Shown piece by piece: positions 1-64,000 of a stretch of 64,000 bases of DNA. The notes under the pieces were generated by a model. The model saw only the letters and a program-made list of their open reading frames with translations. It made no database searches and was not told the origin of the DNA. Source of the stretch: Mesotoga infera (GTDB lineage: Bacteria > Thermotogota > Thermotogae > Petrotogales > Kosmotogaceae); NCBI RefSeq assembly GCF_900157305.1, contig NZ_LS974202.1:2790001-2854000 (forward strand), written 5' to 3'. Numbering within the stretch: position 1 is the stretch's first letter; every line of letters starts with the position of its first letter. A program made the position numbers and the translations under genes.

Positions 1-122
1 TCACCGGTCTGTATGTCCAGGGCTTCATAAGTAGCATCGATTCCCTTCATTTCGAAGAAACGCGTGTAGATTCTTGGTGAGAGGCTGTGTGAGACAGGAT
101 GGCCTACTATACAGAATCTCAT
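1..122 (-). CDS. aroE: Shikimate dehydrogenase, N-terminal fragment
   Basis: Reading leftwards from an ATG at 122, the 40 codons available encode the typical start of shikimate dehydrogenase, including the substrate-binding S-H-S-L-S-P motif after a GHPV turn. The enzyme reduces 3-dehydroshikimate to shikimate with NADPH in the chorismate pathway. The ATG overlaps the aroA stop codon by four bases (ATGA), so the two are translationally coupled and aroE is the next gene of an aroF-aroA-aroE operon. The gene is cut by the window edge. Identification rests on a short but characteristic segment. Confidence 0.85.
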   Translation of the reverse strand, partial: MRFCIVGHPVSHSLSPRIYTRFFEMKGIDATYEALDIQTG

Positions 123-1381
123 CGACACACCTCCGCGATATCCTTGAAGAATTGCGGATAGGAGATCCTTACCGAATCTGCTCCACCGATTTCGATGCCT
201 TCCTCGCTGAGGATGCCTGCAACTGCGAAGAGCATGGCTATCCTGTGGTCACCGGCCGAATCGATTCTTCCTCCTACAATTTTCTGCGACCCTTCAATCG
301 AAAAGCCGTCTTCGAGCTCCTCAATTACGACCCCGAGCTTTCTGAAGTTCTCAACGGTCGATGTTATTCTGTCCGACTCTTTTTTTCTTAGTTCTCCCGC
401 TCCCCTTATAACAGTCGTTCCGCAAGCCTTCGCCCCGGCAAGGGCCAGTAGGGGAATCTCGTCTATCATGGAGGGAACTAACCCGGTATCGATCTCTAAC
501 CCAGTCAATCTGGAAGATTTAGCCACTATTTTGCCGCAGGGTTCGGGCGAGGTTTTTTCGACCGTCCATTCGATCTCGGCACCCATCTTCTTCAACGTTT
601 TCAAAAGACCTGTGCGTCTTTCGTTAAGCCCGACATTTCTGACGATAATTGAGGCGTCTGGATGGAGAATTGCGAGTACTAAGAAGAAAGAGGCCGATGA
701 GACGTCTCCCGGTATTTGAAAGAACACGGGGTTCAGTTCGCCACGTTCTATGGAAACTATCCTTCCGTTGATCTTCATCTTAGCTCCCATCGAGTCTAGC
801 ATTCTCTCAGTATGGTCTCTGCTTGGAACGGGCTCGATCACCGTGGTTATACCTTCAGCCTTCATGCCCGCCAGCAGTATTGCACTTTTCACCTGGGCGC
901 TGGCTACCTGGAGGTCATGGGTGCAACCGTGAAGATCTCCGCCCTTTATCGACAGAGGCAAGAGAGTGTCGTTATTCCTTGCGAAAATCAAGGCCCCCAT
1001 TCTTTTGAGAGGTTCTATCACTCTTTTCATAGGCCGTCTGGATAGAGATTCATCACCGAAGAGGATATGAAGGCCCGGGGTTCCGGCGAGAAGCCCTGAG
1101 ATAATTCTCGCTGTCGTTCCGGAATTGCCGCAATCGAGGGGTCTAGCCGCCTCCTTCCACAGTGCCGGCATTATCTCCATTCGCTCAAAATCGCCGGAAA
1201 ACCTCGCTCCGATTTCTTTCATAACCCTAAGAGTGCTCAAAGTATCCCCGCTCTCAAGAAGATTGTGGACGATGCTTCGTCCTTCTGCCATCGATGAGAG
1301 AATCAGAGCCCTGTGGGATATCGACTTATCGGGCGGGACCTCCATTTCTGCCCTTACTTTTTTCACCGGTAATATCTTCAT
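119..1381 (-). CDS. aroA: 3-phosphoshikimate 1-carboxyvinyltransferase (EPSP synthase)
   Basis: EPSP synthase joins phosphoenolpyruvate to shikimate-3-phosphate, the penultimate step to chorismate. The 420-residue protein has full family length. Visible motifs are the N-terminal DKSISHRALI segment with the substrate-binding Lys and Arg, the CGNSGTTAR loop that binds PEP, SRDHTERM in the middle, the KESDR segment and the C-terminal GDHRIAM motif. It lies 15 bp downstream of aroF and overlaps aroE, so the three genes form one minus-strand operon. It is cytoplasmic. Nothing is missing or unusual. Confidence 0.97.
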   Translation of the reverse strand: MKILPVKKVRAEMEVPPDKSISHRALILSSMAEGRSIVHNLLESGDTLSTLRVMKEIGARFSGDFERMEIMPALWKEAARPLDCGNSGTTARIISGLLAGTPGLHILFGDESLSRRPMKRVIEPLKRMGALIFARNNDTLLPLSIKGGDLHGCTHDLQVASAQVKSAILLAGMKAEGITTVIEPVPSRDHTERMLDSMGAKMKINGRIVSIERGELNPVFFQIPGDVSSASFFLVLAILHPDASIIVRNVGLNERRTGLLKTLKKMGAEIEWTVEKTSPEPCGKIVAKSSRLTGLEIDTGLVPSMIDEIPLLALAGAKACGTTVIRGAGELRKKESDRITSTVENFRKLGVVIEELEDGFSIEGSQKIVGGRIDSAGDHRIAMLFAVAGILSEEGIEIGGADSVRISYPQFFKDIAEVCR

Positions 1382-1396
1382 CTCTTTCCTCCATCA

Positions 1397-2413
1397 TCAG
1401 GTCAGTACGAGCTCTCTTGTATCCACCAGGCTCTTCAATTCTTGCATCAGTCTTTCGAATTCTCTGAAGTTCAAACTCTGTTTGCTGTCTGAAAGAGCGC
1501 TCTCCGGTCTTGGATGAACTTCGACCTCTATGCCGTCGGCTCCGACGGCCAGAATTGCCCTAGACAGGGGAATGATCAGGTCTCTTCGACCACTGGCGTG
1601 GCTCGGATCGGCAATTATCGGCAGTGGCGATTGCATTTTTATGAGGGGGATCGCCGAGATATCGAGAGTGTTCCTTGTAGATGTTTCGAAGGTTCTTATA
1701 CCCCTCTCACACAGGATTATCGACATGTTACCACCATAGGCGATGTATTCTGCCGAAAGAAGAAGCTCTTCTACGGTGTTCATGAAACCCCTCTTCAAAA
1801 GCACCGGTTTTCCGCAACTGGCAACTCTTTGAATAAGCTGGAAATTCTGTGCGTTACGCGCACCTATTTGAACGATATCGCTCAGAGATGAAACGGCCTC
1901 CAACGTTGCTTCTCCGGTCACTTCCGTTACGGTCTTCATTCCATATCTATCGGCTGCCTCTCTGAGAAGTTCGAGCCCCTTTCTGCCCAATCCCTGAAAC
2001 GAATATGGAGACGTCCTCGGCTTGTAGGCTCCTCCCCTGATAATTCTCACACCCATTTCAGAGAGGAAGGCCGCGCTCTCTTCGATCATCGACCGATCCT
2101 CGACCGCGCAAGGACCGGCCATAACAGCGAACTTTCCGTTCCCTATCGATACATCTCCGACCTCGACGTTGAGATCCTCGCCATGGAACTCCCTGGATAC
2201 TAGCTTGAAAGGCTTCAGTACCCGCACCACCTGCTCCACGCATTCTAGCGCTTCGAAACGTTCAACTGATGTGTACCGATCATCCCCGATGATGCCTACC
2301 ACTATCTTCTCCGCTCCTTTTGAGATGTGACAACTTAGACCCAGTCGGGAGGACAACGCCTCCACCTTTTCGATCTCTTCATCGCCGCTCCCGTTCCTTA
2401 AAATCACTACCAT
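1397..2413 (-). CDS. aroF: 3-deoxy-7-phosphoheptulonate (DAHP) synthase, Thermotoga type
   Basis: DAHP synthase condenses PEP with erythrose-4-phosphate, the committed step of aromatic biosynthesis. At 338 residues it has the length of the type I-beta enzyme known from Thermotoga maritima. An N-terminal ferredoxin-like regulatory domain (about residues 1-70) in that enzyme confers feedback inhibition by Tyr/Phe. It is followed by the TIM barrel with GPCAVED, the GAYKPRTSPYSFQGLG phosphate/metal loop and the DPSHASGRR motif. ATG at 2413 is preceded by GGGGTG. The upstream leader contains a strong terminator (separate entry), which suggests control by premature termination. Confidence 0.96.
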   Translation of the reverse strand: MVVILRNGSGDEEIEKVEALSSRLGLSCHISKGAEKIVVGIIGDDRYTSVERFEALECVEQVVRVLKPFKLVSREFHGEDLNVEVGDVSIGNGKFAVMAGPCAVEDRSMIEESAAFLSEMGVRIIRGGAYKPRTSPYSFQGLGRKGLELLREAADRYGMKTVTEVTGEATLEAVSSLSDIVQIGARNAQNFQLIQRVASCGKPVLLKRGFMNTVEELLLSAEYIAYGGNMSIILCERGIRTFETSTRNTLDISAIPLIKMQSPLPIIADPSHASGRRDLIIPLSRAILAVGADGIEVEVHPRPESALSDSKQSLNFREFERLMQELKSLVDTRELVLT

Positions 2414-2430
2414 ACTTCACCCCGCATTCT

Positions 2431-2533
2431 AAAAAAGAAAGAGGGTCTCCGGATTGGAGACCCTCTCAATCTTTACTCCGGAGTAAATGCGAAAGCATCT
2501 ACCCGGAGAGCTGGCTCACGAGCAGATGCTCAT
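2431..2533 (-). promoter_or_regulatory. Candidate transcription attenuator in the aroF leader
   Basis: On the minus strand a perfect 10-bp stem (arms 2456-2465 and 2441-2450, 5-nt loop) is followed by a T-rich run (2440-2431) ending about 17 nt before the aroF ATG, which is an intrinsic terminator sitting inside the leader. Upstream, 2495-2508 pairs with 2476-2490 in a long hairpin, while 2524-2531 can instead pair with 2495-2501. The TCCGGAG blocks near 2476-2483 and 2446-2452 can also pair with each other. Mutually exclusive folds before a terminator are the signature of attenuation. No aromatic-codon leader peptide and no T-box or known riboswitch motif was found, so the signal sensed is unknown. 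The rest of 2534-2711 holds only an A+T-rich promoter-like stretch. Confidence 0.6.
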
Positions 2534-2711
2534 AATATAATAATAGCTATTTGCATTTATCCAGGAAAAATCGAATATAGACATATTCGCGCTCCTCATT
2601 GAATTAAGTAGATTCTACACTTTTCGGATGGCTCGAGTCAAATTTTTCTGGCGAATAAATTTGTTATCTTTAAGAAACGATTGTATTTTACGGACGTATA
2701 CATCGAAACGA

Positions 2712-3689
2712 TCAATACATCTTCTCAAGATCCACAATGTCGATCGGATTACCCGTGAGAAGGTAATGTCCGATACTTTCAACTGTTTCATCTACCATAG
2801 CCTGCATGCTCTCAGTGGTCCAGCTCCCAACGTGAGGGGACAGGACGACGTTCGGTAATGTGTGAATCGGATATCTTGATGGGAGCGTTACCGGTCTATC
2901 GATGGAAGGATAATCATACCAGACATCTATGGCAGCGCCGGCAAGTTTACCGCTCATTAACGATTCGGCCAGTGCTTTTTCTTCTACCACTTTTCCCCTG
3001 CTTATGTTTATGAGATAAGCGCTGCCCATGGCATCCAGGACTTCCTGATTCACGATTCCAAGAGTTTCTGAGGTCAAAGGCAGAGCCACGAAAACCAGCT
3101 CAGCACCTCTAACGGCTTGTTTGATGTCGTTCGTGATAAAGTCTAAACCTGGATAGCTACCCGAAGGCTCCTTCTTAAAACCATTTATCCTGCAGCGGAA
3201 CGCTTTAAGGAAACCGGCAATTTTCTGGCCTATTTGACCGAGGCCTAGAATCGCGCATTTTCTTTCTAATATTGAAAACCATGTGAATTCTTTGCTTGAA
3301 GGTCTTCCTAGCCATACACCCCTCTCGAGGTTTTTGTGGAGCTCAACCACTCTACCCGTAACGGCCATTGCCAGTGCAATGGCCCTTTCCGCAACCACCT
3401 CGGCGTTTCCGTGGTTGTTAGCCAGAATTATTGAACGCTTCTTGAGCTCATTCAGAGGCAGGCCATCAACACCAGTCCATGGAACGAAGACGGCCTTCAG
3501 TTTGACGGCTTTTGTTAGTTCCTCTTTGCTGAGCGAACCTTTGACCAATACATCTGCCTCGGGCAACAGTTCCTTAGGATCATTATGATCCAGATAAGAG
3601 ACGAAATCATGTCCGGGGAAGGCCTTTCTTAGTTGATCTAGTTTTCCATCCCAGTATTTGTCAAATTTATTCAAAAACAGTACCAACAC
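2712..3689 (-). CDS. D-isomer-specific 2-hydroxyacid dehydrogenase family protein
   Basis: This is an NAD(P)-dependent oxidoreductase of the D-2-hydroxyacid dehydrogenase family, 325 residues, normal length. It shows the split substrate-binding domain, the Rossmann motif GLGQIG near residue 150, the INISRG segment with the catalytic Arg, and the catalytic His in LSPHVGSW near residue 285. GTG at 3689 is chosen because GGAGGT lies seven bases upstream. The substrate cannot be read from the sequence: glycerate, phosphoglycerate-like or lactate-type acids are all possible. It appears to be monocistronic, with folded leader DNA upstream. Confidence 0.88.
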   Translation of the reverse strand: MLVLFLNKFDKYWDGKLDQLRKAFPGHDFVSYLDHNDPKELLPEADVLVKGSLSKEELTKAVKLKAVFVPWTGVDGLPLNELKKRSIILANNHGNAEVVAERAIALAMAVTGRVVELHKNLERGVWLGRPSSKEFTWFSILERKCAILGLGQIGQKIAGFLKAFRCRINGFKKEPSGSYPGLDFITNDIKQAVRGAELVFVALPLTSETLGIVNQEVLDAMGSAYLINISRGKVVEEKALAESLMSGKLAGAAIDVWYDYPSIDRPVTLPSRYPIHTLPNVVLSPHVGSWTTESMQAMVDETVESIGHYLLTGNPIDIVDLEKMY

Positions 3690-3755
3690 TCAATTTACCT
3701 CCTTGAAGAATAGTCTGAAGAATTCACTACAAATAAATATTTCTCTCAACGAGCA

Positions 3756-3837
3756 GAGAGAGGTAATGGTGATTCAACCATTATTGGCCAATTACCTCAA
3801 ACACTCTCAGGTCTTCCCGGCGAACCGGAAAAGACCT
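3756..3837. repeat. Two adjacent inverted repeats between a decayed gene and the dehydrogenase
   Basis: The first is a nested cruciform: 3756-3760 (GAGAG) pairs with 3804-3808, 3761-3767 (AGGTAAT) with 3791-3797, and inner AATGGT/ACCATT arms close the loop. The second is an imperfect hairpin, 3809-3820 with 3825-3837, around a CGAA loop. Neither is followed by a T run on either strand, so they are not ordinary terminators. They could be a folded leader of the dehydrogenase mRNA or a remnant repeat element. Confidence 0.5.
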
Positions 3838-3879
3838 CCTCAAAACCTTCGGTAAGACCGTTCGGATCTGCTTTTTCGA

Positions 3880-4503
3880 TCATGGGTTCAATATTTTCTC
3901 GCCTCTTTTGCTTGAGCCGTGTCCGGAGCGTTCTTCAATATCCACCTCCATTGTTCGTAAGCTTTATCGCTGTTCCTTTTTTCATGAAGGCTTCTCCCAG
4001 GTTCAAACGACTGTTCAGCAATATATCATCAACTACCGTACCCTTTGAATACAACTAAATAATTCTTTCGAAATCGGCGATCGATGTATCGAGTTTCCCG
4101 AAAAACCGGGAATGTTTATGTACGCGTTGGCTCGTATAAAGAGTATCATGATATTATCGCCGTGATTTTCGACCGCCCTATCGAGGTACTCGAAATCTTT
4201 GTTGAGATTGTGGAGCTTCCCGAAGGGGTTCCAGTCGTCCCCGGCCCTCAACAGGTGAGAAGATCCAAGATAAGAGGTTGCCAGATCTTCTTCTTCGTCT
4301 CTTATAAGCTTTTCGAAGAGTTTTATTACCTTCAAGACATAATCTTTGTCTCCCCGCACCCCGGCGTTGTGGTAAGCTATTCCTAGCTCAAATAAAAGAC
4401 TCCTGTCTTCCGGATTGGCCACCAGGCTCTCGAGGCTTTCTATCTCTGTTGCCACGCATACACACGAAAAAAACACTAACAGAACCAGCACGGGCGTTCT
4501 CAA
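3880..4503 (-). pseudogene. Decayed gene for a secreted TPR-like protein
   Basis: The 5' part (ATG at 4503, stop at 4033) encodes a hydrophobic signal peptide and TPR-like helices, 156 codons. Beyond this, the other minus-strand frames keep coding for a plausible continuation: a segment ending at the T-run near 4100, an in-frame TAG near 4046, and then after a run of six A near 3985 a clear TPR-type ending (AYEQWRWILKNAP) up to a stop at 3880. At least two indels and one nonsense change are needed to join the pieces, so the gene looks inactivated. Sequencing errors at homopolymers are the alternative. The original function is unknown. Confidence 0.6.
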
Positions 4504-4626
4504 AAAAAGACCTCCAGATAGATTTTATCACGTGGCAAATGAAGGACCCTGTCTTCTGAAGTAATTGGACCGAATTTTCACCCGCATAAGAGTGTTCGTT
4601 CTGAAACGATACATCAGTGTCAGTAT

Positions 4627-5538
4627 TTAGAGGTCCGCGAAAAAAACGGATATAGCTTTGGCCACTCCTCCCTCGGAATTTGAAGAAGTTATGTATTTGC
4701 TTTCTTCCTTCACGACATCCATAGCGTTTGCGACTGCTATGGGCATTCCCACCCTCCTCATCAGTGGAATATCTGCCAGATGATCACCTATAAAGACTAC
4801 CTTCGATGGGGAAACACTATGGTACTCGAGAAAGCTGTCCAAAGCTTTTCCTTTAGAAATTCCCGAACCGAAAATCGAGAATAGCCCCCATCTTTCGCAA
4901 TTTCTCTTCACATTCTCCAGGAGAGTCTTATCTTCGATCGAGTTCCAGTAATACTCCATGAAGGCCGAGTCGTCGCTAGTCTTGAGAAGCGTATAGCTGA
5001 AACCTCCCGGATAGTCAACAGACAATTCTTTCAAGATCGACGTGAGAGTCTCGTGAAGACCTGTAACATCGATCTGGATCAATCTTCTCTCTTCGGCTAC
5101 CATATGGAGGTCATCGATATATTCAATTCTGTGAGAATAAGCCTTCAAGAAGGGCAGGTATGGATTCATTCTCAGCCTATCTTTTCTGAACCAGTCGGGA
5201 AGTTTGAGGCTGGCCTCTCTGAGAATGATATCGCAACTCCTCCCTTTCGCCATGTTGATTACCGCGTGCGCCAGATCGGGAGATACCGTTGTGCAATCGA
5301 TGATTTTCCCTTTTCCAGTGATCACGAGCGCTCCGTTTTGAAGGGCGTGCGGACCTTCCGCAGATATTGAATCGAGATATCCACGAGCCATTTCGAAGTC
5401 CCTTCCGGTGAAGATACCGATAGGTATTCCCTTTTGCTTGAGATTTTTCAAAGCTTCAAGATTCTCGCTTGAAATTTTTTTATTTTCGTCTAAAAGCGTA
5501 CCATCCAGGTCAAGGATGAGCGCGACGTATCTATTCAT
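4627..5538 (-). CDS. HAD-superfamily hydrolase (Cof-like phosphatase)
   Basis: A 303-residue cytoplasmic phosphatase of the HAD IIB/Cof type. Motif I DLDGTLLD lies at residues 9-16, motif II in GIFTGRD, and the motif III/IV region in ISKGKALD followed by FIGDHLADIPLM. The cap domain lies between motifs II and III. Start is ATG at 5538, just before the first motif. A longer open frame upstream overlaps the adenosyltransferase gene and has no protein-like sequence, so it is not included. The substrate is probably a sugar phosphate or a nucleotide by family habit, but it is not shown here. Confidence 0.88.
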   Translation of the reverse strand: MNRYVALILDLDGTLLDENKKISSENLEALKNLKQKGIPIGIFTGRDFEMARGYLDSISAEGPHALQNGALVITGKGKIIDCTTVSPDLAHAVINMAKGRSCDIILREASLKLPDWFRKDRLRMNPYLPFLKAYSHRIEYIDDLHMVAEERRLIQIDVTGLHETLTSILKELSVDYPGGFSYTLLKTSDDSAFMEYYWNSIEDKTLLENVKRNCERWGLFSIFGSGISKGKALDSFLEYHSVSPSKVVFIGDHLADIPLMRRVGMPIAVANAMDVVKEESKYITSSNSEGGVAKAISVFFADL

Positions 5539-5561
5539 TCTGGCCTCCGCCAAACTCTTTA

Positions 5562-6086
5562 TCAGAATTCGATTCCCTTTCTCGCCTTGACTCCTTTGGT
5601 GTAGTAATGTTTTATTTCTACCATCTCCGTTACAAGATCTGCTCTCTCTATGATCTCCTGCGGGGCCTTTCTTCCGGTCAGTACAAGTTCGGTGCGCATA
5701 TTTCGCAGGTTCATGAGATTCAAAATGTCCGAGGATGAGATTAAACCGAAAAAATGCGCGATGAAGATCTCGTCTAGAATTACAAGACCGTAAGATCCTC
5801 CAGCAAGAACTTCTTCCGATCTTCTGAGGCCTTCTCGTGCTAGGCGGAAGTCCTCGGGAGAGGGGTTCTTTTCTATGAAGCAACCGCGTCCGAATTGCTC
5901 CAGAACAACGTTTGGCATCAGTTCGGCGATTTTCGTCTCTCCATATTCCATTCCCTTTATGAACTGGCCAATAAAAACGCGCATACCGCTTGCGGCAGCC
6001 CTCAGGGCAAGACCAAAGGCTGCTGTGGTCTTGCCCTTACCATTTCCCGTATAGACGTGCACGAATCCCGATTCTACGAATTTCAT
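5562..6086 (-). CDS. cobO: Corrinoid (cob(I)alamin) adenosyltransferase, CobA/CobO type
   Basis: Transfers the adenosyl group of ATP to Co(I) corrinoids to give adenosylcobalamin. The protein has the N-terminal P-loop GNGKGKTT near residue 14, the FIKG segment, the LVILDE Walker B-like strand and a C-terminal YYTKGVKARKGIEF tail typical of CobA/CobO. The upstream in-frame ATG at 6098 lies inside the GGAGGT ribosome site, so ATG at 6086 is preferred, giving 174 residues. It is followed closely by the HAD gene. No other cobalamin gene is in the window, consistent with salvage. Confidence 0.92.
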   Translation of the reverse strand: MKFVESGFVHVYTGNGKGKTTAAFGLALRAAASGMRVFIGQFIKGMEYGETKIAELMPNVVLEQFGRGCFIEKNPSPEDFRLAREGLRRSEEVLAGGSYGLVILDEIFIAHFFGLISSSDILNLMNLRNMRTELVLTGRKAPQEIIERADLVTEMVEIKHYYTKGVKARKGIEF

Positions 6087-6306
6087 GCAAACCTCCATAG
6101 AGCTTTTATCAAAATACTTATTGTGATTTTAGCATCCTGTCATAAAAATACCCGGCCGAGAGAAAAGAGACTTCTATGATCTCGCTATCCTCCGAGATAG
6201 TACCTTAATTTACCAAGTTGTCATAATCATTCAAATATCGGGTAACTGTGGGAGGTTATCTTTCAGTTGGATCGACCCTGAATTTGCCCAATTTTCAATT
6301 ATTAGG

Positions 6307-6355
6307 TTGCTCAAATGGGGTTTTATTTTTAATATAAAATGTGAATTATTTCACA
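6307..6355 (+). promoter_or_regulatory. Promoter and Rex/CRP-like operator of the sulfur operon
   Basis: TTGCTC (6307-6312), a 17-bp spacer and TAATAT (6330-6335) form a sigma-70-type promoter. Directly downstream, 6340-6355 is a perfect inverted repeat TGTGAA-TTAT-TTCACA, placed on the expected start site. It fits the general Rex consensus TTGTGAA-N4-TTCACAA at 16 of 18 positions and also matches the CRP half sites TGTGA-N6-TCACA. Its location at +1 suggests a repressor site. The rest of 6087-6374 shows no gene or clear structure. Confidence 0.6.
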
Positions 6356-6374
6356 CCAAACTGGAGGTATGAAT

Positions 6375-6614
6375 ATGGCGAAGTATGATGTAACAAAATC
6401 AATCGATGTAAGAGGAGAAGTCTGTCCCGTGCCGGATGTCGAAACGAAAAGGGCACTCAAGAAGATGAAAGCCGGAGAGATTCTCGAAGTGTGGATCGAT
6501 TACGCGATGTCGAAAGAGAGAATACCCGAAGCCGTTAAGAATCTCGGTCATGAGGTTCTCGAAATCGAGGAAACAGGCACCAGCGAGTGGAAGATCTATA
6601 TAAAAGTCAAGTGA
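6375..6614 (+). CDS. tusA: TusA-family sulfur carrier protein
   Basis: A 79-residue TusA/SirA-like protein that carries sulfur as a persulfide on the Cys of the CPVPD motif (Cys17), part of DVRGEVCPVPD. The fold's second half with RIPEAVKNLGHEV and a C-terminal basic strand is intact. ATG at 6375 is preferred over 6369 because GGAGG lies seven bases before it. It is the first gene of the sulfur operon and stands before a YeeE-type transporter, the arrangement expected of a partner accepting sulfur from that transporter. It closely resembles the C-terminal domain of the regulator at 8701. Confidence 0.93.
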   Translation: MAKYDVTKSIDVRGEVCPVPDVETKRALKKMKAGEILEVWIDYAMSKERIPEAVKNLGHEVLEIEETGTSEWKIYIKVK

Positions 6615-6627
6615 TAGGCAGGAGTGA

Positions 6628-7623
6628 ATGACTATGGCCTGGACTGGTCTCTTAATAGGGGTAATATTCGGTATCATTCTTCAAAGGGGAAGAGTATGTT
6701 TTAATTCGGCTTTCAGAGATATTTTGCTGTTCAAAGACAACTACCTGTGGAAACTAGGATTTCTCGCGGTAGGACTTCAGGCTATAACGGTTTTGTTCGT
6801 CGCCCAGATGGGTTGGATAAGAATAGCTCCCCCGACTCTGAACTTTTTCAGTAATATAGTGGGTGCTTACATTTTCGGTCTTGGAATGGTTCTGGCTGGC
6901 GGATGCGCATCCGGGGTCACGTACAGGGCCGGAGAGGGAATGACGACCGCGATGTTCGGAGCCGTTTTCTATGGTCTTGGAGCACTAGCAATGAGGAGCG
7001 GCATTTTCTCCGGCATAAGGACATGGGCAGCCGGTTTCAACATTACTGTTGCCGGAAACTCACCGGTATACTTCGATAAAGTCGGTCCTACTCTGGCGAC
7101 TATATTCAACATCAATCCCTGGATACCTGCGGTTATAGTTGCAGCTTTGTTGCTCTGGTACACTCTTGGTACGAAGACCACAGATAGACCGACGAAGTTC
7201 AACTGGAAAGTAGCCGCTATAGCACTCGCTATACTTTCGCCTATCGCGTGGATAACGAGCGTAGCGGCCGGAAGAAACTACGGTTTAGGGATAACTGGCG
7301 GTTGGATATCGATCTTCGATACCTTCATATCAAACCAGCCTCTGAGATGGGATGGATACGAAATAATAGGCATAATACTTGGTGCATTGATCGCATCTCT
7401 TCTGGCCAAAGAGTTCAAGCTGAGAATGCCGAAGAACCCAAAGACGTATCTTCAGGTCATGGTTGGGGGTATAATGATGGGGGCCGGTGCAAATTTGGCT
7501 GGTGGTTGTAACATCGGGCACTTCCTGACGGGGCTCCCGACACTTGCGATCTCATCCATAGTTGCCAGTATCTTTTTGATTCTCGGTAACTGGACGATGG
7601 CGTACATACTGTACAGAAAGTGA
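6628..7623 (+). CDS. YeeE/YedE (TsuA-like) sulfur or thiosulfate transporter
   Basis: A 331-residue polytopic membrane protein of the YeeE/YedE family. Characterised members (TsuA) bring thiosulfate into the cell by relaying it between buried cysteines. Three conserved Cys motifs are visible: GRVCFNS (Cys24), GGCASG (Cys93) and GGCNIGH (Cys294), the latter two matching the internal repeat of the family. Start is ATG 6628, although ATG 6634 has better spacing from GGAG at 6621. It sits 13 bp after tusA, which supports joint uptake and relay. Whether the substrate is thiosulfate or another sulfur species is inferred. Confidence 0.88.
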   Translation: MTMAWTGLLIGVIFGIILQRGRVCFNSAFRDILLFKDNYLWKLGFLAVGLQAITVLFVAQMGWIRIAPPTLNFFSNIVGAYIFGLGMVLAGGCASGVTYRAGEGMTTAMFGAVFYGLGALAMRSGIFSGIRTWAAGFNITVAGNSPVYFDKVGPTLATIFNINPWIPAVIVAALLLWYTLGTKTTDRPTKFNWKVAAIALAILSPIAWITSVAAGRNYGLGITGGWISIFDTFISNQPLRWDGYEIIGIILGALIASLLAKEFKLRMPKNPKTYLQVMVGGIMMGAGANLAGGCNIGHFLTGLPTLAISSIVASIFLILGNWTMAYILYRK

Positions 7624-7633
7624 GGCAGAAGTC

Positions 7634-7990
7634 TTGAAAATAACAATACAGACACTAGTTCCTCCGTACACTTACGAAGATCTGGATACGGCAATCAAAC
7701 TAGCTGAAGCGGCCCTTAACAGGGGCCATGATGTTACCATATTTCTGTTCGCCGATTCGATTCTCTCGACAAACAGTTTTGTGAAACCGATCAGGGTAGA
7801 TAGAAACATTCCGGAGAAACTGAAGTCCCTGATAGCCGAAAAAGGTTTGAAGGTAGAGATCTGTGGAATCTGTATGGACTACAGAGGAGTTACCAAGGAC
7901 ATGATAATTCCCGGCTCCAACCCCAGTGGACTGCCTGAGCTTGCGACCCTTATTTACAGCAGCGACAGGTTCGTGAACCTGATGGCTTGA
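7634..7990 (+). CDS. DsrE-like sulfur relay protein
   Basis: A 118-residue DsrE/DsrF-like fold protein. Family members (DsrE, TusD) accept persulfide sulfur on a conserved Cys. Here the candidate is in CGICMDYRG (Cys77/Cys80), in the position of the active Cys of DsrE. The rest shows the alternating beta/alpha pattern with an early VTIFLFADS strand. The start is TTG at 7634, only ten bases after the transporter stop. With the next two genes it forms a DsrEFH-like trio. Confidence 0.85.
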   Translation: MKITIQTLVPPYTYEDLDTAIKLAEAALNRGHDVTIFLFADSILSTNSFVKPIRVDRNIPEKLKSLIAEKGLKVEICGICMDYRGVTKDMIIPGSNPSGLPELATLIYSSDRFVNLMA

Positions 7991-8000
7991 GGTGATGGTG

Positions 8001-8354
8001 ATGAAAAAGATACTATTCGTTGTTTATCAGGCGCCGGGCGGCTCTATATGGGTAAACGAGGCCTTCAGGACCGCGTTCGGGATGTACGGAGAAGATATCG
8101 AACCTTCGGTGCTTCTGGTGGAAGAGGCAACAGTCGCCCTATCGAAGAAAGCTCAGCCGGAATGTCTCGGTCTGCTTCCGATATCGATCTGCTTCAGATT
8201 TATCAAGAGGTACGAGACCGAGGTTTACGCTATCAAAGAACACGTGGAAAAGTTCAAGATAAAGGAAACTGAAGAGAGTTTCAACGTTAGGCTCATCGAT
8301 GAGAAAGAGCTCGGCGATTTTCTCCACAGCTTTGATAACGTAATTTTCATGTGA
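8001..8354 (+). CDS. DsrF/TusC-like sulfur relay subunit
   Basis: A 117-residue protein with the DsrE/F fold, corresponding by order and shape to DsrF/TusC, a non-catalytic or auxiliary subunit of the hexameric relay complex. ATG at 8001 is chosen because GAGGTG lies six bases upstream, and the in-frame GTG/ATG codons at 7992-7998 fall inside that site. Two Cys are present (near residues 50 and 58), one in a LPISICF segment, but no DsrE-type active Cys context is evident. It overlaps neither neighbour and is tightly spaced in the operon. Confidence 0.8.
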   Translation: MKKILFVVYQAPGGSIWVNEAFRTAFGMYGEDIEPSVLLVEEATVALSKKAQPECLGLLPISICFRFIKRYETEVYAIKEHVEKFKIKETEESFNVRLIDEKELGDFLHSFDNVIFM

Positions 8355-8364
8355 GGTGTTTGGT

Positions 8365-8628
8365 ATGGCCCTTATTGTAATAAAATACGGCAAGCAGAAC
8401 GTTGCTGAGAGCTTGAAGTTTATGGCCACAAGGAAGGGTGACAGTGTTGTCCTTGTTCAGGACGGAATCTTCTGGGCTCTGGATGAGCTAAATACCGAGG
8501 CCGAGGTTTTTGCGATTATCGACGATGTGAAGGCCAGAGGTTACAGCGCCGATGATTTGACCGTTCCCTCGATCACCTACGATGAATTTGTAGAGATAAT
8601 CGAAAAATCTGAAAAAACTATCGGTTAA
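8365..8628 (+). CDS. DsrH/TusB-like sulfur relay subunit
   Basis: An 87-residue small protein with the DsrH/TusB profile: a VLVQDGIFWAL strand-turn, an acidic helix and a final ITYDEFVEIIE helix. In TusBCD/DsrEFH this subunit completes the complex. The usual conserved Cys of DsrH is not seen, as the sequence contains no Cys. GAGGTG at 8352-8357 places the start at ATG 8365. Third member of the DsrEFH-like trio. The lack of Cys implies a structural role. Confidence 0.8.
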   Translation: MALIVIKYGKQNVAESLKFMATRKGDSVVLVQDGIFWALDELNTEAEVFAIIDDVKARGYSADDLTVPSITYDEFVEIIEKSEKTIG

Positions 8629-8700
8629 TTGATGGTTTTGAAACCCGAGAGATGCTCTTCATAGAAGGGCACCTTTTATTGAAAGGGATAGTGGATTTCC

Positions 8701-9273
8701 ATGGCAAACCTAAAATTACCTGACCTGTTCAAAGTCTTCGCCAATCAAACAAGGATAGAAATCGCGACTCTGATAGTCGATAATTGTATGACAGCCTCGG
8801 AGATATCTGAAAGACTTCAGATGGATCTTTCCACAATCTACAGACATCTTCAACACATGAAAAAACGAGGAATATTGAACTCGAAGTTCTCTAAAGGAGT
8901 CGAGAGATTCGATTTCAGTTCTCCTAGAATATACAGATTGTTTGAAGAAGCGGTATCCTTCATCAGCGAAACTAAGGAATACAGGTTCCTGGACTGTTCA
9001 AAAGGTATTTGCCATCATTATCTTGGAGAAATGGGTGTCGATGTTAAACCCGATCTTCTACTAGATATGCGCGGTGAGTCCTGCCCGGTTCCGGATATGC
9101 AAACGAAAGTGACTCTCTCCGAGATGGAAGAGGGAAAGGTTCTATTGGTCATAGTGGATTACCCACTTTCCGGCGAGAGGATTCCCGTATCCGTTCAAAG
9201 GGAAGGGCACGAGTTTCTCAAGAAAATCATCGATGATAATGGCGACATTAAGATCTATATAAGGAGGAAATGA
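8701..9273 (+). CDS. Winged-helix (ArsR-like) regulator fused to a TusA domain
   Basis: A 190-residue two-domain protein. Residues about 5-80 form an ArsR-type winged helix-turn-helix (recognition helix around STIYRHLQHMKK). A linker contains Cys99 and Cys104 followed by two His. Residues about 118-190 are a complete TusA domain with the persulfide Cys128 in GESCPVPD, close in sequence to the stand-alone TusA at 6375. The inference is a transcription factor that reads the sulfur-loading state of its own carrier domain and controls the surrounding operon. It has a 72-bp gap upstream, no clear promoter of its own, and is followed immediately by the flavoprotein gene. Confidence 0.88.
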   Translation: MANLKLPDLFKVFANQTRIEIATLIVDNCMTASEISERLQMDLSTIYRHLQHMKKRGILNSKFSKGVERFDFSSPRIYRLFEEAVSFISETKEYRFLDCSKGICHHYLGEMGVDVKPDLLLDMRGESCPVPDMQTKVTLSEMEEGKVLLVIVDYPLSGERIPVSVQREGHEFLKKIIDDNGDIKIYIRRK

Positions 9274-9274
9274 G

Positions 9275-10636
9275 ATGTACGATGCTATCGTTATAGGGGG
9301 AGGCCCTGGAGGATACGTCTGTGCTATAAGGCTTTCTCAGCTTGGAAGGAAAGTGGCTCTTGTGGAGAAGGAATATCTGGGGGGCACCTGCACAAACTGG
9401 GGTTGCATACCGACAAAGGCTATGCTGACCTCGGCCCATCTGTTTTCCGAGATAAAGGATAAATCGAAGAGACTGGGCATCGATGTCTCGGATCTCAACT
9501 ATCGACTCGATGGAATCATGTCACACATGAACAGGACTGTGACCACTTCACGCAAAGGAATCGAGCTACTGCTGAAGAAAAACGGTGTCGATTTCTTCAA
9601 AGATAAAGCCTTAGTAAAAGACCCCCACAGTGTACTCCTTGAAAAGGACAACTCCTTGTTGGAGACAAAGAACATAGTCCTTGCCAACGGATCAGAACCG
9701 TCAATGTTCCATCCATTCAGCAATGTCGAAGGGATATGGACGAGCAACGATGTGTTCAAGCTGAATGAGATGCCTTCGAGTCTTGCCATAGTGGGCGGCG
9801 GAGTCATCGGAGTTGAGTTCGCAACTTTCTTCAGCACCTTCGGAGTCAAAACGACCGTCATCGAGTTGGCCGAGCATATTCTGCCCTATGAAGATACAGA
9901 TGTGGCGGAGGAGATAAAGAAGGCCCTGAAGAAAAAAGCTGTTACCGTTCTCGAGAAGACAAAGGTCGTATCAGTCGAGAAGCTCGATAAGGGTTATCTT
10001 CTCAATACGGCGGGTGAGGAGGAAACTACGATCGAGGCTGAAAAGCTTCTGGTAGCGGTAGGCAGAAGAGCAGTTCTCTCCGATGACATAAAGAATTTGG
10101 GCGTGGAAATTGGAAGGGGTGTCGTAACGGACGGACATATGAGGACTAGCGTACCAGACGTTTACGCGATCGGTGATATCAGGGCCGGTATTATGCTTGC
10201 GCACGTCGCCAGCTACGAAGGGATAGTGGCGGCACACAACATAGCGGGTGAGGATCTGGAGATGGATTATTCAGCAGTCCCCTCGATAATTTTTTCAAGT
10301 CCAGAGGTTGCTTCTACGGGTTTGAGAGAAAGCGACCTCAAAGGCAGGTCCGATGTTGTTGTCTCCAGATTCCCCCTGAGTGCCAACGGACGGGCACGGA
10401 CTATACTAGAGAGTTCTGGCTTTGCCAAAATACTGGCCGAACACGAAACCGGGAAGGTTCTGGGTATGAGTATAGTCTCTCCCTCGGCTACCGATTTGAT
10501 AATGGAGGCCGTGATCGCCGTGAAGAACGGATTGACCGTAGAGCAACTGGAGAATTCGATCCATCCTCACCCAACTTTGTCGGAAACTGTTCTGGGTGCA
10601 CTTGAAGGAGTAGAGGGCAAGAGCATTCATATATAA
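9275..10636 (+). CDS. Dihydrolipoamide dehydrogenase-like flavoprotein
   Basis: A 453-residue class I pyridine nucleotide-disulfide oxidoreductase of normal length. The FAD Rossmann motif GGGPGG is at residues 8-13, the redox-active pair Cys39/Cys44 in GGTCTNWGCIP, the NAD-binding GGGVIG near 170, and the C-terminal HPHPTLSE with the base His. It is translationally close to the regulator gene (AGGAGG overlapping its stop, ATG at 9275). No lipoyl carrier or 2-oxoacid dehydrogenase gene is nearby, so in this operon it may reduce a persulfide or disulfide carrier with NAD(P)H. Classical lipoamide dehydrogenase remains possible. Confidence 0.88.
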   Translation: MYDAIVIGGGPGGYVCAIRLSQLGRKVALVEKEYLGGTCTNWGCIPTKAMLTSAHLFSEIKDKSKRLGIDVSDLNYRLDGIMSHMNRTVTTSRKGIELLLKKNGVDFFKDKALVKDPHSVLLEKDNSLLETKNIVLANGSEPSMFHPFSNVEGIWTSNDVFKLNEMPSSLAIVGGGVIGVEFATFFSTFGVKTTVIELAEHILPYEDTDVAEEIKKALKKKAVTVLEKTKVVSVEKLDKGYLLNTAGEEETTIEAEKLLVAVGRRAVLSDDIKNLGVEIGRGVVTDGHMRTSVPDVYAIGDIRAGIMLAHVASYEGIVAAHNIAGEDLEMDYSAVPSIIFSSPEVASTGLRESDLKGRSDVVVSRFPLSANGRARTILESSGFAKILAEHETGKVLGMSIVSPSATDLIMEAVIAVKNGLTVEQLENSIHPHPTLSETVLGALEGVEGKSIHI

Positions 10637-10659
10637 AGAGGCCGCAAGGCCTCTTTTTT
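10637..10659 (+). terminator. Intrinsic terminator of the sulfur operon
   Basis: GAGGCC-GCAA-GGCCTC (10638-10653) with a run of six T immediately after the stem, starting directly behind the flavoprotein stop codon. It ends the plus-strand operon that begins near 6340. The opposite gene ends within it, so it also separates convergent transcription. Confidence 0.9.
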
Positions 10660-11041
10660 ATTCCCAACTTTTACTCTCAAAACTGGTTATACCGGACAGG
10701 GCGGCTTCTTTATCTGGAAACTCGGTCGTCTCTTTACCCTCGTTGCGGGAGTCGATCGTGTAGTACTCATCCGCGGGAGCGAAAACGCAGATCTGAGCTG
10801 CCCTGTAATTCCAGAATCTCATACCACATTTATCACAGAGATTAATATCTTCGACGTCCCTTTTGAAATTTACCTCTCTGTTGTACCTCCTGCAGAAGGA
10901 GCGATTTTTTTCGTCTGCGAAAAAGTATATCGCCTGAGGTTGATGGGATCTCTCACCTCCTGCAAGTTCTGCTTCCTCGCTATTCAACCATTTCCTGGAG
11001 GTTGAGAGAAAACTTTCGAGATTCAAACCCTTCTTTTCCAA
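10658..11041 (-). CDS. Hypothetical protein with a CxxC motif
   Basis: Not recognised. About 127 residues, soluble, with no signal peptide. It contains a CDKCGMRFW segment and further Cys residues near residues 50 and 84, which could form a metal or Fe-S site, and a mixed charged N-terminal half. The open frame extends to a GTG at 11065, but TTG at 11041 has GAGGTG six bases upstream and is preferred. It converges on the sulfur operon and diverges from the foldase gene. Nothing ties its function to either. Confidence 0.65.
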   Translation of the reverse strand: MEKKGLNLESFLSTSRKWLNSEEAELAGGERSHQPQAIYFFADEKNRSFCRRYNREVNFKRDVEDINLCDKCGMRFWNYRAAQICVFAPADEYYTIDSRNEGKETTEFPDKEAALSGITSFESKSWE

Positions 11042-11121
11042 AACTTTCACCTCTAATTGTGACACGCAGAACCCAATGAAATGTTATCATGAATATACCA
11101 AATACACGAGGGGGAATTATT

Positions 11122-12783
11122 TTGAAAAAAGCGATACTGATAGTTTTTCTGGCAATTTTCTCATTTACTCTTTTTGCAAGCGATTATGCTGCAAAGCTTA
11201 CCAGAGCAGGTGAGGTTCTATCTCAGGACTTCTGGGTATCCACCGAGGAACTTCAGCAGGCACTCGATGCAACAATTGCCAACGCCCGAAGCCAAGGTGT
11301 CGAGCTTGACCCTTACTTCGACAATATGTATCTGCCGAGCAAAGTCGCTTTGAAGCTCATGTTGGTTTCATACATCGTTGACGAGAAAATTGTCGATATC
11401 TATGCTCTGGAAAACTCGTTGCTACCGGACGAAAGCGAAGTCGAAAGCGAGACCGACGCTATGCTTTCCCAGTATACATCGAGTCCCGAAATAGTTACGC
11501 AGATAGAAGCGATCTACGGATCGATAGACAATTTCAGAAAGGAGATAAGAAACTACGTTTACCAGTCTCTTAAAGCAGGTGTAGTTCAGGATAACATCGC
11601 GCCTTTGAACGATGAGGCACTCACGGCTTATTTCGAGCAAAACAAGGAAAACCTGAAAAACAGCTATGAATATATAAGGGCCAGACATATTCTTTTGAGT
11701 GACGAAGCCACAGCGACAAGCCTAAAGAACAAAATCAACGCCGGGGAAATCACTTTCGCAGAGGCGGCCCTTCAGTTTTCAATCGATTCCGGTACGGCTG
11801 CAAACGGAGGCGAACTCGGTACAATCCAGAGAGGCCAGACCGTCGCGGAGTTTGAAGAGGCTATACTGACAGCTCCCATAGGTGAACTGTACGGGCCGGT
11901 GAAGAGTCAGTTCGGTTATCATCTCATAATAGTCGAAGAGCGTAAGTCGATCGAATCGTTGAACGATATAGTTTCCGATCCTCAGAATTACAACGATTTC
12001 GTTTCCACCTATCAGAACGATACTTACTCTGCCTGGATAGAAAAGTATATAGCCGATAACGCTTTCGACTATGAGATACTCGATCCCGAACTGCTTCTGT
12101 ACGATGATTATACAAAGGTCATGAACGATGAGAGCAGTGCGACGGCAATGGTTGTTGAACTGGCGGCAAAACTATTCGGGCCTTCAACGACAGGAAATCC
12201 ATTGCCTATTGAATACGCGATCTTCATTCAGCTCTCCGATTCTCTGGGACTGACGGAAAATCCCAATTACAAACTGGCAATAGAAAAACTGTACGAGATC
12301 GGCGAAAAGCGTGGAATGATCATGGAACTGATCTTCCAGCTCAAAGGAGATGACCCGGCGGTGGCAACCGATTACTACAACGGCTGGCTAATCGAGCTAG
12401 AGAACATCTTCGCCGATCCTCAGCTGTTTCAAACACAGCTGAGTCAGTACGGAGAGAGTTTCGTTCAGTACGTTTTCAACACCATAGACCAGATCGATGC
12501 ATCTCTCGGACAGCTTCTTGCCGGAGAAATGAAAGCGGAGACTCGAAAGGCGGCTCTCGATGTTTTGCTGAGAAACAACAGTCTGGCCCTGGATCTGAGT
12601 TACGATCCTGCATGGCAGAAAGAGAAGCTTGCCGCAAGACTTGTCTATCTCAAGGATTATTTTGTTCTAGAGCCTTCCAGCGATATTCAGTACGAGATAG
12701 ACAGTATTACATCGCAGCTTGAGACTCTAGAAACCCAGGATTCAACGCCAACTGATACCGGAGAAGCCACGTCCACAGATTGA
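11122..12783 (+). CDS. Secreted parvulin-type peptidyl-prolyl isomerase (SurA/PrsA-like)
   Basis: About 553 residues. The N-terminal segment KKAILIVFLAIFSFTLFA is a signal peptide, so the protein acts outside the cytoplasm. A parvulin (PpiC) domain lies about residues 185-273, with the RHILLSD start, a GGELGTIQRGQ loop and the GYHLIIVEERK end characteristic of the family. Flanking helical regions of about 150 and 270 residues resemble SurA-type chaperone arms. The TTG at 11122 after GAGGGGG is preferred over the ATG at 11089, which would place 11 polar residues before the signal peptide. Likely helps fold envelope or toga proteins. Confidence 0.85.
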   Translation: MKKAILIVFLAIFSFTLFASDYAAKLTRAGEVLSQDFWVSTEELQQALDATIANARSQGVELDPYFDNMYLPSKVALKLMLVSYIVDEKIVDIYALENSLLPDESEVESETDAMLSQYTSSPEIVTQIEAIYGSIDNFRKEIRNYVYQSLKAGVVQDNIAPLNDEALTAYFEQNKENLKNSYEYIRARHILLSDEATATSLKNKINAGEITFAEAALQFSIDSGTAANGGELGTIQRGQTVAEFEEAILTAPIGELYGPVKSQFGYHLIIVEERKSIESLNDIVSDPQNYNDFVSTYQNDTYSAWIEKYIADNAFDYEILDPELLLYDDYTKVMNDESSATAMVVELAAKLFGPSTTGNPLPIEYAIFIQLSDSLGLTENPNYKLAIEKLYEIGEKRGMIMELIFQLKGDDPAVATDYYNGWLIELENIFADPQLFQTQLSQYGESFVQYVFNTIDQIDASLGQLLAGEMKAETRKAALDVLLRNNSLALDLSYDPAWQKEKLAARLVYLKDYFVLEPSSDIQYEIDSITSQLETLETQDSTPTDTGEATSTD

Positions 12784-12803
12784 CGCTGCCGTAATTTCAA
12801 TGG

Positions 12804-12836
12804 CGGGGATCTCGTGAAAAGAGATCCCCGTTTTTA
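12804..12836 (+). terminator. Intrinsic terminator after the foldase gene
   Basis: GGGGATCTC and GAGATCCCC (12805-12813, 12821-12829) form a nine-bp stem with a seven-base loop followed by GTTTTT. It lies 20 bp after the foldase stop codon. Confidence 0.92.
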
Positions 12837-12858
12837 TGTAATCTTTACGTATCATCGC

Positions 12859-12888
12859 TTGACTGAATAGGGTAAAAAATAGTATAGT
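12859..12888 (+). promoter_or_regulatory. Promoter of the trp leader/trpB2 unit
   Basis: TTGACT (12859-12864), an 18-bp spacer and TATAGT (12883-12888). The predicted start of transcription falls within a few bases of the ATG at 12894, so either the leader peptide is translated from a nearly leaderless mRNA or it starts at the in-frame GTG at 12912. Confidence 0.7.
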
Positions 12889-12893
12889 TAATC

Positions 12894-12983
12894 ATGCGAA
12901 GTAGAATCGATGTGACTAATGGTTTGAGTTCTTACATACTGAATAAGTTCTGGTGGTGGGTTAGCCCCTTTGATGGGGGTTAG
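12894..12983 (+). CDS. trpL: trp leader peptide with three consecutive Trp codons
   Basis: A 29-codon open frame (ATG 12894, TAG 12981-12983) that carries TGG TGG TGG at 12951-12959, just before the first pairing segment of the attenuator. Trp codons are rare and three in a row in such a short frame are the hallmark of a Trp attenuation leader. No ribosome-binding site precedes the ATG, so the exact start (ATG 12894 or GTG 12912) is uncertain, but both keep the Trp triplet and the stop position. Ribosome stalling here would free the antiterminator described in the next entry. Confidence 0.82.
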   Translation: MRSRIDVTNGLSSYILNKFWWWVSPFDGG

Positions 12984-13045
12984 CCTTTTGCTATAAAGGT
13001 AAACCCATTGAAGGGGCTCTCGTGATGAGAGCCCCTTTATTTTTA
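12963..13045 (+). promoter_or_regulatory. Tryptophan attenuator (antiterminator/terminator switch)
   Basis: Two exclusive RNA folds are visible. Antiterminator: 12963-12977 pairs with 13004-13018 over fifteen positions with only two G-U pairs. Terminator: GGGGCTCTC (13013-13021) pairs with GAGAGCCCC (13027-13035), followed by TTTATTTTT. The shared segment 13013-13018 cannot be in both. When charged Trp-tRNA is scarce the ribosome stalls at 12951-12959 and leaves 12963 onward free to form the antiterminator. With ample Trp it reaches the stop at 12981 and covers this strand, so the terminator forms. A third hairpin (12959-12984) can form within the leader. This is the classical attenuation logic in a compact form. 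Confidence 0.88.
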
Positions 13046-13057
13046 GGAGGTAAAGGC

Positions 13058-14383
13058 ATGAAAAAGAGAATCGTGGTTAATCTACCTGTCGAGGAACTTC
13101 CAAAGAGCTGGTACAACGTGAAGGCCGATCTGCCTTTCAAAATGGATCCGCCGCTCAACCCGATGACGAAGGAGGTAATGAACCCTGCCGATATGACGGC
13201 TATCTTTCCAAAAGCCATCGTAGAACAGGAGATAAGTGAAGAGAGGTTTATCGAAATACCGGAACCTGTATTAGATGAATACGCCGTGTACCGTCCCAGC
13301 CCATTGATAAGAGCAACTTTTTTAGAGGAGTTTCTTAGAACCCCTGCCAGAATTTACTACAAATACGAAGGCAACTCCCCCACTGGAAGCCACAAAACCA
13401 ACACCGCCATAGCGCAGGCCTATTTCAACAGGGTCGAGGGGGTCACCGAACTGACGACAGAAACAGGCGCCGGTCAGTGGGGCAGCGCTCTCTCTTATGC
13501 TGGAAGAAAGTTTGGATTAACCGTGAGAGTCTTCATGGTAAGGAACAGTTATGAGACCAAGCCTATGAGACAGCATATGATGAGAATGTTCAACGGAACA
13601 GTGGAACCGAGTCCAGGAGAAAACACAGAAAGCGGAAGGAACTTCCTCAAGAACGACAAAAACTATCCCGGTTCTCTTGGAATGGCCATAAGCGAAGCCG
13701 TAGAAATCGTACTGAATTCCAAAGATAAAAAGTACTCGCTGGGTAGCGTGCTCGATCATGTACTACTCCATCAGACCGTCATAGGACTTGAAGTTGAAAG
13801 GCAACTAGAGATTTTGAACGAAAAACCGACCATTATGCTTGGCTGTCATGGTGGGGGTTCAAACTTTGGAGGTTTTGTTCTTCCATTCATTAAAAGAAAG
13901 CTTGAGGGAGAGAAAATCGAATTCGTCGCCTGTGAACCAGAGTCCTGTCCCTCTCTCTCAAAGGGCGAGTTCCGGTACGATTATGGTGACAGCGCAGGTT
14001 TGACGCCCATGTTAAAAATGTACACACTGGGCAGGGATTTCGTGCCACCGACCATCCACGCCGGAGGACTTAGGTATCACGGAGCGGCCCCCTTAGTCTC
14101 CAGATTGGTTAAGGAGAAGATAGTCACACCGGAAAACTTCCCACAGGAAGAAACTTTCAAGGCAGGGATACTCTTCGCGACGATCGAGGGCATAATACCT
14201 GCTCCGGAATCATGTCACGCAATTGCCGGAGCGATTAGAAGAGCTATCAGTGCTAGAGAGAGAAGAGAGGAAGAAGTCATCGTCTTCAACCTTAGTGGGA
14301 GCGGTTTATTAGATCTCTGGTCATACGCGAATATTATTGAAAGCAACGAAAGACTTCTCGAGCTTGAAGGGGTCAAGGGTTGA
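13058..14383 (+). CDS. trpB2: Tryptophan synthase beta chain, TrpB2 type
   Basis: A 441-residue PLP enzyme of the TrpB2 group, which converts indole plus serine to tryptophan. TrpB2 proteins are longer at the N terminus than classical TrpB and generally do not bind TrpA tightly. Seen here: the PLP-lysine motif GSHKTNTA, the indole/serine region ETGAGQWG, the phosphate-binding GCHGGGSNFGG, and the C-terminal NLSGSG. AGGAGG at 13045-13050 sets ATG 13058. No trpA or other trp gene is adjacent. It is controlled by the upstream Trp attenuator, which confirms a link to tryptophan supply, perhaps indole salvage. Confidence 0.94.
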   Translation: MKKRIVVNLPVEELPKSWYNVKADLPFKMDPPLNPMTKEVMNPADMTAIFPKAIVEQEISEERFIEIPEPVLDEYAVYRPSPLIRATFLEEFLRTPARIYYKYEGNSPTGSHKTNTAIAQAYFNRVEGVTELTTETGAGQWGSALSYAGRKFGLTVRVFMVRNSYETKPMRQHMMRMFNGTVEPSPGENTESGRNFLKNDKNYPGSLGMAISEAVEIVLNSKDKKYSLGSVLDHVLLHQTVIGLEVERQLEILNEKPTIMLGCHGGGSNFGGFVLPFIKRKLEGEKIEFVACEPESCPSLSKGEFRYDYGDSAGLTPMLKMYTLGRDFVPPTIHAGGLRYHGAAPLVSRLVKEKIVTPENFPQEETFKAGILFATIEGIIPAPESCHAIAGAIRRAISARERREEEVIVFNLSGSGLLDLWSYANIIESNERLLELEGVKG

Positions 14384-14442
14384 TCGGAAAAGGATGGGTT
14401 TTCTGAATGTATTTTATTCAGAGGATTTGCGCAACGCAGCCC

Positions 14443-14472
14443 TTGCAATACTTCTCCATAAGATGTTAGAAT
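14443..14472 (+). promoter_or_regulatory. Promoter of the HU gene
   Basis: TTGCAA (14443-14448), 18-bp spacer, TAGAAT (14467-14472), about 38 bp before the GTG start of HU. A 7-bp inverted repeat (TCTGAAT/ATTCAGA) near 14402-14422 follows trpB2 but lacks a T run, so I do not call it a terminator. Confidence 0.6.
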
Positions 14473-14509
14473 ATTGATGACATCTGAATTCTAGCCAGGG
14501 GGTGTTTAC

Positions 14510-14782
14510 GTGAATAAGAAGGAACTTATCAACGAGCTTTCCACAAGGACCGGTTACACGAAGAAGGTTTCCAGCGATCTGATCGATACCTTCGTCGATA
14601 TCGTCGGTGATAAGCTCGCAGATGGAGAAGAGGTAAAACTGGTCGGTTTTGGCACTTTCGAAGTGGTGGAGAGAAAACCTCGAAAGGGAGTCAACCCGAG
14701 AACCAAAAAAGCAATAAAGATCCCCGGTGCAAAGGTTCCAAAGTTCAGGGCCGGGAAAGAACTAAAGGAAAAAGTGCAATAG
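14510..14782 (+). CDS. hup: DNA-binding protein HU
   Basis: A 90-residue HU/IHF-family nucleoid protein. It shows the N-terminal helix pair MNKKELINELSTRTGYTK, GFGTFEV in the centre and the DNA-minor-groove arm containing NPRTKKAIKIPG with the conserved Pro. Start is GTG at 14510 with AGGGGGTG upstream. It is monocistronic with its own promoter and terminator and converges on uvrC. Full length. Confidence 0.97.
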   Translation: MNKKELINELSTRTGYTKKVSSDLIDTFVDIVGDKLADGEEVKLVGFGTFEVVERKPRKGVNPRTKKAIKIPGAKVPKFRAGKELKEKVQ

Positions 14783-14790
14783 TTATAGAA

Positions 14791-14818
14791 GGTGGAGCTA
14801 GTCTCCACCTTTTCTTTC
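14791..14818 (+). terminator. Terminator shared by HU and uvrC
   Basis: GGTGGAG-CTAGT-CTCCACC (14791-14809) followed by TTTTCTTTC on the plus strand. The uvrC stop codon lies inside the stem, so the hairpin may also end minus-strand transcription, although the T run there is weaker. Confidence 0.85.
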
Positions 14819-16525
14819 TATCCAATTCCGCACTTCTTCCACAGCTTTTCTGTTTTTTAGAATTGCGTAAAGATCTTCCTCCGAGGCTTCTACTATTCCA
14901 GGGATACCTCCAAACGCCTTGAGCAGTTCCTTTTTTCGTTTCGGACCTATTCCCTTTATATCATCGAGTTTGGAGCTTCGATACCTCTTCTCTCTCAGTA
15001 CCCTGTGATAATTCACGGCAAACCTGTGTGCTTCAGCGTCAATCGAAATGATCATCCTCAGCACCGGATGATCCTGCGGAAGCAATATTCTCCCCCTTTT
15101 ATCGGGGAAGACCAGCTCGTTGAACTCTTTGGCGAGCCCGACGATCTCGTACCCGCCTATTCCTATCTCCGAAAAGGCCTTTTCGACTGCCCTCACCTGT
15201 GGCTCGCCGCCATCGATCAACAGGAGGTCTGGCAAAGGATGTTTCGAATACCGACGCTTCACGACAATCGCAAGCGATTCGAAGTCGTTCGGTTCGGTGA
15301 TCCCGCTTATTCTGTACCTTCTGTACTCGGTTTTGTTAGGTTTGCCGTTGTCAAAAACCACAACCGACGCCACCGTGTATAGTCCCTGAGTGTGCGAGAT
15401 ATCAATACCTTCGATACGGGAAGGAAATTTGCCCAAGCCTAGTATTTGTTGCGCCTGCTTCAGAGAATGCGAGGCATTTAGGCGCATTTTCAGTTCTTCA
15501 TCGATATTTTGATAGGCTATCTGGAGCAACCTGATCTCCTGATCGTCCCTGGGTTCTCCGATGTACGAGAAGTCCTTCTTGAAAGGTTTGAGATCGGACT
15601 TGCTCAATCCATAAACTATGAGGCTTTTCGGCAGTCTATTGCCCTTTGCGTAGTAGAATTGTGATATGAAATCTACCGGTGTACCGTCAGGAAAGTCGAA
15701 AACTAGCTTTCCAAGAAGCATCCCACCACGAACTTGTAGAAGCGTCGCCAGTCCCGAGGAAACGACCAGTATATCGGCCTTCAGGTCGTAAGAGGCCTCC
15801 ACACCCTGAAAGGTGTAGAGTTGGTCCATCGAGTTCAATATATCCCTTATCTCTGCCGCGCGTTCAAACTGGAGAGTCTGAGATAGGATGTTCATTCTCT
15901 CGAGCAGTGCCTGACGGACCTTTATAGTGTCTCCTTCCAGGAATTCCTTTAGGGATTCAAGCCGGTTCGCGTACTCTTCCCGTGTTATCTTCCCAGCGCA
16001 AGGAGCTGAACACATCTTCAAATGGTACAGAAAGCAGGGCTTCTTGACCTTCGAAAGATCAAACGTACAGCTCCTGATGCCAAAAATCCGCTGAAGCAAT
16101 TCCAGAATGCGTCTGACCAGCCCTGTACTGGTATAGGGTCCGAAGTAGGTGCCAGGCCGAGCTTTGACTCTTGTTATTTCTAGGTAGGGATATTCGTCGT
16201 CGGACAGGTAGATGTAAGGATAGACCTTCGAGTCTTTAAGCAATACGTTGAATTTGGGCTTCTCTTTGAAAATGATATTCGCTTCCAATAAGAGCGCTTC
16301 TCTTTCTGAGGTTACCAGAATGAACTGGAGATCGAAGGCTTCGGTGGCTATATTCCTGACTTTTTCGTTTTTCGACCATGTGGATTTCCTGAAGTACGAC
16401 TGGACACGGCGACGGAGTTTTTTTGCCTTTCCTACGTATATAGTTTCACCTTTGTCGCTTTTGAATATATAGACGCCCGGTTCCTCGGGTAATTGCGACA
16501 CTCTCTCGAGCAAGCTATCGTTCAT
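14798..16525 (-). CDS. uvrC: Excinuclease ABC subunit C
   Basis: UvrC makes the dual incisions around UvrB-bound DNA lesions. The 575-residue protein has the N-terminal GIY-YIG nuclease (EPGVYIFK and IYVGKAKKLRRRV, residues 15-50), a Cys-rich FeS-type segment (C-x6-CFLYHLKMCSAPC, around 155-180), the UVR UvrB-binding helix around 205-240, the RNase H-like second nuclease (EGIDISHTQG and LLIDGG), and C-terminal helix-hairpin-helix repeats (IKGIGPKRKKELL). It is the last gene of the minus-strand holB operon and overlaps the DUF501 gene by 11 bases. Confidence 0.97.
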   Translation of the reverse strand: MNDSLLERVSQLPEEPGVYIFKSDKGETIYVGKAKKLRRRVQSYFRKSTWSKNEKVRNIATEAFDLQFILVTSEREALLLEANIIFKEKPKFNVLLKDSKVYPYIYLSDDEYPYLEITRVKARPGTYFGPYTSTGLVRRILELLQRIFGIRSCTFDLSKVKKPCFLYHLKMCSAPCAGKITREEYANRLESLKEFLEGDTIKVRQALLERMNILSQTLQFERAAEIRDILNSMDQLYTFQGVEASYDLKADILVVSSGLATLLQVRGGMLLGKLVFDFPDGTPVDFISQFYYAKGNRLPKSLIVYGLSKSDLKPFKKDFSYIGEPRDDQEIRLLQIAYQNIDEELKMRLNASHSLKQAQQILGLGKFPSRIEGIDISHTQGLYTVASVVVFDNGKPNKTEYRRYRISGITEPNDFESLAIVVKRRYSKHPLPDLLLIDGGEPQVRAVEKAFSEIGIGGYEIVGLAKEFNELVFPDKRGRILLPQDHPVLRMIISIDAEAHRFAVNYHRVLREKRYRSSKLDDIKGIGPKRKKELLKAFGGIPGIVEASEEDLYAILKNRKAVEEVRNWIERKGGD

Positions 16526-17051
16526 TTCTCCTCAACAACTCCAGACAGATGACTCTTTCACCCCTACATTCCTTCTCGCTCAGAGACTCCCAGACATCCC
16601 TTCCGACGGGGTTTGAAACCCCACCGAGATAATTGGCCAATTGCAGGTGCAGACATTTGATCTTGAGATGATTTGCTATACCACCTATTCCGCTTCCGAA
16701 CAACTTCTCTTTCTGCCACTCAGAAAGCTCCAATCCCACCAGACTCTCCCTCTTTACGAGTACTGTTTCTTCATGTGCCTTCAGGTATCTTTCGCGGTAA
16801 GATTCCTCTTTCTCGATCCTATCTTCGAATTTTTGAATCAAACCATTGCTTTCCATAGTCGAGACCAATCTTCTCAACAGTGGACAGGTAAGCCAGAAAA
16901 GAGTTGGGAAGGGTTTCCCACCCTGTATCAACTTCGACCGAATCACCTGTGGATATTCCCATTTGCAGGACCTGACAGTTGAAAAGTCGTTCTTCAACTC
17001 TCTAGCCAGCTGGAGAGATACTACCTTTTTTTCAGGAGAAGAGCTTTCCAA
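16515..17051 (-). CDS. DUF501 family protein
   Basis: A 178-residue protein that matches the DUF501 family by its CKWEYPQVIRS and PFPTLFWLTCPLLRRLVS core and GSGIGGI / KCLHLQLANYL C-terminal segment, which holds conserved Cys and His. The function of the family is unknown. The start appears to be TTG at 17051, inside the end of prmA (31-base overlap), with GAGG about a dozen bases before. It also overlaps uvrC, so it is translationally linked to both. A later start is possible. Confidence 0.82.
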   Translation of the reverse strand: MESSSPEKKVVSLQLARELKNDFSTVRSCKWEYPQVIRSKLIQGGKPFPTLFWLTCPLLRRLVSTMESNGLIQKFEDRIEKEESYRERYLKAHEETVLVKRESLVGLELSEWQKEKLFGSGIGGIANHLKIKCLHLQLANYLGGVSNPVGRDVWESLSEKECRGERVICLELLRRNER

Positions 17052-17836
17052 TCACCATCTTCCTCTGTATCATCGATCGTGAAATCTTTATCGACGAGTT
17101 TCGAAATCGATCGTATCTTCTCTCCGTAAATTCCCGAGATCACTATCGAACCATTTTCCCTCAAAAACCTCTTCAGATCTCCGACAAAGCGTTCCAGAAG
17201 CTCAGCGATCATGTTCGCTATTATCAGATCGAAAGACTCGCCTTCTGAAAGCGCCGAAAGGAAATCGGATTTAACGACTTCGACGGAGACCCCGTTTATT
17301 CTGGCCGTCTCGAGCGTTTTCTCCAGCGCGCGATCATCTATATCCAACGCGATGGCTTCCGAAGCGCCGCATTTCATGGCCAATACTGAGAGTATCCCCG
17401 TTCCGCACCCCACATCGAGAACACGATCGCCAGGACGAACGGCTTTTTTTGTGAGAGAGGCTGCAAGTCTTGTGGATTCGTGAAACCCAGTTCCAAAAGC
17501 CATCCCCGGTATAAGACCAATCTCGTTCAGGCCTTTGACCGGTCTCTCTTCCTCCAGCGGAACTACGGTGATCCCATCATAGAGTGAAAATGGTTGGAGT
17601 GTCTGACGCCACTTTTCGTACCAGTCCTCTTCGCGCGTAAAGCCGAGATCCGCAAGCTCCACCATTGAGAGAAACTCCGGCAGGTTCTCGTCCTCGGCCA
17701 GTATGACATGAAGTGTTACGGTTCTGTCGGGCAGTTCCTCAAAATAGAGGTTCATGAAGCCTTCCTCCCAGCTCCAAGCCTCAAAAAGGTCCCGCTCTTC
17801 TTCTTTAATGACGGTAAACAGGTGCCTGTACTTCAT
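17021..17836 (-). CDS. prmA: Ribosomal protein L11 methyltransferase
   Basis: A 271-residue SAM-dependent methyltransferase that modifies ribosomal protein L11. It has a short N-terminal substrate-recognition domain (about 1-80), then the GMAFGTGFHEST motif specific to PrmA, SAM-binding LDVGCGTGILSV, and the NMIAELL motif IV. The ATG overlaps the rnc stop by four bases. This is a standard partner of a housekeeping operon. A general protein methyltransferase role outside L11 cannot be excluded. Confidence 0.94.
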   Translation of the reverse strand: MKYRHLFTVIKEEERDLFEAWSWEEGFMNLYFEELPDRTVTLHVILAEDENLPEFLSMVELADLGFTREEDWYEKWRQTLQPFSLYDGITVVPLEEERPVKGLNEIGLIPGMAFGTGFHESTRLAASLTKKAVRPGDRVLDVGCGTGILSVLAMKCGASEAIALDIDDRALEKTLETARINGVSVEVVKSDFLSALSEGESFDLIIANMIAELLERFVGDLKRFLRENGSIVISGIYGEKIRSISKLVDKDFTIDDTEEDGDWKALLLKKR

Positions 17837-18570
17837 GGTAGATCCTCCCGATCCATCTTTCCCTCAAGGATAGCCTCAAGAGCTTTCCTGGCGGCCGACT
17901 GCTCAGCCGCTTTTTTTGTTCTGCCTTCCCCGATTCCCAGAAGCCTATCTTCTACTACTACCTCCACTTTGAATGACTTGTCCTGCGGTGGTCCATCTTC
18001 CCGAATCGTCGTATAAGAAGGACGTGAACCGAAACGGGCCTGCGTTAACTCCTGAAGAGAGGTTTTATAGTCCAGTACCAGGGCACCTTCTACCGCTTTG
18101 TTCAAATAATGGGACAAGCGCTCTCTGACGAAATTCAGGGCCGTTTCTAAACCGTTGCTCAGGTATATCGCTGCCAGAAGCGCTTCGAAAGCGTCTGCGA
18201 GTATAGACTCCCTTTCTGCCCCGCCAGTATGTCTTTCGCCTTTTCCGAGAAAGATATATTCTCCAATCCTGAGTTCTCTGGCCACTTTGGAAAGAACCTT
18301 CTCACTGCCCACCATGGCTCTGATTTTCGACATCTCGCCTTCCGAGAGTGCGAAATTTCTGTAAAGAAGCGTCGCGAGAGAAAACTCCAGAACGGCGTCT
18401 CCCAGAAACTCCATTCTCTCGTTGGACTCGAGTATCCTGGATGTGTTCTGCGCGAGCTCATTGGTGAAAGACGAATGACACAAAGCTTTGAAGATCAATT
18501 CACGATTGGCGTTTATCGAATTGATCGAACAGAACTCAATTACCTTTTTTTCTTCTTCTTGGTTCATCAT
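17833..18570 (-). CDS. rnc: Ribonuclease III
   Basis: Double-strand-specific endoribonuclease for rRNA and mRNA processing, 245 residues. The nuclease domain shows NERMEFLGDAVLE (residues about 49-61) and the second acidic site DAFEALLAAIYL. The C-terminal double-stranded-RNA-binding domain starts with DYKTSLQELTQ and ends with GRTKKAAEQSAARKAL. It overlaps tkt upstream and prmA downstream by four bases each (ATGA), so expression is tightly coupled. Confidence 0.97.
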   Translation of the reverse strand: MMNQEEEKKVIEFCSINSINANRELIFKALCHSSFTNELAQNTSRILESNERMEFLGDAVLEFSLATLLYRNFALSEGEMSKIRAMVGSEKVLSKVARELRIGEYIFLGKGERHTGGAERESILADAFEALLAAIYLSNGLETALNFVRERLSHYLNKAVEGALVLDYKTSLQELTQARFGSRPSYTTIREDGPPQDKSFKVEVVVEDRLLGIGEGRTKKAAEQSAARKALEAILEGKMDREDLP

Positions 18571-20465
18571 TGACTCGAAATTTCCCTCACCTTTTCGACG
18601 ATACTGTCTCTTGAAAGCCCCACCAGATCGTACAGCTTTTCGTTGTCGCCGGAGTACATATATCTGTCTACACCGATCTTAACAAACTTCTCTGGCAGAA
18701 ATCCCTTTCTCACGAAATACCCTTCAACTATCGAACCAAGTCCCGTGTCGATGTTGTGATCCTCGAGCGTTATAACTGTTCCAGTAAGGTAATCGCTCAC
18801 ACTATCGAGATCCGAAGCAAGCGGGGCGCTGAGATTCAACACCGTTACTTCCAGACCGTCTTCCTTCAGTTGATCAGCCGCCAGAACTGCCTGGTGTGTG
18901 ACCTGACCGGTCGAAAGGAGCGTTATGCCCTTTCCTTTCCTGATTATATCTATCTTGCCGTATTCGTATTCGTAATTGCCTCCAAAGAAAGGATTGCCGT
19001 TCTCATCGGTTATAGGATACATGGTCGATCTTCCCATGGCGATTGCACAGTTACCCTGCATTTGGCTCATGTACCTCACGGCTCTATCGGTCTGGTTGGG
19101 GTCGGCTGGAACGATCAGGCCGAAACCGAAGAAGTTCCTCAAAGCTCCTATGTAATCCAGGCAGTGATGGGTCTTTCCATCCTCGCCGACGTCTATTCCC
19201 ACGTGCGTGACGGCGACTTTAACGTTGGCCTTGTTTATGTCGTTCAATCTCTGCTGATTGTAGGTCTCGTCGATTCCGAAGACCCCAAAATCCGCGAAAA
19301 AGCTGAGAGTTCCGCATACCGAGGCGGCACCTGCGACAACGGCTGCGTTGTGTTCCTGCACTCCAATTTGTATGAAGTTCTCCGGCCAGACCTTCTCGAA
19401 TTCATTCACCTTGGTCGAAGGCTTCAAGTCGCAGTCGAAAACCACCACAGGGGTCCCGTTCCTGTTGGCCCTTCCGATATCTGCCAGAGCCTTCCCGAAG
19501 GCCGACCTGTTGTCAGTTTTTTTATCCACGGGGTAAGTGATCGGTGTGCCGGTAATGGGCTTTATGGGCTCATCGATGGGCTTAACCGGTTCGTGGTAGG
19601 AAGGTAAAGTCTTTCTCATTTCTACATATTTATCGAGATCATTTTCGAGCCCGAGCTCTTCGAGAGCCTTCGCGGCGGTTTCGAGACTGAGAGGTTTTCC
19701 ATGGTAAGAGACATCACCCTCCATGAAGGATATCCCCTTTCCCATAACTGTATTGCAGACCACCGCAACGGGTTTTTTGCCCCCGAAGGATCTCGAAATT
19801 GCCTCCGTTATCTGGTAATAATCGTGTCCATCGACTTCGATCACATCCCAGCCATCGGCAAGATAATCGGCCTTGATATCAACGTACATAATATCTCGTG
19901 CCCTGCCGGATATTTGGGCATCGTTGTAATCAATGACTACAACCAGGTTGTTCAGTTTGTACTTGACGGCCGTTCTTCTGGCCTCGCTCACCTGTCCTTT
20001 AGCCTGTTCGGCATCGCTCATAGCCACGAAGACTCTGAAGTTTCTGCCGGTCAGCTTCGAGGCCAGGGCCATGCCAACACCTACCGAAAGTCCCTGACCG
20101 AGATTGCCAGTTGTCCATTCTACGCCGGGAATTCCTCTGGTGATGTGTCCTTCGAATATGGAACCTGCATGTCTGAAGCCAGATATGACTTCGTCGATGT
20201 TAAAAAAACCCAACCTTCCTAGAGCGGCATAAACTCCCGGAGAAGTATGACCGTGGCTTACGATGACCCTATCCCGGTTCGGATCGAACGGTCTTGAAGG
20301 GTCTATATTTGCTTGCTTGTATATAGATAGATACATATCTATCGAAGACATCGATCCGCCGGGGTGACCTGAGTTGGCAATCGTTGTCATCTTTATTATG
20401 TCTCCCCTGCAGATTCTCCCGAGTTCTTTGAGTTCTTCAATTCTTCTATCAATGTTTGCTGTCAT
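18567..20465 (-). CDS. tkt: Transketolase, single chain
   Basis: A 632-residue full-length transketolase that moves two-carbon units between sugar phosphates with thiamine diphosphate. N-terminal SGHPGGSMSS and GHTSPGVYA motifs and the glutamate in QIGVQEHNAA are present, plus the central GEDGKTHH loop. The usual GDG at the start of the thiamine motif reads SDAE here, followed after 25 residues by the expected NN. The Asp that binds Mg is therefore kept. ATG 20465 is chosen because GGAGG lies seven bases before it, and the longer frame upstream is rejected. Adjacent to rnc and PSP1 in a conserved-looking operon. Confidence 0.94.
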   Translation of the reverse strand: MTANIDRRIEELKELGRICRGDIIKMTTIANSGHPGGSMSSIDMYLSIYKQANIDPSRPFDPNRDRVIVSHGHTSPGVYAALGRLGFFNIDEVISGFRHAGSIFEGHITRGIPGVEWTTGNLGQGLSVGVGMALASKLTGRNFRVFVAMSDAEQAKGQVSEARRTAVKYKLNNLVVVIDYNDAQISGRARDIMYVDIKADYLADGWDVIEVDGHDYYQITEAISRSFGGKKPVAVVCNTVMGKGISFMEGDVSYHGKPLSLETAAKALEELGLENDLDKYVEMRKTLPSYHEPVKPIDEPIKPITGTPITYPVDKKTDNRSAFGKALADIGRANRNGTPVVVFDCDLKPSTKVNEFEKVWPENFIQIGVQEHNAAVVAGAASVCGTLSFFADFGVFGIDETYNQQRLNDINKANVKVAVTHVGIDVGEDGKTHHCLDYIGALRNFFGFGLIVPADPNQTDRAVRYMSQMQGNCAIAMGRSTMYPITDENGNPFFGGNYEYEYGKIDIIRKGKGITLLSTGQVTHQAVLAADQLKEDGLEVTVLNLSAPLASDLDSVSDYLTGTVITLEDHNIDTGLGSIVEGYFVRKGFLPEKFVKIGVDRYMYSGDNEKLYDLVGLSRDSIVEKVREISSQ

Positions 20466-20482
20466 TTCGCACCTCCGTAAAT

Positions 20483-21367
20483 TCAATCGTCTATCGAAAT
20501 ATCTTCATCTCTGTTCTTTATTAGTAGTTCGGCGTTGGCGTCCTGTATTATGGATTTCTGACTCTTACGGAAATCGTCGAACTGAACCTTTATCATCTGT
20601 CCGTCGTCGGCGACGAGAGTTATCACCTTCATGAATATATTCACCGTCAGTACCTTGCAGGTCTTTCCCTCGTAATCAACCAGAGAACCCTCGTCGGGTA
20701 TATCCATCAATTCGTGTTCATACAACTCCTGCTCGTAAGAAAGGCAGCAGAGCAGTCTACCACAACGACCCGATATCTTCGCCGGGTTGATCAGGAGCTG
20801 CTGCTTCTTCGCGTGTTTTAGAGTTATACTTTCGAACTGCCTGAGAAATCTCGCACAGCAGGCTGTCATGCCGCAAAGTCCTAGGCTACCGGTCATTTTT
20901 ACTTCATCTCTTATACCGACCTGGCGAAGCTCTATTCTCGTTCTGAAAGTTCTTGCAAGATCCTTGACTAGTTCGCGAAAATCCACCCGGCTGTCAGCCC
21001 CGAAGTAGAATACTATACGTGAGCGATCGAACATATACCTCGCCTCCAGCAAACGCATCGGCAGAGAGTGTTTCTCGATCAAATCCTGACAGATCTGCAT
21101 GGCCGAGGCTGCCTCTTCCTTGTTCTTGCGATGTGTCTCCCAGTCTTCGTCTGTCATCGTCCGCACTATTGGCCTAAGCTCTTCTTTAAGTTCATCGATA
21201 CGCATTTCCACAGGGCCAAACCTGACCCTTCCGACATCCAGACCGAACTCACTCATTGCCAGAACGAAGTCGCCAGGTTTTAAAACCGCTTCGCTCGAGG
21301 AGTACACGTACATCTTTCCAACCGAATGAAATTCAACTCCGTATACTGTTCCATATATCTCAGGCAT
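20483..21367 (-). CDS. PSP1/RicT (YaaT) family protein
   Basis: A 294-residue PSP1-domain protein. The Bacillus relative RicT (YaaT) belongs to an Fe-S-containing complex affecting RNA maturation and sporulation, and this gene also sits next to holB there. Cysteine-rich motifs GLCGMTACCARFL and GRCGRLLCCL (residues about 165-215) match the Fe-S ligands of that family. The N-terminal region carries the EFGLDVGRV segment. It starts inside the holB end (8-bp overlap). Function here is inferred from the family. Confidence 0.9.
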   Translation of the reverse strand: MPEIYGTVYGVEFHSVGKMYVYSSSEAVLKPGDFVLAMSEFGLDVGRVRFGPVEMRIDELKEELRPIVRTMTDEDWETHRKNKEEAASAMQICQDLIEKHSLPMRLLEARYMFDRSRIVFYFGADSRVDFRELVKDLARTFRTRIELRQVGIRDEVKMTGSLGLCGMTACCARFLRQFESITLKHAKKQQLLINPAKISGRCGRLLCCLSYEQELYEHELMDIPDEGSLVDYEGKTCKVLTVNIFMKVITLVADDGQMIKVQFDDFRKSQKSIIQDANAELLIKNRDEDISIDD

Positions 21368-22394
21368 TCATTTTACCTCCAGCAGAATCTCTATTGAAAT
21401 TCCTCCTGACCGAATACATAGCCCTGAAAAAGACTAACGTCGGGTTCAGAGAGGCAGTGCGTCTTCTCAGGAATCTGTCACACCACAGGAAATCTTCGAG
21501 CGTATTCGGTCCCTCCCTGTATTCCATAAGCCATTCTAACAGATCGATGTTGACAACTCGACTCCAGAGCGAAGTCTTCGAGACGACCAGCAAATCCCGT
21601 AGGAGTCCTCTCGAGTAGAAAACCAGCAGGCGACACTTTTCGAAGGAACCGGCGCCGCCGAACCACGGCGCGATCTTTCCTGCGAGCGCGAAGAAATCGC
21701 TCTCCGTTATGAAGCGTTTTATCAAATTCATGTAGAACTTTCTTCTTTTGATTTTGAAGATTGGGTCTTCATTTTGCACGTCTTCAAGATACTCGACACC
21801 GTCTTCGCCTTCCGGGAGCGCAAGAGCATCGACAGTCAAAGCTTCCGTATCAAGGTCCATAAAATAAGACAGGATCGAGTAATCTTCAAGAGAGCCGGCG
21901 TAGATATCAACAATTTTATCCCTGTATTTCCTTTTCATTTCCTCCATAAGCGTGTCCGGCACTTCGATGCTTATGGGAATGGCACGGCTGCGTATCGTCG
22001 CAAGCAACGAGTTCCAGGACGTGGTGTTGAGGATGATTCTCCCGAAGTCTGGAGGCTCTTCAAGTATCTTCAACAGGGCATTCGCGCTCTCAAGAGTCAT
22101 TCGCTCGCACTCTGTAATAAGGATGAACTTCCGACGTCCTGCGGGAGGCCTGTGGAGAAAATGGGCTTCAATCTCTCGGACCTTCTCTATACCGATATTT
22201 CCGTTCTCTGGCTCAATCAATAGAAAATCTTCTGTCAACCTTTTCCTGTCCCAAGAAAAGTCCAAGCCAATCAAATCCTCCGAGAAAGTCTTGAGATAAC
22301 GGCCGTCTCTTCCAGTCAGTGCTATGCTTAAGCCCGCACCCCCTGCCAGGATACGGGAAAGTCTCATTATTAAATCCCTATTTGTAGAGTCCAT
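21360..22394 (-). CDS. holB: DNA polymerase III delta' subunit
   Basis: A 344-residue clamp-loader component. The AAA-type core is visible: FILITECERMTLESANALLKILEEPP and an SRC-like ATIRSRAIPI sensor. As usual for delta' the P-loop is degenerate (ALTGRDGR). It is the first gene of the minus-strand operon and is followed by PSP1, as in many Firmicutes. The C-terminal half is divergent. Promoter sequences upstream in the short divergent gap with ndk are not clear. Confidence 0.88.
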   Translation of the reverse strand: MDSTNRDLIMRLSRILAGGAGLSIALTGRDGRYLKTFSEDLIGLDFSWDRKRLTEDFLLIEPENGNIGIEKVREIEAHFLHRPPAGRRKFILITECERMTLESANALLKILEEPPDFGRIILNTTSWNSLLATIRSRAIPISIEVPDTLMEEMKRKYRDKIVDIYAGSLEDYSILSYFMDLDTEALTVDALALPEGEDGVEYLEDVQNEDPIFKIKRRKFYMNLIKRFITESDFFALAGKIAPWFGGAGSFEKCRLLVFYSRGLLRDLLVVSKTSLWSRVVNIDLLEWLMEYREGPNTLEDFLWCDRFLRRRTASLNPTLVFFRAMYSVRRNFNRDSAGGKMNA

Positions 22395-22442
22395 GCTTTA
22401 ATTATAGCAATGAATGGTTCAATTATCCCGGAGGTTGAAAAG

Positions 22443-22886
22443 ATGGAAAGAACATTCGCGTATCTAAAACCGAACGCTATTCAGAGGGGTCTGGTCGGCG
22501 AGATAATTACAACGCTCGAGAAAAAAGGTTTTAAGATAGTGGCACTTAAAATGATAGTTATGGACGAACACCTGGCCGGTGAGCTTTACAGAGAACACAC
22601 CGGAAAAGATTTCTTTGTACCGCTTATGAAGTTTGTTCAATCGGGACCTGTCGTGGCGATGGTGCTCGAAGGTGAGAACGCTATAAAGAGGCTCCGCCAT
22701 ACAGTGGGAAGGACCGACCCGCTGGAGGCCGACGCCGGAAGCATAAGGGGCAGATACGGAGTATCGGTCCGAAAGAACCTTATTCACGCTTCCGACAGTC
22801 CCGAGAGCGCTTCAAGAGAGATAGCGCTGTTTTTCGAAGAAAGAGAAATACTGGATTATACCCTGGCCCTCGAAGGAGAACTTTGA
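22443..22886 (+). CDS. ndk: Nucleoside diphosphate kinase
   Basis: A 147-residue enzyme that equilibrates nucleoside di- and triphosphates using a phosphohistidine. It contains KPNAIQRG near the start, the REHTGKDFF loop, and the active-site His in NLIHASDSPESA (near residue 118). It is full length. ATG 22443 with GGAGG about eight bases upstream is preferred over the open frame's ATG at 22410. Heads a plus-strand operon and shares a stop/start with the methyltransferase gene. Confidence 0.96.
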   Translation: MERTFAYLKPNAIQRGLVGEIITTLEKKGFKIVALKMIVMDEHLAGELYREHTGKDFFVPLMKFVQSGPVVAMVLEGENAIKRLRHTVGRTDPLEADAGSIRGRYGVSVRKNLIHASDSPESASREIALFFEEREILDYTLALEGEL

Positions 22887-24061
22887 TGATTGTCGCTCGC
22901 TTGAAAAAGGGAAAGGAAAGAATGATACTCAACGGTTATCCATGGGTCTTCAGGGACGAACTGCTTTCTATTGACGGCCCGCAGCGGTTAGGAGAGGTTA
23001 ATGTCTTTTCGTACGATTACGGCTTTCTGGGAAGAGGCTTCTACAACCCCGAATCTAACAGAGCCGTGATGGTCCTCACGAACAGGGATGAGGATATCGG
23101 TAAAAGCCTGTTTAAAAGACGGATAATGAGAGCACTGAGAAAGAGAGAGACCCTGTACGAACTCCCCTACTACAGGTTGATTCATGGAGAGGGAGACAAA
23201 CTTCCCGGTTTGGTTGTCGACAGGTACGGCGAAATCCTGGTCGTTCAATTCAGGAATCGGATCGTGCAGAATCTTAAAGAAACAATAATCGAAACTCTCG
23301 TGGATGTTACTTCTCCGACGGGTATCTATGAACGGAGCGATTTCGAAATGGGTATCGAAGATAGGATCGACAGAAATACAGGTCTGCTCTACGGAGAGGT
23401 ACCGGAAAGAATAGAAGTGGTTGAGAACGGATTGAAGTTCCTGGTGGACATCGAAAAGAGTCAAAAGACCGGATTCTTTTTCGATCAGAGAGATTCAAGA
23501 GCTTTTTGTTTCTCACTTGTGAAAAAGTTGTCCCTCAAAAAGGGTCTCGACCTCTTTTCCTTTACAGGGGCTTTCGGAATCAATATGGCGGCTGCGGGCG
23601 CGGAGGTAATCTGCGTAGACAAGTCTATGGAGGACCTGAAGCTGGCGAAGTTGAACTCGGAGTTGAATGGACTGGATAATAGCGTTCAATTCGTTCAGAG
23701 CGATGTTATTGACTTTATAGGTCGGTTTGAAAAAGATGATGCATTTGATATAGTTGTTTTGGATCCACCCTCTCTCGTTAAGCACAGGAAGGAGCTATCG
23801 ACCGGAGTCGGCCTCTTCAGGGACATTATAAAAGGCCTGCTGCCCATCGTCAGAGACAGAGGGGTACTCGGCATTTGCACGTGCGCGTACAACATAGGTC
23901 TGGAGCACCTTGTAGAGGCAGTGAAGAGGTCAACAGAGAACAGCGGGATCACGTTCTCTCACCTTGCGGTTACTCTTCAGTCTCCGGATCACCCCTGGCT
24001 TATGCAGGTTCCAGAGAGTCTTTATTTGAAATGTTTGTGGGGCATGATTGAAAAGGAGTGA
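22886..24061 (+). CDS. RlmI-like class I rRNA methyltransferase with PUA domain
   Basis: A 391-residue SAM-dependent methyltransferase of the RlmI/RlmK family (23S rRNA m5C1962 in E. coli). An N-terminal PUA-like domain (LKKGKERMILNGYPWVFRDE) is followed by the linker domain with GLVVDRYG, the SQKTGFFFDQR motif, SAM-binding LDLFSFTGAFG and catalytic VLDPPS. The catalytic second Cys (CTCAY) is present. It starts at ATG 22886, overlapping the ndk stop (TGATG). The exact RNA target is inferred from the family. Confidence 0.92.
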   Translation: MIVARLKKGKERMILNGYPWVFRDELLSIDGPQRLGEVNVFSYDYGFLGRGFYNPESNRAVMVLTNRDEDIGKSLFKRRIMRALRKRETLYELPYYRLIHGEGDKLPGLVVDRYGEILVVQFRNRIVQNLKETIIETLVDVTSPTGIYERSDFEMGIEDRIDRNTGLLYGEVPERIEVVENGLKFLVDIEKSQKTGFFFDQRDSRAFCFSLVKKLSLKKGLDLFSFTGAFGINMAAAGAEVICVDKSMEDLKLAKLNSELNGLDNSVQFVQSDVIDFIGRFEKDDAFDIVVLDPPSLVKHRKELSTGVGLFRDIIKGLLPIVRDRGVLGICTCAYNIGLEHLVEAVKRSTENSGITFSHLAVTLQSPDHPWLMQVPESLYLKCLWGMIEKE

Positions 24062-24066
24062 AGTTC

Positions 24067-24879
24067 TTGCCCGGGTTCTGGACTCATATAATCTTTGGAA
24101 AGGACGTTCTCCAGAAGGTTGGACTGGACCCAGACAGCGAGAGAAAGGGAGAGTTCAATTTCGGATGTCTTTTCACAGATGTAGGCAAGTACTGTGAAAA
24201 AAGCTCTCCTGAGTATTCGCTCTGGAAGTTATCTCACACAACCGGGTGCGATGCTTTTGCCGGTGTTCTGTGCAGAGGGCTCGAGGAAGTTTCGAGATTT
24301 TACGTTATGGGGGTTTTCTGTCATTTTTTTCTAGATCTTTCCGTTAACCAGTACATTATGGCGCGGGCCGGCACGGGGTACAGAAGCGGACAGCTCGAGA
24401 TAATGATAGACAGAACCCTGCTCAAAGAAAAGCTGACAGTGGATATACTGAAATTGAGGCCTTTGGCGGAACTCCCCCCCTCGATCGACGAGGAACTCGA
24501 ACGGGTCTTTCAAAGAGCGGCCGAAGAAGTCTATAACATCGATAGCCCTTCGCTCTCCCGGGCCGTTGACTCTATGAAAGATGTTTTTGACGATTATTAC
24601 GGTAGATCCAGGTTGTTTCTCTTTTTGAAAGGCCTTTTTTTGAAGAACGAGAGCGCCGAAATTGCTTTTTTCAGAGATACGCACGACGATCCCGTGAATG
24701 CCAGAATGAGTCCCTGGTTTCACAGCATAGCGGGTTGGGAAAGCAGGCTGACTTTCAAGGATCTTTACGGGAAGGCCGTTTCCGATGCGGTCAGGTTTCT
24801 TCACAGATACCTCGATGGAGAGGAAGACTGGTCGCTTCCGGCGATGTCGTTGATGACCGGTTTGCCTTTGATGGAATAG
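24067..24879 (+). CDS. Zinc-dependent phospholipase C-like protein
   Basis: About 270 residues, related to the zinc-dependent phospholipase C domain seen in many clostridial and Thermotogota proteins. It starts PGFWTHIIFG and contains conserved FGCLFTDVGKY and CHFFLDLSVNQY segments, whose His and Asp residues would bind metal. No signal peptide. The open frame can begin at GTG 24058, but AAGGAG abuts that codon, while TTG 24067 has normal spacing. In-operon position after the rRNA methyltransferase gives no clear clue. Enzymatic activity is inferred only. Confidence 0.7.
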   Translation: MPGFWTHIIFGKDVLQKVGLDPDSERKGEFNFGCLFTDVGKYCEKSSPEYSLWKLSHTTGCDAFAGVLCRGLEEVSRFYVMGVFCHFFLDLSVNQYIMARAGTGYRSGQLEIMIDRTLLKEKLTVDILKLRPLAELPPSIDEELERVFQRAAEEVYNIDSPSLSRAVDSMKDVFDDYYGRSRLFLFLKGLFLKNESAEIAFFRDTHDDPVNARMSPWFHSIAGWESRLTFKDLYGKAVSDAVRFLHRYLDGEEDWSLPAMSLMTGLPLME

Positions 24880-24947
24880 AAAAAAACAAAAATGTTGAAG
24901 GGAGGGAAACCACAGCCCGGCATTAAAGAAGGGCGTGTGGTGAGAGA

Positions 24948-26075
24948 ATGAAGGTACTCGGAATAATATTAGCAGGCGGCAGGGGTGAATACTTGGGACC
25001 GCTGACACAGGTTCGAACGAGTGCTGCACTGCCGGTTTTCGGTAAATATCGCTCTATCGACTTCACTCTCAGCAACATGGTTAATGCAGGTATTTCTAAA
25101 GTTGGAATAATTACTCAGTACAGCCCAAGGAGTCTTATGGATCACATAGGCTCCGGCAAGGAATGGGATCTTGATAGAAAACAGGGTGGTCTCTTTATCC
25201 TGCAACCTTACTATTCTCCATACAACCCGTCCATGGGTTACAAAGGAACGGCCGATGCCATATTCCAGAACATCAACATCCTGAGGAGGGGCAACGAAGA
25301 TTATGTGATGATAGGCTCCGGTGACCATATCTTCAAAACAGATCTCGGCGAGGTCTTCCGTTACCACCTAGAAACCGGTTCCGATATAACGGTCCTGACG
25401 TCAAGCAATATCGATAATTATAATTTTGGAAATGTATCTCTTCTGAAATGCAAGGAAGGCAGAGTTATCGAGTGGATCGAAAGAGAAGGGCCGGTCGAGG
25501 ACCTCGGGGGCTCCAATTGCGTGGCTTTGGGAGTCTATTTCATGAACAAGTTCCTTCTTCGAGAACTCCTCTACTCGACCGTGCCCAACGGGGAAAACGA
25601 GCTGGTGAAGGGAGTTATAATTCCCAACCTCACCTCCCTCAACGTGAGAGAATACAGGTACAACGGCTACTGGCGCGACATAAAGCAGAGCAAAAGCTGT
25701 TATTACCGCACCAATCTCGATATTCTCAACCCAGAAATCAGACGTGAGCTCTTCTACGAGCACGGGAGGGTTTTCACGAAGTTGAAGGATCTCCCGCCAC
25801 CAAAGATAACCGGTACGGCCTTCATAAGCAATTCTGTTATAGCGGATGGATGCGTGGTCGGTGGAAGGCTAGAAGATTCCGTGCTTTTCAGGGATACACG
25901 TGTTCTGGCCGGTGCCACGGTGAAAGGTTCCGTACTTCTGGAGGGCTGTATCGTAGAAGAAGGGGCTTACGTGGAGAACGTCATACTCGACAAATATTGT
26001 ACCGTCAGATCGGGGAAGAGTTTTATAGGCGAGCAATCAGATCCCACAGTGATCGAGAAACATGGCGTTATATAG
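24948..26075 (+). CDS. glgD: GlgD, glucose-1-phosphate adenylyltransferase regulatory subunit
   Basis: A 375-residue nucleotidyltransferase-like protein paired with GlgC. The N-terminal nucleotide loop is altered (GGRGEYLGPL in place of [10 protein letters not shown]) and several catalytic Arg/Lys positions differ, as in GlgD subunits that modulate rather than catalyse. The C-terminal left-handed beta-helix has hexapeptide repeats (ISNSVIADGCVVGG and onward). It stands 16 bp before glgC. Together they make ADP-glucose for glycogen-like storage polysaccharide. Confidence 0.92.
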   Translation: MKVLGIILAGGRGEYLGPLTQVRTSAALPVFGKYRSIDFTLSNMVNAGISKVGIITQYSPRSLMDHIGSGKEWDLDRKQGGLFILQPYYSPYNPSMGYKGTADAIFQNINILRRGNEDYVMIGSGDHIFKTDLGEVFRYHLETGSDITVLTSSNIDNYNFGNVSLLKCKEGRVIEWIEREGPVEDLGGSNCVALGVYFMNKFLLRELLYSTVPNGENELVKGVIIPNLTSLNVREYRYNGYWRDIKQSKSCYYRTNLDILNPEIRRELFYEHGRVFTKLKDLPPPKITGTAFISNSVIADGCVVGGRLEDSVLFRDTRVLAGATVKGSVLLEGCIVEEGAYVENVILDKYCTVRSGKSFIGEQSDPTVIEKHGVI

Positions 26076-26091
26076 GGGTTGAGGTGATAAT

Positions 26092-27360
26092 ATGGCGAAA
26101 AAAGTGGTTGCTTTAATACTGGCCGGTGGCCAGGGTACAAGACTCGGCATTTTAACGGACGAGATCGCCAAACCGGCCGTTCCCTTCGGCGGAAAGTACA
26201 GAATAATCGATTTTGCGCTCAGCAACTGCGTCAACTCGGGTATCTACACCGTTGGAGTGCTCACGCAATATAGACCCCATGTTCTTTCAAAGCATATAGG
26301 TATAGGAAGGCCCTGGGATTTAGACAGAAAAGACGGCGGGGTGGTGATTCTTCCACCATATGTGGCGCAGGATGATTCGAACTGGTACAAGGGAACGGCA
26401 AACGCTGTCTATCAAAACATCGACTATATAGATGCTTATAATCCAGAAATAGTGGTAGTTCTCTCCGGTGATCACATTTACTCGATGGATTACAACGAAA
26501 TGATAGACTACCATCTCTCCAAAGGAGCAGATGGTACCGTTGCATGCATGCGCGTACCTCTTTCGGAGGCTCATCGATTCGGTATGATGGTCACCGATTT
26601 TGAAAACCGAATCGTCGATTTCCAGGAAAAGCCGGAAAAGCCGAGATCGGATCTTGCCTCACTCGGCATCTATGTTTTCAACTGGAGCTTCCTCAAAGAA
26701 AGGTTGATAGAGGACGAGCAGACTCCTGAAAGCAGCAACGATTTTGGCAAAAACATACTCCCAGAGACCGTGGATAGAGATCTGGGAAAACTTTTCGCCT
26801 TCGTTTTTGAAGGCTATTGGAGAGATGTAGGAACCCTCCAGGCTCTCTGGGAATCCAATATCGAACTGACCAGGCCGATTCCGCCTCTTAACCTCCACGA
26901 TCCTACCTGGAGGTTCTATACACAGACCGAGGAATATCTACCGGCCTATGTAGGGAGGAGCTCGAGGGTCAGGAATTCTCTGATCAACGAAGGGGCTGAG
27001 ATATACGGGCGCGTAGATAGTTCGGTGATCTTTCAGGGTGTACAAATAGGCGAGGGTTCGGTTGTTCGCAATTCAGTGATAATGACCAACACCAGAATAG
27101 GCAAAGGCGTGCTTATCGACAAGGCTATAATTGGCGAAAATTCCGTGATAAACGACGACTGTATATTGGGGTATGGAGAGGAAGTTCCGCACGAAACGCA
27201 CCCGGGCATATACGATTCTGGCCTTGTCGTGGTTGGGTACGACGCCATCATTCCTGCCGGAATAAAGATCGGGAAGAACTGTGCGATTGCAAATCATGTG
27301 AGGGAGGGAGATTTTTCGGGCGATGTACCGGGCGGAAAGACGATCGCTGCGAAAGAATGA
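26092..27360 (+). CDS. glgC: Glucose-1-phosphate adenylyltransferase
   Basis: A 422-residue catalytic subunit that forms ADP-glucose from glucose-1-phosphate and ATP. Motifs: [11 protein letters not shown] and the [15 protein letters not shown] segment at the N terminus, [22 protein letters not shown] with the metal Asp, and [10 protein letters not shown]. The C-terminal beta-helix runs from residue 300. RBS GAGGTG precedes ATG 26092. It forms an operon with glgD and the genes upstream. Confidence 0.97.
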
Positions 27361-27673
27361 TGGCTATCTCTCTTTCGGTCTGCTGATAGCGCTCCTGTTT
27401 GTGGCGGCAGCGATGATGTCCATGATAACACCTTTGAGTATCGCAACCAGCGCTTTCAGAGAGTGTTTATGGGAGTTCAGGCTGGCGATCACGCTGAAAT
27501 CGATCTACCTGTCGGACTTCGAGGAGGCGGAAATGAACGGCTTAAAAATCGAAAAAAGTTCGAGAAGTGTCTTCTCGGATAAAACAGAAATCGAGATTAT
27601 CCATTACCATATTACTGAGGGAAACAATTCCTTTGACTTCGAAAAAGTAGGAAATATTGCCAACATTTCTTAA
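27323..27673 (+). CDS. Small membrane-anchored protein, possibly prepilin-like
   Basis: Not recognised. A 116-residue frame with a basic N terminus (KND) and then [21 protein letters not shown], one hydrophobic helix near residues 15-37, and a soluble tail. A Gly followed by an aromatic residue and a long hydrophobic stretch resembles a type IV prepilin cleavage site, though the Glu at position 5 is absent. It overlaps the end of glgC by 38 bases, lacks a good ribosome site, and stops 14 bp before the 5'-nucleotidase gene. It may be a real gene translated by coupling, or spurious. Confidence 0.45.
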
Positions 27674-27686
27674 AAGGAGGTTCGAT

Positions 27687-29144
27687 ATGAAGAAGTTTCT
27701 GTTAATCGCTCTGATAGTAACGCTATCGATTTTTGCACTCGCCCAGAGACTCACCATTCTCCACATCAACGACACCCACGGCCATATATGGCCCGAGGGA
27801 GAGTTCGGCGGGTTCGCCGCCATCGCGACTCTAGTGAATCAGGCTAGGATGTCCAATCCGAACACTATCTTTTTGCATGCTGGAGACATAAACACCGGCG
27901 TGCCTGAATCCGACCTTCAGGATGCCGCACCGGATATAGTCGCCCTCAACCTAATGAAGCTCGATGCCGTGACATTGGGAAACCACGAGTTCGACAACGA
28001 CGCGAACGTTCTGGCCAAGCAGATGAACATTGCAGCCTTCCCGTTCCTGAGTGCCAACATATACAAAGACGGTAAACCGGCCTTCACACAGTACATAATT
28101 AAAGAAGTCGGAGGAATCAAAGTGGCGATAGTCGGCTTTACCGCTCAGGAATCCGAAATACTCGAGTATCTGTATGCAAAGGATTATGAGTGGAAAGAAA
28201 TAGTTGAAGTGGCCAAAGAACTGATACCTCAGCTAGAAGCCCAGGCCGATATAATCGTCGCGTTGACACATATGGGGAGCAATCCGGTTATAGTTGGACC
28301 GAATTCCTGGGAATTGGCAGCGGCCGTCGATGGAATCGACGTGATCGTTGACGGTCACAGCCATACTTTCTACGAGAGACCGGAAGTTATAAACGGTACG
28401 TTGATAGTATCGGCCGGTGAATGGGGAAAGTACCTTGGAAAACTGGATCTGGACGTAGTCAATGGAACTATAACATTCGTCTCCTTCAGACCGATCAAGG
28501 TGGAGAACTCGATCACTCCGGATTTCGCAGTCGCCACTGTACTCGATTACTTCAAGAAAGCCGGCGGAGAGGCCCTTAACGTTGTGGTCGGCGAAACGAC
28601 CATAAAGCTCGAAGGTGACAGAAATGTCGTCAGGGCACGGGACACAAACCTCGGCTACTTGATTTGCGATGCCATGATCTGGAAATCCGGCGCCGACATC
28701 GCGATAAGTAATTCAGGGGGTATTAGAGCCTCGATAGCGGCCGGTCCGATAACTTACCGTGATATTCTCACCGTTCTTCCGTTCGGCAATTCTCTGTACG
28801 TTATCGAAATAAGTGGCGCCGATTTCATGAAAGTCCTGGAATTCACCGCCACGATAGCAGCCGGACAGGGAGCGATGCCACAGGTCAGTGGTGTCAGTTA
28901 TACGATTGAAAACGGTACCGTCAAAGATGTTTTAGTTAACGGGGAACCGATTGTGATGGATAAGATCTACAAGGTTGCCACAAACAACTACCTGGCTTCC
29001 GGCGGAGATGGCTATACAACTCTTGCCAACCACCCTGGTTACGATACGGGATTTGTTCTCGCTGATGTAGTAGTCGAGTATGTGAGCAAGATAAGCCCGA
29101 TCACATCTTACCAGGAGAGTGGAAGAATCAATCGCGTGAAGTAG
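27687..29144 (+). CDS. Secreted 5'-nucleotidase/UshA-family metallophosphatase
   Basis: A 485-residue protein with an N-terminal signal peptide (KKFLLIALIVTLSIFALA), so extracytoplasmic. The calcineurin-like metal site is visible as NDTHGH, GNHEFDND, and GHSHTF. The C-terminal nucleotide-binding domain contains NSGGIRASI and the ATNNYLASGGDGY substrate segment. Such enzymes split nucleotides, UDP-sugars or cyclic nucleotides for nutrient recovery. AAGGAGG lies before ATG 27687. A terminator follows, so it is the last gene of the ndk-glg operon. Confidence 0.92.
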   Translation: MKKFLLIALIVTLSIFALAQRLTILHINDTHGHIWPEGEFGGFAAIATLVNQARMSNPNTIFLHAGDINTGVPESDLQDAAPDIVALNLMKLDAVTLGNHEFDNDANVLAKQMNIAAFPFLSANIYKDGKPAFTQYIIKEVGGIKVAIVGFTAQESEILEYLYAKDYEWKEIVEVAKELIPQLEAQADIIVALTHMGSNPVIVGPNSWELAAAVDGIDVIVDGHSHTFYERPEVINGTLIVSAGEWGKYLGKLDLDVVNGTITFVSFRPIKVENSITPDFAVATVLDYFKKAGGEALNVVVGETTIKLEGDRNVVRARDTNLGYLICDAMIWKSGADIAISNSGGIRASIAAGPITYRDILTVLPFGNSLYVIEISGADFMKVLEFTATIAAGQGAMPQVSGVSYTIENGTVKDVLVNGEPIVMDKIYKVATNNYLASGGDGYTTLANHPGYDTGFVLADVVVEYVSKISPITSYQESGRINRVK

Positions 29145-29174
29145 TCGTTTCCCAGCGACTGAACATTGTACTAT

Positions 29175-29206
29175 AATAGGAGCGGAGCGATCCGCTCCTA
29201 TTGTTT
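29175..29206 (+). terminator. Intrinsic terminator after the 5'-nucleotidase gene
   Basis: AATAGGAGCGGA and TCCGCTCCTATT (29175-29186, 29191-29202) form a perfect 12-bp stem around a GCGA loop, followed by GTTTG. It separates the nucleotidase from the rnf operon. A weaker CAGCT/AGCTG repeat with T-rich sequence (29231-29267) follows but is not a convincing second terminator. Confidence 0.82.
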
Positions 29207-29323
29207 GTAAGAATGTTTGCGGGTAATCGTGACTGCAGCTTCAGTGAGCTGTAAGGTTGTTTTTTTGCGGGATATTATCGAAAATGAAGTCAGTCATTGT
29301 CAAAACCGTTGAGAGGTGATACG

Positions 29324-30643
29324 ATGAAGTTGCCAACCTTCAGAGGGGGCGTGCATCCGCCAGAGAGGAAGGAGCTGGCTAAAGATATTGCGTTGAGAAT
29401 CCTTCCGCTTCCAGAAAAAGTCTACGTGTTTCTTGCAAATCATGCAGGTGTTCCGGCAAAGCCTGTCGTTGGTCCGGGTGAGAGAGTCAAGACCGGTCAG
29501 CTGATAGCCCAGTCGAACGGTTTCATCTCCGCCAATCTTCATTCTCCACTCACGGGCGAGGTAAAGGAAATCGGAAAATACTACCATCCCACCCTGTCTA
29601 AACCCGATGATGCAATAGTTATCGAGAGGACCTCGGAAGATGAATGGGAACTCCTCGGACCGGAAACTTCTTATGAGAAGCTCTCTCCCGGAGAGATAGC
29701 AGAGAGAATAAAGCAGGCAGGAATCGTCGGTCTCGGTGGAGCCATGTTTCCGACCAGCGTAAAGCTTTCCCCTCCAAAAGACAAAAAGATCGACCTTCTT
29801 ATCATCAATGGCGCCGAGTGCGAACCTTACCTCACCATAGACTACCGGTACATGCTGGAACGCGCCGACGGTATTGTAAGGGGAACACTGGCCATAATGA
29901 AAGCTCTGAGTGTTCGAAGAGCCCTTATAGGGATAGAAGATAACAAACCGCAGGCTATAGCGAAGATGAGCGAAGCCGTAAAAGGAACGGGAATCGAAGT
30001 CAGAAAACTTATAACCAAATATCCACAAGGAGCGGAAAAGCAATTGATATTCGCACTTGAGAAGAGGGTGGTCCCCTCGGGCGGCCTTCCGCTGGACGTA
30101 GGAGCAGTCGTCGATAACGTGGGAACGGCTTACGCGGTTTACGAAGCGGTCGAAAAGGGCAGACCCCTTGTCGAGAGAGGAATCACCGTCACGGGTGAAG
30201 GCGTAAAATCCCCCTCGAACTTTGTAGCCAGAATCGGGACTATGGCGCAGGAATTGATAGCCTTCGCCGGGGGAGCCGACGAAGAGACTTCAAAAATGAT
30301 CTTCGGCGGTCCGATGATGGGAATTACCGTTCCAAAGATCGATACACCCGTCGTCAAGGGCACCTCGGGAATAACTTTGATGAAGGATTCGCTGCCTGAA
30401 GAAGAGTTCCCCTGCATAAGGTGCGGCAACTGCACGTTAGTCTGCCCCATGGGGCTCCAACCGTTTCTTCTAAACCTTTATGGATCTGCAAGACAGTACG
30501 ATAAAGCCGTCGATAACGGTTTGATGGACTGTATAGAATGTGGAAGCTGTTCTTATATCTGTCCGGCGAGAATCGAGCTTGTGAAGAATTTCAAGTTGCA
30601 CAAAAAGATATACCGCAGTCTGAAGGGAGGGGCAAAAAAGTGA
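29324..30643 (+). CDS. rnfC: Rnf complex subunit C
   Basis: RnfC is the NADH-binding, membrane-associated subunit of the Rnf ferredoxin:NAD oxidoreductase. 439 residues. N-terminal GGVHPPERK barrel domain, GIVGLGGAMFPTSVK segment with the FMN/NADH-binding fold, and a C-terminal pair of 4Fe-4S motifs CIRCGNCTLVCP and CIECGSCSYICP. ATG 29324 has GAGAGGTG upstream, and an in-frame ATG at 29297 is rejected. It is the first gene of rnfCDGEAB. Promoter not clearly resolved. Confidence 0.96.
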   Translation: MKLPTFRGGVHPPERKELAKDIALRILPLPEKVYVFLANHAGVPAKPVVGPGERVKTGQLIAQSNGFISANLHSPLTGEVKEIGKYYHPTLSKPDDAIVIERTSEDEWELLGPETSYEKLSPGEIAERIKQAGIVGLGGAMFPTSVKLSPPKDKKIDLLIINGAECEPYLTIDYRYMLERADGIVRGTLAIMKALSVRRALIGIEDNKPQAIAKMSEAVKGTGIEVRKLITKYPQGAEKQLIFALEKRVVPSGGLPLDVGAVVDNVGTAYAVYEAVEKGRPLVERGITVTGEGVKSPSNFVARIGTMAQELIAFAGGADEETSKMIFGGPMMGITVPKIDTPVVKGTSGITLMKDSLPEEEFPCIRCGNCTLVCPMGLQPFLLNLYGSARQYDKAVDNGLMDCIECGSCSYICPARIELVKNFKLHKKIYRSLKGGAKK

Positions 30644-31587
30644 AGTTGACGATGACGGCCGCACCTCACCTGAGGTCTGGCAACAGTGTAAGAAGCATAA
30701 TGCTCGATGTCCTGATAGCGCTCACTCCCGCCGCAGTCTGGGCAGTCGTTACTTTCGGAATCAGGGCCCTGGTGTTGATACTGGTCTGTACAGCGGGAGC
30801 CGAAGCACTCGATTTCTTCATTGTACGCTTTTTGAGGAACAAAAAGAGTTATAGACCTGACCTGAGTGGTTCTGTCACCGGTCTCCTTCTGGCCCTGAAC
30901 CTCTCTCTGGCTGTGAAATGGTGGCAGGCCCTAATCGGAGTTTTCGTATCCATAGCGATCGCCAAGGCGGTCTTCGGAGGACTTGGCAAGAACTTCTTCA
31001 ACCCGGCTCTCATAGGCAGAGTCTTTCTTTTGATATCCTTCCCCGTTCAGATGACAACCTGGTTCAGCCCCTTCGATCTCCAGACTAGCGCCACGCCCAT
31101 GGCGATACTAAAAGAAGGTTCGTCGAGGATCTTTTCTCTCCAGGAGATGTTCCTAGGGACCATTCCCGGCTCTCTTGGCGAGGTCAGCGCTCTCCTGCTT
31201 CTACTGGGATTCGGCTGGCTATTGCTTCGCAGAAGAGTCTTACCGGTGATACCGGTCGCGTATATAGGGACGGTAGCCATTATGGCCGCGATCTTCAACG
31301 GAGTCAATCCGGCTTTCGGATCGCCCCTGTATCACATACTCGGAGGCGGACTTATGCTTGGAGCACTCTTCATGGCAACCGACATGGTGACAAGCCCTAT
31401 GTCTATCAGGGGACACTTGATATTCGGAGTGGGATGTGGAGTCATCACTATGGTGATCAGACTCTTCGGCGGATATCCAGAGGGGGTCTCCTTCGCGATT
31501 CTGGTCATGAACGCCTTTGTACCCTTGATAGATATGGTTTCCAAGCCGAAAATCTTCGGGAAGGTAAAGGTGAAGTCCAATGCGTGA
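30640..31587 (+). CDS. rnfD: Rnf complex subunit D
   Basis: A 315-residue polytopic membrane flavoprotein subunit of Rnf. N-terminal APHLRSGNSVRSIMLDVLIALTP is typical of RnfD, with about nine membrane helices and the DLSGSVTGLLLALNL and GALFMATDMVTSPMS segments. The start is GTG 30640, with GGGAGGGG eight bases upstream and overlapping the rnfC stop. The longer frame upstream overlaps rnfC and is not used. Confidence 0.95.
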   Translation: MKLTMTAAPHLRSGNSVRSIMLDVLIALTPAAVWAVVTFGIRALVLILVCTAGAEALDFFIVRFLRNKKSYRPDLSGSVTGLLLALNLSLAVKWWQALIGVFVSIAIAKAVFGGLGKNFFNPALIGRVFLLISFPVQMTTWFSPFDLQTSATPMAILKEGSSRIFSLQEMFLGTIPGSLGEVSALLLLLGFGWLLLRRRVLPVIPVAYIGTVAIMAAIFNGVNPAFGSPLYHILGGGLMLGALFMATDMVTSPMSIRGHLIFGVGCGVITMVIRLFGGYPEGVSFAILVMNAFVPLIDMVSKPKIFGKVKVKSNA

Positions 31588-32302
31588 CTATTTCAAAACG
31601 GGAATAACACTGATGATAATTACCGTTATAGCTGCTTTCGCCCTTTCCGCGGTCTATTCGATCGTCAAGGAACCCATCGCGAACGCCGAACTTGGAGCGA
31701 GGCTGCAGGCGATAAGAGATGTGCTAAAGGATCCATCTACCGGCAAATCTATGGTTAGCGATGGGAAAATCCCCTCAACCGCCAGCGATCTGGCCAATTT
31801 CGAGTGGTCCCCTTCGGGGTTTCAGGTTGAAGACGGGATAATCTTTAAAGGTGAAGATGGCAGGGGAAAGGTCGATAGTCCCGTTTACAGGTTCACATCC
31901 GACGATGGAATGGAAATCTATATAGCCATCGCAAGTGCTGTGGGGTACGGCGGAGATGTCAAAACGATGGCGTCATTCATTTCTACCGACACTGGATTGA
32001 AGTTGAACGGAATAAAGGTTCTCGAATATTCGCAGGAGACGCCGGGTCTGGGGGCAAACATAGCCAGTTCCGATATTCAAAAGAGATTCTACCCGGTGGA
32101 AACTTCCGGTCTGGAGAGAGAGCTTAAAGTCAATAAAGATGCGGGTGTGACCCCGACCGGCGAGGAGATCGATCTGAAAAGAGAAACCGAAGGAATAGTT
32201 ACGGTTACGGACGTGATGACCGGTGCGACGATAACTCCGAGGGCCGTAACCGTATCGATAAACACGATGTATCAGTTCCTGAAGAAGGCAGGTGTTAAAT
32301 AA
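31580..32302 (+). CDS. rnfG: Rnf complex subunit G
   Basis: A 240-residue subunit with one N-terminal membrane helix and a periplasmic flavin domain. The MTGATITPRAV motif near the C terminus (Thr217 in TGAT) is the expected covalent FMN attachment site made by the ApbE flavin transferase. It overlaps rnfD by eight bases and shares a stop/start with rnfE. Electron transfer through this domain is family knowledge. Confidence 0.94.
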   Translation: MRDYFKTGITLMIITVIAAFALSAVYSIVKEPIANAELGARLQAIRDVLKDPSTGKSMVSDGKIPSTASDLANFEWSPSGFQVEDGIIFKGEDGRGKVDSPVYRFTSDDGMEIYIAIASAVGYGGDVKTMASFISTDTGLKLNGIKVLEYSQETPGLGANIASSDIQKRFYPVETSGLERELKVNKDAGVTPTGEEIDLKRETEGIVTVTDVMTGATITPRAVTVSINTMYQFLKKAGVK

Positions 32303-32913
32303 TGGCCGGATCGAGATTGAAGGTATTTACAAACGGTCTGCTCAAACAGAATCCAACTTTCATGCAGGTTCTGGGGATGTGTCCTACATTGGCAACCACG
32401 ACCAGCGCCGAAAACGGCCTGGGAATGGGGTTGGCGACCACGGCCGTACTGGCCCTGTCCAATATAACAATTTCGCTGGTGCGAAAATTAATTCCCGACA
32501 AGATCAGAATACCCGCGTATATCGTCATAATAGCGTCGTTCGTCACTATTATCGACATGCTAATGCATGGTTTTATATATAATCTATGGAAGACGCTGGG
32601 GCTTTTCATTCCACTTATTGTGGTTAACTGTATAATTCTCGGTCGTGCGGAGGCCTTTGCATCCAAGAACAACGTCTTCGATTCTTTTCTCGATGGCCTG
32701 GGCATGGGGTTGGGTTTCACCGGTGCGTTGGTCTTACTTGGATCGGTGAGAGAATTCCTCGGAAATGGCTCTATCTTCGGTGCACACCTGTCGGACGTCA
32801 AGATGTTCGCCATGATTCTCCCCCCCGGTGCCTTCATAGCATTGGGAATGCTTGCCGCCTTCTTCAATTATCTTGGGATAAGGCGTGAAAAAGCGAAGAA
32901 AGAGACTAAGTGA
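32302..32913 (+). CDS. rnfE: Rnf complex subunit E
   Basis: A 203-residue membrane subunit with about six helices. The family motif around GMCPTLATTTSAENGLGMGLA near residue 20 and the Cys in IVVNCIILGRAEAFA are present, matching the Cys residues that bind a membrane Fe-S centre between RnfA and RnfE. ATG immediately follows the rnfG stop. Pairs with rnfA, 12 bp downstream. Confidence 0.95.
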   Translation: MAGSRLKVFTNGLLKQNPTFMQVLGMCPTLATTTSAENGLGMGLATTAVLALSNITISLVRKLIPDKIRIPAYIVIIASFVTIIDMLMHGFIYNLWKTLGLFIPLIVVNCIILGRAEAFASKNNVFDSFLDGLGMGLGFTGALVLLGSVREFLGNGSIFGAHLSDVKMFAMILPPGAFIALGMLAAFFNYLGIRREKAKKETK

Positions 32914-32925
32914 GGAGGCTGAAGT

Positions 32926-33507
32926 ATGGCGACCAGACTGTTGTTCATATTCTTATCCGCGATACTTATTAACAATTTCGTTCTCTCGAGATTTCTGGGA
33001 ATCTGTCCCTTTCTCGGCGTTTCCAAGAAGGTCGATACTGCTGTTGGAATGAGTATAGCCGTTATATTCGTGATGATTCTGGCATCTATAATCACGTGGT
33101 TGTTGAACATCCTGCTGGTATCTCTTGGACTTTCCTTTTTGACGACCATCGTTTTCATACTTATAATAGCTACGCTTGTGCAGTTCGTGGAGATAGTGCT
33201 GAAAAAGACGAGTCCAGCATTGTACGAGGCTCTGGGTATATTTCTTCCACTAATCACGACCAACTGTGCAATTCTTGGACTGGCACTACTTAATGTTCAG
33301 CAGAATTATACTCTCATCGAAACAATAGTGAACTCTGCCGGAGCTGGACTGGGATTTGCACTCGCCCTGATCCTTTTTTCTACAATAAGAGAAAGGATGG
33401 AGCTTTCAGATATTCCAGCTCCTTTCAAAGGAACGGCGAGTGCCCTGATAACGGCGGGACTTTTATCGATGGCCTTCATGGGTTTCCAGGGTCTCGTAAA
33501 GCTGTGA
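32926..33507 (+). CDS. rnfA: Rnf complex subunit A
   Basis: A 193-residue membrane subunit homologous to RnfE in inverted topology. The N-terminal ILINNFVLSRFLGICPFLGVSKK and the LITTNCAILGLALL segments hold the Cys residues for the shared intramembrane Fe-S centre. GAGGAGG precedes ATG 32926. It forms the cation-translocating core with RnfE and RnfD. Confidence 0.96.
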   Translation: MATRLLFIFLSAILINNFVLSRFLGICPFLGVSKKVDTAVGMSIAVIFVMILASIITWLLNILLVSLGLSFLTTIVFILIIATLVQFVEIVLKKTSPALYEALGIFLPLITTNCAILGLALLNVQQNYTLIETIVNSAGAGLGFALALILFSTIRERMELSDIPAPFKGTASALITAGLLSMAFMGFQGLVKL

Positions 33508-33517
33508 GGTGTGAGCT

Positions 33518-34216
33518 ATGACGATAGTTTATTCGGTACTCTTAATGGCGATTCTAGGAGTAGGCGCCGGCGTCTTCCTCGCTTTCGCCTCCGCAAAATT
33601 CGCCGTCAAAGAGGATCCAAGAGTTAAACTGATTGAGGCAGCACTGCCAGGGGTCAACTGCGGAGCGTGCGGCTTCCCTGGATGTCCGGCCTTCGCGAAA
33701 GCGATTGCCGAAGGCAAGGCGGTTCTTGATGGCTGCTTGCCCGGAAAAAGATCGGGAGTCCCTGAAAAGTTGAAAGTCATAATGGACAGCGAAACGGAAA
33801 AACTCGTTGCACTCTACGAAGAAGCGGGCGAGGATCCACAGAAGGCACTGGCCAAACTTCTGGAGAGCTCCGGCAAAGAAATAAAGCAAGCTTCTCCTAA
33901 ACCGGTGAGGCCCTCACAGGAAGAGATAGATACATACAAAGGGAAACTGAGGGACGATAAAAGGGCGACACTTATATACTCTGTATTGCCCAATATCAAT
34001 TGTGGAATCTGTGGTTCCCCCGGTTGTGCGGCCTTCGCATTGAAAGTAGCGACAAAGGAGGAGCAGGCAGAAAAGTGTGTCCCTGGAAAGAGGCAGAACG
34101 TTCCCGATAGAGTGGCAAAAATCATGTCGCTCAAGGATGAGGAAGTCAGCAAAGTACTCGAAGAGACCTCCGGAGACACTGCCGAGATAAAAAAGAAATT
34201 CGAGGTGCAAAGTTGA
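33518..34216 (+). CDS. rnfB: RnfB with duplicated 4Fe-4S module and no ferredoxin domain
   Basis: A 232-residue RnfB. One N-terminal membrane helix (residues about 3-28) is followed by a four-Cys module C48-x2-C51-x4-C56-x16-C73, then a linker, then a second copy with identical spacing (C162, C165, C170, C187). Both have the LPxxNCGxCGxPGC and GC/CxPGKR signature of the PF04060-type domain. The eight-Cys ferredoxin domain normally found at the RnfB C terminus is absent. Electron entry from ferredoxin must therefore use these two clusters or another protein. It shares its stop with the TTG start of dxr. Confidence 0.93.
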   Translation: MTIVYSVLLMAILGVGAGVFLAFASAKFAVKEDPRVKLIEAALPGVNCGACGFPGCPAFAKAIAEGKAVLDGCLPGKRSGVPEKLKVIMDSETEKLVALYEEAGEDPQKALAKLLESSGKEIKQASPKPVRPSQEEIDTYKGKLRDDKRATLIYSVLPNINCGICGSPGCAAFALKVATKEEQAEKCVPGKRQNVPDRVAKIMSLKDEEVSKVLEETSGDTAEIKKKFEVQS

Positions 34217-35340
34217 GAAGACTTGCCATATTGGGCTCAACCGGTTCAATTGGTATCCAGACTTTGGATGTAATTTCAAAGATTGAAGGAGTGGAAATTG
34301 TGGCCATGAGTTGTGGCCACAATTTCTCTCTCTTCACCAAACAACTGGAAAGGTACAGACCGCCCTTCGCGGCCTCTCTTTCCATAGAAGAAAATTTCTC
34401 CGCTCTCTCTTCAGTTAAGAAATTCTTTCACGGCGAAGAGGGAATCGAAGAGATGCTTGAACGCTCGAGGCCAGACACAGTCGTTATTGGTATCAGCGGC
34501 GCGATCGGGTTACGATTCAGCCTGAAAGCAACCGAAATATGCAGACGCCTCTGTCTGGCAAACAAAGAATCGATAGTTTGTGGGGGAGATCTACTGATCG
34601 AGGCGTGTAAAAAGAAGTCTGTGGAATTGGTACCCGTCGATTCGGAGCACAGCGGTCTCTTTCAGCTTCTCGGTGAAGGACCCCGTCCGGAACGGATATT
34701 CATCACGGCCTCTGGTGGAGCTTTAAGAGACTGGAACGCTGAAAGAATGGCAGACGCCACTCCTGAAGATGTCTTGAAACATCCGGTATGGTCTATGGGG
34801 CGGAGGATCACTATCGATAGTGCTACAATGGTAAATAAGGGGCTGGAAGTGATTGAAGCACATTATCTGTTCGGATACGATGAAAATGATATAGATACCT
34901 ATATATGCAGAAATAGTTATATACATGCCGGTGTAGTGTACCGGGACGGAGTTGTGAAACTGCACAGTGGAACACCAGATATGAGGATTCCGATAGCGTA
35001 TTCTCTCACTTATCCTTTCAGGGAGCGAGTGGTGGATGGAGGTGAGATCACCGGGATTCCACTCCTACTGGAAGAGATCGACGGCGAAAAGTACCCCGCG
35101 CTCGAACTGGCAAGAAGCATCTGCGGAAAGCAGTCGAAACAGATAGCCTACAACGCGGCCGATGAAATAGCCGTCGAAGCTTTTTCAAAAGGTGAAATAA
35201 AGTTCGGAGGAATTTACAATATAATCGAAAGAACGGTCTCCAGAATGGATGATCAAATACGGGCCGACTACCGTCAAACAATGGAGATCGATAAGATTGC
35301 AAGAGCTATTGCGCTGGAAGAGGTGAAGGAATGTTTTTGA
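34213..35340 (+). CDS. dxr: 1-deoxy-D-xylulose 5-phosphate reductoisomerase
   Basis: First committed enzyme of the MEP isoprenoid pathway, NADPH-dependent. 375 residues, with N-terminal GSTGSIGIQTL, PVDSEHSGLFQLL (metal-binding), the GGALRDW loop, and NKGLEVIEAHYLF. Start is TTG 34213, inside the rnfB stop region (overlap of four bases). It is followed by an overlapping rseP gene. A MEP enzyme directly behind rnf is noteworthy. Confidence 0.97.
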   Translation: MRRLAILGSTGSIGIQTLDVISKIEGVEIVAMSCGHNFSLFTKQLERYRPPFAASLSIEENFSALSSVKKFFHGEEGIEEMLERSRPDTVVIGISGAIGLRFSLKATEICRRLCLANKESIVCGGDLLIEACKKKSVELVPVDSEHSGLFQLLGEGPRPERIFITASGGALRDWNAERMADATPEDVLKHPVWSMGRRITIDSATMVNKGLEVIEAHYLFGYDENDIDTYICRNSYIHAGVVYRDGVVKLHSGTPDMRIPIAYSLTYPFRERVVDGGEITGIPLLLEEIDGEKYPALELARSICGKQSKQIAYNAADEIAVEAFSKGEIKFGGIYNIIERTVSRMDDQIRADYRQTMEIDKIARAIALEEVKECF

Positions 35341-36842
35341 CGATAATCTACTTTCTTTTGATCCTCACAGGGGTCGTCGTAGTCCATGAACTGGGCCACT
35401 ATCTCTTTTCGAGGCTTTTCGGTGTGAGGGTAATCGAGTTTGCAATAGGTATGGGACCGAAGATCTGGTCCAGGAAGGGCAAGAAAACCACTTTCAGGAT
35501 AAACGCCTTCCCCATCGGCGGCTATGTCAGACCGGCCGGAGAGGATCTCGATACCGTAGATTCATCGGTGCCCGAGAATGAACAGATACAGAATAAACCC
35601 GCCTGGCAGCGTTTCATAATATATCTGGCCGGACCTGCTTTCTCGTTGATACTTGGTTTCGTCATTCTATCTCTCGTCGCCGTCGTGTGGGGTTTTCAGG
35701 AGATAAAAATCGATAAAATAGAACCGGGATCACCTGCCGAGATCTCGGGCATAGCGCCCGGGGACAGAATAGTCTCGGTGAACGGGAAGATATTGATAGA
35801 CAACACGCGCCTTGGAGAGGCAATCGCGAAAGGCGATCCGATAGATCTGGTAATAATGAGAGATAGCGGAGAGGTTAATATCACTCTCGTGCCTGAAATG
35901 CTCCCACAGGAGGCCGTGATGATAATCTCCCGTGCCCAGGGGGACGCAGGCGGAGAAATCACCTCGATTAACGGAGCCACGTTCAGCGGTGACTATGTGG
36001 GCTACGGGAAAGTGCTCCAGCCGGAAAGTTTCATTAAAATAGGTTTTTCCGACGGACAGATCCTGTCCGGTACCCTGCTCAATTATTCGCCGGCCGAGGA
36101 AAGGTATGCCATGGGGATTTATTACGCCAACTTCCAGCCGAAAATCGCCAAAGACTACGGACCCTTCAAAAAGGGAGATATTATAATTTCTGTGGGTTCT
36201 TTGAAAACGAGTACCAGCTACGATCTGACCATGATGAGTCAACTGCTCACCATAGGCCCTTCCGATCTTTTGATCCAGTTCACCGGAAGGGAGGTAGCCT
36301 ACCAGAACCACGGTTTCGCCGAAGAGATTCTCGTGAAACTTGAAAGGGATGGGAAGTCATTTGAAATCACTGTGAGTAAGCAAGAGATGATTTCGCTTGT
36401 GAGTGAGGCCGGAGTCTTTTCTCAGGGGAGCGATTACTGGTATCCCGACAATGTCTTACAGGCTGCCGGTCTGGGTTTGCAGTGGGCCAACAGTATTCTG
36501 GTAACCATGGTCAGAGTCGTGGGAAGCCTCTTCACAGGCGGTGCCAATATAAATGAGTTCACCGGGCCGATAGGCCTTGTGACAATCGTGGATCAGGCTA
36601 TAAGTCTAGGTTTGAGGATAGTTATCTTTATCACGGGTTTCATATCTTTGAACCTGGGCGTGGTCAACATGATTCCCTTTCCGGCTCTCGACGGCGGAAG
36701 GATGCTGCTGGCTGTTCTTGAGATGGTAACCAGAAGGAGGCTCGATCCCAAAATCGAAGGGTTGATAAATGTTATCGGGTTCATGGTTCTTATGGGCCTG
36801 ATGATCTACATAACTTTCGTGGATATAGGTCGCTGGTTCTGA
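35331..36842 (+). CDS. rseP: RseP-type intramembrane site-2 metalloprotease
   Basis: A 503-residue membrane zinc protease. HELGH in VVHELGHYLFS lies near residue 20, the second metal ligand in FPALDGGRM near the C terminus, and a PDZ domain about residues 115-185 (PGSPAEISGIAPGDRIVSVNGK). The middle region between PDZ and the last helices is longer than in E. coli and carries a second PDZ-like stretch. It cuts membrane-bound anti-sigma factors or signal-peptide remnants in relatives. It sits between dxr and ispG as in several Thermotogota. Confidence 0.94.
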   Translation: MFLTIIYFLLILTGVVVVHELGHYLFSRLFGVRVIEFAIGMGPKIWSRKGKKTTFRINAFPIGGYVRPAGEDLDTVDSSVPENEQIQNKPAWQRFIIYLAGPAFSLILGFVILSLVAVVWGFQEIKIDKIEPGSPAEISGIAPGDRIVSVNGKILIDNTRLGEAIAKGDPIDLVIMRDSGEVNITLVPEMLPQEAVMIISRAQGDAGGEITSINGATFSGDYVGYGKVLQPESFIKIGFSDGQILSGTLLNYSPAEERYAMGIYYANFQPKIAKDYGPFKKGDIIISVGSLKTSTSYDLTMMSQLLTIGPSDLLIQFTGREVAYQNHGFAEEILVKLERDGKSFEITVSKQEMISLVSEAGVFSQGSDYWYPDNVLQAAGLGLQWANSILVTMVRVVGSLFTGGANINEFTGPIGLVTIVDQAISLGLRIVIFITGFISLNLGVVNMIPFPALDGGRMLLAVLEMVTRRRLDPKIEGLINVIGFMVLMGLMIYITFVDIGRWF

Positions 36843-37900
36843 TGAGTAAGACCGTTAAAGTTGGCACGGTAACTATAGGTGGCGGAAACCCCGTTTCTGT
36901 GCAGTCGATGACAAACACGAAGACAGTGGATACGCAATCCACCCTTGAACAGATCGAAAGGCTGACCGGTGCGGGCTGCGAGATAGTGAGAGTATCTGTT
37001 CCAGACAACGAAAGCGCCGTCGCCCTGAAAAGTATCACCCTGGAATCGCCCCTTCCGGTCGTGGCCGACATACATTTCGATTACCGTCTGGCCATCGAAT
37101 CCATAAGGAATGGAGCGGCAAAAGTTAGGATCAACCCTGGGAATTTCGGACAGGAATGGAAGATAGTTGAGACGGTAAAGGTCGCCAAAGAGTACAACGT
37201 TCCAATAAGAGTGGGAGCCAATTCCGGTTCAATCGATCAAAACTTCTCGCATCTCTGTCGGGTCACCGCTTTGGCCGAGAGCGCTCTGGCGCAGGTGAGG
37301 TTGCTCGAAAAAGCTGGATTTGAAGATATCATAATCTCCGTGAAGGCTTCCAGCGTTAGTGAGACAGTTGAAGCCACCAGATATGTGAGTGAAAAGGTAG
37401 ATTATCCGCTTCACCTGGGGGTTACGGAAGCTGGATTCGGCCTGGACTCGATAGTGAAATCTTCGATCGGTATAGGTGCACTCCTGCTGAGCGGGATAGG
37501 TGACACAATAAGAGTGTCCATATCGGGTGACCCGATACAGGAGGTAGAAGTCGCCTTCTCGATTCTCAAAGCGCTCAACCTCAGACCGGGACCGGATATA
37601 ATCTCCTGTCCAACCTGTGCCAGAACGGAAATAAACGTCGAAAAGCTGGCAAGAGAAGTCAAGCAATGGCTAAAAGGCATCGACGATGATATTACCGTTG
37701 CCATTATGGGTTGCGTAGTCAACGGCTTAGGAGAAGGAAAGGAAGCCGATATAGGGATCGCCGGAACCCGTACAGGTGGAGTGATCTTCATGAAGGGTCG
37801 AATTGTCGAACAGACCGCTAGAGGGGAACTTGAAGAGAGGTTCAAATACTGGCTCGATAAAGCTCTGTGTAAGGGCGAAGATCGATTGCAGAAAAACTGA
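36842..37900 (+). CDS. ispG: 4-hydroxy-3-methylbut-2-enyl diphosphate synthase (flavodoxin/ferredoxin type)
   Basis: IspG (GcpE) reductively opens the cyclic MEP intermediate with electrons from ferredoxin or flavodoxin and a 4Fe-4S cluster. 352 residues. The N-terminal TIM barrel shows GGGNPVSVQSMTNT and ADIHFDYRLA, and the C-terminal cluster ligands are in SCPTCART plus GCVVNGLGE. It begins at ATG 36842, one base from the rseP end. Its low-potential electrons could come from the Rnf/ferredoxin pool encoded just upstream. Confidence 0.96.
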   Translation: MSKTVKVGTVTIGGGNPVSVQSMTNTKTVDTQSTLEQIERLTGAGCEIVRVSVPDNESAVALKSITLESPLPVVADIHFDYRLAIESIRNGAAKVRINPGNFGQEWKIVETVKVAKEYNVPIRVGANSGSIDQNFSHLCRVTALAESALAQVRLLEKAGFEDIIISVKASSVSETVEATRYVSEKVDYPLHLGVTEAGFGLDSIVKSSIGIGALLLSGIGDTIRVSISGDPIQEVEVAFSILKALNLRPGPDIISCPTCARTEINVEKLAREVKQWLKGIDDDITVAIMGCVVNGLGEGKEADIGIAGTRTGGVIFMKGRIVEQTARGELEERFKYWLDKALCKGEDRLQKN

Positions 37901-37969
37901 CGTTGCCGATTAGCGCGTAAAACAAGTCTGCAGGCGAATAGCCGCAGCGATAGAGGAGGAGGGAAGAGA

Positions 37970-39037
37970 ATGAAAAGGCTTATGCTCGTTGTGATCGTTA
38001 TTCTCGGTATAACAGCCTTCGCAACTTCGATCAGTTATGATCCACAAGGTCTCATGTTCCTGAGCAGGCCGGGTGCGGGTATCAACGTTACTGTCAATCT
38101 AAACAAGGGGACCGGAGCAACCTATTACGGTGGCGAAACCCTGGGAGTTTCCTTTTCCGTGGATAGAAGCGCGTACGTGGCCGTTCTGGACATCGATCCT
38201 TCCGGTCAGGTGCAGGTTCTGTTTCCAAACGTCTATGATCAGGACAACTACATGATAGGTGGTAGAACCTATACCTTACCAACGGAGAAGGCTACGACAA
38301 AGTATAACCTGCAGATTCAATCTCAAAGGGGTAGAGAAACTATCTTGGTAGTGGCTTCATCCTCGCCGCTGAGCTTTCTTGGAAATGTCTTTTCACTTTT
38401 CGACAGATACCCATTCCCGTATCTCAGCCAAACCGTAAATAACCTTTCCATAGCTATAAATCCCGTCTTCAGCACTAACTGGGGTATGGGATACACCTAC
38501 TTCTACAACAGCTATGTTCCATTCACCGTGAGAACCACGATCAACGCAGACAAGAGAGATGCCAGTGTCTATGTGGACGGAATACACATGGGCAACGCGC
38601 CGGTGACGACCACTCTGGAAGTTGGAACGCACACTATCTATATTTACACCAAGAGGAACCTCGTTTACGGGCCATCGGTGGTCAACGTTCAGCCCGGCTC
38701 CAGCGATTTCCATTTCTCCTTGCTGCCCAATTATATATACGGTTATCTCGAAGTCACGTCGATCCCCGACGCACAGGTTTACGTAGATGGCGAATATGTA
38801 GGCGATACTCCCTACAGGGACTTTGAAAAAGTCGGAAGCCACACCGTAACTGTTTCAAAATGGGGGTACAGGGATTCCAAGCAGAACGTCTATATAAATC
38901 GCGACATGACCACATCGGTCGATTTCAGGCTTCAGGAGAAGACCGAAGAGGAGAAGAGAGCTGACAACATAATCCTCTTCTCGGTCATCGGTATACTGGT
39001 GGTGGGCATTGTACTAGCCATAGTTCTCATGAACTGA
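37970..39037 (+). CDS. Membrane-anchored DUF4384/PEGA-domain protein
   Basis: A 355-residue surface protein. Signal peptide (about 1-20), a DUF4384-like beta domain (about 30-140, with FSVDRSAYVAVLDIDPSGQ), two PEGA repeats (about 180-250 and 255-325, each with DAxVYVDGxxxGxxP), and a C-terminal membrane helix (about 334-353). Such proteins sit at the envelope, and their function is unknown. GGAGGAGGG precedes ATG 37970. Separated from ispG by 69 bp, so probably a new transcript, although no promoter was found. Confidence 0.82.
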   Translation: MKRLMLVVIVILGITAFATSISYDPQGLMFLSRPGAGINVTVNLNKGTGATYYGGETLGVSFSVDRSAYVAVLDIDPSGQVQVLFPNVYDQDNYMIGGRTYTLPTEKATTKYNLQIQSQRGRETILVVASSSPLSFLGNVFSLFDRYPFPYLSQTVNNLSIAINPVFSTNWGMGYTYFYNSYVPFTVRTTINADKRDASVYVDGIHMGNAPVTTTLEVGTHTIYIYTKRNLVYGPSVVNVQPGSSDFHFSLLPNYIYGYLEVTSIPDAQVYVDGEYVGDTPYRDFEKVGSHTVTVSKWGYRDSKQNVYINRDMTTSVDFRLQEKTEEEKRADNIILFSVIGILVVGIVLAIVLMN

Positions 39038-39056
39038 TGACGAAAAGCTCGCTTTC

Positions 39057-39938
39057 ATGTCGAAGATCGAGTCTAAAGCCTACGTCAATCTCTTACTGGT
39101 AGTTGTTTTCTGGGGACTGACCTTTCCCATGCAGAAGGATATTCTGCATGGGCTTTCCCCGGTTTTCTATAATGTTGTACGGTTTTCTTTCGCCATACTT
39201 TTGCTGATACCTCTGAAAAAAAGGCTGGGACTTTCTTTCTTCGGTAGCGGCTTCAAGAAGGGCGTGGTTCTAGGCCTTTTTCTTTCGGGCGGCTACGTTT
39301 TCCAGACCTGGGGACTCGTCTTCACCAGCGCTTCTAAAAGCGCTTTTATTACGGCTCTCTACGTAGCGATCGTCGCAATACTCTCTCCATTGATCGAGAG
39401 GAAGATTCCAACAGCCGTACAGATCTCATCTCTGGCTATTTCTCTAATCGGACTCTACTTTCTCACTTCTCCGGATGGTGGTTTCAACTTTGGTGACTTT
39501 CTCACGACTATATGCGCTCTGTCCTTCGCGCTACACGTAGTTCTGATATCCCATTTCACCAAATCATCCGGCGATAAGGAGATGGATCTGCTCCTCCCGC
39601 AGTTTATGGTGGTTGTTTTGGTGAACCTTCTGCTGACTCCTTTCGTCGAAGGCTCTATATTCATCGATTACAGAATCCTATTGGTTGCACTCTTCACAGC
39701 TGTGTTTGCCACTATATTCGCGGTAGTTGTTCAACTCAAGTACCAGAGATACCTTGGATCTGTGGGTGCTTCTCTCATCTACGTTGGAGAACCGGCCTTT
39801 GCACTTCTCTTCGCTATGATAATTCTCGGTGAGTCACCTAGTAGAATGGAGATAGTGGGACTATCGCTGATGACTCTGGGAATGGTTGCCGGTGGAACTG
39901 TATCTTTGATCCGAAAAGAAAGGGAGGCTAGAGAGTGA
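39057..39938 (+). CDS. EamA-family (DMT) transporter
   Basis: A 293-residue protein with ten predicted membrane helices in two five-helix halves, typical of the drug/metabolite transporter superfamily (EamA). The conserved start NLLLVVVFWGLTFPMQKD and the second-half YVGEPAFALLFAMIILGE are visible. The substrate is not predictable (amino-acid or metabolite export in relatives). It overlaps the response-regulator gene by four bases, so it belongs to the two-component operon. Confidence 0.88.
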   Translation: MSKIESKAYVNLLLVVVFWGLTFPMQKDILHGLSPVFYNVVRFSFAILLLIPLKKRLGLSFFGSGFKKGVVLGLFLSGGYVFQTWGLVFTSASKSAFITALYVAIVAILSPLIERKIPTAVQISSLAISLIGLYFLTSPDGGFNFGDFLTTICALSFALHVVLISHFTKSSGDKEMDLLLPQFMVVVLVNLLLTPFVEGSIFIDYRILLVALFTAVFATIFAVVVQLKYQRYLGSVGASLIYVGEPAFALLFAMIILGESPSRMEIVGLSLMTLGMVAGGTVSLIRKEREARE

Positions 39939-40597
39939 AAGGGAACGTGATCGTAGTGGAGGACGACGTCCATATCGGTAAGCTTCTTCAGATGGAACTA
40001 ACACACGAAGGTTACTCAGTCGAAGTTATAACCGACGGGGTAACTGCCTTGAAAAGGCTGGAAAAGGAGTTACCCGATCTTCTAATACTGGACGTGATGC
40101 TTCCCGGAGCGAACGGTTTCAGAGTTTTGAACGAAGTGAGGGAGTACATCTCTACAGATCTTCCGATAATCATGCTTACGGCCCGGGGAGAAGTTGAAGA
40201 CCGTGTGCGCGGCCTTAAAGGTGGAGCCGACGATTATATTCCAAAGCCCTTCGTAATAGAAGAACTACTTGCCAGAATGGAAGCGATATTCAGACGGAGG
40301 GGAATTCTTGACAGGGTGAGTTTCCATGAAATAACGATGGATAATAACACCAGGGAGGTAACTGTTGGTGGCAAACCCGTTCAGTTGAGCAAGACAGAAT
40401 TCGAACTCCTTTTCGCTCTTTTAACGAATGCCGGAATTGTGATGTCGAAGGAGAGACTCCTTGAGAAAGTCTGGGGCAACGAAGAATGGGGAAACCCCAA
40501 CGTTGTGGAGGTGTATATCAATTACCTGCGCAAAAAGCTCGGACAATCGGGCGAGAGAATCAAGACAGTGAGAGGTTCTGGTTACGTTGTCAGATAA
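39935..40597 (+). CDS. OmpR/PhoB-family response regulator
   Basis: A 220-residue regulator. Receiver domain residues 1-120 with acid pocket D10/D11, phosphoacceptor D53 in LLILDVMLPG, and the Lys in PKPF near residue 102. The C-terminal winged helix (about 130-220) ends KTVRGSGYVV. Start is GTG 39935. Overlaps the kinase gene by 11 bases. Signal and targets are unknown, and neighbours point to envelope or transport functions. Confidence 0.95.
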   Translation: MKGNVIVVEDDVHIGKLLQMELTHEGYSVEVITDGVTALKRLEKELPDLLILDVMLPGANGFRVLNEVREYISTDLPIIMLTARGEVEDRVRGLKGGADDYIPKPFVIEELLARMEAIFRRRGILDRVSFHEITMDNNTREVTVGGKPVQLSKTEFELLFALLTNAGIVMSKERLLEKVWGNEEWGNPNVVEVYINYLRKKLGQSGERIKTVRGSGYVVR

Positions 40598-41861
40598 GAG
40601 GGTCTTTTCAACTTCAACACAGGTGGCCTTCAACTCCATGGTTTTACTTGTGTTGATTCTATCTGTTTCAGCGCTCTTTATATACAGGGTGTCGGAGAGC
40701 ATCTTCATTCGCAATTACTCGGAAGAGATGAGAAAGATCTTCATGGACTCTCCCATGGGGAGGGGCATGAGGATGGGAATAGGCCGCATTATCGGTCGTG
40801 GTGGAAATGAGTTCTATGTGAGGATAGAAGGAATAGTGGTGCAAAACCCGACAGGTCTGTCGAACGTACCCGATGTGGAAGGTTACGTGAGGACAAAAAT
40901 TAACGGGAGTTCTTACCTTTTCTACGGCTTCACCAACGGAAACGAAAAGATCCTGCTTGGCGCGCAGATGGACGATCTGGACTTCTTCCTGCAGAGTCTT
41001 TCCACCACACTTGTGCTCTCGATGGTCATCGGAGTAGCGCTGTCCATATTGAGTGGCTATCTCCTCGGGAAGAGGGTTTCAAAGCCGCTGAAAGAGGCAA
41101 CGTCTCTACTGAAGGAAATAACGCTGGAAGATTTATCCAAAAGGGTTGAGATAGACCCCAGGACTTCAGAGCTTGCAGAGCTTAAAAAAGCCCTAAATAC
41201 AGCGCTAGATAGGATTGAAGACGGCTATAAAAGGCAGGAACAGTTCTCTTCAGATATCGCCCACGAGATACGCTCGCCTTTGACGTCGATACTCGGCTTT
41301 TCCAGAATGATACAGAGATGGGGATCTAAAGATCCGGAGGCTCTTAAAGAAGCCGCTGAAAGGATAACGGCGACCGCAGGCAAGATGCTTACAATAACCG
41401 AAGGGCTGCTCTTTCTGGCGCGTCCGGTAATTGAAACGAACAGGGAGAGTTTCGACCTCGGAGAGCTCGTTAATGAACTGGTGAAATCCACACCCATACC
41501 TGAAAACATAACTGTCGAAATCGATGTTGGGAATGTGAATGTCACGACCGACAGGGCCTTGCTAAAAATAGCGTTGAAGGTGTTGCTCGAGAATGCGATG
41601 AAATATGGGAAAGGAAAACCCATAGGCTTTTATTGGACGAAAGGCTTGCTTCAAGTTAGGGATCACGGAGATGGAATCGATGCAGAGAAGATAGATAGAA
41701 TTTTCGACAGGTTCTACAGGGGCGATTCCTCAAGAAGCGGAGAAGGTCACGGTCTGGGCCTGTCGATCGTCAGAAAGATCTGTGACGCCCTTGACTTGAC
41801 AATTACTGCGGAAAACAACGAAGATGGCGGGGCCGTCTTTTCTATCGGGAGGTTATTATGA
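40587..41861 (+). CDS. Sensor histidine kinase
   Basis: A 424-residue membrane kinase partner of the preceding regulator. Two transmembrane helices (about 10-30 and 130-155) flank a short sensor domain of about 100 residues. This is followed by a HAMP domain (about 155-210), the H-box FSSDIAHEIRSPLTSI, and the ATPase N, G1 and G2 boxes (NAMKYG, VRDHGDGI, GHGLGLSIV). The start is TTG 40587, overlapping the regulator. No known sensor domain is recognised. Confidence 0.94.
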   Translation: MSDKRVFSTSTQVAFNSMVLLVLILSVSALFIYRVSESIFIRNYSEEMRKIFMDSPMGRGMRMGIGRIIGRGGNEFYVRIEGIVVQNPTGLSNVPDVEGYVRTKINGSSYLFYGFTNGNEKILLGAQMDDLDFFLQSLSTTLVLSMVIGVALSILSGYLLGKRVSKPLKEATSLLKEITLEDLSKRVEIDPRTSELAELKKALNTALDRIEDGYKRQEQFSSDIAHEIRSPLTSILGFSRMIQRWGSKDPEALKEAAERITATAGKMLTITEGLLFLARPVIETNRESFDLGELVNELVKSTPIPENITVEIDVGNVNVTTDRALLKIALKVLLENAMKYGKGKPIGFYWTKGLLQVRDHGDGIDAEKIDRIFDRFYRGDSSRSGEGHGLGLSIVRKICDALDLTITAENNEDGGAVFSIGRLL

Positions 41862-43369
41862 AGGCTCTGTGTTTTATCACAGAATCGACATTGCTTTGGG
41901 TTGTTCTCCCTCTGTGGATACTGTCGGGAAGCGCTTCCGGTATCGGAATTTTTTTCGTGGTAGGCCTTGCAATGGTGGTCGTCTCGGTAGCGTTTTCGCT
42001 GTATTCTTCGCTGGCCGCTTTCTACTGGACGGGAAGCTTTCCGGGATTGTTGACTGTTCAGGATCGAACAATCACCAGCGGTCCGTACCGTTTCATCAGA
42101 CAGCCACTTTATGTAGGATACACTTTCTTTCTGTTGGGTATTGTAATGCTATCGGGGGAGTTTCTTTTTCTTATGCTCTGGGCAGCTATCAGCTGCTGTC
42201 TTCTTTTATACACGGTTTTCAGGGAAAGAAAGCTGGCCGAAAGAGACGAACGATACGCCTTTTACATAGAAACCGTGCCGTTGCTCCTGCCAAGACGCGG
42301 TAAATATATACCTTTCGACTTCACCAGGTGTGTTCCGTGGCTCTTCATCGCAACTTCTCTCGTGGTGAAATTCCTGATACTGATTCTGCTTCCCTCGAAA
42401 GTGAAGAATGCACGGGTACTGAGAGAGAGAAAACCCTTCATAATAGCACTTGCGCACCAGACCCACTACGACGGCCCCCTGATATTTTACTCGACCTGGA
42501 GGTATTTCAGATTCGTCGGCACGGCGATCTATGTTGACAGGATGAGACTTTTGAGAAACTTTGGAACGATTCCCGTGAAACGCTACACAATAGATACCAC
42601 GGCGATAAGACAGATGCTGTCAACAATAAAGGAAGGAATTCCCCTGGGGATAGCGCCCGAGGCGGCTCGTTCCTGGGACGGCAAGTTCTTGAGTGTAAAA
42701 AAAGAGATATGGAAACTCTTCAAGATGCTGAAAACCCCCATCGTACCTGTCAAATTCTACGGAATACAGAGACTATGGCCCCGGTGGGCCGGTATCTTCT
42801 CTCCCGGTTTCTCCACAGTGGAGTTCGGTGATCCCATACAGCCTGACGATCCCGAAATGGAACGCAAAATAAGCGACTTTCTTTCAAAAGAGGACCCCAC
42901 TTTCGAAAAACCTTACAGAAGTTACAGGCATATCGAAAGACTAATCTGGAGATGCCCTTCGTGCGGCAAGATCGGTTCGATCAAGGGTTTTCACAGTGGT
43001 TTCTCCTGCGGCTCCTGCGGAAAGAGCTGGAACAGGCCGTCGGTCAACAAGGTAATAGAACTTCACGAAAAAATCAAGCCTGGAAATATGGGCCTCTCCT
43101 TTCCCGTGAGAGACAGGGTCTTTTTCAGGGGTGAGGAAGTAGAGGGATTGATAATGGAAGATTTGGCGATGATAGGAAGTTTTTCACTTCGGTACAGCGA
43201 CATAAAGAATTCCAGCATCGAGAAAAGCGTTGAACCCGTCTTTGGAACGGCCGACGAAATGGTGATCTTCAAATCCAATAGTAGTGCACTCATGTGGCAG
43301 GAGATAATCGATTTCCAGATAAAGTTCCGTCTCAAGCGCGATGATTATCATACCGACCTCTGGGGATAG
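41858..43369 (+). CDS. Fusion: ICMT-like membrane domain, PlsC-type acyltransferase, zinc ribbon
   Basis: A 503-residue protein with three parts. Residues 1-150 form a membrane domain like isoprenylcysteine/phospholipid methyltransferases, with the GPYRFIRQPLYVGY and ERKLAERDERY motifs. Residues about 175-345 are a PlsC-like acyltransferase: HX4D at H200-D205 and the PEAARSWDG motif at 267-275. Residues 364-390 are a zinc ribbon (C366, C369, C384, C387), then a beta-rich tail. The likely role is envelope lipid acylation or modification, but I do not know this architecture from any family. It overlaps the kinase gene by four bases. Confidence 0.8.
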   Translation: MKALCFITESTLLWVVLPLWILSGSASGIGIFFVVGLAMVVVSVAFSLYSSLAAFYWTGSFPGLLTVQDRTITSGPYRFIRQPLYVGYTFFLLGIVMLSGEFLFLMLWAAISCCLLLYTVFRERKLAERDERYAFYIETVPLLLPRRGKYIPFDFTRCVPWLFIATSLVVKFLILILLPSKVKNARVLRERKPFIIALAHQTHYDGPLIFYSTWRYFRFVGTAIYVDRMRLLRNFGTIPVKRYTIDTTAIRQMLSTIKEGIPLGIAPEAARSWDGKFLSVKKEIWKLFKMLKTPIVPVKFYGIQRLWPRWAGIFSPGFSTVEFGDPIQPDDPEMERKISDFLSKEDPTFEKPYRSYRHIERLIWRCPSCGKIGSIKGFHSGFSCGSCGKSWNRPSVNKVIELHEKIKPGNMGLSFPVRDRVFFRGEEVEGLIMEDLAMIGSFSLRYSDIKNSSIEKSVEPVFGTADEMVIFKSNSSALMWQEIIDFQIKFRLKRDDYHTDLWG

Positions 43370-43442
43370 TAACCTCGAACATCTGCTTGCAATAAGCCGC
43401 TTTTGATTTCGAGGCTTCCCTTGCATGTCAGAATCCATTAAC

Positions 43443-43468
43443 CGGGTAATATCACCGTATCCAATAAA
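43443..43468 (+). repeat. Left end of the insertion sequence: target duplication and inverted repeat
   Basis: 43443-43452 (CGGGTAATAT) is one copy of the 10-bp target duplication. 43454-43468 (ACCGTATCCAATAAA) is the terminal inverted repeat, which is identical in inverse orientation at 44415-44429. Confidence 0.9.
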
Positions 43469-44429
43469 CAAATCAGCAACAATTGAGGTAATCCAGAATA
43501 GGGTCATTAAGCACAAACTTCGAGAAGGCAAGAGTAACAACCGTTAGAAATAGTGCCGTTACTCTGGACAGGAGATCATCTCTGCCCCCTTTTCTGGGAA
43601 TCTCCAATCTGACTCTTTCATTTTCTGGAACAGCCTCTCTATCTTCCATCGCTTTGAATATGTCTGTGAGTGTTTCTCCTTGAAGCTAGAATCCTTCTTT
43701 CTCGATTTCGGTCTCACTATGGCCCTTAGATCGCCTTCTTTGGTGAATTGGGACAAGAAGTTCCCTTTGAAGTATCCCCTATCGGCTATAATCAGACCGT
43801 TGAGATTGTCGAGCATCTCCTTTCCAACTCTAGCATCGTCTTCGTTGGCCTGAGTCAACCTGAACTTAACAGGTATCCCTTCTTCAGTAATTATGAAATG
43901 TCCCTTCTTTCCCCAAAAGAATCCGTCCCTGTTCTTGCCGAACTTCAGATTCTTACACTTTTTTATCCCCTGACTGGTGATGTCCTTTATCGGTGTCGAG
44001 TCGATTATGTATGTTCCGCCTTTTATGCTTTCTATGATTCTCCTGCTTATCGCTTCAATATCTAGCCTTCTCAGTCTATATGATAATGTCTGCCTGGACG
44101 GAAGCTCACCTATCACTTTCAGCAGCCTCTTCTTTCCTTCGATCATTTTGTACATCTCAACGATTGAGCTACAACGGAAAAGTATGAAAATCACATACAA
44201 CAACACTATCGTTCTGTCCGAGTACTCTCTGGGTCTTCCTTTAACCTGCCTGTGCGCAGGTATTATCTCTCTCACCGCTTCCTTCACTTTTCTTATGTCC
44301 TTTGGTGTTATCATTTCTTCGGGACTCTCTCCTTTCGTTTTGTTTTTCTCATACAAAAAACATTCTAAATGGAGTTGAGTCCCTTTTCTTTTGACTTATT
44401 TCCTTCCTCGCCTATTTATTGGATACGGT
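43453..44429 (-). mobile_element. IS4-like insertion sequence with intact ends
   Basis: About 977 bp bounded by 15-bp perfect terminal inverted repeats (43454-43468 and 44415-44429) and flanked by identical 10-bp direct repeats CGGGTAATAT, which are the target duplication. The element carries one minus-strand transposase gene with a DDE triad. A 10-bp duplication and DDE with a Y-less IER helix fit the IS4/IS5-like groups. The intact duplication and ends suggest a recent insertion. It lies between the acyltransferase gene and the prepilin operon, and appears to have landed in the promoter region of the latter. Confidence 0.9.
43559..44356 (-). CDS. IS4-like DDE transposase, possibly completed by -1 frameshift
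   Basis: A 265-codon frame with transposase helices and the catalytic triad D119 (IIDSTP), D192 (IADRGY) and E240 (KRWKIERLF). The stop at 43559 comes soon after a heptamer A_AAG_GGG (near 43578). In the -1 frame the sequence continues for about 42 more codons to a stop at 43473, encoding a hydrophobic C-terminal helix just inside the left inverted repeat. The two frames together make a normal-looking enzyme, so either a programmed frameshift or an inactivating one-base indel is present. The start (TTG 44356, or ATG 44314) is uncertain. Confidence 0.82.
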   Translation of the reverse strand: MYEKNKTKGESPEEMITPKDIRKVKEAVREIIPAHRQVKGRPREYSDRTIVLLYVIFILFRCSSIVEMYKMIEGKKRLLKVIGELPSRQTLSYRLRRLDIEAISRRIIESIKGGTYIIDSTPIKDITSQGIKKCKNLKFGKNRDGFFWGKKGHFIITEEGIPVKFRLTQANEDDARVGKEMLDNLNGLIIADRGYFKGNFLSQFTKEGDLRAIVRPKSRKKDSSFKEKHSQTYSKRWKIERLFQKMKESDWRFPEKGAEMISCPE

Positions 44430-44439
44430 CGGGTAATAT
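44415..44439 (-). repeat. Right end of the insertion sequence: inverted repeat and target duplication
   Basis: 44415-44429 is the terminal inverted repeat and 44430-44439 (CGGGTAATAT) the second copy of the target duplication, identical to 43443-43452. Confidence 0.9.
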
Positions 44440-44447
44440 GTTAAAAT
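44419..44447 (+). promoter_or_regulatory. Hybrid promoter formed by the insertion sequence end
   Basis: TTGGAT (44419-44424) lies inside the terminal repeat of the insertion sequence. Exactly 17 bp downstream is TAAAAT (44442-44447) in the flanking DNA. The pair makes a good -35/-10 reading into the prepilin operon starting at 44544. Without the insertion the best -35 (near TTAACC at 43438) has poor spacing. Functionality is inferred. Confidence 0.5.
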
Positions 44448-44543
44448 TTTATAAGTAACATCAGGGTGTGCCGTATTTCCGACTTCAGATTAACTGTTGA
44501 ACTGTCAGGAGAGCGGCACCTCATGACGGGCGAGTGATTATCT

Positions 44544-45029
44544 TTGAAATGGCGCAGGGCGGCAAAGGGCTTTTCGCTTATGGAAACCGTTATGAATATG
44601 TTGCTGACAGCGATAGTTATATCGATCGCGATGGTCATGCTGTCGATAACTTTCAAGATCGGTTTTCAGATCCACAGCCAATTGACAATCGACGAAGAGA
44701 TCGTCAAATTAAACAGCAACCTTAAGTACATCGTCTCAAGAAACTGGACCGGGCTCGATTTGAGCGAAGGCCTCAACGATGATACAATAACTCTTGAATC
44801 GAGATTTCCACTGATTCCCGAAGCCAGCGTGGCAACGATCACTTATCTCGATGGCAAGCTGATATTTATTTACAAGGAAAGTGAAAACACTCTAACTCAA
44901 ATGGTTGTTGCCGAGTATCTCGATCAGTTCACTTTTTATGACCTCGAGGGACAGTATCTGTATTACCGGGCGGTATTTGAGTACAGGGGAGCCACCAAAC
45001 AGATCGAAGGGGCGGTGAGGATCTATTAG
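44544..45029 (+). CDS. Prepilin-like protein
   Basis: A 161-residue protein with the type IV prepilin signature: short basic leader then KGFSLMETVMNMLLTAIVISIAM, cut after Gly by a prepilin peptidase with Glu at mature position 5. The rest is a soluble C-terminal domain not resembling a named pilin. Start is a TTG at 44544 with GGGCGAG upstream. It forms an operon with two further prepilin-like genes, overlapping the next. Likely a minor pilin or pseudopilin. No pilus motor genes are in the window. Confidence 0.82.
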   Translation: MKWRRAAKGFSLMETVMNMLLTAIVISIAMVMLSITFKIGFQIHSQLTIDEEIVKLNSNLKYIVSRNWTGLDLSEGLNDDTITLESRFPLIPEASVATITYLDGKLIFIYKESENTLTQMVVAEYLDQFTFYDLEGQYLYYRAVFEYRGATKQIEGAVRIY

Positions 45030-45405
45030 AAAGGCTTTTTCGACTGCGGAAATTCTTGTAGTGCTTGCCGTGGTAGCAATGCTTATCAGTTCGGGGATCG
45101 CCCTCATTCTTCAGTACAGATCCATGTCGGCTACTCTCGAGATCTCCACCAATCTTCATTCGGCCAAGCTGCTGGTGGAAGGTATCGTGAGGAGCGCCAA
45201 CCGTGTGAGTGAAGAGAACATAATCGATCGAATCGAGCAACTATCTAGTTATCCAGGTTTTCAAGACGTGGAAGTGATTTCGGTAGAGGCGACAAACATC
45301 GAGGGTAGCCCCACGAGAAGGATTTTCGAGATCGTCCTCAGGGACAGGCGAGTCGGTATAGAGGAGGTGTTTCATGTATTCAGATTCGACCCCTTCGCGG
45401 AATAG
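45025..45405 (+). CDS. Prepilin-like protein with a probable ATT start codon
   Basis: In frame between an upstream stop at 45016 and the first GTG at 45061 there is no ATG, GTG or TTG. Yet the codons from ATT 45025 give a basic leader and AFSTAEILVVLAVVAM, a prepilin motif with Glu at mature position 5 and Ala in place of the usual Gly before the cut. GAGG (45017-45020) lies four bases before the ATT. A GTG 45061 start would delete the signature. I therefore place the start at ATT, making 126 residues. The first codons overlap the previous gene's stop. Function as minor pilin is inferred. Confidence 0.68.
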   Translation: MRKAFSTAEILVVLAVVAMLISSGIALILQYRSMSATLEISTNLHSAKLLVEGIVRSANRVSEENIIDRIEQLSSYPGFQDVEVISVEATNIEGSPTRRIFEIVLRDRRVGIEEVFHVFRFDPFAE

Positions 45406-47002
45406 AGGTTTCGTCCTGGCGGTAACGCTAATTATTATGATCTTCGCCACCACGATGATAGTAGCCGCCAGTATAATCATCCAGCGCACCTCCAGAAGAC
45501 TCAACGAGTATTCCCTGCTTTCTGACCTGAGAGTGGCTTCTAACAATCTGGTGGAAGGAGCCGCCATGATTCTGGCCAGAAAATGGAACCAGGACAACTT
45601 CAACTCTTCATGGGACGGATTCGAGGATTTCGTACAGTTCGTTTCCTCAAGAGGTGGATATGAGGGCGATCTGTGGTCGGAGGTAATTCAATCCCTCGAT
45701 TCCGAAAGATGGTGGCTGATCAACGAAGATGAAGACTTCGCTTCTCTGCTCGAGGACGCTTCCTTTTCGGAGCTAACTTCTATGGGGGCGGCTGTTAATC
45801 TCACCGGAGGGAAGTATTCGATCGTTTCCTGGGCGGAGAAAGCTGGCGTGAAAAGGTATTCCTACGGTCTGGTACTTGCAGAATCGCTTCTGGAGCATGC
45901 GGCTTTGAGATTCGGGGATATTTCCAGAGTTTTCTACGAAGTCACCACGGGCGAGATGAACAAAGACGATATACTTACGGGGCGGGGCGACGTGATCAAC
46001 GGACAGGCAATCGTAATTGGAGGAGTCGCCGTGAGCGATTCCAACATAAACCTCGAGCTGGTCTTCCCTTACGGCCTGACTGCAAAAAGCATTACCCCAG
46101 ATGGATCATATACTTACACACAGACGGCCTCCGATTCCGAGCAGTATTTTTCCGATCTCCTTGCCGACCACGAAGACTGGCTGGCGTCACTCTCTCCCGT
46201 AGCAACGTACACGGCTCCTTTCAACGACGTAATCACAGCCAGTGAGGACGGTTTGATCGTTTTCAAACCCAACGATAGCAGTGGCTCATCCTACACCATA
46301 TATTTTCCCGATGTCGCGGGGAGCGATCACAGGTACCTCACAGTAAAGTACAAAAATGATAGCGGAGTATTCACCACAAAAATTTATGCCGGGGACTTCC
46401 CGGTAAATATCGCCATTCATGGAAACCTGCTAGTAGGAGACGCGGAAAGCGATCCCCTCAAATTGCATTACATAAACGGACAGTACAACATTACCGTCTA
46501 TGGCTCGATCACCGTGAATTACCAGCTGATGTACGGCGATTTCGCCGACGAATTCGATGATGCCAGAACACAGGGAGGCAAGGTCAGCAACCAGGAGATC
46601 AAAACCTGGAGCAAGATCAAGGAGCTGCTTAACGACTTTTCCGAACGCGAGACTGGGGATCATCTCTCCCTTGTAAGTATAGGAGGAGATATAATAAACA
46701 CTTACGTGATCGGTAACTCCGGCAAAGGTACCCACGCCATAAGGGCTCTGGCAGGTGAGTTTTCTGCCTTCAAGAAGAATGGAACCGGTGGCGCCTTCAC
46801 CTTCCCCGATCTGGGTACCGTTGTCAAAAACGAAAGAGCCAAGCTGGGCCAACTTTTCTTTTTTGGATCCATAACAGGGAACCGTTTCGGCACCGTGGAA
46901 GAGATGAACTATCTGGACAACCTTTTTGTGAGCTCCACCAGGGGCATCACGGGAGGAACATTCGGCAAACGTTTGATTTTAGCCGGTTTGAGAGCATGGT
47001 AG
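45374..47002 (+). CDS. PilX-like large prepilin-family protein
   Basis: A 542-residue protein with an N-terminal RNRGFVLAVTLIIMIFATTMIVA segment, a class of hydrophobic N terminus found in PilX/PulK-like minor pilins, although the Glu at mature position 5 is replaced. The large remainder is beta-rich with no recognised domain and several glycine/serine-rich loops, suggesting a surface-exposed or adhesin-like role. It overlaps the preceding gene by 32 bases and ends the operon. The exact function is unknown. Confidence 0.75.
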   Translation: MYSDSTPSRNRGFVLAVTLIIMIFATTMIVAASIIIQRTSRRLNEYSLLSDLRVASNNLVEGAAMILARKWNQDNFNSSWDGFEDFVQFVSSRGGYEGDLWSEVIQSLDSERWWLINEDEDFASLLEDASFSELTSMGAAVNLTGGKYSIVSWAEKAGVKRYSYGLVLAESLLEHAALRFGDISRVFYEVTTGEMNKDDILTGRGDVINGQAIVIGGVAVSDSNINLELVFPYGLTAKSITPDGSYTYTQTASDSEQYFSDLLADHEDWLASLSPVATYTAPFNDVITASEDGLIVFKPNDSSGSSYTIYFPDVAGSDHRYLTVKYKNDSGVFTTKIYAGDFPVNIAIHGNLLVGDAESDPLKLHYINGQYNITVYGSITVNYQLMYGDFADEFDDARTQGGKVSNQEIKTWSKIKELLNDFSERETGDHLSLVSIGGDIINTYVIGNSGKGTHAIRALAGEFSAFKKNGTGGAFTFPDLGTVVKNERAKLGQLFFFGSITGNRFGTVEEMNYLDNLFVSSTRGITGGTFGKRLILAGLRAW

Positions 47003-47095
47003 GAAACGGGATTTGGTCTATACCAATGAATGGTTTCGCGACAATAGTAAACTATTCAGATCTTCGCTATCGCCTTTCCCTCTGACAGCCACAAT

Positions 47096-47118
47096 GAAAA
47101 GGTGGGGTCTCCCCCACC
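47096..47118 (-). terminator. Terminator of the arabinoxylan operon
   Basis: On the minus strand GGTGGGG-GAGA-CCCCACC is followed by TTTTC, starting four bases after the kinase stop codon. On the plus strand the same stem lacks a T run, so it serves mainly the minus-strand operon. Confidence 0.82.
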
Positions 47119-47121
47119 GTA

Positions 47122-48642
47122 TCAGATTTGCCACATCAAGTCTTTCGTTCTCTCGTAGAGCTGACGGAAGAGTGCGTAAGATTTTTCGTATATCTCCCGA
47201 TTGTTCGGATCGGGATTGATCGGTTCTCTGAACTTCACCCACTCTTTTATCCTCTCAGGTCTGTCGATCAACCCCACACCCAGTCCTGCCAGGAATGCAT
47301 CTCCGAAGGGAGCCTCCACAAGGCTGGATACCTGTCTCATCTTGTAGCCAGTGATATCGGCGAAAATTCTGTTCCAGGCCGAGGATTTAGCCACTCCGCC
47401 GACTATCCAGCACTCGTCGTTCAGTTTCAGTCCAGCCTTGATTCCCTCCTCGATGTTATGTCGCAGGGCGTACGCCGCTCCCTCCATCAGGGCTTTGTAC
47501 ATATGGGCTTTTGTATGCACGAGTGTAACTCCGAAGAAGACCCCCTTGGCAAAGGGATCCCAGATCGGCGATCTTTCGCCCATGAAGTAAGGGAGCACTA
47601 TTATTCCGTCGCTTCCGGCAGGTATAGTTTCGACTTCTCTATCCAGAAGCTGGTACGGGGAAATGCCCGTTCTCAAACCCACAGAAGCTTCGCTGTCGGC
47701 GAATTCTTCTTTGAACCATCTGGCGAGCGCCCCAGTGGTGGCAGATCCACCGAAGGAGTATATCCGCTCGGTATCGTGAACCACATACGGAAAATTGACG
47801 AGCCCGAAGGGTAGCTCACTGCCGTCGTGAACGGTTCCCCAGCAGGTAGAGGTACCAACCATGGCGACGTGTTCACCCTCTTCAAGCGCCCCGGCCGAAA
47901 GCTGTGCCACGGGCGCGTCGATTCCACCTGAAATGACGGGTGTTCCCTCGCGAAGGCCGCAGAGTTTTGAGCTGGCCCGAGTTATCTTTCCAACCATATC
48001 ACTCGATCTCACGATTCTCTCGGGAAGGTATTCGATCGGTATTCCCAAAGCTCTACACATATCCGAGGACCATGTCAGTTTTCTTATGTCGAAAACACCG
48101 CCTATATTCCCTGCCGATGAGTAGTCGATAGCGTTTTCTCCGGTAAGCTGATAGATAACGTAATCTTTCGGAGTCACGAACTTGTATATCTTCTTCCAGA
48201 TCTCCGGTCTGTTGTCCCTGAGCCACATCATCTTGGTGAAGCCATAGTAGGAATCGACGTAATTGCCGGTTATAGAAAAGATCTCTTCTTTAGATATGTT
48301 ATCCTTAACCCAGCCGGTTTGATCCGTCGCACGTCTGTCCATCCATATGAGACAGGGATAAAGCGGTTTCATCTCCCTGTCCACCGGTACACCGGAGCCG
48401 CCGTAGAGACCGCTGATCGCCAGAGCGGCGATCTCTTCCTTCGCCACTCCCGATTTTTCTACCACTTCCCCCATCGTTTCGAAGGCAGCTCTCACCCAGA
48501 CGTCCGGCCACTGTTCGGCCCAGTTTGAGCCGGGTTTGATGACATCGTACTCTCTCTGCGCCTCGACGAGAACACGACCGCTTTCGTCCACCATAACGCT
48601 TTTCGTACCCTGAGTCCCAATATCGCACCCGATCAAATACAT
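47122..48642 (-). CDS. FGGY-family pentulose kinase (xylulokinase-like)
   Basis: A 506-residue carbohydrate kinase. N-terminal GCDIGTQGTKSV binds phosphate, NWAEQWPDVW and WMDRRA are sugar-site segments, and GGIDAPVAQLSAG / FMGERSPIWDP and GGVAKSSAWNRI form the FGGY signatures. It most resembles xylulokinases (XylB). Because the operon is built around arabinose release, the real substrate may be L-ribulose or another pentulose. It is the last gene of the operon, 14 bp after the isomerase and just before the terminator. Confidence 0.88.
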   Translation of the reverse strand: MYLIGCDIGTQGTKSVMVDESGRVLVEAQREYDVIKPGSNWAEQWPDVWVRAAFETMGEVVEKSGVAKEEIAALAISGLYGGSGVPVDREMKPLYPCLIWMDRRATDQTGWVKDNISKEEIFSITGNYVDSYYGFTKMMWLRDNRPEIWKKIYKFVTPKDYVIYQLTGENAIDYSSAGNIGGVFDIRKLTWSSDMCRALGIPIEYLPERIVRSSDMVGKITRASSKLCGLREGTPVISGGIDAPVAQLSAGALEEGEHVAMVGTSTCWGTVHDGSELPFGLVNFPYVVHDTERIYSFGGSATTGALARWFKEEFADSEASVGLRTGISPYQLLDREVETIPAGSDGIIVLPYFMGERSPIWDPFAKGVFFGVTLVHTKAHMYKALMEGAAYALRHNIEEGIKAGLKLNDECWIVGGVAKSSAWNRIFADITGYKMRQVSSLVEAPFGDAFLAGLGVGLIDRPERIKEWVKFREPINPDPNNREIYEKSYALFRQLYERTKDLMWQI

Positions 48643-48656
48643 ATCCTACCACCCTT

Positions 48657-50081
48657 TCAGATTTCATCGATTTCGTGTCTCAACCAAGATTGTACCTCAT
48701 CTATTCCAGGCTCGCCAGGATCCAGCTCGACGCCCTTCATGTATTTGACGGCCTCATAGATTACAGGCATTATCCTGTCGTGGACGCTGGCCACGTGATG
48801 AATGTAGGGGCCGCACACCAGTTTCTCTTCGAGCTTTGGCCAGTTCCTGAACTTCGCCCAGACGTACGTTCCCTTGTTGAAAGGCCCATCAGTGCTTTCG
48901 GCGTGAGATACGAAAAGCTTGTAATTCGAGAAGTCTCCGTCGAACCTGAGAACGCTGAGTTTACCCCCCTTTATCTCCCATTCCGATACCCCGGGACTGT
49001 GGCTGTCGAGTATGAAGTGTTTCCCGATGTACGGTTTTTCCTTCGCGAGCGAAAGCGGGAAAGGCCCGCAATGCCACAGCAGCTCGGCATTGTCATCGGT
49101 CGGATGTCTGATAGTAAGATCGGCAAGAAAGGAAGGTTTTCGATACATGGTGGCCGCCTGGGCCAGTTCCATGCTTATCGCTCCGTGAACGTCGGTTTCG
49201 CAGGCAACGGGGATTTTATTATCCGATAGTAGAGAATGGGCAAAACAGGGCATTACGCCATACACCTTTTGCAGAGCGTTCCAGCATTGAATGGCTATTC
49301 CGCTCAATCTCTCTTCGACCGCCCACCTCTCCATCACGATCTTGAGCGTCAATACCTTCTTGAAACTCTCTTCACCCGCACTGGAGTAATCGACTCTGTC
49401 CCTTAGTTCGGCCAATTCCTGGTCGAGCTCTTTAGAGTCCAGAAATTTTTTCGCCTCTTCCACAATATCTATCAGAGTTGTCGGGATGAGCTCTATGCCG
49501 AACTTTTCCAGAAGCTCTCCTTCGTTGTTTATGACGGTCCAGAAGTCTCTCGGCCTGTTGCTTATAACTCCGATTTTCATATTGCGAAAGGCCCTGACCA
49601 CCGAAGCAGCGGCGAGGAAGTTTTTAAATCCCCTTTCGAAGAGGGGATCATCGACCGAAGAGTTCACTATGTATGTGAAGGGAACACCGAAGCGTCTCAA
49701 CAACTTGCCCGTCGCAAAAAGGCCGCACTGGGTGTCACGGGTACGACTTCCATCGGGCAGCGGGGCATCATCTCGCGGCCCCCAGAGGAGAAGGGGCACA
49801 TCGAGTTCTCTGGAGAGCTTGGCAACGGCTTCTTCGGTTCCAAAATTTACATGAGGCGCAAAGATGGCGTCCACTTTGGCCTTTTTGAAATGTTCCGCCA
49901 CCGCTGGTGAATCCTTGGGATCGTAAATGAGCCCCTCTTCGTTCAGCCAGTCGAGACCGACGTAATCCACATTCCAGGCCTTCAGCTTTTTTTCGATGAG
50001 AATTCTTTGTTCATGAGCATCTTTCTTGCTGAAAACGTTTCTCCTTGTGGGAGCGAACCCGAGTTTTAGCTTTTGATACAT
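48657..50081 (-). CDS. L-fucose/L-arabinose isomerase-family sugar isomerase
   Basis: A 474-residue protein with the fold pattern of the fucose/arabinose isomerase family, but not the classical AraA sequence. Candidate metal ligands are Glu and Asp in ACETDVHGAISM (near 296-307) and the His-rich HHVASVHDR segment near the C terminus. An N-terminal Rossmann-like domain includes HVNFGTEEAVA. Located between the GH51 gene and the kinase, it should convert the released pentose to a ketose, most simply L-arabinose to L-ribulose. Substrate remains inferred. RBS GGAGGT before ATG 50081. Confidence 0.8.
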   Translation of the reverse strand: MYQKLKLGFAPTRRNVFSKKDAHEQRILIEKKLKAWNVDYVGLDWLNEEGLIYDPKDSPAVAEHFKKAKVDAIFAPHVNFGTEEAVAKLSRELDVPLLLWGPRDDAPLPDGSRTRDTQCGLFATGKLLRRFGVPFTYIVNSSVDDPLFERGFKNFLAAASVVRAFRNMKIGVISNRPRDFWTVINNEGELLEKFGIELIPTTLIDIVEEAKKFLDSKELDQELAELRDRVDYSSAGEESFKKVLTLKIVMERWAVEERLSGIAIQCWNALQKVYGVMPCFAHSLLSDNKIPVACETDVHGAISMELAQAATMYRKPSFLADLTIRHPTDDNAELLWHCGPFPLSLAKEKPYIGKHFILDSHSPGVSEWEIKGGKLSVLRFDGDFSNYKLFVSHAESTDGPFNKGTYVWAKFRNWPKLEEKLVCGPYIHHVASVHDRIMPVIYEAVKYMKGVELDPGEPGIDEVQSWLRHEIDEI

Positions 50082-50182
50082 CGTTTACCTCCTTTCAACC
50101 TCCTGGATGACTCAGTCGGCCGGGCTTGAAAGAATACCTGCCGTAGTTTTCCTCCCATCGAACTCCTTGAGCTTTTACACTC

Positions 50183-51667
50183 TCAGAGTGTTTTTTCCAG
50201 AGTGAACTCGATTACGCTGGCAGACATGGGGGCGAGCCTGAGATTCATCTCCCCGGTTCCCGTGGCCAGTTCATCGCTCACAAGATGTATCCTGTCAGGG
50301 TTATCGAAATCGTTCATCTCATCCGGAGCCGAGCCGGTCAGAACATACCGATCGGCCTTTTTCTTCACTTCCAGCCCCGAAAGATCGAGACGTATATCGG
50401 CTTCCTTCTGATAATAGTTGATCAGCGCCACGCTGAGTACGCTTCTCCTTTCGTCGTAAGTCGCCGAGCCGTCGATGTAGGGAACATCCTTCAACTGGAA
50501 GCTGTTGCGTCCCTCCACGAACGTTCTCGCTTTTATGTCATACCTTTGGGTATCGATATCCATGGCGAGTCTGGTCCGGCCCGTATGGTTCACGAAGAGA
50601 TCGAAAGCGTGATAGATCGGAGTAAGAACAATCTCGTCACCTTTCGTCTTTATCATACCCAGGGCGTTAACCATCTGCGCCAGATTGGCCATTTGGACCG
50701 TATCGTTCATCCTGTGCATAACAACGAATATTCCGGCAGCGAAGAGTCCATCCTTCAGCGCGTACGGCTCTTCTATGAGTACCGTTCCCTTCTCGCTTCC
50801 CTCCCTTTCCGCACTGATTTTGTACCATATATTCCATTCGTCGAACGAGATCTTCACATGATCCAGGCGAAGATGTTTTATAAGGCTCTCGAGAAGCTTC
50901 AATCTCTGCTCGCAGTAATACACCGAAGCCACGGTACCGAAGTAATCGTCCGAACCGTGGTATTCGTGAATCGAGATATAATCGATCAAGTGTCCGGCGT
51001 GCTTCAACACAGTCATATCCCAATCGGGGTTGTCGGCTCCCACGGCTATAACTTTTATCGAACGGTCCACCCCCTTCATGAACTGCGTGTACTGCCTCAG
51101 CTTTTCGGCATATTCGGCCGCGCTGCAGTGCCCGACCTGCCAGGGGCCGTATACTTCGTTGCCTATTCCCCAGTATTTAACTCTGTAGGGCTCTGAATGT
51201 CCGTTTTCTCTCCTCATTTTCGCGTATCTGGTCGGTGTATCGAGGTTGCAGTATTCGAGCCAGGCGATGGCCTCATCGAGAGTACCCGTCCCCAGACTCA
51301 CTGCCAAATAGGGCTCGGCGCCGAGTTCGCGACAGTACTGTATAAACTCATCCGTTCCGAACCTGTTGCTTTCAACCCCACCCCATATATAGTTAAGTAG
51401 CTGAGGCCGTTTTTCGACGGGTCCGATACCGTCCTGCCAGTGATAAGCGGAGGCGAAATTGCCACCGGGCCATCTCAAGATGGGACACTTGATCTTTTTA
51501 ACGGCTTCTATGATATCTATCCTGAATCCCCGCGAGTCAGATTTTGAGGATTTTTCGTTGAAAATTCCGTCGTAGATACATCTACCCAGATGCTCCGTGA
51601 AATGCCCGTAGATCATATCGTTTATCTTTCCGAGTTTTTCCGGCTTAACCCTGACATATGTCTGCAC
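50183..51667 (-). CDS. Intracellular GH51 alpha-L-arabinofuranosidase
   Basis: A 494-residue glycoside hydrolase family 51 enzyme without signal peptide, so cytoplasmic. The acid/base Glu is in WGIGNEVYGPW and the nucleophile Glu in ISFDEWNIWY. The C-terminal beta-sandwich is present. It cleaves arabinofuranosyl groups from imported arabinoxylo-oligosaccharides. GTG at 51667 is preferred because GGAGGG stands before it. It follows a secreted GH51 gene, so the pair splits extracellular and intracellular arabinose removal. Confidence 0.93.
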   Translation of the reverse strand: MQTYVRVKPEKLGKINDMIYGHFTEHLGRCIYDGIFNEKSSKSDSRGFRIDIIEAVKKIKCPILRWPGGNFASAYHWQDGIGPVEKRPQLLNYIWGGVESNRFGTDEFIQYCRELGAEPYLAVSLGTGTLDEAIAWLEYCNLDTPTRYAKMRRENGHSEPYRVKYWGIGNEVYGPWQVGHCSAAEYAEKLRQYTQFMKGVDRSIKVIAVGADNPDWDMTVLKHAGHLIDYISIHEYHGSDDYFGTVASVYYCEQRLKLLESLIKHLRLDHVKISFDEWNIWYKISAEREGSEKGTVLIEEPYALKDGLFAAGIFVVMHRMNDTVQMANLAQMVNALGMIKTKGDEIVLTPIYHAFDLFVNHTGRTRLAMDIDTQRYDIKARTFVEGRNSFQLKDVPYIDGSATYDERRSVLSVALINYYQKEADIRLDLSGLEVKKKADRYVLTGSAPDEMNDFDNPDRIHLVSDELATGTGEMNLRLAPMSASVIEFTLEKTL

Positions 51668-51705
51668 TGTAATCCCTCCCTGATTGACTAATCGCCATGA
51701 GATAT

Positions 51706-53649
51706 TCAAAGACTCCATGTATTCAATCTCAAGACCGTGATCGAATTACCTTCAAAGGTGAATGTGAATCGATTGGAGAAATCCGATAAAACCGTAGTTA
51801 TAGGTATGATCTTTTCGGGATCGTCGAAAGTGTTTTCGTCGAAGATACTACTGGAAGTAATTACTGTCATTTCCCCTTTACCTGTCAATTTAGTGGTTTC
51901 ATTTATTTCCACCAGAACCTCTTTATCCCCGGGCCAGGGGTTGACAACCTTTATTATCAAATCTCCGGTTTCATAATCAAAGCTACAGGAGTGATAAAGC
52001 GACTTGAACCAGTAGCCTATGACTTCAATATCCTCGTCTGTAAGACTGGAATCGACAATGATATCTCCGAGGTTCCGGTTGAAAACCTTCTGGACATGAT
52101 AACTGGGGGTTCCATAAACCCTGGTGTTGTCGAACCAGATTAGATCTGGAGTCCACTGCGACCAGCCCGGTCTGTTGAACAGGGGGGCGTAGGCCGCCAT
52201 AATCACAACGTCGCTATTGCGTTCCAATCCCGTCATCAGTGCCGCTTCTGCCAATGCAGCCTGCAGGGTGTTTCTCCTTCCAGCTTCATGGGCCGCATAT
52301 TCTCCGAGCATGACCTTTGGGCCTTCTCTATCATATTTATCGTACCTTTCTGTATTTCTCAGCATCCATTCTGGCACGGCATAAATATGCTCGTCTAGCA
52401 TCTCCACCCCGTTTTGACGGGCCCATCTCCAGGCCCTGTTGAACGATGCGCCTTCGTATGAAGGTGGTCCACTGAAAAGTATGACTATCTCGGGATACCT
52501 GTCCTTTATGGCTTTCTGAAACAGTGTGAAACGTTCGTGGTATTCATTTCCCCAGTTCTCGTTTCCTATACCTATATATGTAACGTTGAAAGGTTCGGGA
52601 TGACCGAGCTCAAAGCGTTTCGCACCCCATGGACTTTCCACCGACCCATTGGCGAATTCTATGAAGTCCAGAACATCCTGAATCCACACGTCCATCGTAT
52701 TCATAGGGCAGTACTCGGCTCCCCGTACCTGGCAAGAAATTCCCGCGTTGAATATCGGCACGGGTTCGGCACCAAGATATTCGGCTAGAAGGAGATACTC
52801 AAAAAATCCTATTCCATAGGACTGATGATAGCCCCAAAGATTGTAATTGGCCCTTCTTTCTTCAGCCGGACCGATCGTGTCCTTCCAGCGGTATGAGTTT
52901 TCAAGACTGTCGCCTTCTACCAGACAACCGCCGGGAAACCTCAAGAACCCTGGCCTCAACTCCTCGAGCATTTCCAGCAGGTCCGGTCTCATACCGTGCC
53001 AATTTTTATCTGGCAGGAGCGAGATCATGTCCAGAGAAATCAATCCGGAACCCTTCACAATCAACGCCAGTCTACCGTATTGACAGTCCTCGGGAACTTC
53101 GAGAATCACTGAATATTTCTCCCACAGATCATCGAAGTCTGATCCCAGAACGGCGGTGATAATTGAGTTTCCCTGCTCGTCAATGAGGTGGATTTCGATT
53201 TCTCCGTTGTATTCATAACCTCGGATCAACGAGGAGAAGGTATAATTCTCGCCCCCGACGAGAGGAATTCCATCGTAACCATTGTTCGCGAGAATCACGC
53301 ACCCGTCGTCGGATTCTATATCGAAGCTAAGATAATGCGTGTTATTACCATTGACAGGTCTTTCGGACTTAATCGAAAAGCTCGCCTTGCAGCCTTTATC
53401 AAGGATCACAGACCAGCCTTCCATGCGATCGGTATGCTCGAAGGAGCGGTTTCTTACTAGCTCGGCGTAAAGACCGCCGTCAACCGCATGGTTAATATCC
53501 TCAAAGAAGATGCCGTAAAGAATGGGGCTTATTGGGCTAAAACTACTGGGGTTAACTGTCATCACATGATCTATGTCAGCCAGAATGGATGCGGGAAAGA
53601 ACAGCACAGCCATAAAAACGACTATCAAAATCAAGATGCGAGGCTTCAT
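51706..53649 (-). CDS. Secreted GH51 alpha-L-arabinofuranosidase with CBM-like domain
   Basis: A 647-residue secreted GH51 enzyme. Signal peptide about residues 1-24, a carbohydrate-binding-like beta domain (about 70-215, CBM4_9 type), then the catalytic barrel with LRFPGGC, the acid/base Glu in GIGNENWG and the nucleophile in MLGEYAAHE. The C-terminal beta-sandwich follows. It is suited to removing arabinose from polymeric arabinoxylan or arabinan outside the cell. Its start meets the end of the GH10 gene with no gap. Confidence 0.92.
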   Translation of the reverse strand: MKPRILILIVVFMAVLFFPASILADIDHVMTVNPSSFSPISPILYGIFFEDINHAVDGGLYAELVRNRSFEHTDRMEGWSVILDKGCKASFSIKSERPVNGNNTHYLSFDIESDDGCVILANNGYDGIPLVGGENYTFSSLIRGYEYNGEIEIHLIDEQGNSIITAVLGSDFDDLWEKYSVILEVPEDCQYGRLALIVKGSGLISLDMISLLPDKNWHGMRPDLLEMLEELRPGFLRFPGGCLVEGDSLENSYRWKDTIGPAEERRANYNLWGYHQSYGIGFFEYLLLAEYLGAEPVPIFNAGISCQVRGAEYCPMNTMDVWIQDVLDFIEFANGSVESPWGAKRFELGHPEPFNVTYIGIGNENWGNEYHERFTLFQKAIKDRYPEIVILFSGPPSYEGASFNRAWRWARQNGVEMLDEHIYAVPEWMLRNTERYDKYDREGPKVMLGEYAAHEAGRRNTLQAALAEAALMTGLERNSDVVIMAAYAPLFNRPGWSQWTPDLIWFDNTRVYGTPSYHVQKVFNRNLGDIIVDSSLTDEDIEVIGYWFKSLYHSCSFDYETGDLIIKVVNPWPGDKEVLVEINETTKLTGKGEMTVITSSSIFDENTFDDPEKIIPITTVLSDFSNRFTFTFEGNSITVLRLNTWSL

Positions 53650-55074
53650 TCATTGCACCTCCTGTTCCTTTCCGATCACGAGAACGAAGTTGTTTTCTCC
53701 TTTACTGCTTACATCCAGGGAGAAGGTCTTAGAAAAACCATCAGTAACAACGGTGATTTCGTAATTACCGGCGAAACCTTTGAAAGCGACTTCTCCAGAT
53801 GGTACTGCATCGATCTTCAGATATGTTTTCCATTCTCCATGAATCAGGTCCTTCAGTTCGTAGAAAATCGGTTTGATCGACAGGTCATCGCGAAGGAATC
53901 CACTTCCCGACTGCCAGGCGCGGTAGAAGTTCCAGTAAGTTATGACTTCTACAGCCGGATGGCTGAAGAAGACTTTGTAGAAGATCTTCGCTATTTCCGC
54001 CTGAATCTCTTCGGCCTCGCTTATAGACACTTTGAAGGCATCGATAACTGCGGGAAGAGGGATCTGAAACTCTGAGATATGTATGGGTTTTCCCAGTTGG
54101 GCCAGTTCATCTATCGCAAGATAAATGCTCTCAAGCGATCTAAGCTGTTCCTGTAGGTCCTGTGCGGTGAAGATGTGAGCTTCGGCACCTATCGCATCTA
54201 TCTGTACACCTTCGTCTATCAACTGCCTGGCCCTGGAGATGAAAGCCCTTCTGGTACCGACGTTGACCAGAACGCCGTATTCGTTGAGAACCGTGATTGC
54301 ATCTGGGTCGGTTTCCTTAACTATTCTGTACGATTGAGCGATATAGTCCGGGCCCAGGGAGTCGAACCAGTTCTGAACGATCGGTTCGTTAACGACATCC
54401 CAGTACTGTACAAGATCTTTGAATTCTTCGACTTCTCTAGCCACACGTCTGAAAAGAAGCTCGCCGACCTCCGACCACTGTCCCAGCTTCCCCATTCTTT
54501 CCACCCAGCCGGGAACTCCGACACTCGGAGGATTTCCCCAGACGAGTGTGTGGCCTTTAACGGGAATGCCGTTTTCCTTGAGCCACCCGGCGATCTTTTT
54601 TGAAGCATCGACAAGGCGTAGTCGCCCTTGGGTGGGTTCATAGTCGGCCCAGTAGAAGGACGGTAGGGTGGCGAAGTTGAAGAGTTCCAAATAGAGTCGC
54701 ATATACTCCGCGAGGTCTTCCTCCGGTAGAGGCTTGGTTCCGAATCTCCTGCCCCTGTTATAACTCGACTGAGCGTAGGCGTACAGAAGATATTCCGGAG
54801 CGTTTCCGAAGTAAAACTCGTGAGAAAGCTGTTTTACAGTCAAAGAAGCATCGCTCACCGACCTTCCCTGACCATCCACGATACCTATTCTGACCGGTAT
54901 CTTTCTATTGTTTTCTATCCTTTCCTCGAAAAGACTTATATCGACTTCAGACAAAAGATTACCTCCAAAAACAGGAGCACATACGAACAAGGATATAAAA
55001 AGCAGGAAACAGGTCTGTACCGCAATTGCGAGATGTACAGAGCCCTTTTTAGAAGAAGAGCACTCGAATGACAT
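53650..55074 (-). CDS. Secreted GH10 endo-1,4-beta-xylanase
   Basis: A 474-residue xylanase with an N-terminal membrane/signal segment (about residues 15-38). The GH10 barrel contains GHTLVWGNP, the acid/base Glu in DVVNEPI and the nucleophile Glu in HISEFQIP. A short beta domain precedes the barrel and a 60-residue beta tail follows. It cuts the xylan backbone outside the cell to give oligomers for the ABC transporter of this operon. AGGAG stands before ATG 55074. Confidence 0.92.
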   Translation of the reverse strand: MSFECSSSKKGSVHLAIAVQTCFLLFISLFVCAPVFGGNLLSEVDISLFEERIENNRKIPVRIGIVDGQGRSVSDASLTVKQLSHEFYFGNAPEYLLYAYAQSSYNRGRRFGTKPLPEEDLAEYMRLYLELFNFATLPSFYWADYEPTQGRLRLVDASKKIAGWLKENGIPVKGHTLVWGNPPSVGVPGWVERMGKLGQWSEVGELLFRRVAREVEEFKDLVQYWDVVNEPIVQNWFDSLGPDYIAQSYRIVKETDPDAITVLNEYGVLVNVGTRRAFISRARQLIDEGVQIDAIGAEAHIFTAQDLQEQLRSLESIYLAIDELAQLGKPIHISEFQIPLPAVIDAFKVSISEAEEIQAEIAKIFYKVFFSHPAVEVITYWNFYRAWQSGSGFLRDDLSIKPIFYELKDLIHGEWKTYLKIDAVPSGEVAFKGFAGNYEITVVTDGFSKTFSLDVSSKGENNFVLVIGKEQEVQ

Positions 55075-55079
55075 GAGAT

Positions 55080-55958
55080 CTACTCCTTTCCTAGAGATCC
55101 CAGAGATATCCCTTTCATCAAGTATCTGTGGAAGACAACGAAGATTATCAGTGATGGTGCAACCGAAAAGAAAGCTCCGGCCATCATCGGACCTATGCCG
55201 CGGTAGGGGTCTCCCCAGCCGGCACTGAATCTTATGAGCGCTATCGGAAGCGTAAATTTGTCGGACTTGCTAAGAATCAAAAGCGGCCAAAGAAAACTGT
55301 TCCACGAACCCAGGAAGGTCATCAAGCCCAGTACGAGCATCGCCGGTTTGACATAAGGAATCACGATGCTTATAAGGAACCTGAACTTCGAACAGCCGTC
55401 CATCCAGGCCGCGTCCTCCAGTTCGCCGGGAATATCAAGCATGTACTGTCTCAAGAGAAAGACGCCAAAAGTCCCTCCAAGCCCCGGCAGAATCAGAGCC
55501 AGATAGGAGTTTGTAAGTCCCATTCCCTGAATTATGAAAAAGTGAGGCACCAGGAACAACACTCCGGGGAAGGCAAGCACGGCCACATAGATCCAGAAGA
55601 TCAGCATACGACCCCTGAATCGCAAACGCGAGAGAGCATAAGCAGCCGGGATAGAGAGTGCCAGCGTTGCCAGTGTGGAACCGACGGCGACGATCACACT
55701 GTTCAGAGTAGCCCGGATGAGCGAAAGACCTCCTGAAGGCGCGAAAATGATCTTGTAATTCTCCAGGGTCGGGTTTTTTGGTATCCATTCGGGAGGTGAC
55801 TGAATTACGGCCACCGCCGTAGATTTCAGCGAAGTAGAAAGCATCCAGAAAATCGGCGCAAACCAAAAAGCTGCAAATGCCCAGAGAAGTACCGTAACAA
55901 CGACGGCAGCAATGCGCTTGCTGAGCTTCTTCTTGTTTCTGGCAACTGTAGAAGTCAT
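55080..55958 (-). CDS. Sugar ABC transporter permease (MalG type)
   Basis: A 292-residue inner membrane permease with six helices. The EAA-type loop ELEDAAWMDGCSKFRFLISIVIP contacts the ATPase. It pairs with the next permease (gap of four bases). No ATP-binding subunit is encoded in the operon, so a shared MsmK-like ATPase from elsewhere must be used. Import of xylo-oligosaccharides or arabino-oligosaccharides is inferred from context. Confidence 0.93.
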   Translation of the reverse strand: MTSTVARNKKKLSKRIAAVVVTVLLWAFAAFWFAPIFWMLSTSLKSTAVAVIQSPPEWIPKNPTLENYKIIFAPSGGLSLIRATLNSVIVAVGSTLATLALSIPAAYALSRLRFRGRMLIFWIYVAVLAFPGVLFLVPHFFIIQGMGLTNSYLALILPGLGGTFGVFLLRQYMLDIPGELEDAAWMDGCSKFRFLISIVIPYVKPAMLVLGLMTFLGSWNSFLWPLLILSKSDKFTLPIALIRFSAGWGDPYRGIGPMMAGAFFSVAPSLIIFVVFHRYLMKGISLGSLGKE

Positions 55959-55962
55959 CCTC

Positions 55963-56874
55963 TCACCCCTCTGTCGAGCGTATCGACTTCGTCACGAGCA
56001 CGAGCTGTATTATCGCAAAGATAAGCACTATCGCGAAAATATACCATGATATCGACGCAGCTCTTCCGAAATCCTGTCTCTCGAACCCCACCAGGTACAG
56101 GTAATAGACCATCGTTCTCGTGGTACCGGCAGGCCCCCCGGCCGATAATATATAAGCCTGGTCGAAAAGCCCGAAAGCGAGAATAACCTGTCGAACTACG
56201 TCGAAGAAAAGTACGCTCCTTATCCAGGGCAGGGTAATATACAAAAACCTCTTCCACGGTCCCGCTCCATCCAGTTTAGCCGATTCGTACTGCTCGGGAG
56301 GTATCCTCTGCAATGCGCCCATATAGAGCAAAATGCTGAACCCCACTATCCACCAAATGGTCACCAATATTATCACTCCCCAGGCGACCCCGGTGCTTCC
56401 AAACCAGGAAACGGCAGCATTGATGAAACCTGCTTTATTCAGGTAGTAATTCGCCAGACCTGAGGGAAAGGAAGCGAATATCCATTTCCACGAGCTGAGA
56501 ATGCCCACCGATCCGAAGAAGGCCGGTGAGACAAAAGCGATCAACAGCCACAACTGTCCGAACCTTTTTTTATTGAGAATATGGGCAAAGAGTATGGCTA
56601 CGATTATCGTAAGCGGAACGCTGACTATCGCGAATATCACTGTGTTCTGAACAACGGGCCAGAATCTCGAGTCGTTCCATGTGCGGATGTAGTTGCTGGC
56701 TCCCACGAAGACATTGTCGTTGAGCAGGCTCCAGTTGAAGAAACTGATTACCATCCCAAAGACCAGGGGAACGGCGACGAACAGAACGAAGAAAACCAGG
56801 TGAGGGAGGAGGAACAACCACGACACAACCTCCCTGCGGAAACGTTTACACGACTTCGATTGTGATTGTCTCAA
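55963..56874 (-). CDS. Sugar ABC transporter permease (MalF type)
   Basis: A 303-residue permease with six helices and the EAA motif EQYESAKLDGAGPWKRFLYITLP. It starts at TTG 56874 with GGAGGAGGAG upstream. Together with the MalG-type subunit it forms the membrane channel of the pentose-oligosaccharide ABC importer. Start of the basic N terminus (SKSCKRFRREVVSW) matches the family. Confidence 0.92.
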   Translation of the reverse strand: MRQSQSKSCKRFRREVVSWLFLLPHLVFFVLFVAVPLVFGMVISFFNWSLLNDNVFVGASNYIRTWNDSRFWPVVQNTVIFAIVSVPLTIIVAILFAHILNKKRFGQLWLLIAFVSPAFFGSVGILSSWKWIFASFPSGLANYYLNKAGFINAAVSWFGSTGVAWGVIILVTIWWIVGFSILLYMGALQRIPPEQYESAKLDGAGPWKRFLYITLPWIRSVLFFDVVRQVILAFGLFDQAYILSAGGPAGTTRTMVYYLYLVGFERQDFGRAASISWYIFAIVLIFAIIQLVLVTKSIRSTEG

Positions 56875-56908
56875 CTGCTCCTCCTCCCTTCACCCAACTA
56901 CAGAAGGC

Positions 56909-58141
56909 TCATTTTACTCTTGACCAGTAATCGTCGAGAATCTCCTGCACCGCGAATTCAGCTTCTTTCATTCCCTCTTCGGGGGAGATGGAGTGCAGCA
57001 CGAGTATTTCGTCAAGATATACGGCGATTTCAGCTTCGATTTCCGATATCAACGGGAACATCTGGAACTGCTTTACATATTCCGATTCTTGAGAAACAAC
57101 GTAAATATGAGGAAGTTTCTCCTTCAGCTCCTGACTCTCCGCGATGGAGATTCTGGCTGGTGTCTGACCGGCCGCGTACCAATCAATCGCATTGTCCCAG
57201 AGGTACTTTATGAAGGTCGTTGCCGCTTGTAGAACCTTCGGGTCTTCAACCATTACCTTCGGCATCGCCAGAACGTGCGAGCCTCCGAAGACTGCCTTGG
57301 TCGTACCCAGTTGAGGTACTACCGCATAACCGAAGTCCTTGCCGAGCTGTTGCATCCAGGGCTGGATCGTCCAGATACCCGTTATCAAAACAGAACTATC
57401 ACCCGACTGGAACGATACGCCTGGATCGGCTACCTGCATCGGGAGAATACCTTTTTCCTGCATCATGAGCATCAATTTGCAGGCCTCGATTCCCGCCTTG
57501 GCAAAGGCTGGTTTCTTGAAGTCATCGGTCAGAAGATCGCCACCGTGCTGCCATAGCAGATGGAACCATATCCAGGTCCAGGCGGGATTTTCGTAGTAGG
57601 GAGTCAATCCGGCCGGGGTAATTGGAATCAGGGCTTCCATAGCCGCTATGAACTCGTCTCTTGTCTTTGGAGGGTTCTCCGGGTCCAGGCCCACTTTTGC
57701 GAAGTTGGCCTTATTGTAGGCCATATAGAAAATCCATATATCCAGTGGGATTCCCACGACTTTACCGTCGATCACTAGTCCCTCGAGAACACCGGGGAAG
57801 ATATCGTTCACGTCGATCCCGTAATTGTTCAGCCATTCCTCGGGAGTGAAGCCTTTGAAATGCTGCAAATACAAAGGCATGTCGAACTTTCGGATGAACA
57901 TTATTTCCGGCGCGGTTTTCGACGCGATACCCATCGAAAGCTTGTTCTTCATATCCAGAGACGACTCGACCACTACGTGAACAACCTCGATTCCGGGGTG
58001 CGTGGCGTTGAACTTTGCAACGATCTCATCCATGTAAGCCCCGTCCGCTCCGGTAAGCGGTGTCATCATCGTAATAGTTATTCCGAAAGAAAAGCCTACA
58101 AAAACGATCAGTGCAAGAGCCAAACACATGAGCTTTTTCAT
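56909..58141 (-). CDS. Sugar ABC transporter substrate-binding protein
   Basis: A 410-residue extracytoplasmic solute-binding protein of the maltose/oligosaccharide type. Signal peptide about residues 1-20, then TITMMTPLTG and the bilobed sugar-binding pattern. AAGGAGGTG precedes ATG 58141. It is the first gene of the operon behind the AraR operator. The long region 58142-58760 lies upstream. Specificity for arabinoxylan fragments is inferred from neighbours. Confidence 0.93.
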   Translation of the reverse strand: MKKLMCLALALIVFVGFSFGITITMMTPLTGADGAYMDEIVAKFNATHPGIEVVHVVVESSLDMKNKLSMGIASKTAPEIMFIRKFDMPLYLQHFKGFTPEEWLNNYGIDVNDIFPGVLEGLVIDGKVVGIPLDIWIFYMAYNKANFAKVGLDPENPPKTRDEFIAAMEALIPITPAGLTPYYENPAWTWIWFHLLWQHGGDLLTDDFKKPAFAKAGIEACKLMLMMQEKGILPMQVADPGVSFQSGDSSVLITGIWTIQPWMQQLGKDFGYAVVPQLGTTKAVFGGSHVLAMPKVMVEDPKVLQAATTFIKYLWDNAIDWYAAGQTPARISIAESQELKEKLPHIYVVSQESEYVKQFQMFPLISEIEAEIAVYLDEILVLHSISPEEGMKEAEFAVQEILDDYWSRVK

Positions 58142-58350
58142 TCAGTTTCACCTCCTTGAAAAGGTAATAACCCATTGATCAGAAAAGGATAACTCGATAA
58201 CATCCATTCTTTCTTTACCACATCACCCCCCATGGAACAAGAAAAATTCTCTGCCGAAAATCAGTTTTTCTATCGTTGTGAAAACAGGATATGACCGGGA
58301 GAAATCTGCTGGCTTCGATCGTTATTTTGATATGGACTCAGATAATACTT

Positions 58351-58366
58351 ATATGTACGTACCTTA
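58351..58366 (-). promoter_or_regulatory. AraR-like operator of the arabinoxylan operon
   Basis: The core GTACGTAC (58355-58362) with A/T-rich flanks matches the AraR box known from Bacillus (ATTTGTACGTACAAAT) at the centre and partly in the flanks. It lies between candidate -35 and -10 elements of the minus-strand operon, 200 bp before the first gene. Repression in the absence of arabinose is inferred. Confidence 0.65.
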
Positions 58367-58690
58367 TTGTATTAAGTTCAACTCTCTTCCAGTTTCGATT
58401 ACTTGAAAAGCATAGTCCGAAAAAACGCCAAAGCAACAGAATTAAAAAGGAAACTGTGAAGTGATCCATCTACGTTAGATTCTACCAAACGTAAAATTCA
58501 GCAACAAACACAGTTATATTTGAAAGATACCTGTGAGAAGCGAGTTGCGGGAAATATCGACGATATTCGTACTCTCTTTTACTTGATTGTAGAGTTTTCT
58601 TCAGATTTCGTAGGATATCTGATACCAGAATGTCTATACAATATGGTAAATCAAAGTTTTTTTATGAAATCCACGCGGATAAAGAAAACG

Positions 58691-58717
58691 GAGAAAAGAC
58701 CGCCCTCTGTGGGCGGC
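58691..58717 (-). terminator. Terminator of araR
   Basis: On the minus strand GCCGCCC-ACAGA-GGGCGG is followed by TCTTTTC, about 45 bp after the araR stop codon. Confidence 0.75.
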
Positions 58718-58760
58718 ATAATTATCGAAGAGATTTTCCCGATTTGAAGTTCTGAGTTCT

Positions 58761-59834
58761 CTATGATTTTGCCTGAGTTATTGAGCTTCTCTCTATGAGT
58801 TCAGGTTCCAATACTACTTTCTGAGGTTTGCCACCGTTTAGCATATCGAGAAGGATTTCGACGGCTTTTTTGCCCACTTCCTCTTTCGGATGGGCGAAGG
58901 TGGTCAAGACATCTCTGAAGTCACCGATGGGGCCATCGTCAAAACCGATAATGGAGATATCTTCCGGTATTCTCAAGGCAAGACGCTTTGCGACAAGCTG
59001 AAGCTGAAGGGCAGTCGCGTCGTTGTAGCAAAAAATCGCAGTTGGTCTTATTTGCAAGGGAAGAGACATGAGTTCGTGGGCTATCTGCATGGGTGCTCCG
59101 GTGAATTCCGACACGTTGAAAGCCTTATCGTAGATTCTGTCGACACCCAACTGTCGGCACCTTTCACTGAAGCTCCTTGCCCTAACCACGCCGGGGAGAT
59201 GGGTGGATTTGTAGATGACCGCTACCCTTCTGTGACCGTGATCATAAAAGATCTCGGCAGCTTTTTCACCTCCACACGCATCATCGAGAACGACGCAACT
59301 CACCTGATCAATGTTCCAATCGGTGTGAACCAGGGTTATCTTGACCCCGGATTTCGCAAGAGTCTTCACGAAATCCTTGTTAGATCTCTTGGTGGCACTG
59401 TAAACAGGGTCGATAATCAGACCCTTGACGCCCGCTTCCATCCACTCGCCAAGAATCTGCCTTTCCTTTACAGGATCTTCGGAAGCGTTTCCCAGGAGCA
59501 TTTTGTACTCGTTCCTGAAAAGGCAATCCTCCGCGCCGAGCACAACGTAAGGAAATATATAACTGGTTATCTGCTGAACTAGTATTCCAACCAGGTGATT
59601 GTCGTTTCCGTAACTGACAAAGGTTCCAAGGCCCGGTCTGCGGACTATGACGGCCTTCAGAGTCAACCTGTCCAGGGCCTTCCTGACAGTCTCTCTACTG
59701 GCATTGAACTTCGTCATCAACTCTTTTTCAGTAGGGAGTTTATCGCCGGCCGAATACTTTCCTGACTTTAATTCTTCAAGCAAATAGCGCTCGATGATCC
59801 CGTATTTGGAAGTGATGACGACCGCCCCCTGCAT
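58761..59834 (-). CDS. araR: AraR-type GntR/LacI hybrid repressor
   Basis: A 357-residue transcription repressor. Residues about 8-75 form a GntR winged helix (LPTEKELMTKFNASRETVRKALDRL, then a GLGTFV wing). The remainder is a LacI-like effector-binding domain with SIIGFDDG and VVRARSF. This architecture is that of Bacillus AraR. It stands upstream of the arabinoxylan operon, in the same direction, and has an operator at its own start. Release by L-arabinose is family knowledge. The ATG at 59834 lacks an obvious ribosome site. Confidence 0.87.
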   Translation of the reverse strand: MQGAVVITSKYGIIERYLLEELKSGKYSAGDKLPTEKELMTKFNASRETVRKALDRLTLKAVIVRRPGLGTFVSYGNDNHLVGILVQQITSYIFPYVVLGAEDCLFRNEYKMLLGNASEDPVKERQILGEWMEAGVKGLIIDPVYSATKRSNKDFVKTLAKSGVKITLVHTDWNIDQVSCVVLDDACGGEKAAEIFYDHGHRRVAVIYKSTHLPGVVRARSFSERCRQLGVDRIYDKAFNVSEFTGAPMQIAHELMSLPLQIRPTAIFCYNDATALQLQLVAKRLALRIPEDISIIGFDDGPIGDFRDVLTTFAHPKEEVGKKAVEILLDMLNGGKPQKVVLEPELIERSSITQAKS

Positions 59835-59837
59835 CTT

Positions 59838-59886
59838 AAATGTACGTACGTATTTGAATTCTACACCGTAAATAGCATTGAGTCAA
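59838..59886 (-). promoter_or_regulatory. araR promoter overlapped by an AraR-like operator
   Basis: On the minus strand TTGACT (59886-59881), 17-bp spacer, TAGAAT (59863-59858). Directly after it comes AAAT-GTACGTAC-GTATTT (59838-59855 as read on the plus strand), which covers the predicted start of transcription. The placement is that of an autoregulatory operator. The mRNA would have only about 20 nt before the ATG at 59834. Confidence 0.78.
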
Positions 59887-60151
59887 GTTTTTATTAAGAT
59901 ACACAGTAAAGACTATGAAAAGCCTTTCAAATCAGTTTTTGCAGACTTTCGAAAACTCGCGTTCTTTTACGGCTTTGACCAATAACTAAGCACATCTCAC
60001 CACTCGACACTCGTTACGGCTCTTCGTGGTCTATAATTTGTATATTCAACTTTCCGCTAACGGTTAATTAAAACTACCAGACGGACTCCCGCACTTTTAT
60101 CGATAACTCCATCATTCACAGTTCTTGTTCAAGCGAAGGAGGGATAACGGT
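59887..60151. other. Remaining intergenic region between araR and the secreted protein gene
   Basis: No gene is visible. A plus-strand TATAAT (60032-60037) could serve the gene at 60152, but no matching -35 was found, and the 108-bp leader shows no known RNA motif. Confidence 0.4.
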
Positions 60152-61414
60152 ATGAATTATTTCAAGAGAGTTCTTTTCGCATTACTGGCAACGACATACT
60201 TTCTGTGGTTCGCAAACGTTGCTATCGCCAATTCTGGAAGGATAATGCCCGAAGATTTCGAGTATCTGGGCGCCTTTCTGGTACCGCAGTGGATAGACGG
60301 GATGCCGGACGCCGAGAGCTGGGAGTGGGGAGGCATGTCGATGACCTACGACCCATCTGGTGATCCGGGAGGAAAGAAGGATGGTTTTCCCGGCTCCATC
60401 TACGGTACGGGCCACGATGTCTGGAACCTTGTCTCGGAAATAGATATACCCGTTCCGGTGATTTCACCCACCAAGAGGATTTCTGATCTCAACACCGCCC
60501 GAACAATCCAACCGTTTGCCGATGTCAGGGATGGGCTCTTCATATGGATCGAGGAGATGCCCCGCGTTGGACTCGAAATACTGGAGCCGCAAGGAGAGCA
60601 GAGTTCAAGGAAACTGTATCTCTGCTGGGGCGCGCATTTCCAGGACGAATACTTCTCGCATATGTGGTGCGAGACCGATCTGAATGATCCCCGCCCGGCC
60701 GGAATCTGGAAGATAGAAGGGCTCAATCCGTATAACGGGAACGACTATCTTTTCGCGATTCCTTCTGAATGGGCAGACCTCTACACACCCGGGATGCGCC
60801 TCGCGACTGGACGTTACCGCGATGGCGGATGGTCCGGCTTCGGGCCCACGCTGGCGGCTATCGGCCCATGGAATCAGGGTAATCCGCCTCCTGACGGAAC
60901 GACTCTCCAGTCGGTTGTTCTTATCAAATACTCCGACTACTTCGAGGGAGAACCCGACCCGTGGTACCAAATGAACGGTTACGCCCATTCGGACGAATGG
61001 ACCGGAGGGGCCTGGCTCACTGCAGGCGACAGATCTGCGGTGGTCTTCGTCGGTACCAAAGGGATGAGCGAAGCATGGTACGGCGACACTCTGCGAGAAT
61101 GCATGGACGACTGTGAGTTTCCTTATCTCCGCGGCTGGTGGAGCCTCTCATTCGAAGGCTGGTTCCTCTTCTACGATACGTCGGATCTGGCCAAAGTGGC
61201 CCAGGGAGTGTTGGAACCCTATCAGGTGCAGCCATATGCCCATTTGAACGTGGACGATGTGCTCTATTACGTACATGGAAAACAGGAGAAATACCATCTG
61301 GGTGCCTGCTGCTACGATCGCGCAAATCGTCTTTTTTATGTCTTCGAACCCGGTCGCGAGGGTCCATCGGGAGAAAGTGAAAGGACGATCATCCACGTAT
61401 GGAGAATCAAATAG
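60152..61414 (+). CDS. Secreted protein of unknown function
   Basis: Not recognised. About 420 residues with a signal peptide (MNYFKRVLFALLATTYFLWFANVAIA region), then a soluble beta-rich domain with many Trp, Tyr and Gly residues, and paired Cys residues in the second half. EWGGMSMTYDPSGDPGG and YGTGHDVWN suggest a beta-propeller or lectin-like surface. GGAGGGATAACGGT precedes ATG 60152, and an earlier ATG at 60125 lacks this. It sits between araR and the oxidoreductase gene, so it could act on plant polysaccharide or sugar, but nothing in the sequence shows it. Confidence 0.75.
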   Translation: MNYFKRVLFALLATTYFLWFANVAIANSGRIMPEDFEYLGAFLVPQWIDGMPDAESWEWGGMSMTYDPSGDPGGKKDGFPGSIYGTGHDVWNLVSEIDIPVPVISPTKRISDLNTARTIQPFADVRDGLFIWIEEMPRVGLEILEPQGEQSSRKLYLCWGAHFQDEYFSHMWCETDLNDPRPAGIWKIEGLNPYNGNDYLFAIPSEWADLYTPGMRLATGRYRDGGWSGFGPTLAAIGPWNQGNPPPDGTTLQSVVLIKYSDYFEGEPDPWYQMNGYAHSDEWTGGAWLTAGDRSAVVFVGTKGMSEAWYGDTLRECMDDCEFPYLRGWWSLSFEGWFLFYDTSDLAKVAQGVLEPYQVQPYAHLNVDDVLYYVHGKQEKYHLGACCYDRANRLFYVFEPGREGPSGESERTIIHVWRIK

Positions 61415-61480
61415 CAGACACGTACCCCGACGGGAGTCTTTTCACCTCAATTGGCTGGCTTAATCGAAACGGCTAATTTG

Positions 61481-62527
61481 TCATAGTTCTATGGTTTTGT
61501 CGAGGTCAGCCGATTCGTAGAAGCCATCGAGTATCTTCTGAACCACGCAAGCCTCCGCGGCCGTCGGGATGGGTAAGACGTTTCCAAAACAGTTTTCGAC
61601 GAAGGCTTCGATCGATCTTTTATGACCATCTCCGGTCTCGATAAAGGGCAAGTTTATATCGATCAGCTCGCCGTGCATTTCGGTGTACACCTCGGGCGGG
61701 AAGAGCGAGGCCCCGGCCCTGTCACCGTGCAAATGGAGGTTCATCACCGACCGCTCTTTAGTGTTGAGCGCGTAAGCCGTTTCGATAATCATCGTTGCGC
61801 CGTTGCGGAATTTTACAAGTCCGAATGCCGAATCTTCGACGGTGAACCCATGAGGATTCCATTTGCCCATGAGTCCGATGCCTTTCCTGTTGCCTATTTT
61901 CCGGTAAGTGCTGGCGACAATGCTTTTAGGTTCGGGGAAGTCCATCAAGTGCAGGGCGAGGTCTATCATGTGTACACCTATATCGGCCACGGGTCCCCCT
62001 CCCTGCAAATCTCTGTTCGTGAAGGATCCCCAGCCGGGAATTCCTCTCCGTCTTATTGCCTGCGCCGTGCAAACGTAAATTTCTCCCAGTTCTCCCCCCT
62101 CGATGAACTTCTTTATCGCGAGGGTTTCTCCGCGGAAACGGTAGTTGAAGTTGAAAGAGAGGATTCTCCCTTCTTCCTCTGCGGCTGTCAACATCTGGCG
62201 AGCCTCAACCTCGTTCATAGCTGGAGGCTTTTCGCAGAAGACATGGCATTTAGATCTGAGTGCCGCCAGCGACGCGCTGGCATGGAACTTGTTGGTCGTG
62301 CAGACCCATACGGCATCCGGGCCCACTCTTGAAAGCATCTCGTTGTAATCTTGGAAGGTAGTTTCAATCAAGAATTTGCCAGCGAGTCTTTCGGCCTTCT
62401 CCAAAGCCGTATCGGCAATAGAGACGAGTTCGACTTTGTCTTTCATCTGCGAAAGTACTGGAAGGTGGACTTTTTCCGCAATCTGTCCCGCTCCGATAAA
62501 CGCGACACGCAGTTTAGTGGCACCCAT
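61481..62527 (-). CDS. Gfo/Idh/MocA-family NAD(P)-dependent oxidoreductase
   Basis: A 348-residue oxidoreductase. N-terminal Rossmann motif GAGQIAE, the VWVCTTNKFHA stretch, catalytic EKPPAMNEVEAR, and a C-terminal alpha/beta domain with DIGVHMIDLALHL (metal or substrate His). Members act on sugars, sugar acids and myo-inositol, and the substrate is not predictable here. GGGAGTGAG precedes ATG 62527. It converges on the secreted-protein gene and diverges from the sulfatase gene. Confidence 0.9.
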   Translation of the reverse strand: MGATKLRVAFIGAGQIAEKVHLPVLSQMKDKVELVSIADTALEKAERLAGKFLIETTFQDYNEMLSRVGPDAVWVCTTNKFHASASLAALRSKCHVFCEKPPAMNEVEARQMLTAAEEEGRILSFNFNYRFRGETLAIKKFIEGGELGEIYVCTAQAIRRRGIPGWGSFTNRDLQGGGPVADIGVHMIDLALHLMDFPEPKSIVASTYRKIGNRKGIGLMGKWNPHGFTVEDSAFGLVKFRNGATMIIETAYALNTKERSVMNLHLHGDRAGASLFPPEVYTEMHGELIDINLPFIETGDGHKRSIEAFVENCFGNVLPIPTAAEACVVQKILDGFYESADLDKTIEL

Positions 62528-62909
62528 GGAATCTCACTCCCATTGATGCAATCTGTGAAGAAACGGAGCTTTCCTGTTCGGCGGATTTATCTACCTTAAC
62601 AAAAAGCCCTACATGGATCAGCCCTATAAATCTATTCAACTGGCGATCTCTTTTCGAGTTCACGTGAAAAACTTCTGCCAGTGGCTTATCCGGCATCTAT
62701 CAAAACCTCCTTCGGTGGAGTTCTTTGATTATTATAATCGATTATCGTTGTTCTGCCTTCGATTCACCGGATTGAAAAATTATAAGGCTGAACCGATACA
62801 ACAATACAAATAATCGTATGAATAATATTCCCCAAATGCTACAATTTCAACTGAGTGTCTTTTGTCGGTGGTCGAAGGTATTTAGCGCAATTTCAGGGAG
62901 GTGCAGGGA
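62528..62909. other. Divergent intergenic region
   Basis: 382 bp between the oxidoreductase and sulfatase genes. It contains an A+T-rich perfect palindrome ATAATCGATTAT at 62734-62745 that might be an operator, and the ribosome site of the sulfatase gene near 62895. No clear promoter or RNA gene was seen. Confidence 0.45.
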
Positions 62910-64000
62910 ATGAGAAAGAGATCCGGAACGCTGATGTTGTTTGTAATACTACTGGTCGCGTATGTGTTTGCGAACTCCGCTGTAACTAGTCTGTCGAACT
63001 TGAACAACTCACAAAAAGAGGCGACTGACAAGACCGCAGAAGTAAATCGGAGTTACTACTCGCTTCTCGATTTCGATGAAGAAACCGAGTACGAATTTGC
63101 AACCAGGGGGCTTATAGCGGCACCGGAGACCCTTGAATTGAAAGACAGCAACGGACGTGTTGTCTGGAGTCAGAAAGCCTATGAATTTGTCGATGAGTTC
63201 GAGACTATACCGGACACGGTCAATCCCAGTCTTTGGAGAGATACAGTTTTGAACCATAGTTACGGACTTTTCGAGGTCTGTGAGGGTATCTACCAGGTAC
63301 GTGGTTACGATCTTACAAATCTCACGTTGATCGAAACTGAAAGCGGTGGCTGGATAATCTTCGATCCCCTGATGAGTCAAGAATGCACCGAAGCGGCCAT
63401 GAAACTTGTAGAAGAAAATCTCGGCAAGCGACCCGTAATGGCCGTCGTGATAAGCCATCCCCATGTGGATCATTTCGGTGGAATAAGGGGGGTCGTACTG
63501 GAAGAACAGGTTGCAGATAGATCTCTCTCGATCGAAGAGCAGATCTCCTCGGGTAAAGTTCCCATTATCGTTCCAGAAGCTTTCACCGAACACGCCGTGA
63601 GCGAGAACATTTACGCGGGGACCGCCATGGCGAGAAGAGCCACTTATCAGTACGGTGTGTTTCTTGAGAAAGGTGTAAAAGATTCTCTGGCCATGGGTAT
63701 AGGACTTTCACAATCAACAGGAACGCTGACCTTCATCCTGCCCACTCACGAAATAAAAAAGACCGGTGAGAGGATAGTCATCGATGGCGTCGAGATGATA
63801 TTCCAGATGACTCCTGGAACGGAAGCCCCGGCGGAGATGAACACGTATTTTCCCCAGTTCAAAGCCCTTTGGATGGCTGAGAACTGCACCGGAACTCTTC
63901 ATAACCTCTATACACTTCGCGGCGCTCAGGTGCGCGACGGCAACGCCTGGGCCAAGTATATACTGGAGGCAATAGCTCTATTCGGTTCTGAAGCGGAAGT
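62910..64000 (+). CDS. Secreted alkyl-sulfatase-like metallo-beta-lactamase protein, N-terminal part
   Basis: An open frame with no stop before the window end (at least 363 codons). N-terminal signal peptide (about residues 1-24), then a domain like the SdsA1/BDS1 class III alkyl sulfatases. The zinc motif HPHVDH lies near residue 185 and NLTLIETESGGWIIFDPL before it is family-typical, and the TPGTEAPAEMNTYFP segment matches the second metal region. It would hydrolyse alkyl sulfate esters in the periplasm or outside. GGGAGGTG precedes ATG 62910. The rest of the gene lies outside the window. Confidence 0.85.
   Translation, partial: MRKRSGTLMLFVILLVAYVFANSAVTSLSNLNNSQKEATDKTAEVNRSYYSLLDFDEETEYEFATRGLIAAPETLELKDSNGRVVWSQKAYEFVDEFETIPDTVNPSLWRDTVLNHSYGLFEVCEGIYQVRGYDLTNLTLIETESGGWIIFDPLMSQECTEAAMKLVEENLGKRPVMAVVISHPHVDHFGGIRGVVLEEQVADRSLSIEEQISSGKVPIIVPEAFTEHAVSENIYAGTAMARRATYQYGVFLEKGVKDSLAMGIGLSQSTGTLTFILPTHEIKKTGERIVIDGVEMIFQMTPGTEAPAEMNTYFPQFKALWMAENCTGTLHNLYTLRGAQVRDGNAWAKYILEAIALFGSEAE

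Follow-up and report, generated by a model that had tools for sequence, protein, structure and literature searches.

The tusA-tsuA-dsrEFH cluster

The window analyzed here, a stretch of 64,000 nucleotides from the Mesotoga infera genome (2.97 Mb, single contig), harbors a cluster with the gene order tusA, tsuA, dsrE, dsrF, dsrH, fusion gene, and lpd (Table 1). The sixth gene was confirmed to encode an ArsR-type winged helix joined to a complete TusA domain.

Table 1. Features of the tusA-tsuA-dsrEFH cluster in the window.
Feature	Position	Strand	Remarks
Motif A, candidate operator	6209..6226	+	TTTACCAAGTTGTCATAA; upstream of predicted -35 of tusA
Candidate sigma-70-type operon promoter	6307..6335	+	TTGCTC-N17-TAATAT, weak consensus match
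Rex-like box	6338..6355	+	AATGTGAATTATTTCACA; between predicted -10 and ribosome site of tusA operon
Free TusA (TM0983/1JDQ-like, YeeD-type)	6369..6614	+	
TsuA (YeeE) thiosulfate transporter	6628..7623	+	NF052577, 541.7 bits (cut-off 400)
DsrE/TusD-like sulfurtransferase subunit	7634..7990	+	
DsrF/TusC-like subunit	7992..8354	+	Top match TIGR03010, below its curated cut-off
DsrH/TusB-like subunit	8356..8628	+	
Terminator-like hairpin, dsrH/fusion gap	8653..8671	+	z -1.3
ArsR-type winged-helix and TusA fusion, putative regulator	8701..9273	+	190 aa, intact ORF; winged helix-turn-helix residues ~3-92, linker ~93-112, TusA 113-190 with Cys128 in CPVP
Dihydrolipoyl-dehydrogenase-like flavoprotein (lpd)	9275..10636	+	Last gene of the cluster; TIGR01350, 537.5 bits (cut-off 408.8)
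Terminator-like site at end of lpd	10635-10656		

In essentially all genomes with contig context, the fusion gene adjoins tusA-tsuA-dsrEFH or its lpd, in one of three placements (genus names given to relative genomes are our inferred assignments): downstream of and co-directional with the cluster (Mesotoga, Thermotoga, Pseudothermotoga), close to the 3' end of the cluster on the other strand (Marinitoga, Thermosipho, Fervidobacterium), or as the first gene (genomes G087 and G088). In genome G045, fusion-lpd and tusA lie on different contigs. GC-rich hairpins were found at the site equivalent to the dsrH/fusion gap of the window in other Mesotoga, Thermotoga, and Pseudothermotoga, with z values of -2.4 to -3.9 in four relatives and of -1.1 in one that is cut short. 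The hairpin at 8653-8671 may lower read-through and hold regulator levels under those of the structural genes.

Several clusters differ in gene content. A gene for a GcvH-like lipoyl carrier lies between dsrH and lpd in fusion-less or divergent clusters (L063:8948-9289, L057:2963-3286, and L059:7866-8198), and a second such gene adjoins the fusion gene in Thermosipho G079. These carriers are reminiscent of the lipoate-binding proteins involved in sulfur oxidation. In the window genome, a single GcvH-like gene is present, away from the cluster (2083182). Furthermore, Mesotoga G027 has an in-frame join (L061:6758-7111) that leads from the first part of yeeE directly into the fusion's linker and TusA half, leaving out dsrEFH and the winged helix; this is either a real deletion or an assembly fault. 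In Marinitoga G038 (L035:10183-10617), tusA is apparently joined to dsrE with loss of yeeE, while the fusion gene and motif A are kept.

Domain architecture and cysteine conservation

The original prediction had read the protein as an ArsR-like winged helix and a full TusA domain with an intact persulfide-type cysteine; both domains and the cysteine (Cys128 in CPVP) were confirmed. Using curated Pfam gathering cut-offs, HTH_20 was matched at residues 14-60 (E 2.8e-8; 34.1 bits, cut-off 27), HTH_5/arsR at residues 16-61 (E 5.2e-7; 29.9 bits, cut-off 22), and TusA (PF01206) at residues 121-189 (3e-17; 62.7 bits, cut-off 28.6). Both folds were also recovered via superposition of an AF2 model (27 homologues in the input, pLDDT 87.9, pTM 0.78), in which residues 3-92 superposed on CzrA (Z 13.3, rmsd 1.7 over 89 residues) and residues 113-190 on YeeD from the YeeE-YeeD complex (8J4C; Z 14.5, rmsd 1.0, 38% identity). 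Foldseek likewise ranked YeeD structures first, closely followed by HlyU, an ArsR protein. However, the protein stays below the curated cut-offs for ArsR/SmtB metalloregulators (NF033788; 38.1 bits versus 55) and TsuB/YeeD (NF041048; 18.2 bits versus 147.5, which the free TusA of the operon also fails with 41.8 bits), and far below that for BigR (NF040642; 13.6 bits versus 155). Assignment as a defence-system protein was rejected, as the defence models match only the generic HTH.

Across 34 aligned fusion orthologues, Cys128, Pro129, Pro131, Asp153, Ser157, Glu159, and Arg160 are invariant; the Cys128-Pro-x-Pro motif is kept throughout, while the rest of the TusA half drifts. Cys128 is the sole invariant cysteine of the family (34/34), and no second conserved cysteine position was found in the alignment. 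The Cys99-x4-Cys104-His-His motif, to which the original prediction had drawn attention, is indeed present in the linker of the window protein, which also carries Cys29, but it does not extend to the family: the cysteine pair, found in Mesotoga, is absent from Thermotoga and Pseudothermotoga and replaced by a shifted pair (99/106) in Marinitoga and most Thermosipho fusions, and the His-His is lost even inside Mesotoga. As a general sensor, the linker motif therefore fails. It should be noted that Cys29 of the winged helix and linker cysteines (98-107) mostly alternate between clades, so that almost all fusions have either of them besides Cys128; the exceptions are two sequences with both and one Fervidobacterium-type sequence (L043) with neither.

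Distribution and origin of the fusion

Of the 103 Thermotogota genomes, about 37 contain the fusion, covering most families (35 of the main type and the two divergent ones of G087 and G088). With 34 aligned orthologues in which Cys128 is invariant, it is no local accident. In a contig scan of 84,980 species, full-length fusions among the best 80 matches read came solely from Thermotogota, every other match read being a single TusA domain. Likewise, the samples taken from Spirochaetota, Chloroflexota, Synergistota, Promethearchaeota, Coprothermobacterota, and Actinomycetota contained no full-length fusion, nor did the plasmids and viral contigs searched. Since thresholds in these searches were strict (two of them ran without a positive control) and the whole genomes sampled did not include Bacillota or Proteobacteria, divergent fusions outside Thermotogota may have been missed. 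The architecture had been put forward as one not known from a described regulator, and in agreement with this, no report of an ArsR-TusA fusion was found in the open-access literature.

The fused TusA domain was originally thought to closely resemble the free TusA of the same operon. The resemblance is moderate, at 49% identity over 72 aa; in the tree, however, the 31 main-type fusion TusA domains form one clade (97/89) that is separate from all free TusAs and evolves faster than these. With only 73 columns, the deep forks of this tree are weak. The divergent fusions of G087 and G088 branch elsewhere, but one clade with the main type was not rejected (p-AU 0.13); they possibly represent a second fusion event. 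Both were found in Thermotogaceae MAGs as the first gene of a tusA-tsuA-dsrEFH-type operon (L056:998-1486 and L057:5587-6111). As a separate observation, Promethearchaeota MAGs encode many stand-alone TusAs (many loci within L105-L142) with a DYPLSAERIP signature and a CPYPD motif, which are close to the Thermotogota/Synergistota type and suggest lateral transfer.

A candidate operator and a Rex-like box upstream of tusA

When the regions upstream of 29 tusA genes were subjected to Gibbs sampling, two motifs emerged that scored about 20-21 bits compared to about 10.8 bits in shuffled sets, the former values being inflated by the relatedness of the input sequences. One of them, of the form TTGTGA/TTGAGA-N6-TCACAA, is conserved over Thermotogota, including operons without the fusion. 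Because of this, and because it is of the same type as ATTTGAGAAATTTATCACAAAA, the operator bound by Rex in T. maritima (PMC8836258), the motif at 6338-6355 was assigned to Rex, which suggests NADH control of thiosulfate import. Nevertheless, Rex alone would not predict induction by thiosulfate, since NADH releases Rex from DNA (PMC8836258) and thiosulfate reduction consumes NADH.

The other motif, motif A (TTTACCAAATtGTAA), has as its family consensus an imperfect inverted repeat, TTAC-N6-GTAA. In a leave-one-clade-out scan, 27 of the 29 tusA promoters from genomes with a main-type fusion (including G027, whose fusion is truncated) contained motif A at p<=0.025. The tusA promoter of G045 passed as well, and in this genome motif A precedes both of the separated promoters, that of tusA and that of fusion-lpd. 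In contrast, motif A was unconvincing in all 7 operons without the fusion, the best match (p 0.037, L059) overlapping a Rex-like box. Furthermore, 30 of 32 strong matches in 616 kb preceded either tusA or the fusion gene (after correction of mis-set tusA starts in L035, L040, and L154), and in whole-genome scans the motif occurred almost nowhere outside the cluster. The correspondence has exceptions, as motif A is not clearly present in G101, which has the fusion, and is weak in G052, and few independent losses lie behind the co-occurrence. Taken together, motif A is a candidate operator of the fusion protein. The regions 6300-6375 and 8629-8700, initially proposed as binding regions, hold the Rex-like box and the terminator-like hairpin instead, making 6209-6226 the better candidate. 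Motif A was not found before the opposite-strand fusion genes with their own promoter (Marinitoga, Thermosipho, Fervidobacterium); autoregulation by the fusion is therefore not general.

Outside Mesotoga, motif A usually lies 0-15 bp upstream of the best predicted -35, and its distance to the Rex box further downstream is mostly 57-68 bp (94-113 bp in two Marinitoga), compared to about 80 bp upstream of the -35 and 129-138 bp from the Rex box in Mesotoga. As a rule, ArsR proteins are repressors; the position of motif A upstream of the predicted -35, however, suggests activation, and the fusion probably acts as an activator. This sign depends on predicted promoter positions, the promoter calls being weak consensus matches, and the larger distance in Mesotoga speaks against it.

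Thiosulfate as the likely signal

Thiosulfate is an electron sink for Thermotogota. Judging by gene order, we take the thiosulfate-induced cluster of T. maritima to be that of G090, which contains a fusion orthologue at 990.8-991.3 kb of its contig. The yeeE gene of T. maritima, located in a cluster with dsrE/tusA homologues, was reported to be up 42.6-fold one hour after addition of thiosulfate and to rise only slightly with S0 (PMC9431562). Moreover, StYeeD from Spirochaeta thermophila reacts with thiosulfate through Cys17, its single conserved cysteine, and its binding to YeeE, which requires E15, V16, C17, D42, Y43, E48, and R49, is weakened by thiosulfate (PMC11073785).

The fusions keep the equivalents C128 (34/34), D153 (34/34), Y154 (33/34), E159 (34/34), and R160 (34/34), i.e., besides the cysteine 4 of the 6 YeeE-binding residues; the equivalent of E15, E126, is E or Q, and V16 is not conserved. 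The divergent fusions of G087 and G088 keep the set as well. By a simple hypergeometric count, the overlap between YeeE-binding residues and the most conserved fusion positions has p=0.002-0.006. The retention of C, D, Y, E, and R supports the TusA half as a YeeD-like sensor domain, although sulfur chemistry alone could explain it, since these residues surround the active cysteine. The original prediction of a direct sulfur-status sensor is partly supported: the fusion is conserved, tied to the cluster, invariant at Cys128, and accompanied by motif A, as would fit a regulator built on a carrier of its own pathway. With respect to the signal, the prediction is better narrowed to thiosulfate or sulfane sulfur arriving via TsuA, in view of YeeD/TsuB being the nearest relatives of the domain and of the yeeE response of T. 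maritima.

Proposed mechanism and alternative readings

That the regulator sits on the sulfur carrier of its own pathway is well supported by the genomic comparisons. We further consider it moderately probable that the fusion is a one-component, thiosulfate- or sulfane-sulfur-responsive regulator of tusA-tsuA-dsrEFH-(lpd) that works through motif A, Cys128, and activation. This reading builds on the architecture, its conservation and linkage, the invariant Cys128, and the co-occurrence of the operator candidate with the fusion. The winged helix, probably dimeric, would bind motif A upstream of the -35 of the tusA promoter, with the YeeD-type TusA domain as the putative sensor. Thiosulfate entering via TsuA would lead to modification of Cys128, either by direct attack of the cysteine on thiosulfate, as in YeeD, or with sulfur from the relay of free TusA and DsrEFH; the literature contributes the induction of yeeE in T. 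maritima and the cysteine chemistry of YeeD to this part. Modified Cys128 would then alter DNA binding and increase transcription, most likely by activation, and Rex, acting from a second site that lies between the -10 and the start codon, would make it responsive to NADH as well. Inferred from these data are the binding of motif A, the loading of Cys128 as signal, and the sign of activation, as would be any docking on YeeE. As the regulator carries a copy of the importer's carrier partner, the cell probably controls the cluster by sulfur chemistry on the switch, which would let a single promoter integrate the supply of sulfur (via Cys128) with the redox state (via the Rex box).

A docking on the transporter could itself be the signal. 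In this possible but not favored reading, the TusA half would bind the cytoplasmic face of TsuA/YeeE and hold the factor at the membrane as long as no thiosulfate flows, until modification of Cys128 by thiosulfate causes its release and action on motif A, similar to MalT-MalK or Mlc-PtsG. The equivalents of the YeeE-binding residues (C, D, Y, E, and R in 33-34 of 34 fusions, E or Q at position 126, and kept likewise in G087 and G088) and the weakening of YeeD-YeeE binding by thiosulfate (PMC11073785) would fit such a docking, but the lack of a conserved V16 and the fact that Marinitoga G038 keeps the fusion after the seeming loss of yeeE by the tusA-dsrE deletion argue against it, and the residues encircling the active cysteine may be retained for their chemistry. 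Docking is compatible with the favored mechanism and differs from it in that the signal would lie in how the transporter is occupied and where the factor is located, and not in an altered affinity for DNA. More tentatively still, the fusions may represent phylum-wide one-component thiosulfate sensors in which the YeeD-type cysteine docks on TsuA and reports thiosulfate, with release leading to activation at motif A. Less likely is that motif A is the site of another regulator and that the targets of the fusion lie elsewhere; motif A is indeed lacking before some fusion genes that have a promoter of their own, and further small ArsR proteins are encoded near the Marinitoga cluster, but the genes for the latter do not accompany the cluster consistently, and the near confinement of motif A to the cluster genome-wide, its co-occurrence with the fusion, and its presence before both separated promoters in G045 speak against this.

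The sensor could also reside in the other half of the protein, as a dithiol in the ArsR domain or linker (as in SqrR, BigR, and SoxR), to which the TusA half merely delivers sulfur. Cys29, Cys99, and Cys104 in the window protein and a further cysteine at 29 or within 98-107 in almost every fusion would allow for this; given that no second cysteine position is conserved family-wide, that Thermotoga and Pseudothermotoga lack the linker pair and the L043 fusion lacks Cys29 as well as any linker cysteine, and that the BigR model score is far under its cut-off, we regard it as quite improbable. Even more doubtful is a TusA domain that handles sulfur as a trigger enzyme or aids dimerisation without signalling. 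TusA proteins are enzymes or carriers, the operon already has a free TusA, and the fused domain evolves faster, yet strict retention of both Cys-Pro-x-Pro and the D/E/R face throughout the 34 proteins is not what one would expect of a pure scaffold.

Comparison with known systems

Regulators responding to sulfane sulfur are known, and the route by which sulfur reaches them is open; whether TusA loads SoxR/sHdrR is one such question (PMC11582611). Here, carrier and regulator form one chain, and the transfer question therefore becomes directly testable with one cysteine, one operator, and one importer. A strong response of the cluster to thiosulfate has already been established for T. maritima, which has an orthologue of the fusion.

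The closest relatives of the sensor half, YeeD/TsuB of Spirochaeta thermophila and E. coli, share with the fusion the fold, the single active cysteine in CPxP, the DYPLSxER surface, and the tsuA neighbourhood; the fusion adds an ArsR winged helix, and its operon already contains a separate free TusA. With respect to the DNA-binding half, the ArsR-type sulfane-sulfur repressors SoxR/sHdrR (Hyphomicrobium), SqrR, and BigR have the ArsR fold, sulfur-responsive logic, and linkage to genes for YeeE/SoxT-type import and TusA in common with the fusion (PMC11582611). However, these proteins sense by two cysteines in the ArsR domain and repress, whereas the only invariant cysteine of the fusion lies in the appended TusA domain and the position of motif A suggests activation. 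MalT-MalK and Mlc-PtsG, regulators sequestered by transporters until substrate flows, are parallels for the docking reading only, and the putative docking element of the fusion differs in being a sulfur-carrier domain with a reactive cysteine. Finally, the YeeE-YeeD single chains of Corynebacterium also join a TusA-type domain to a partner of its pathway (PMC11073785), which is the transporter in that case and a DNA-binding domain in the Thermotogota fusion.
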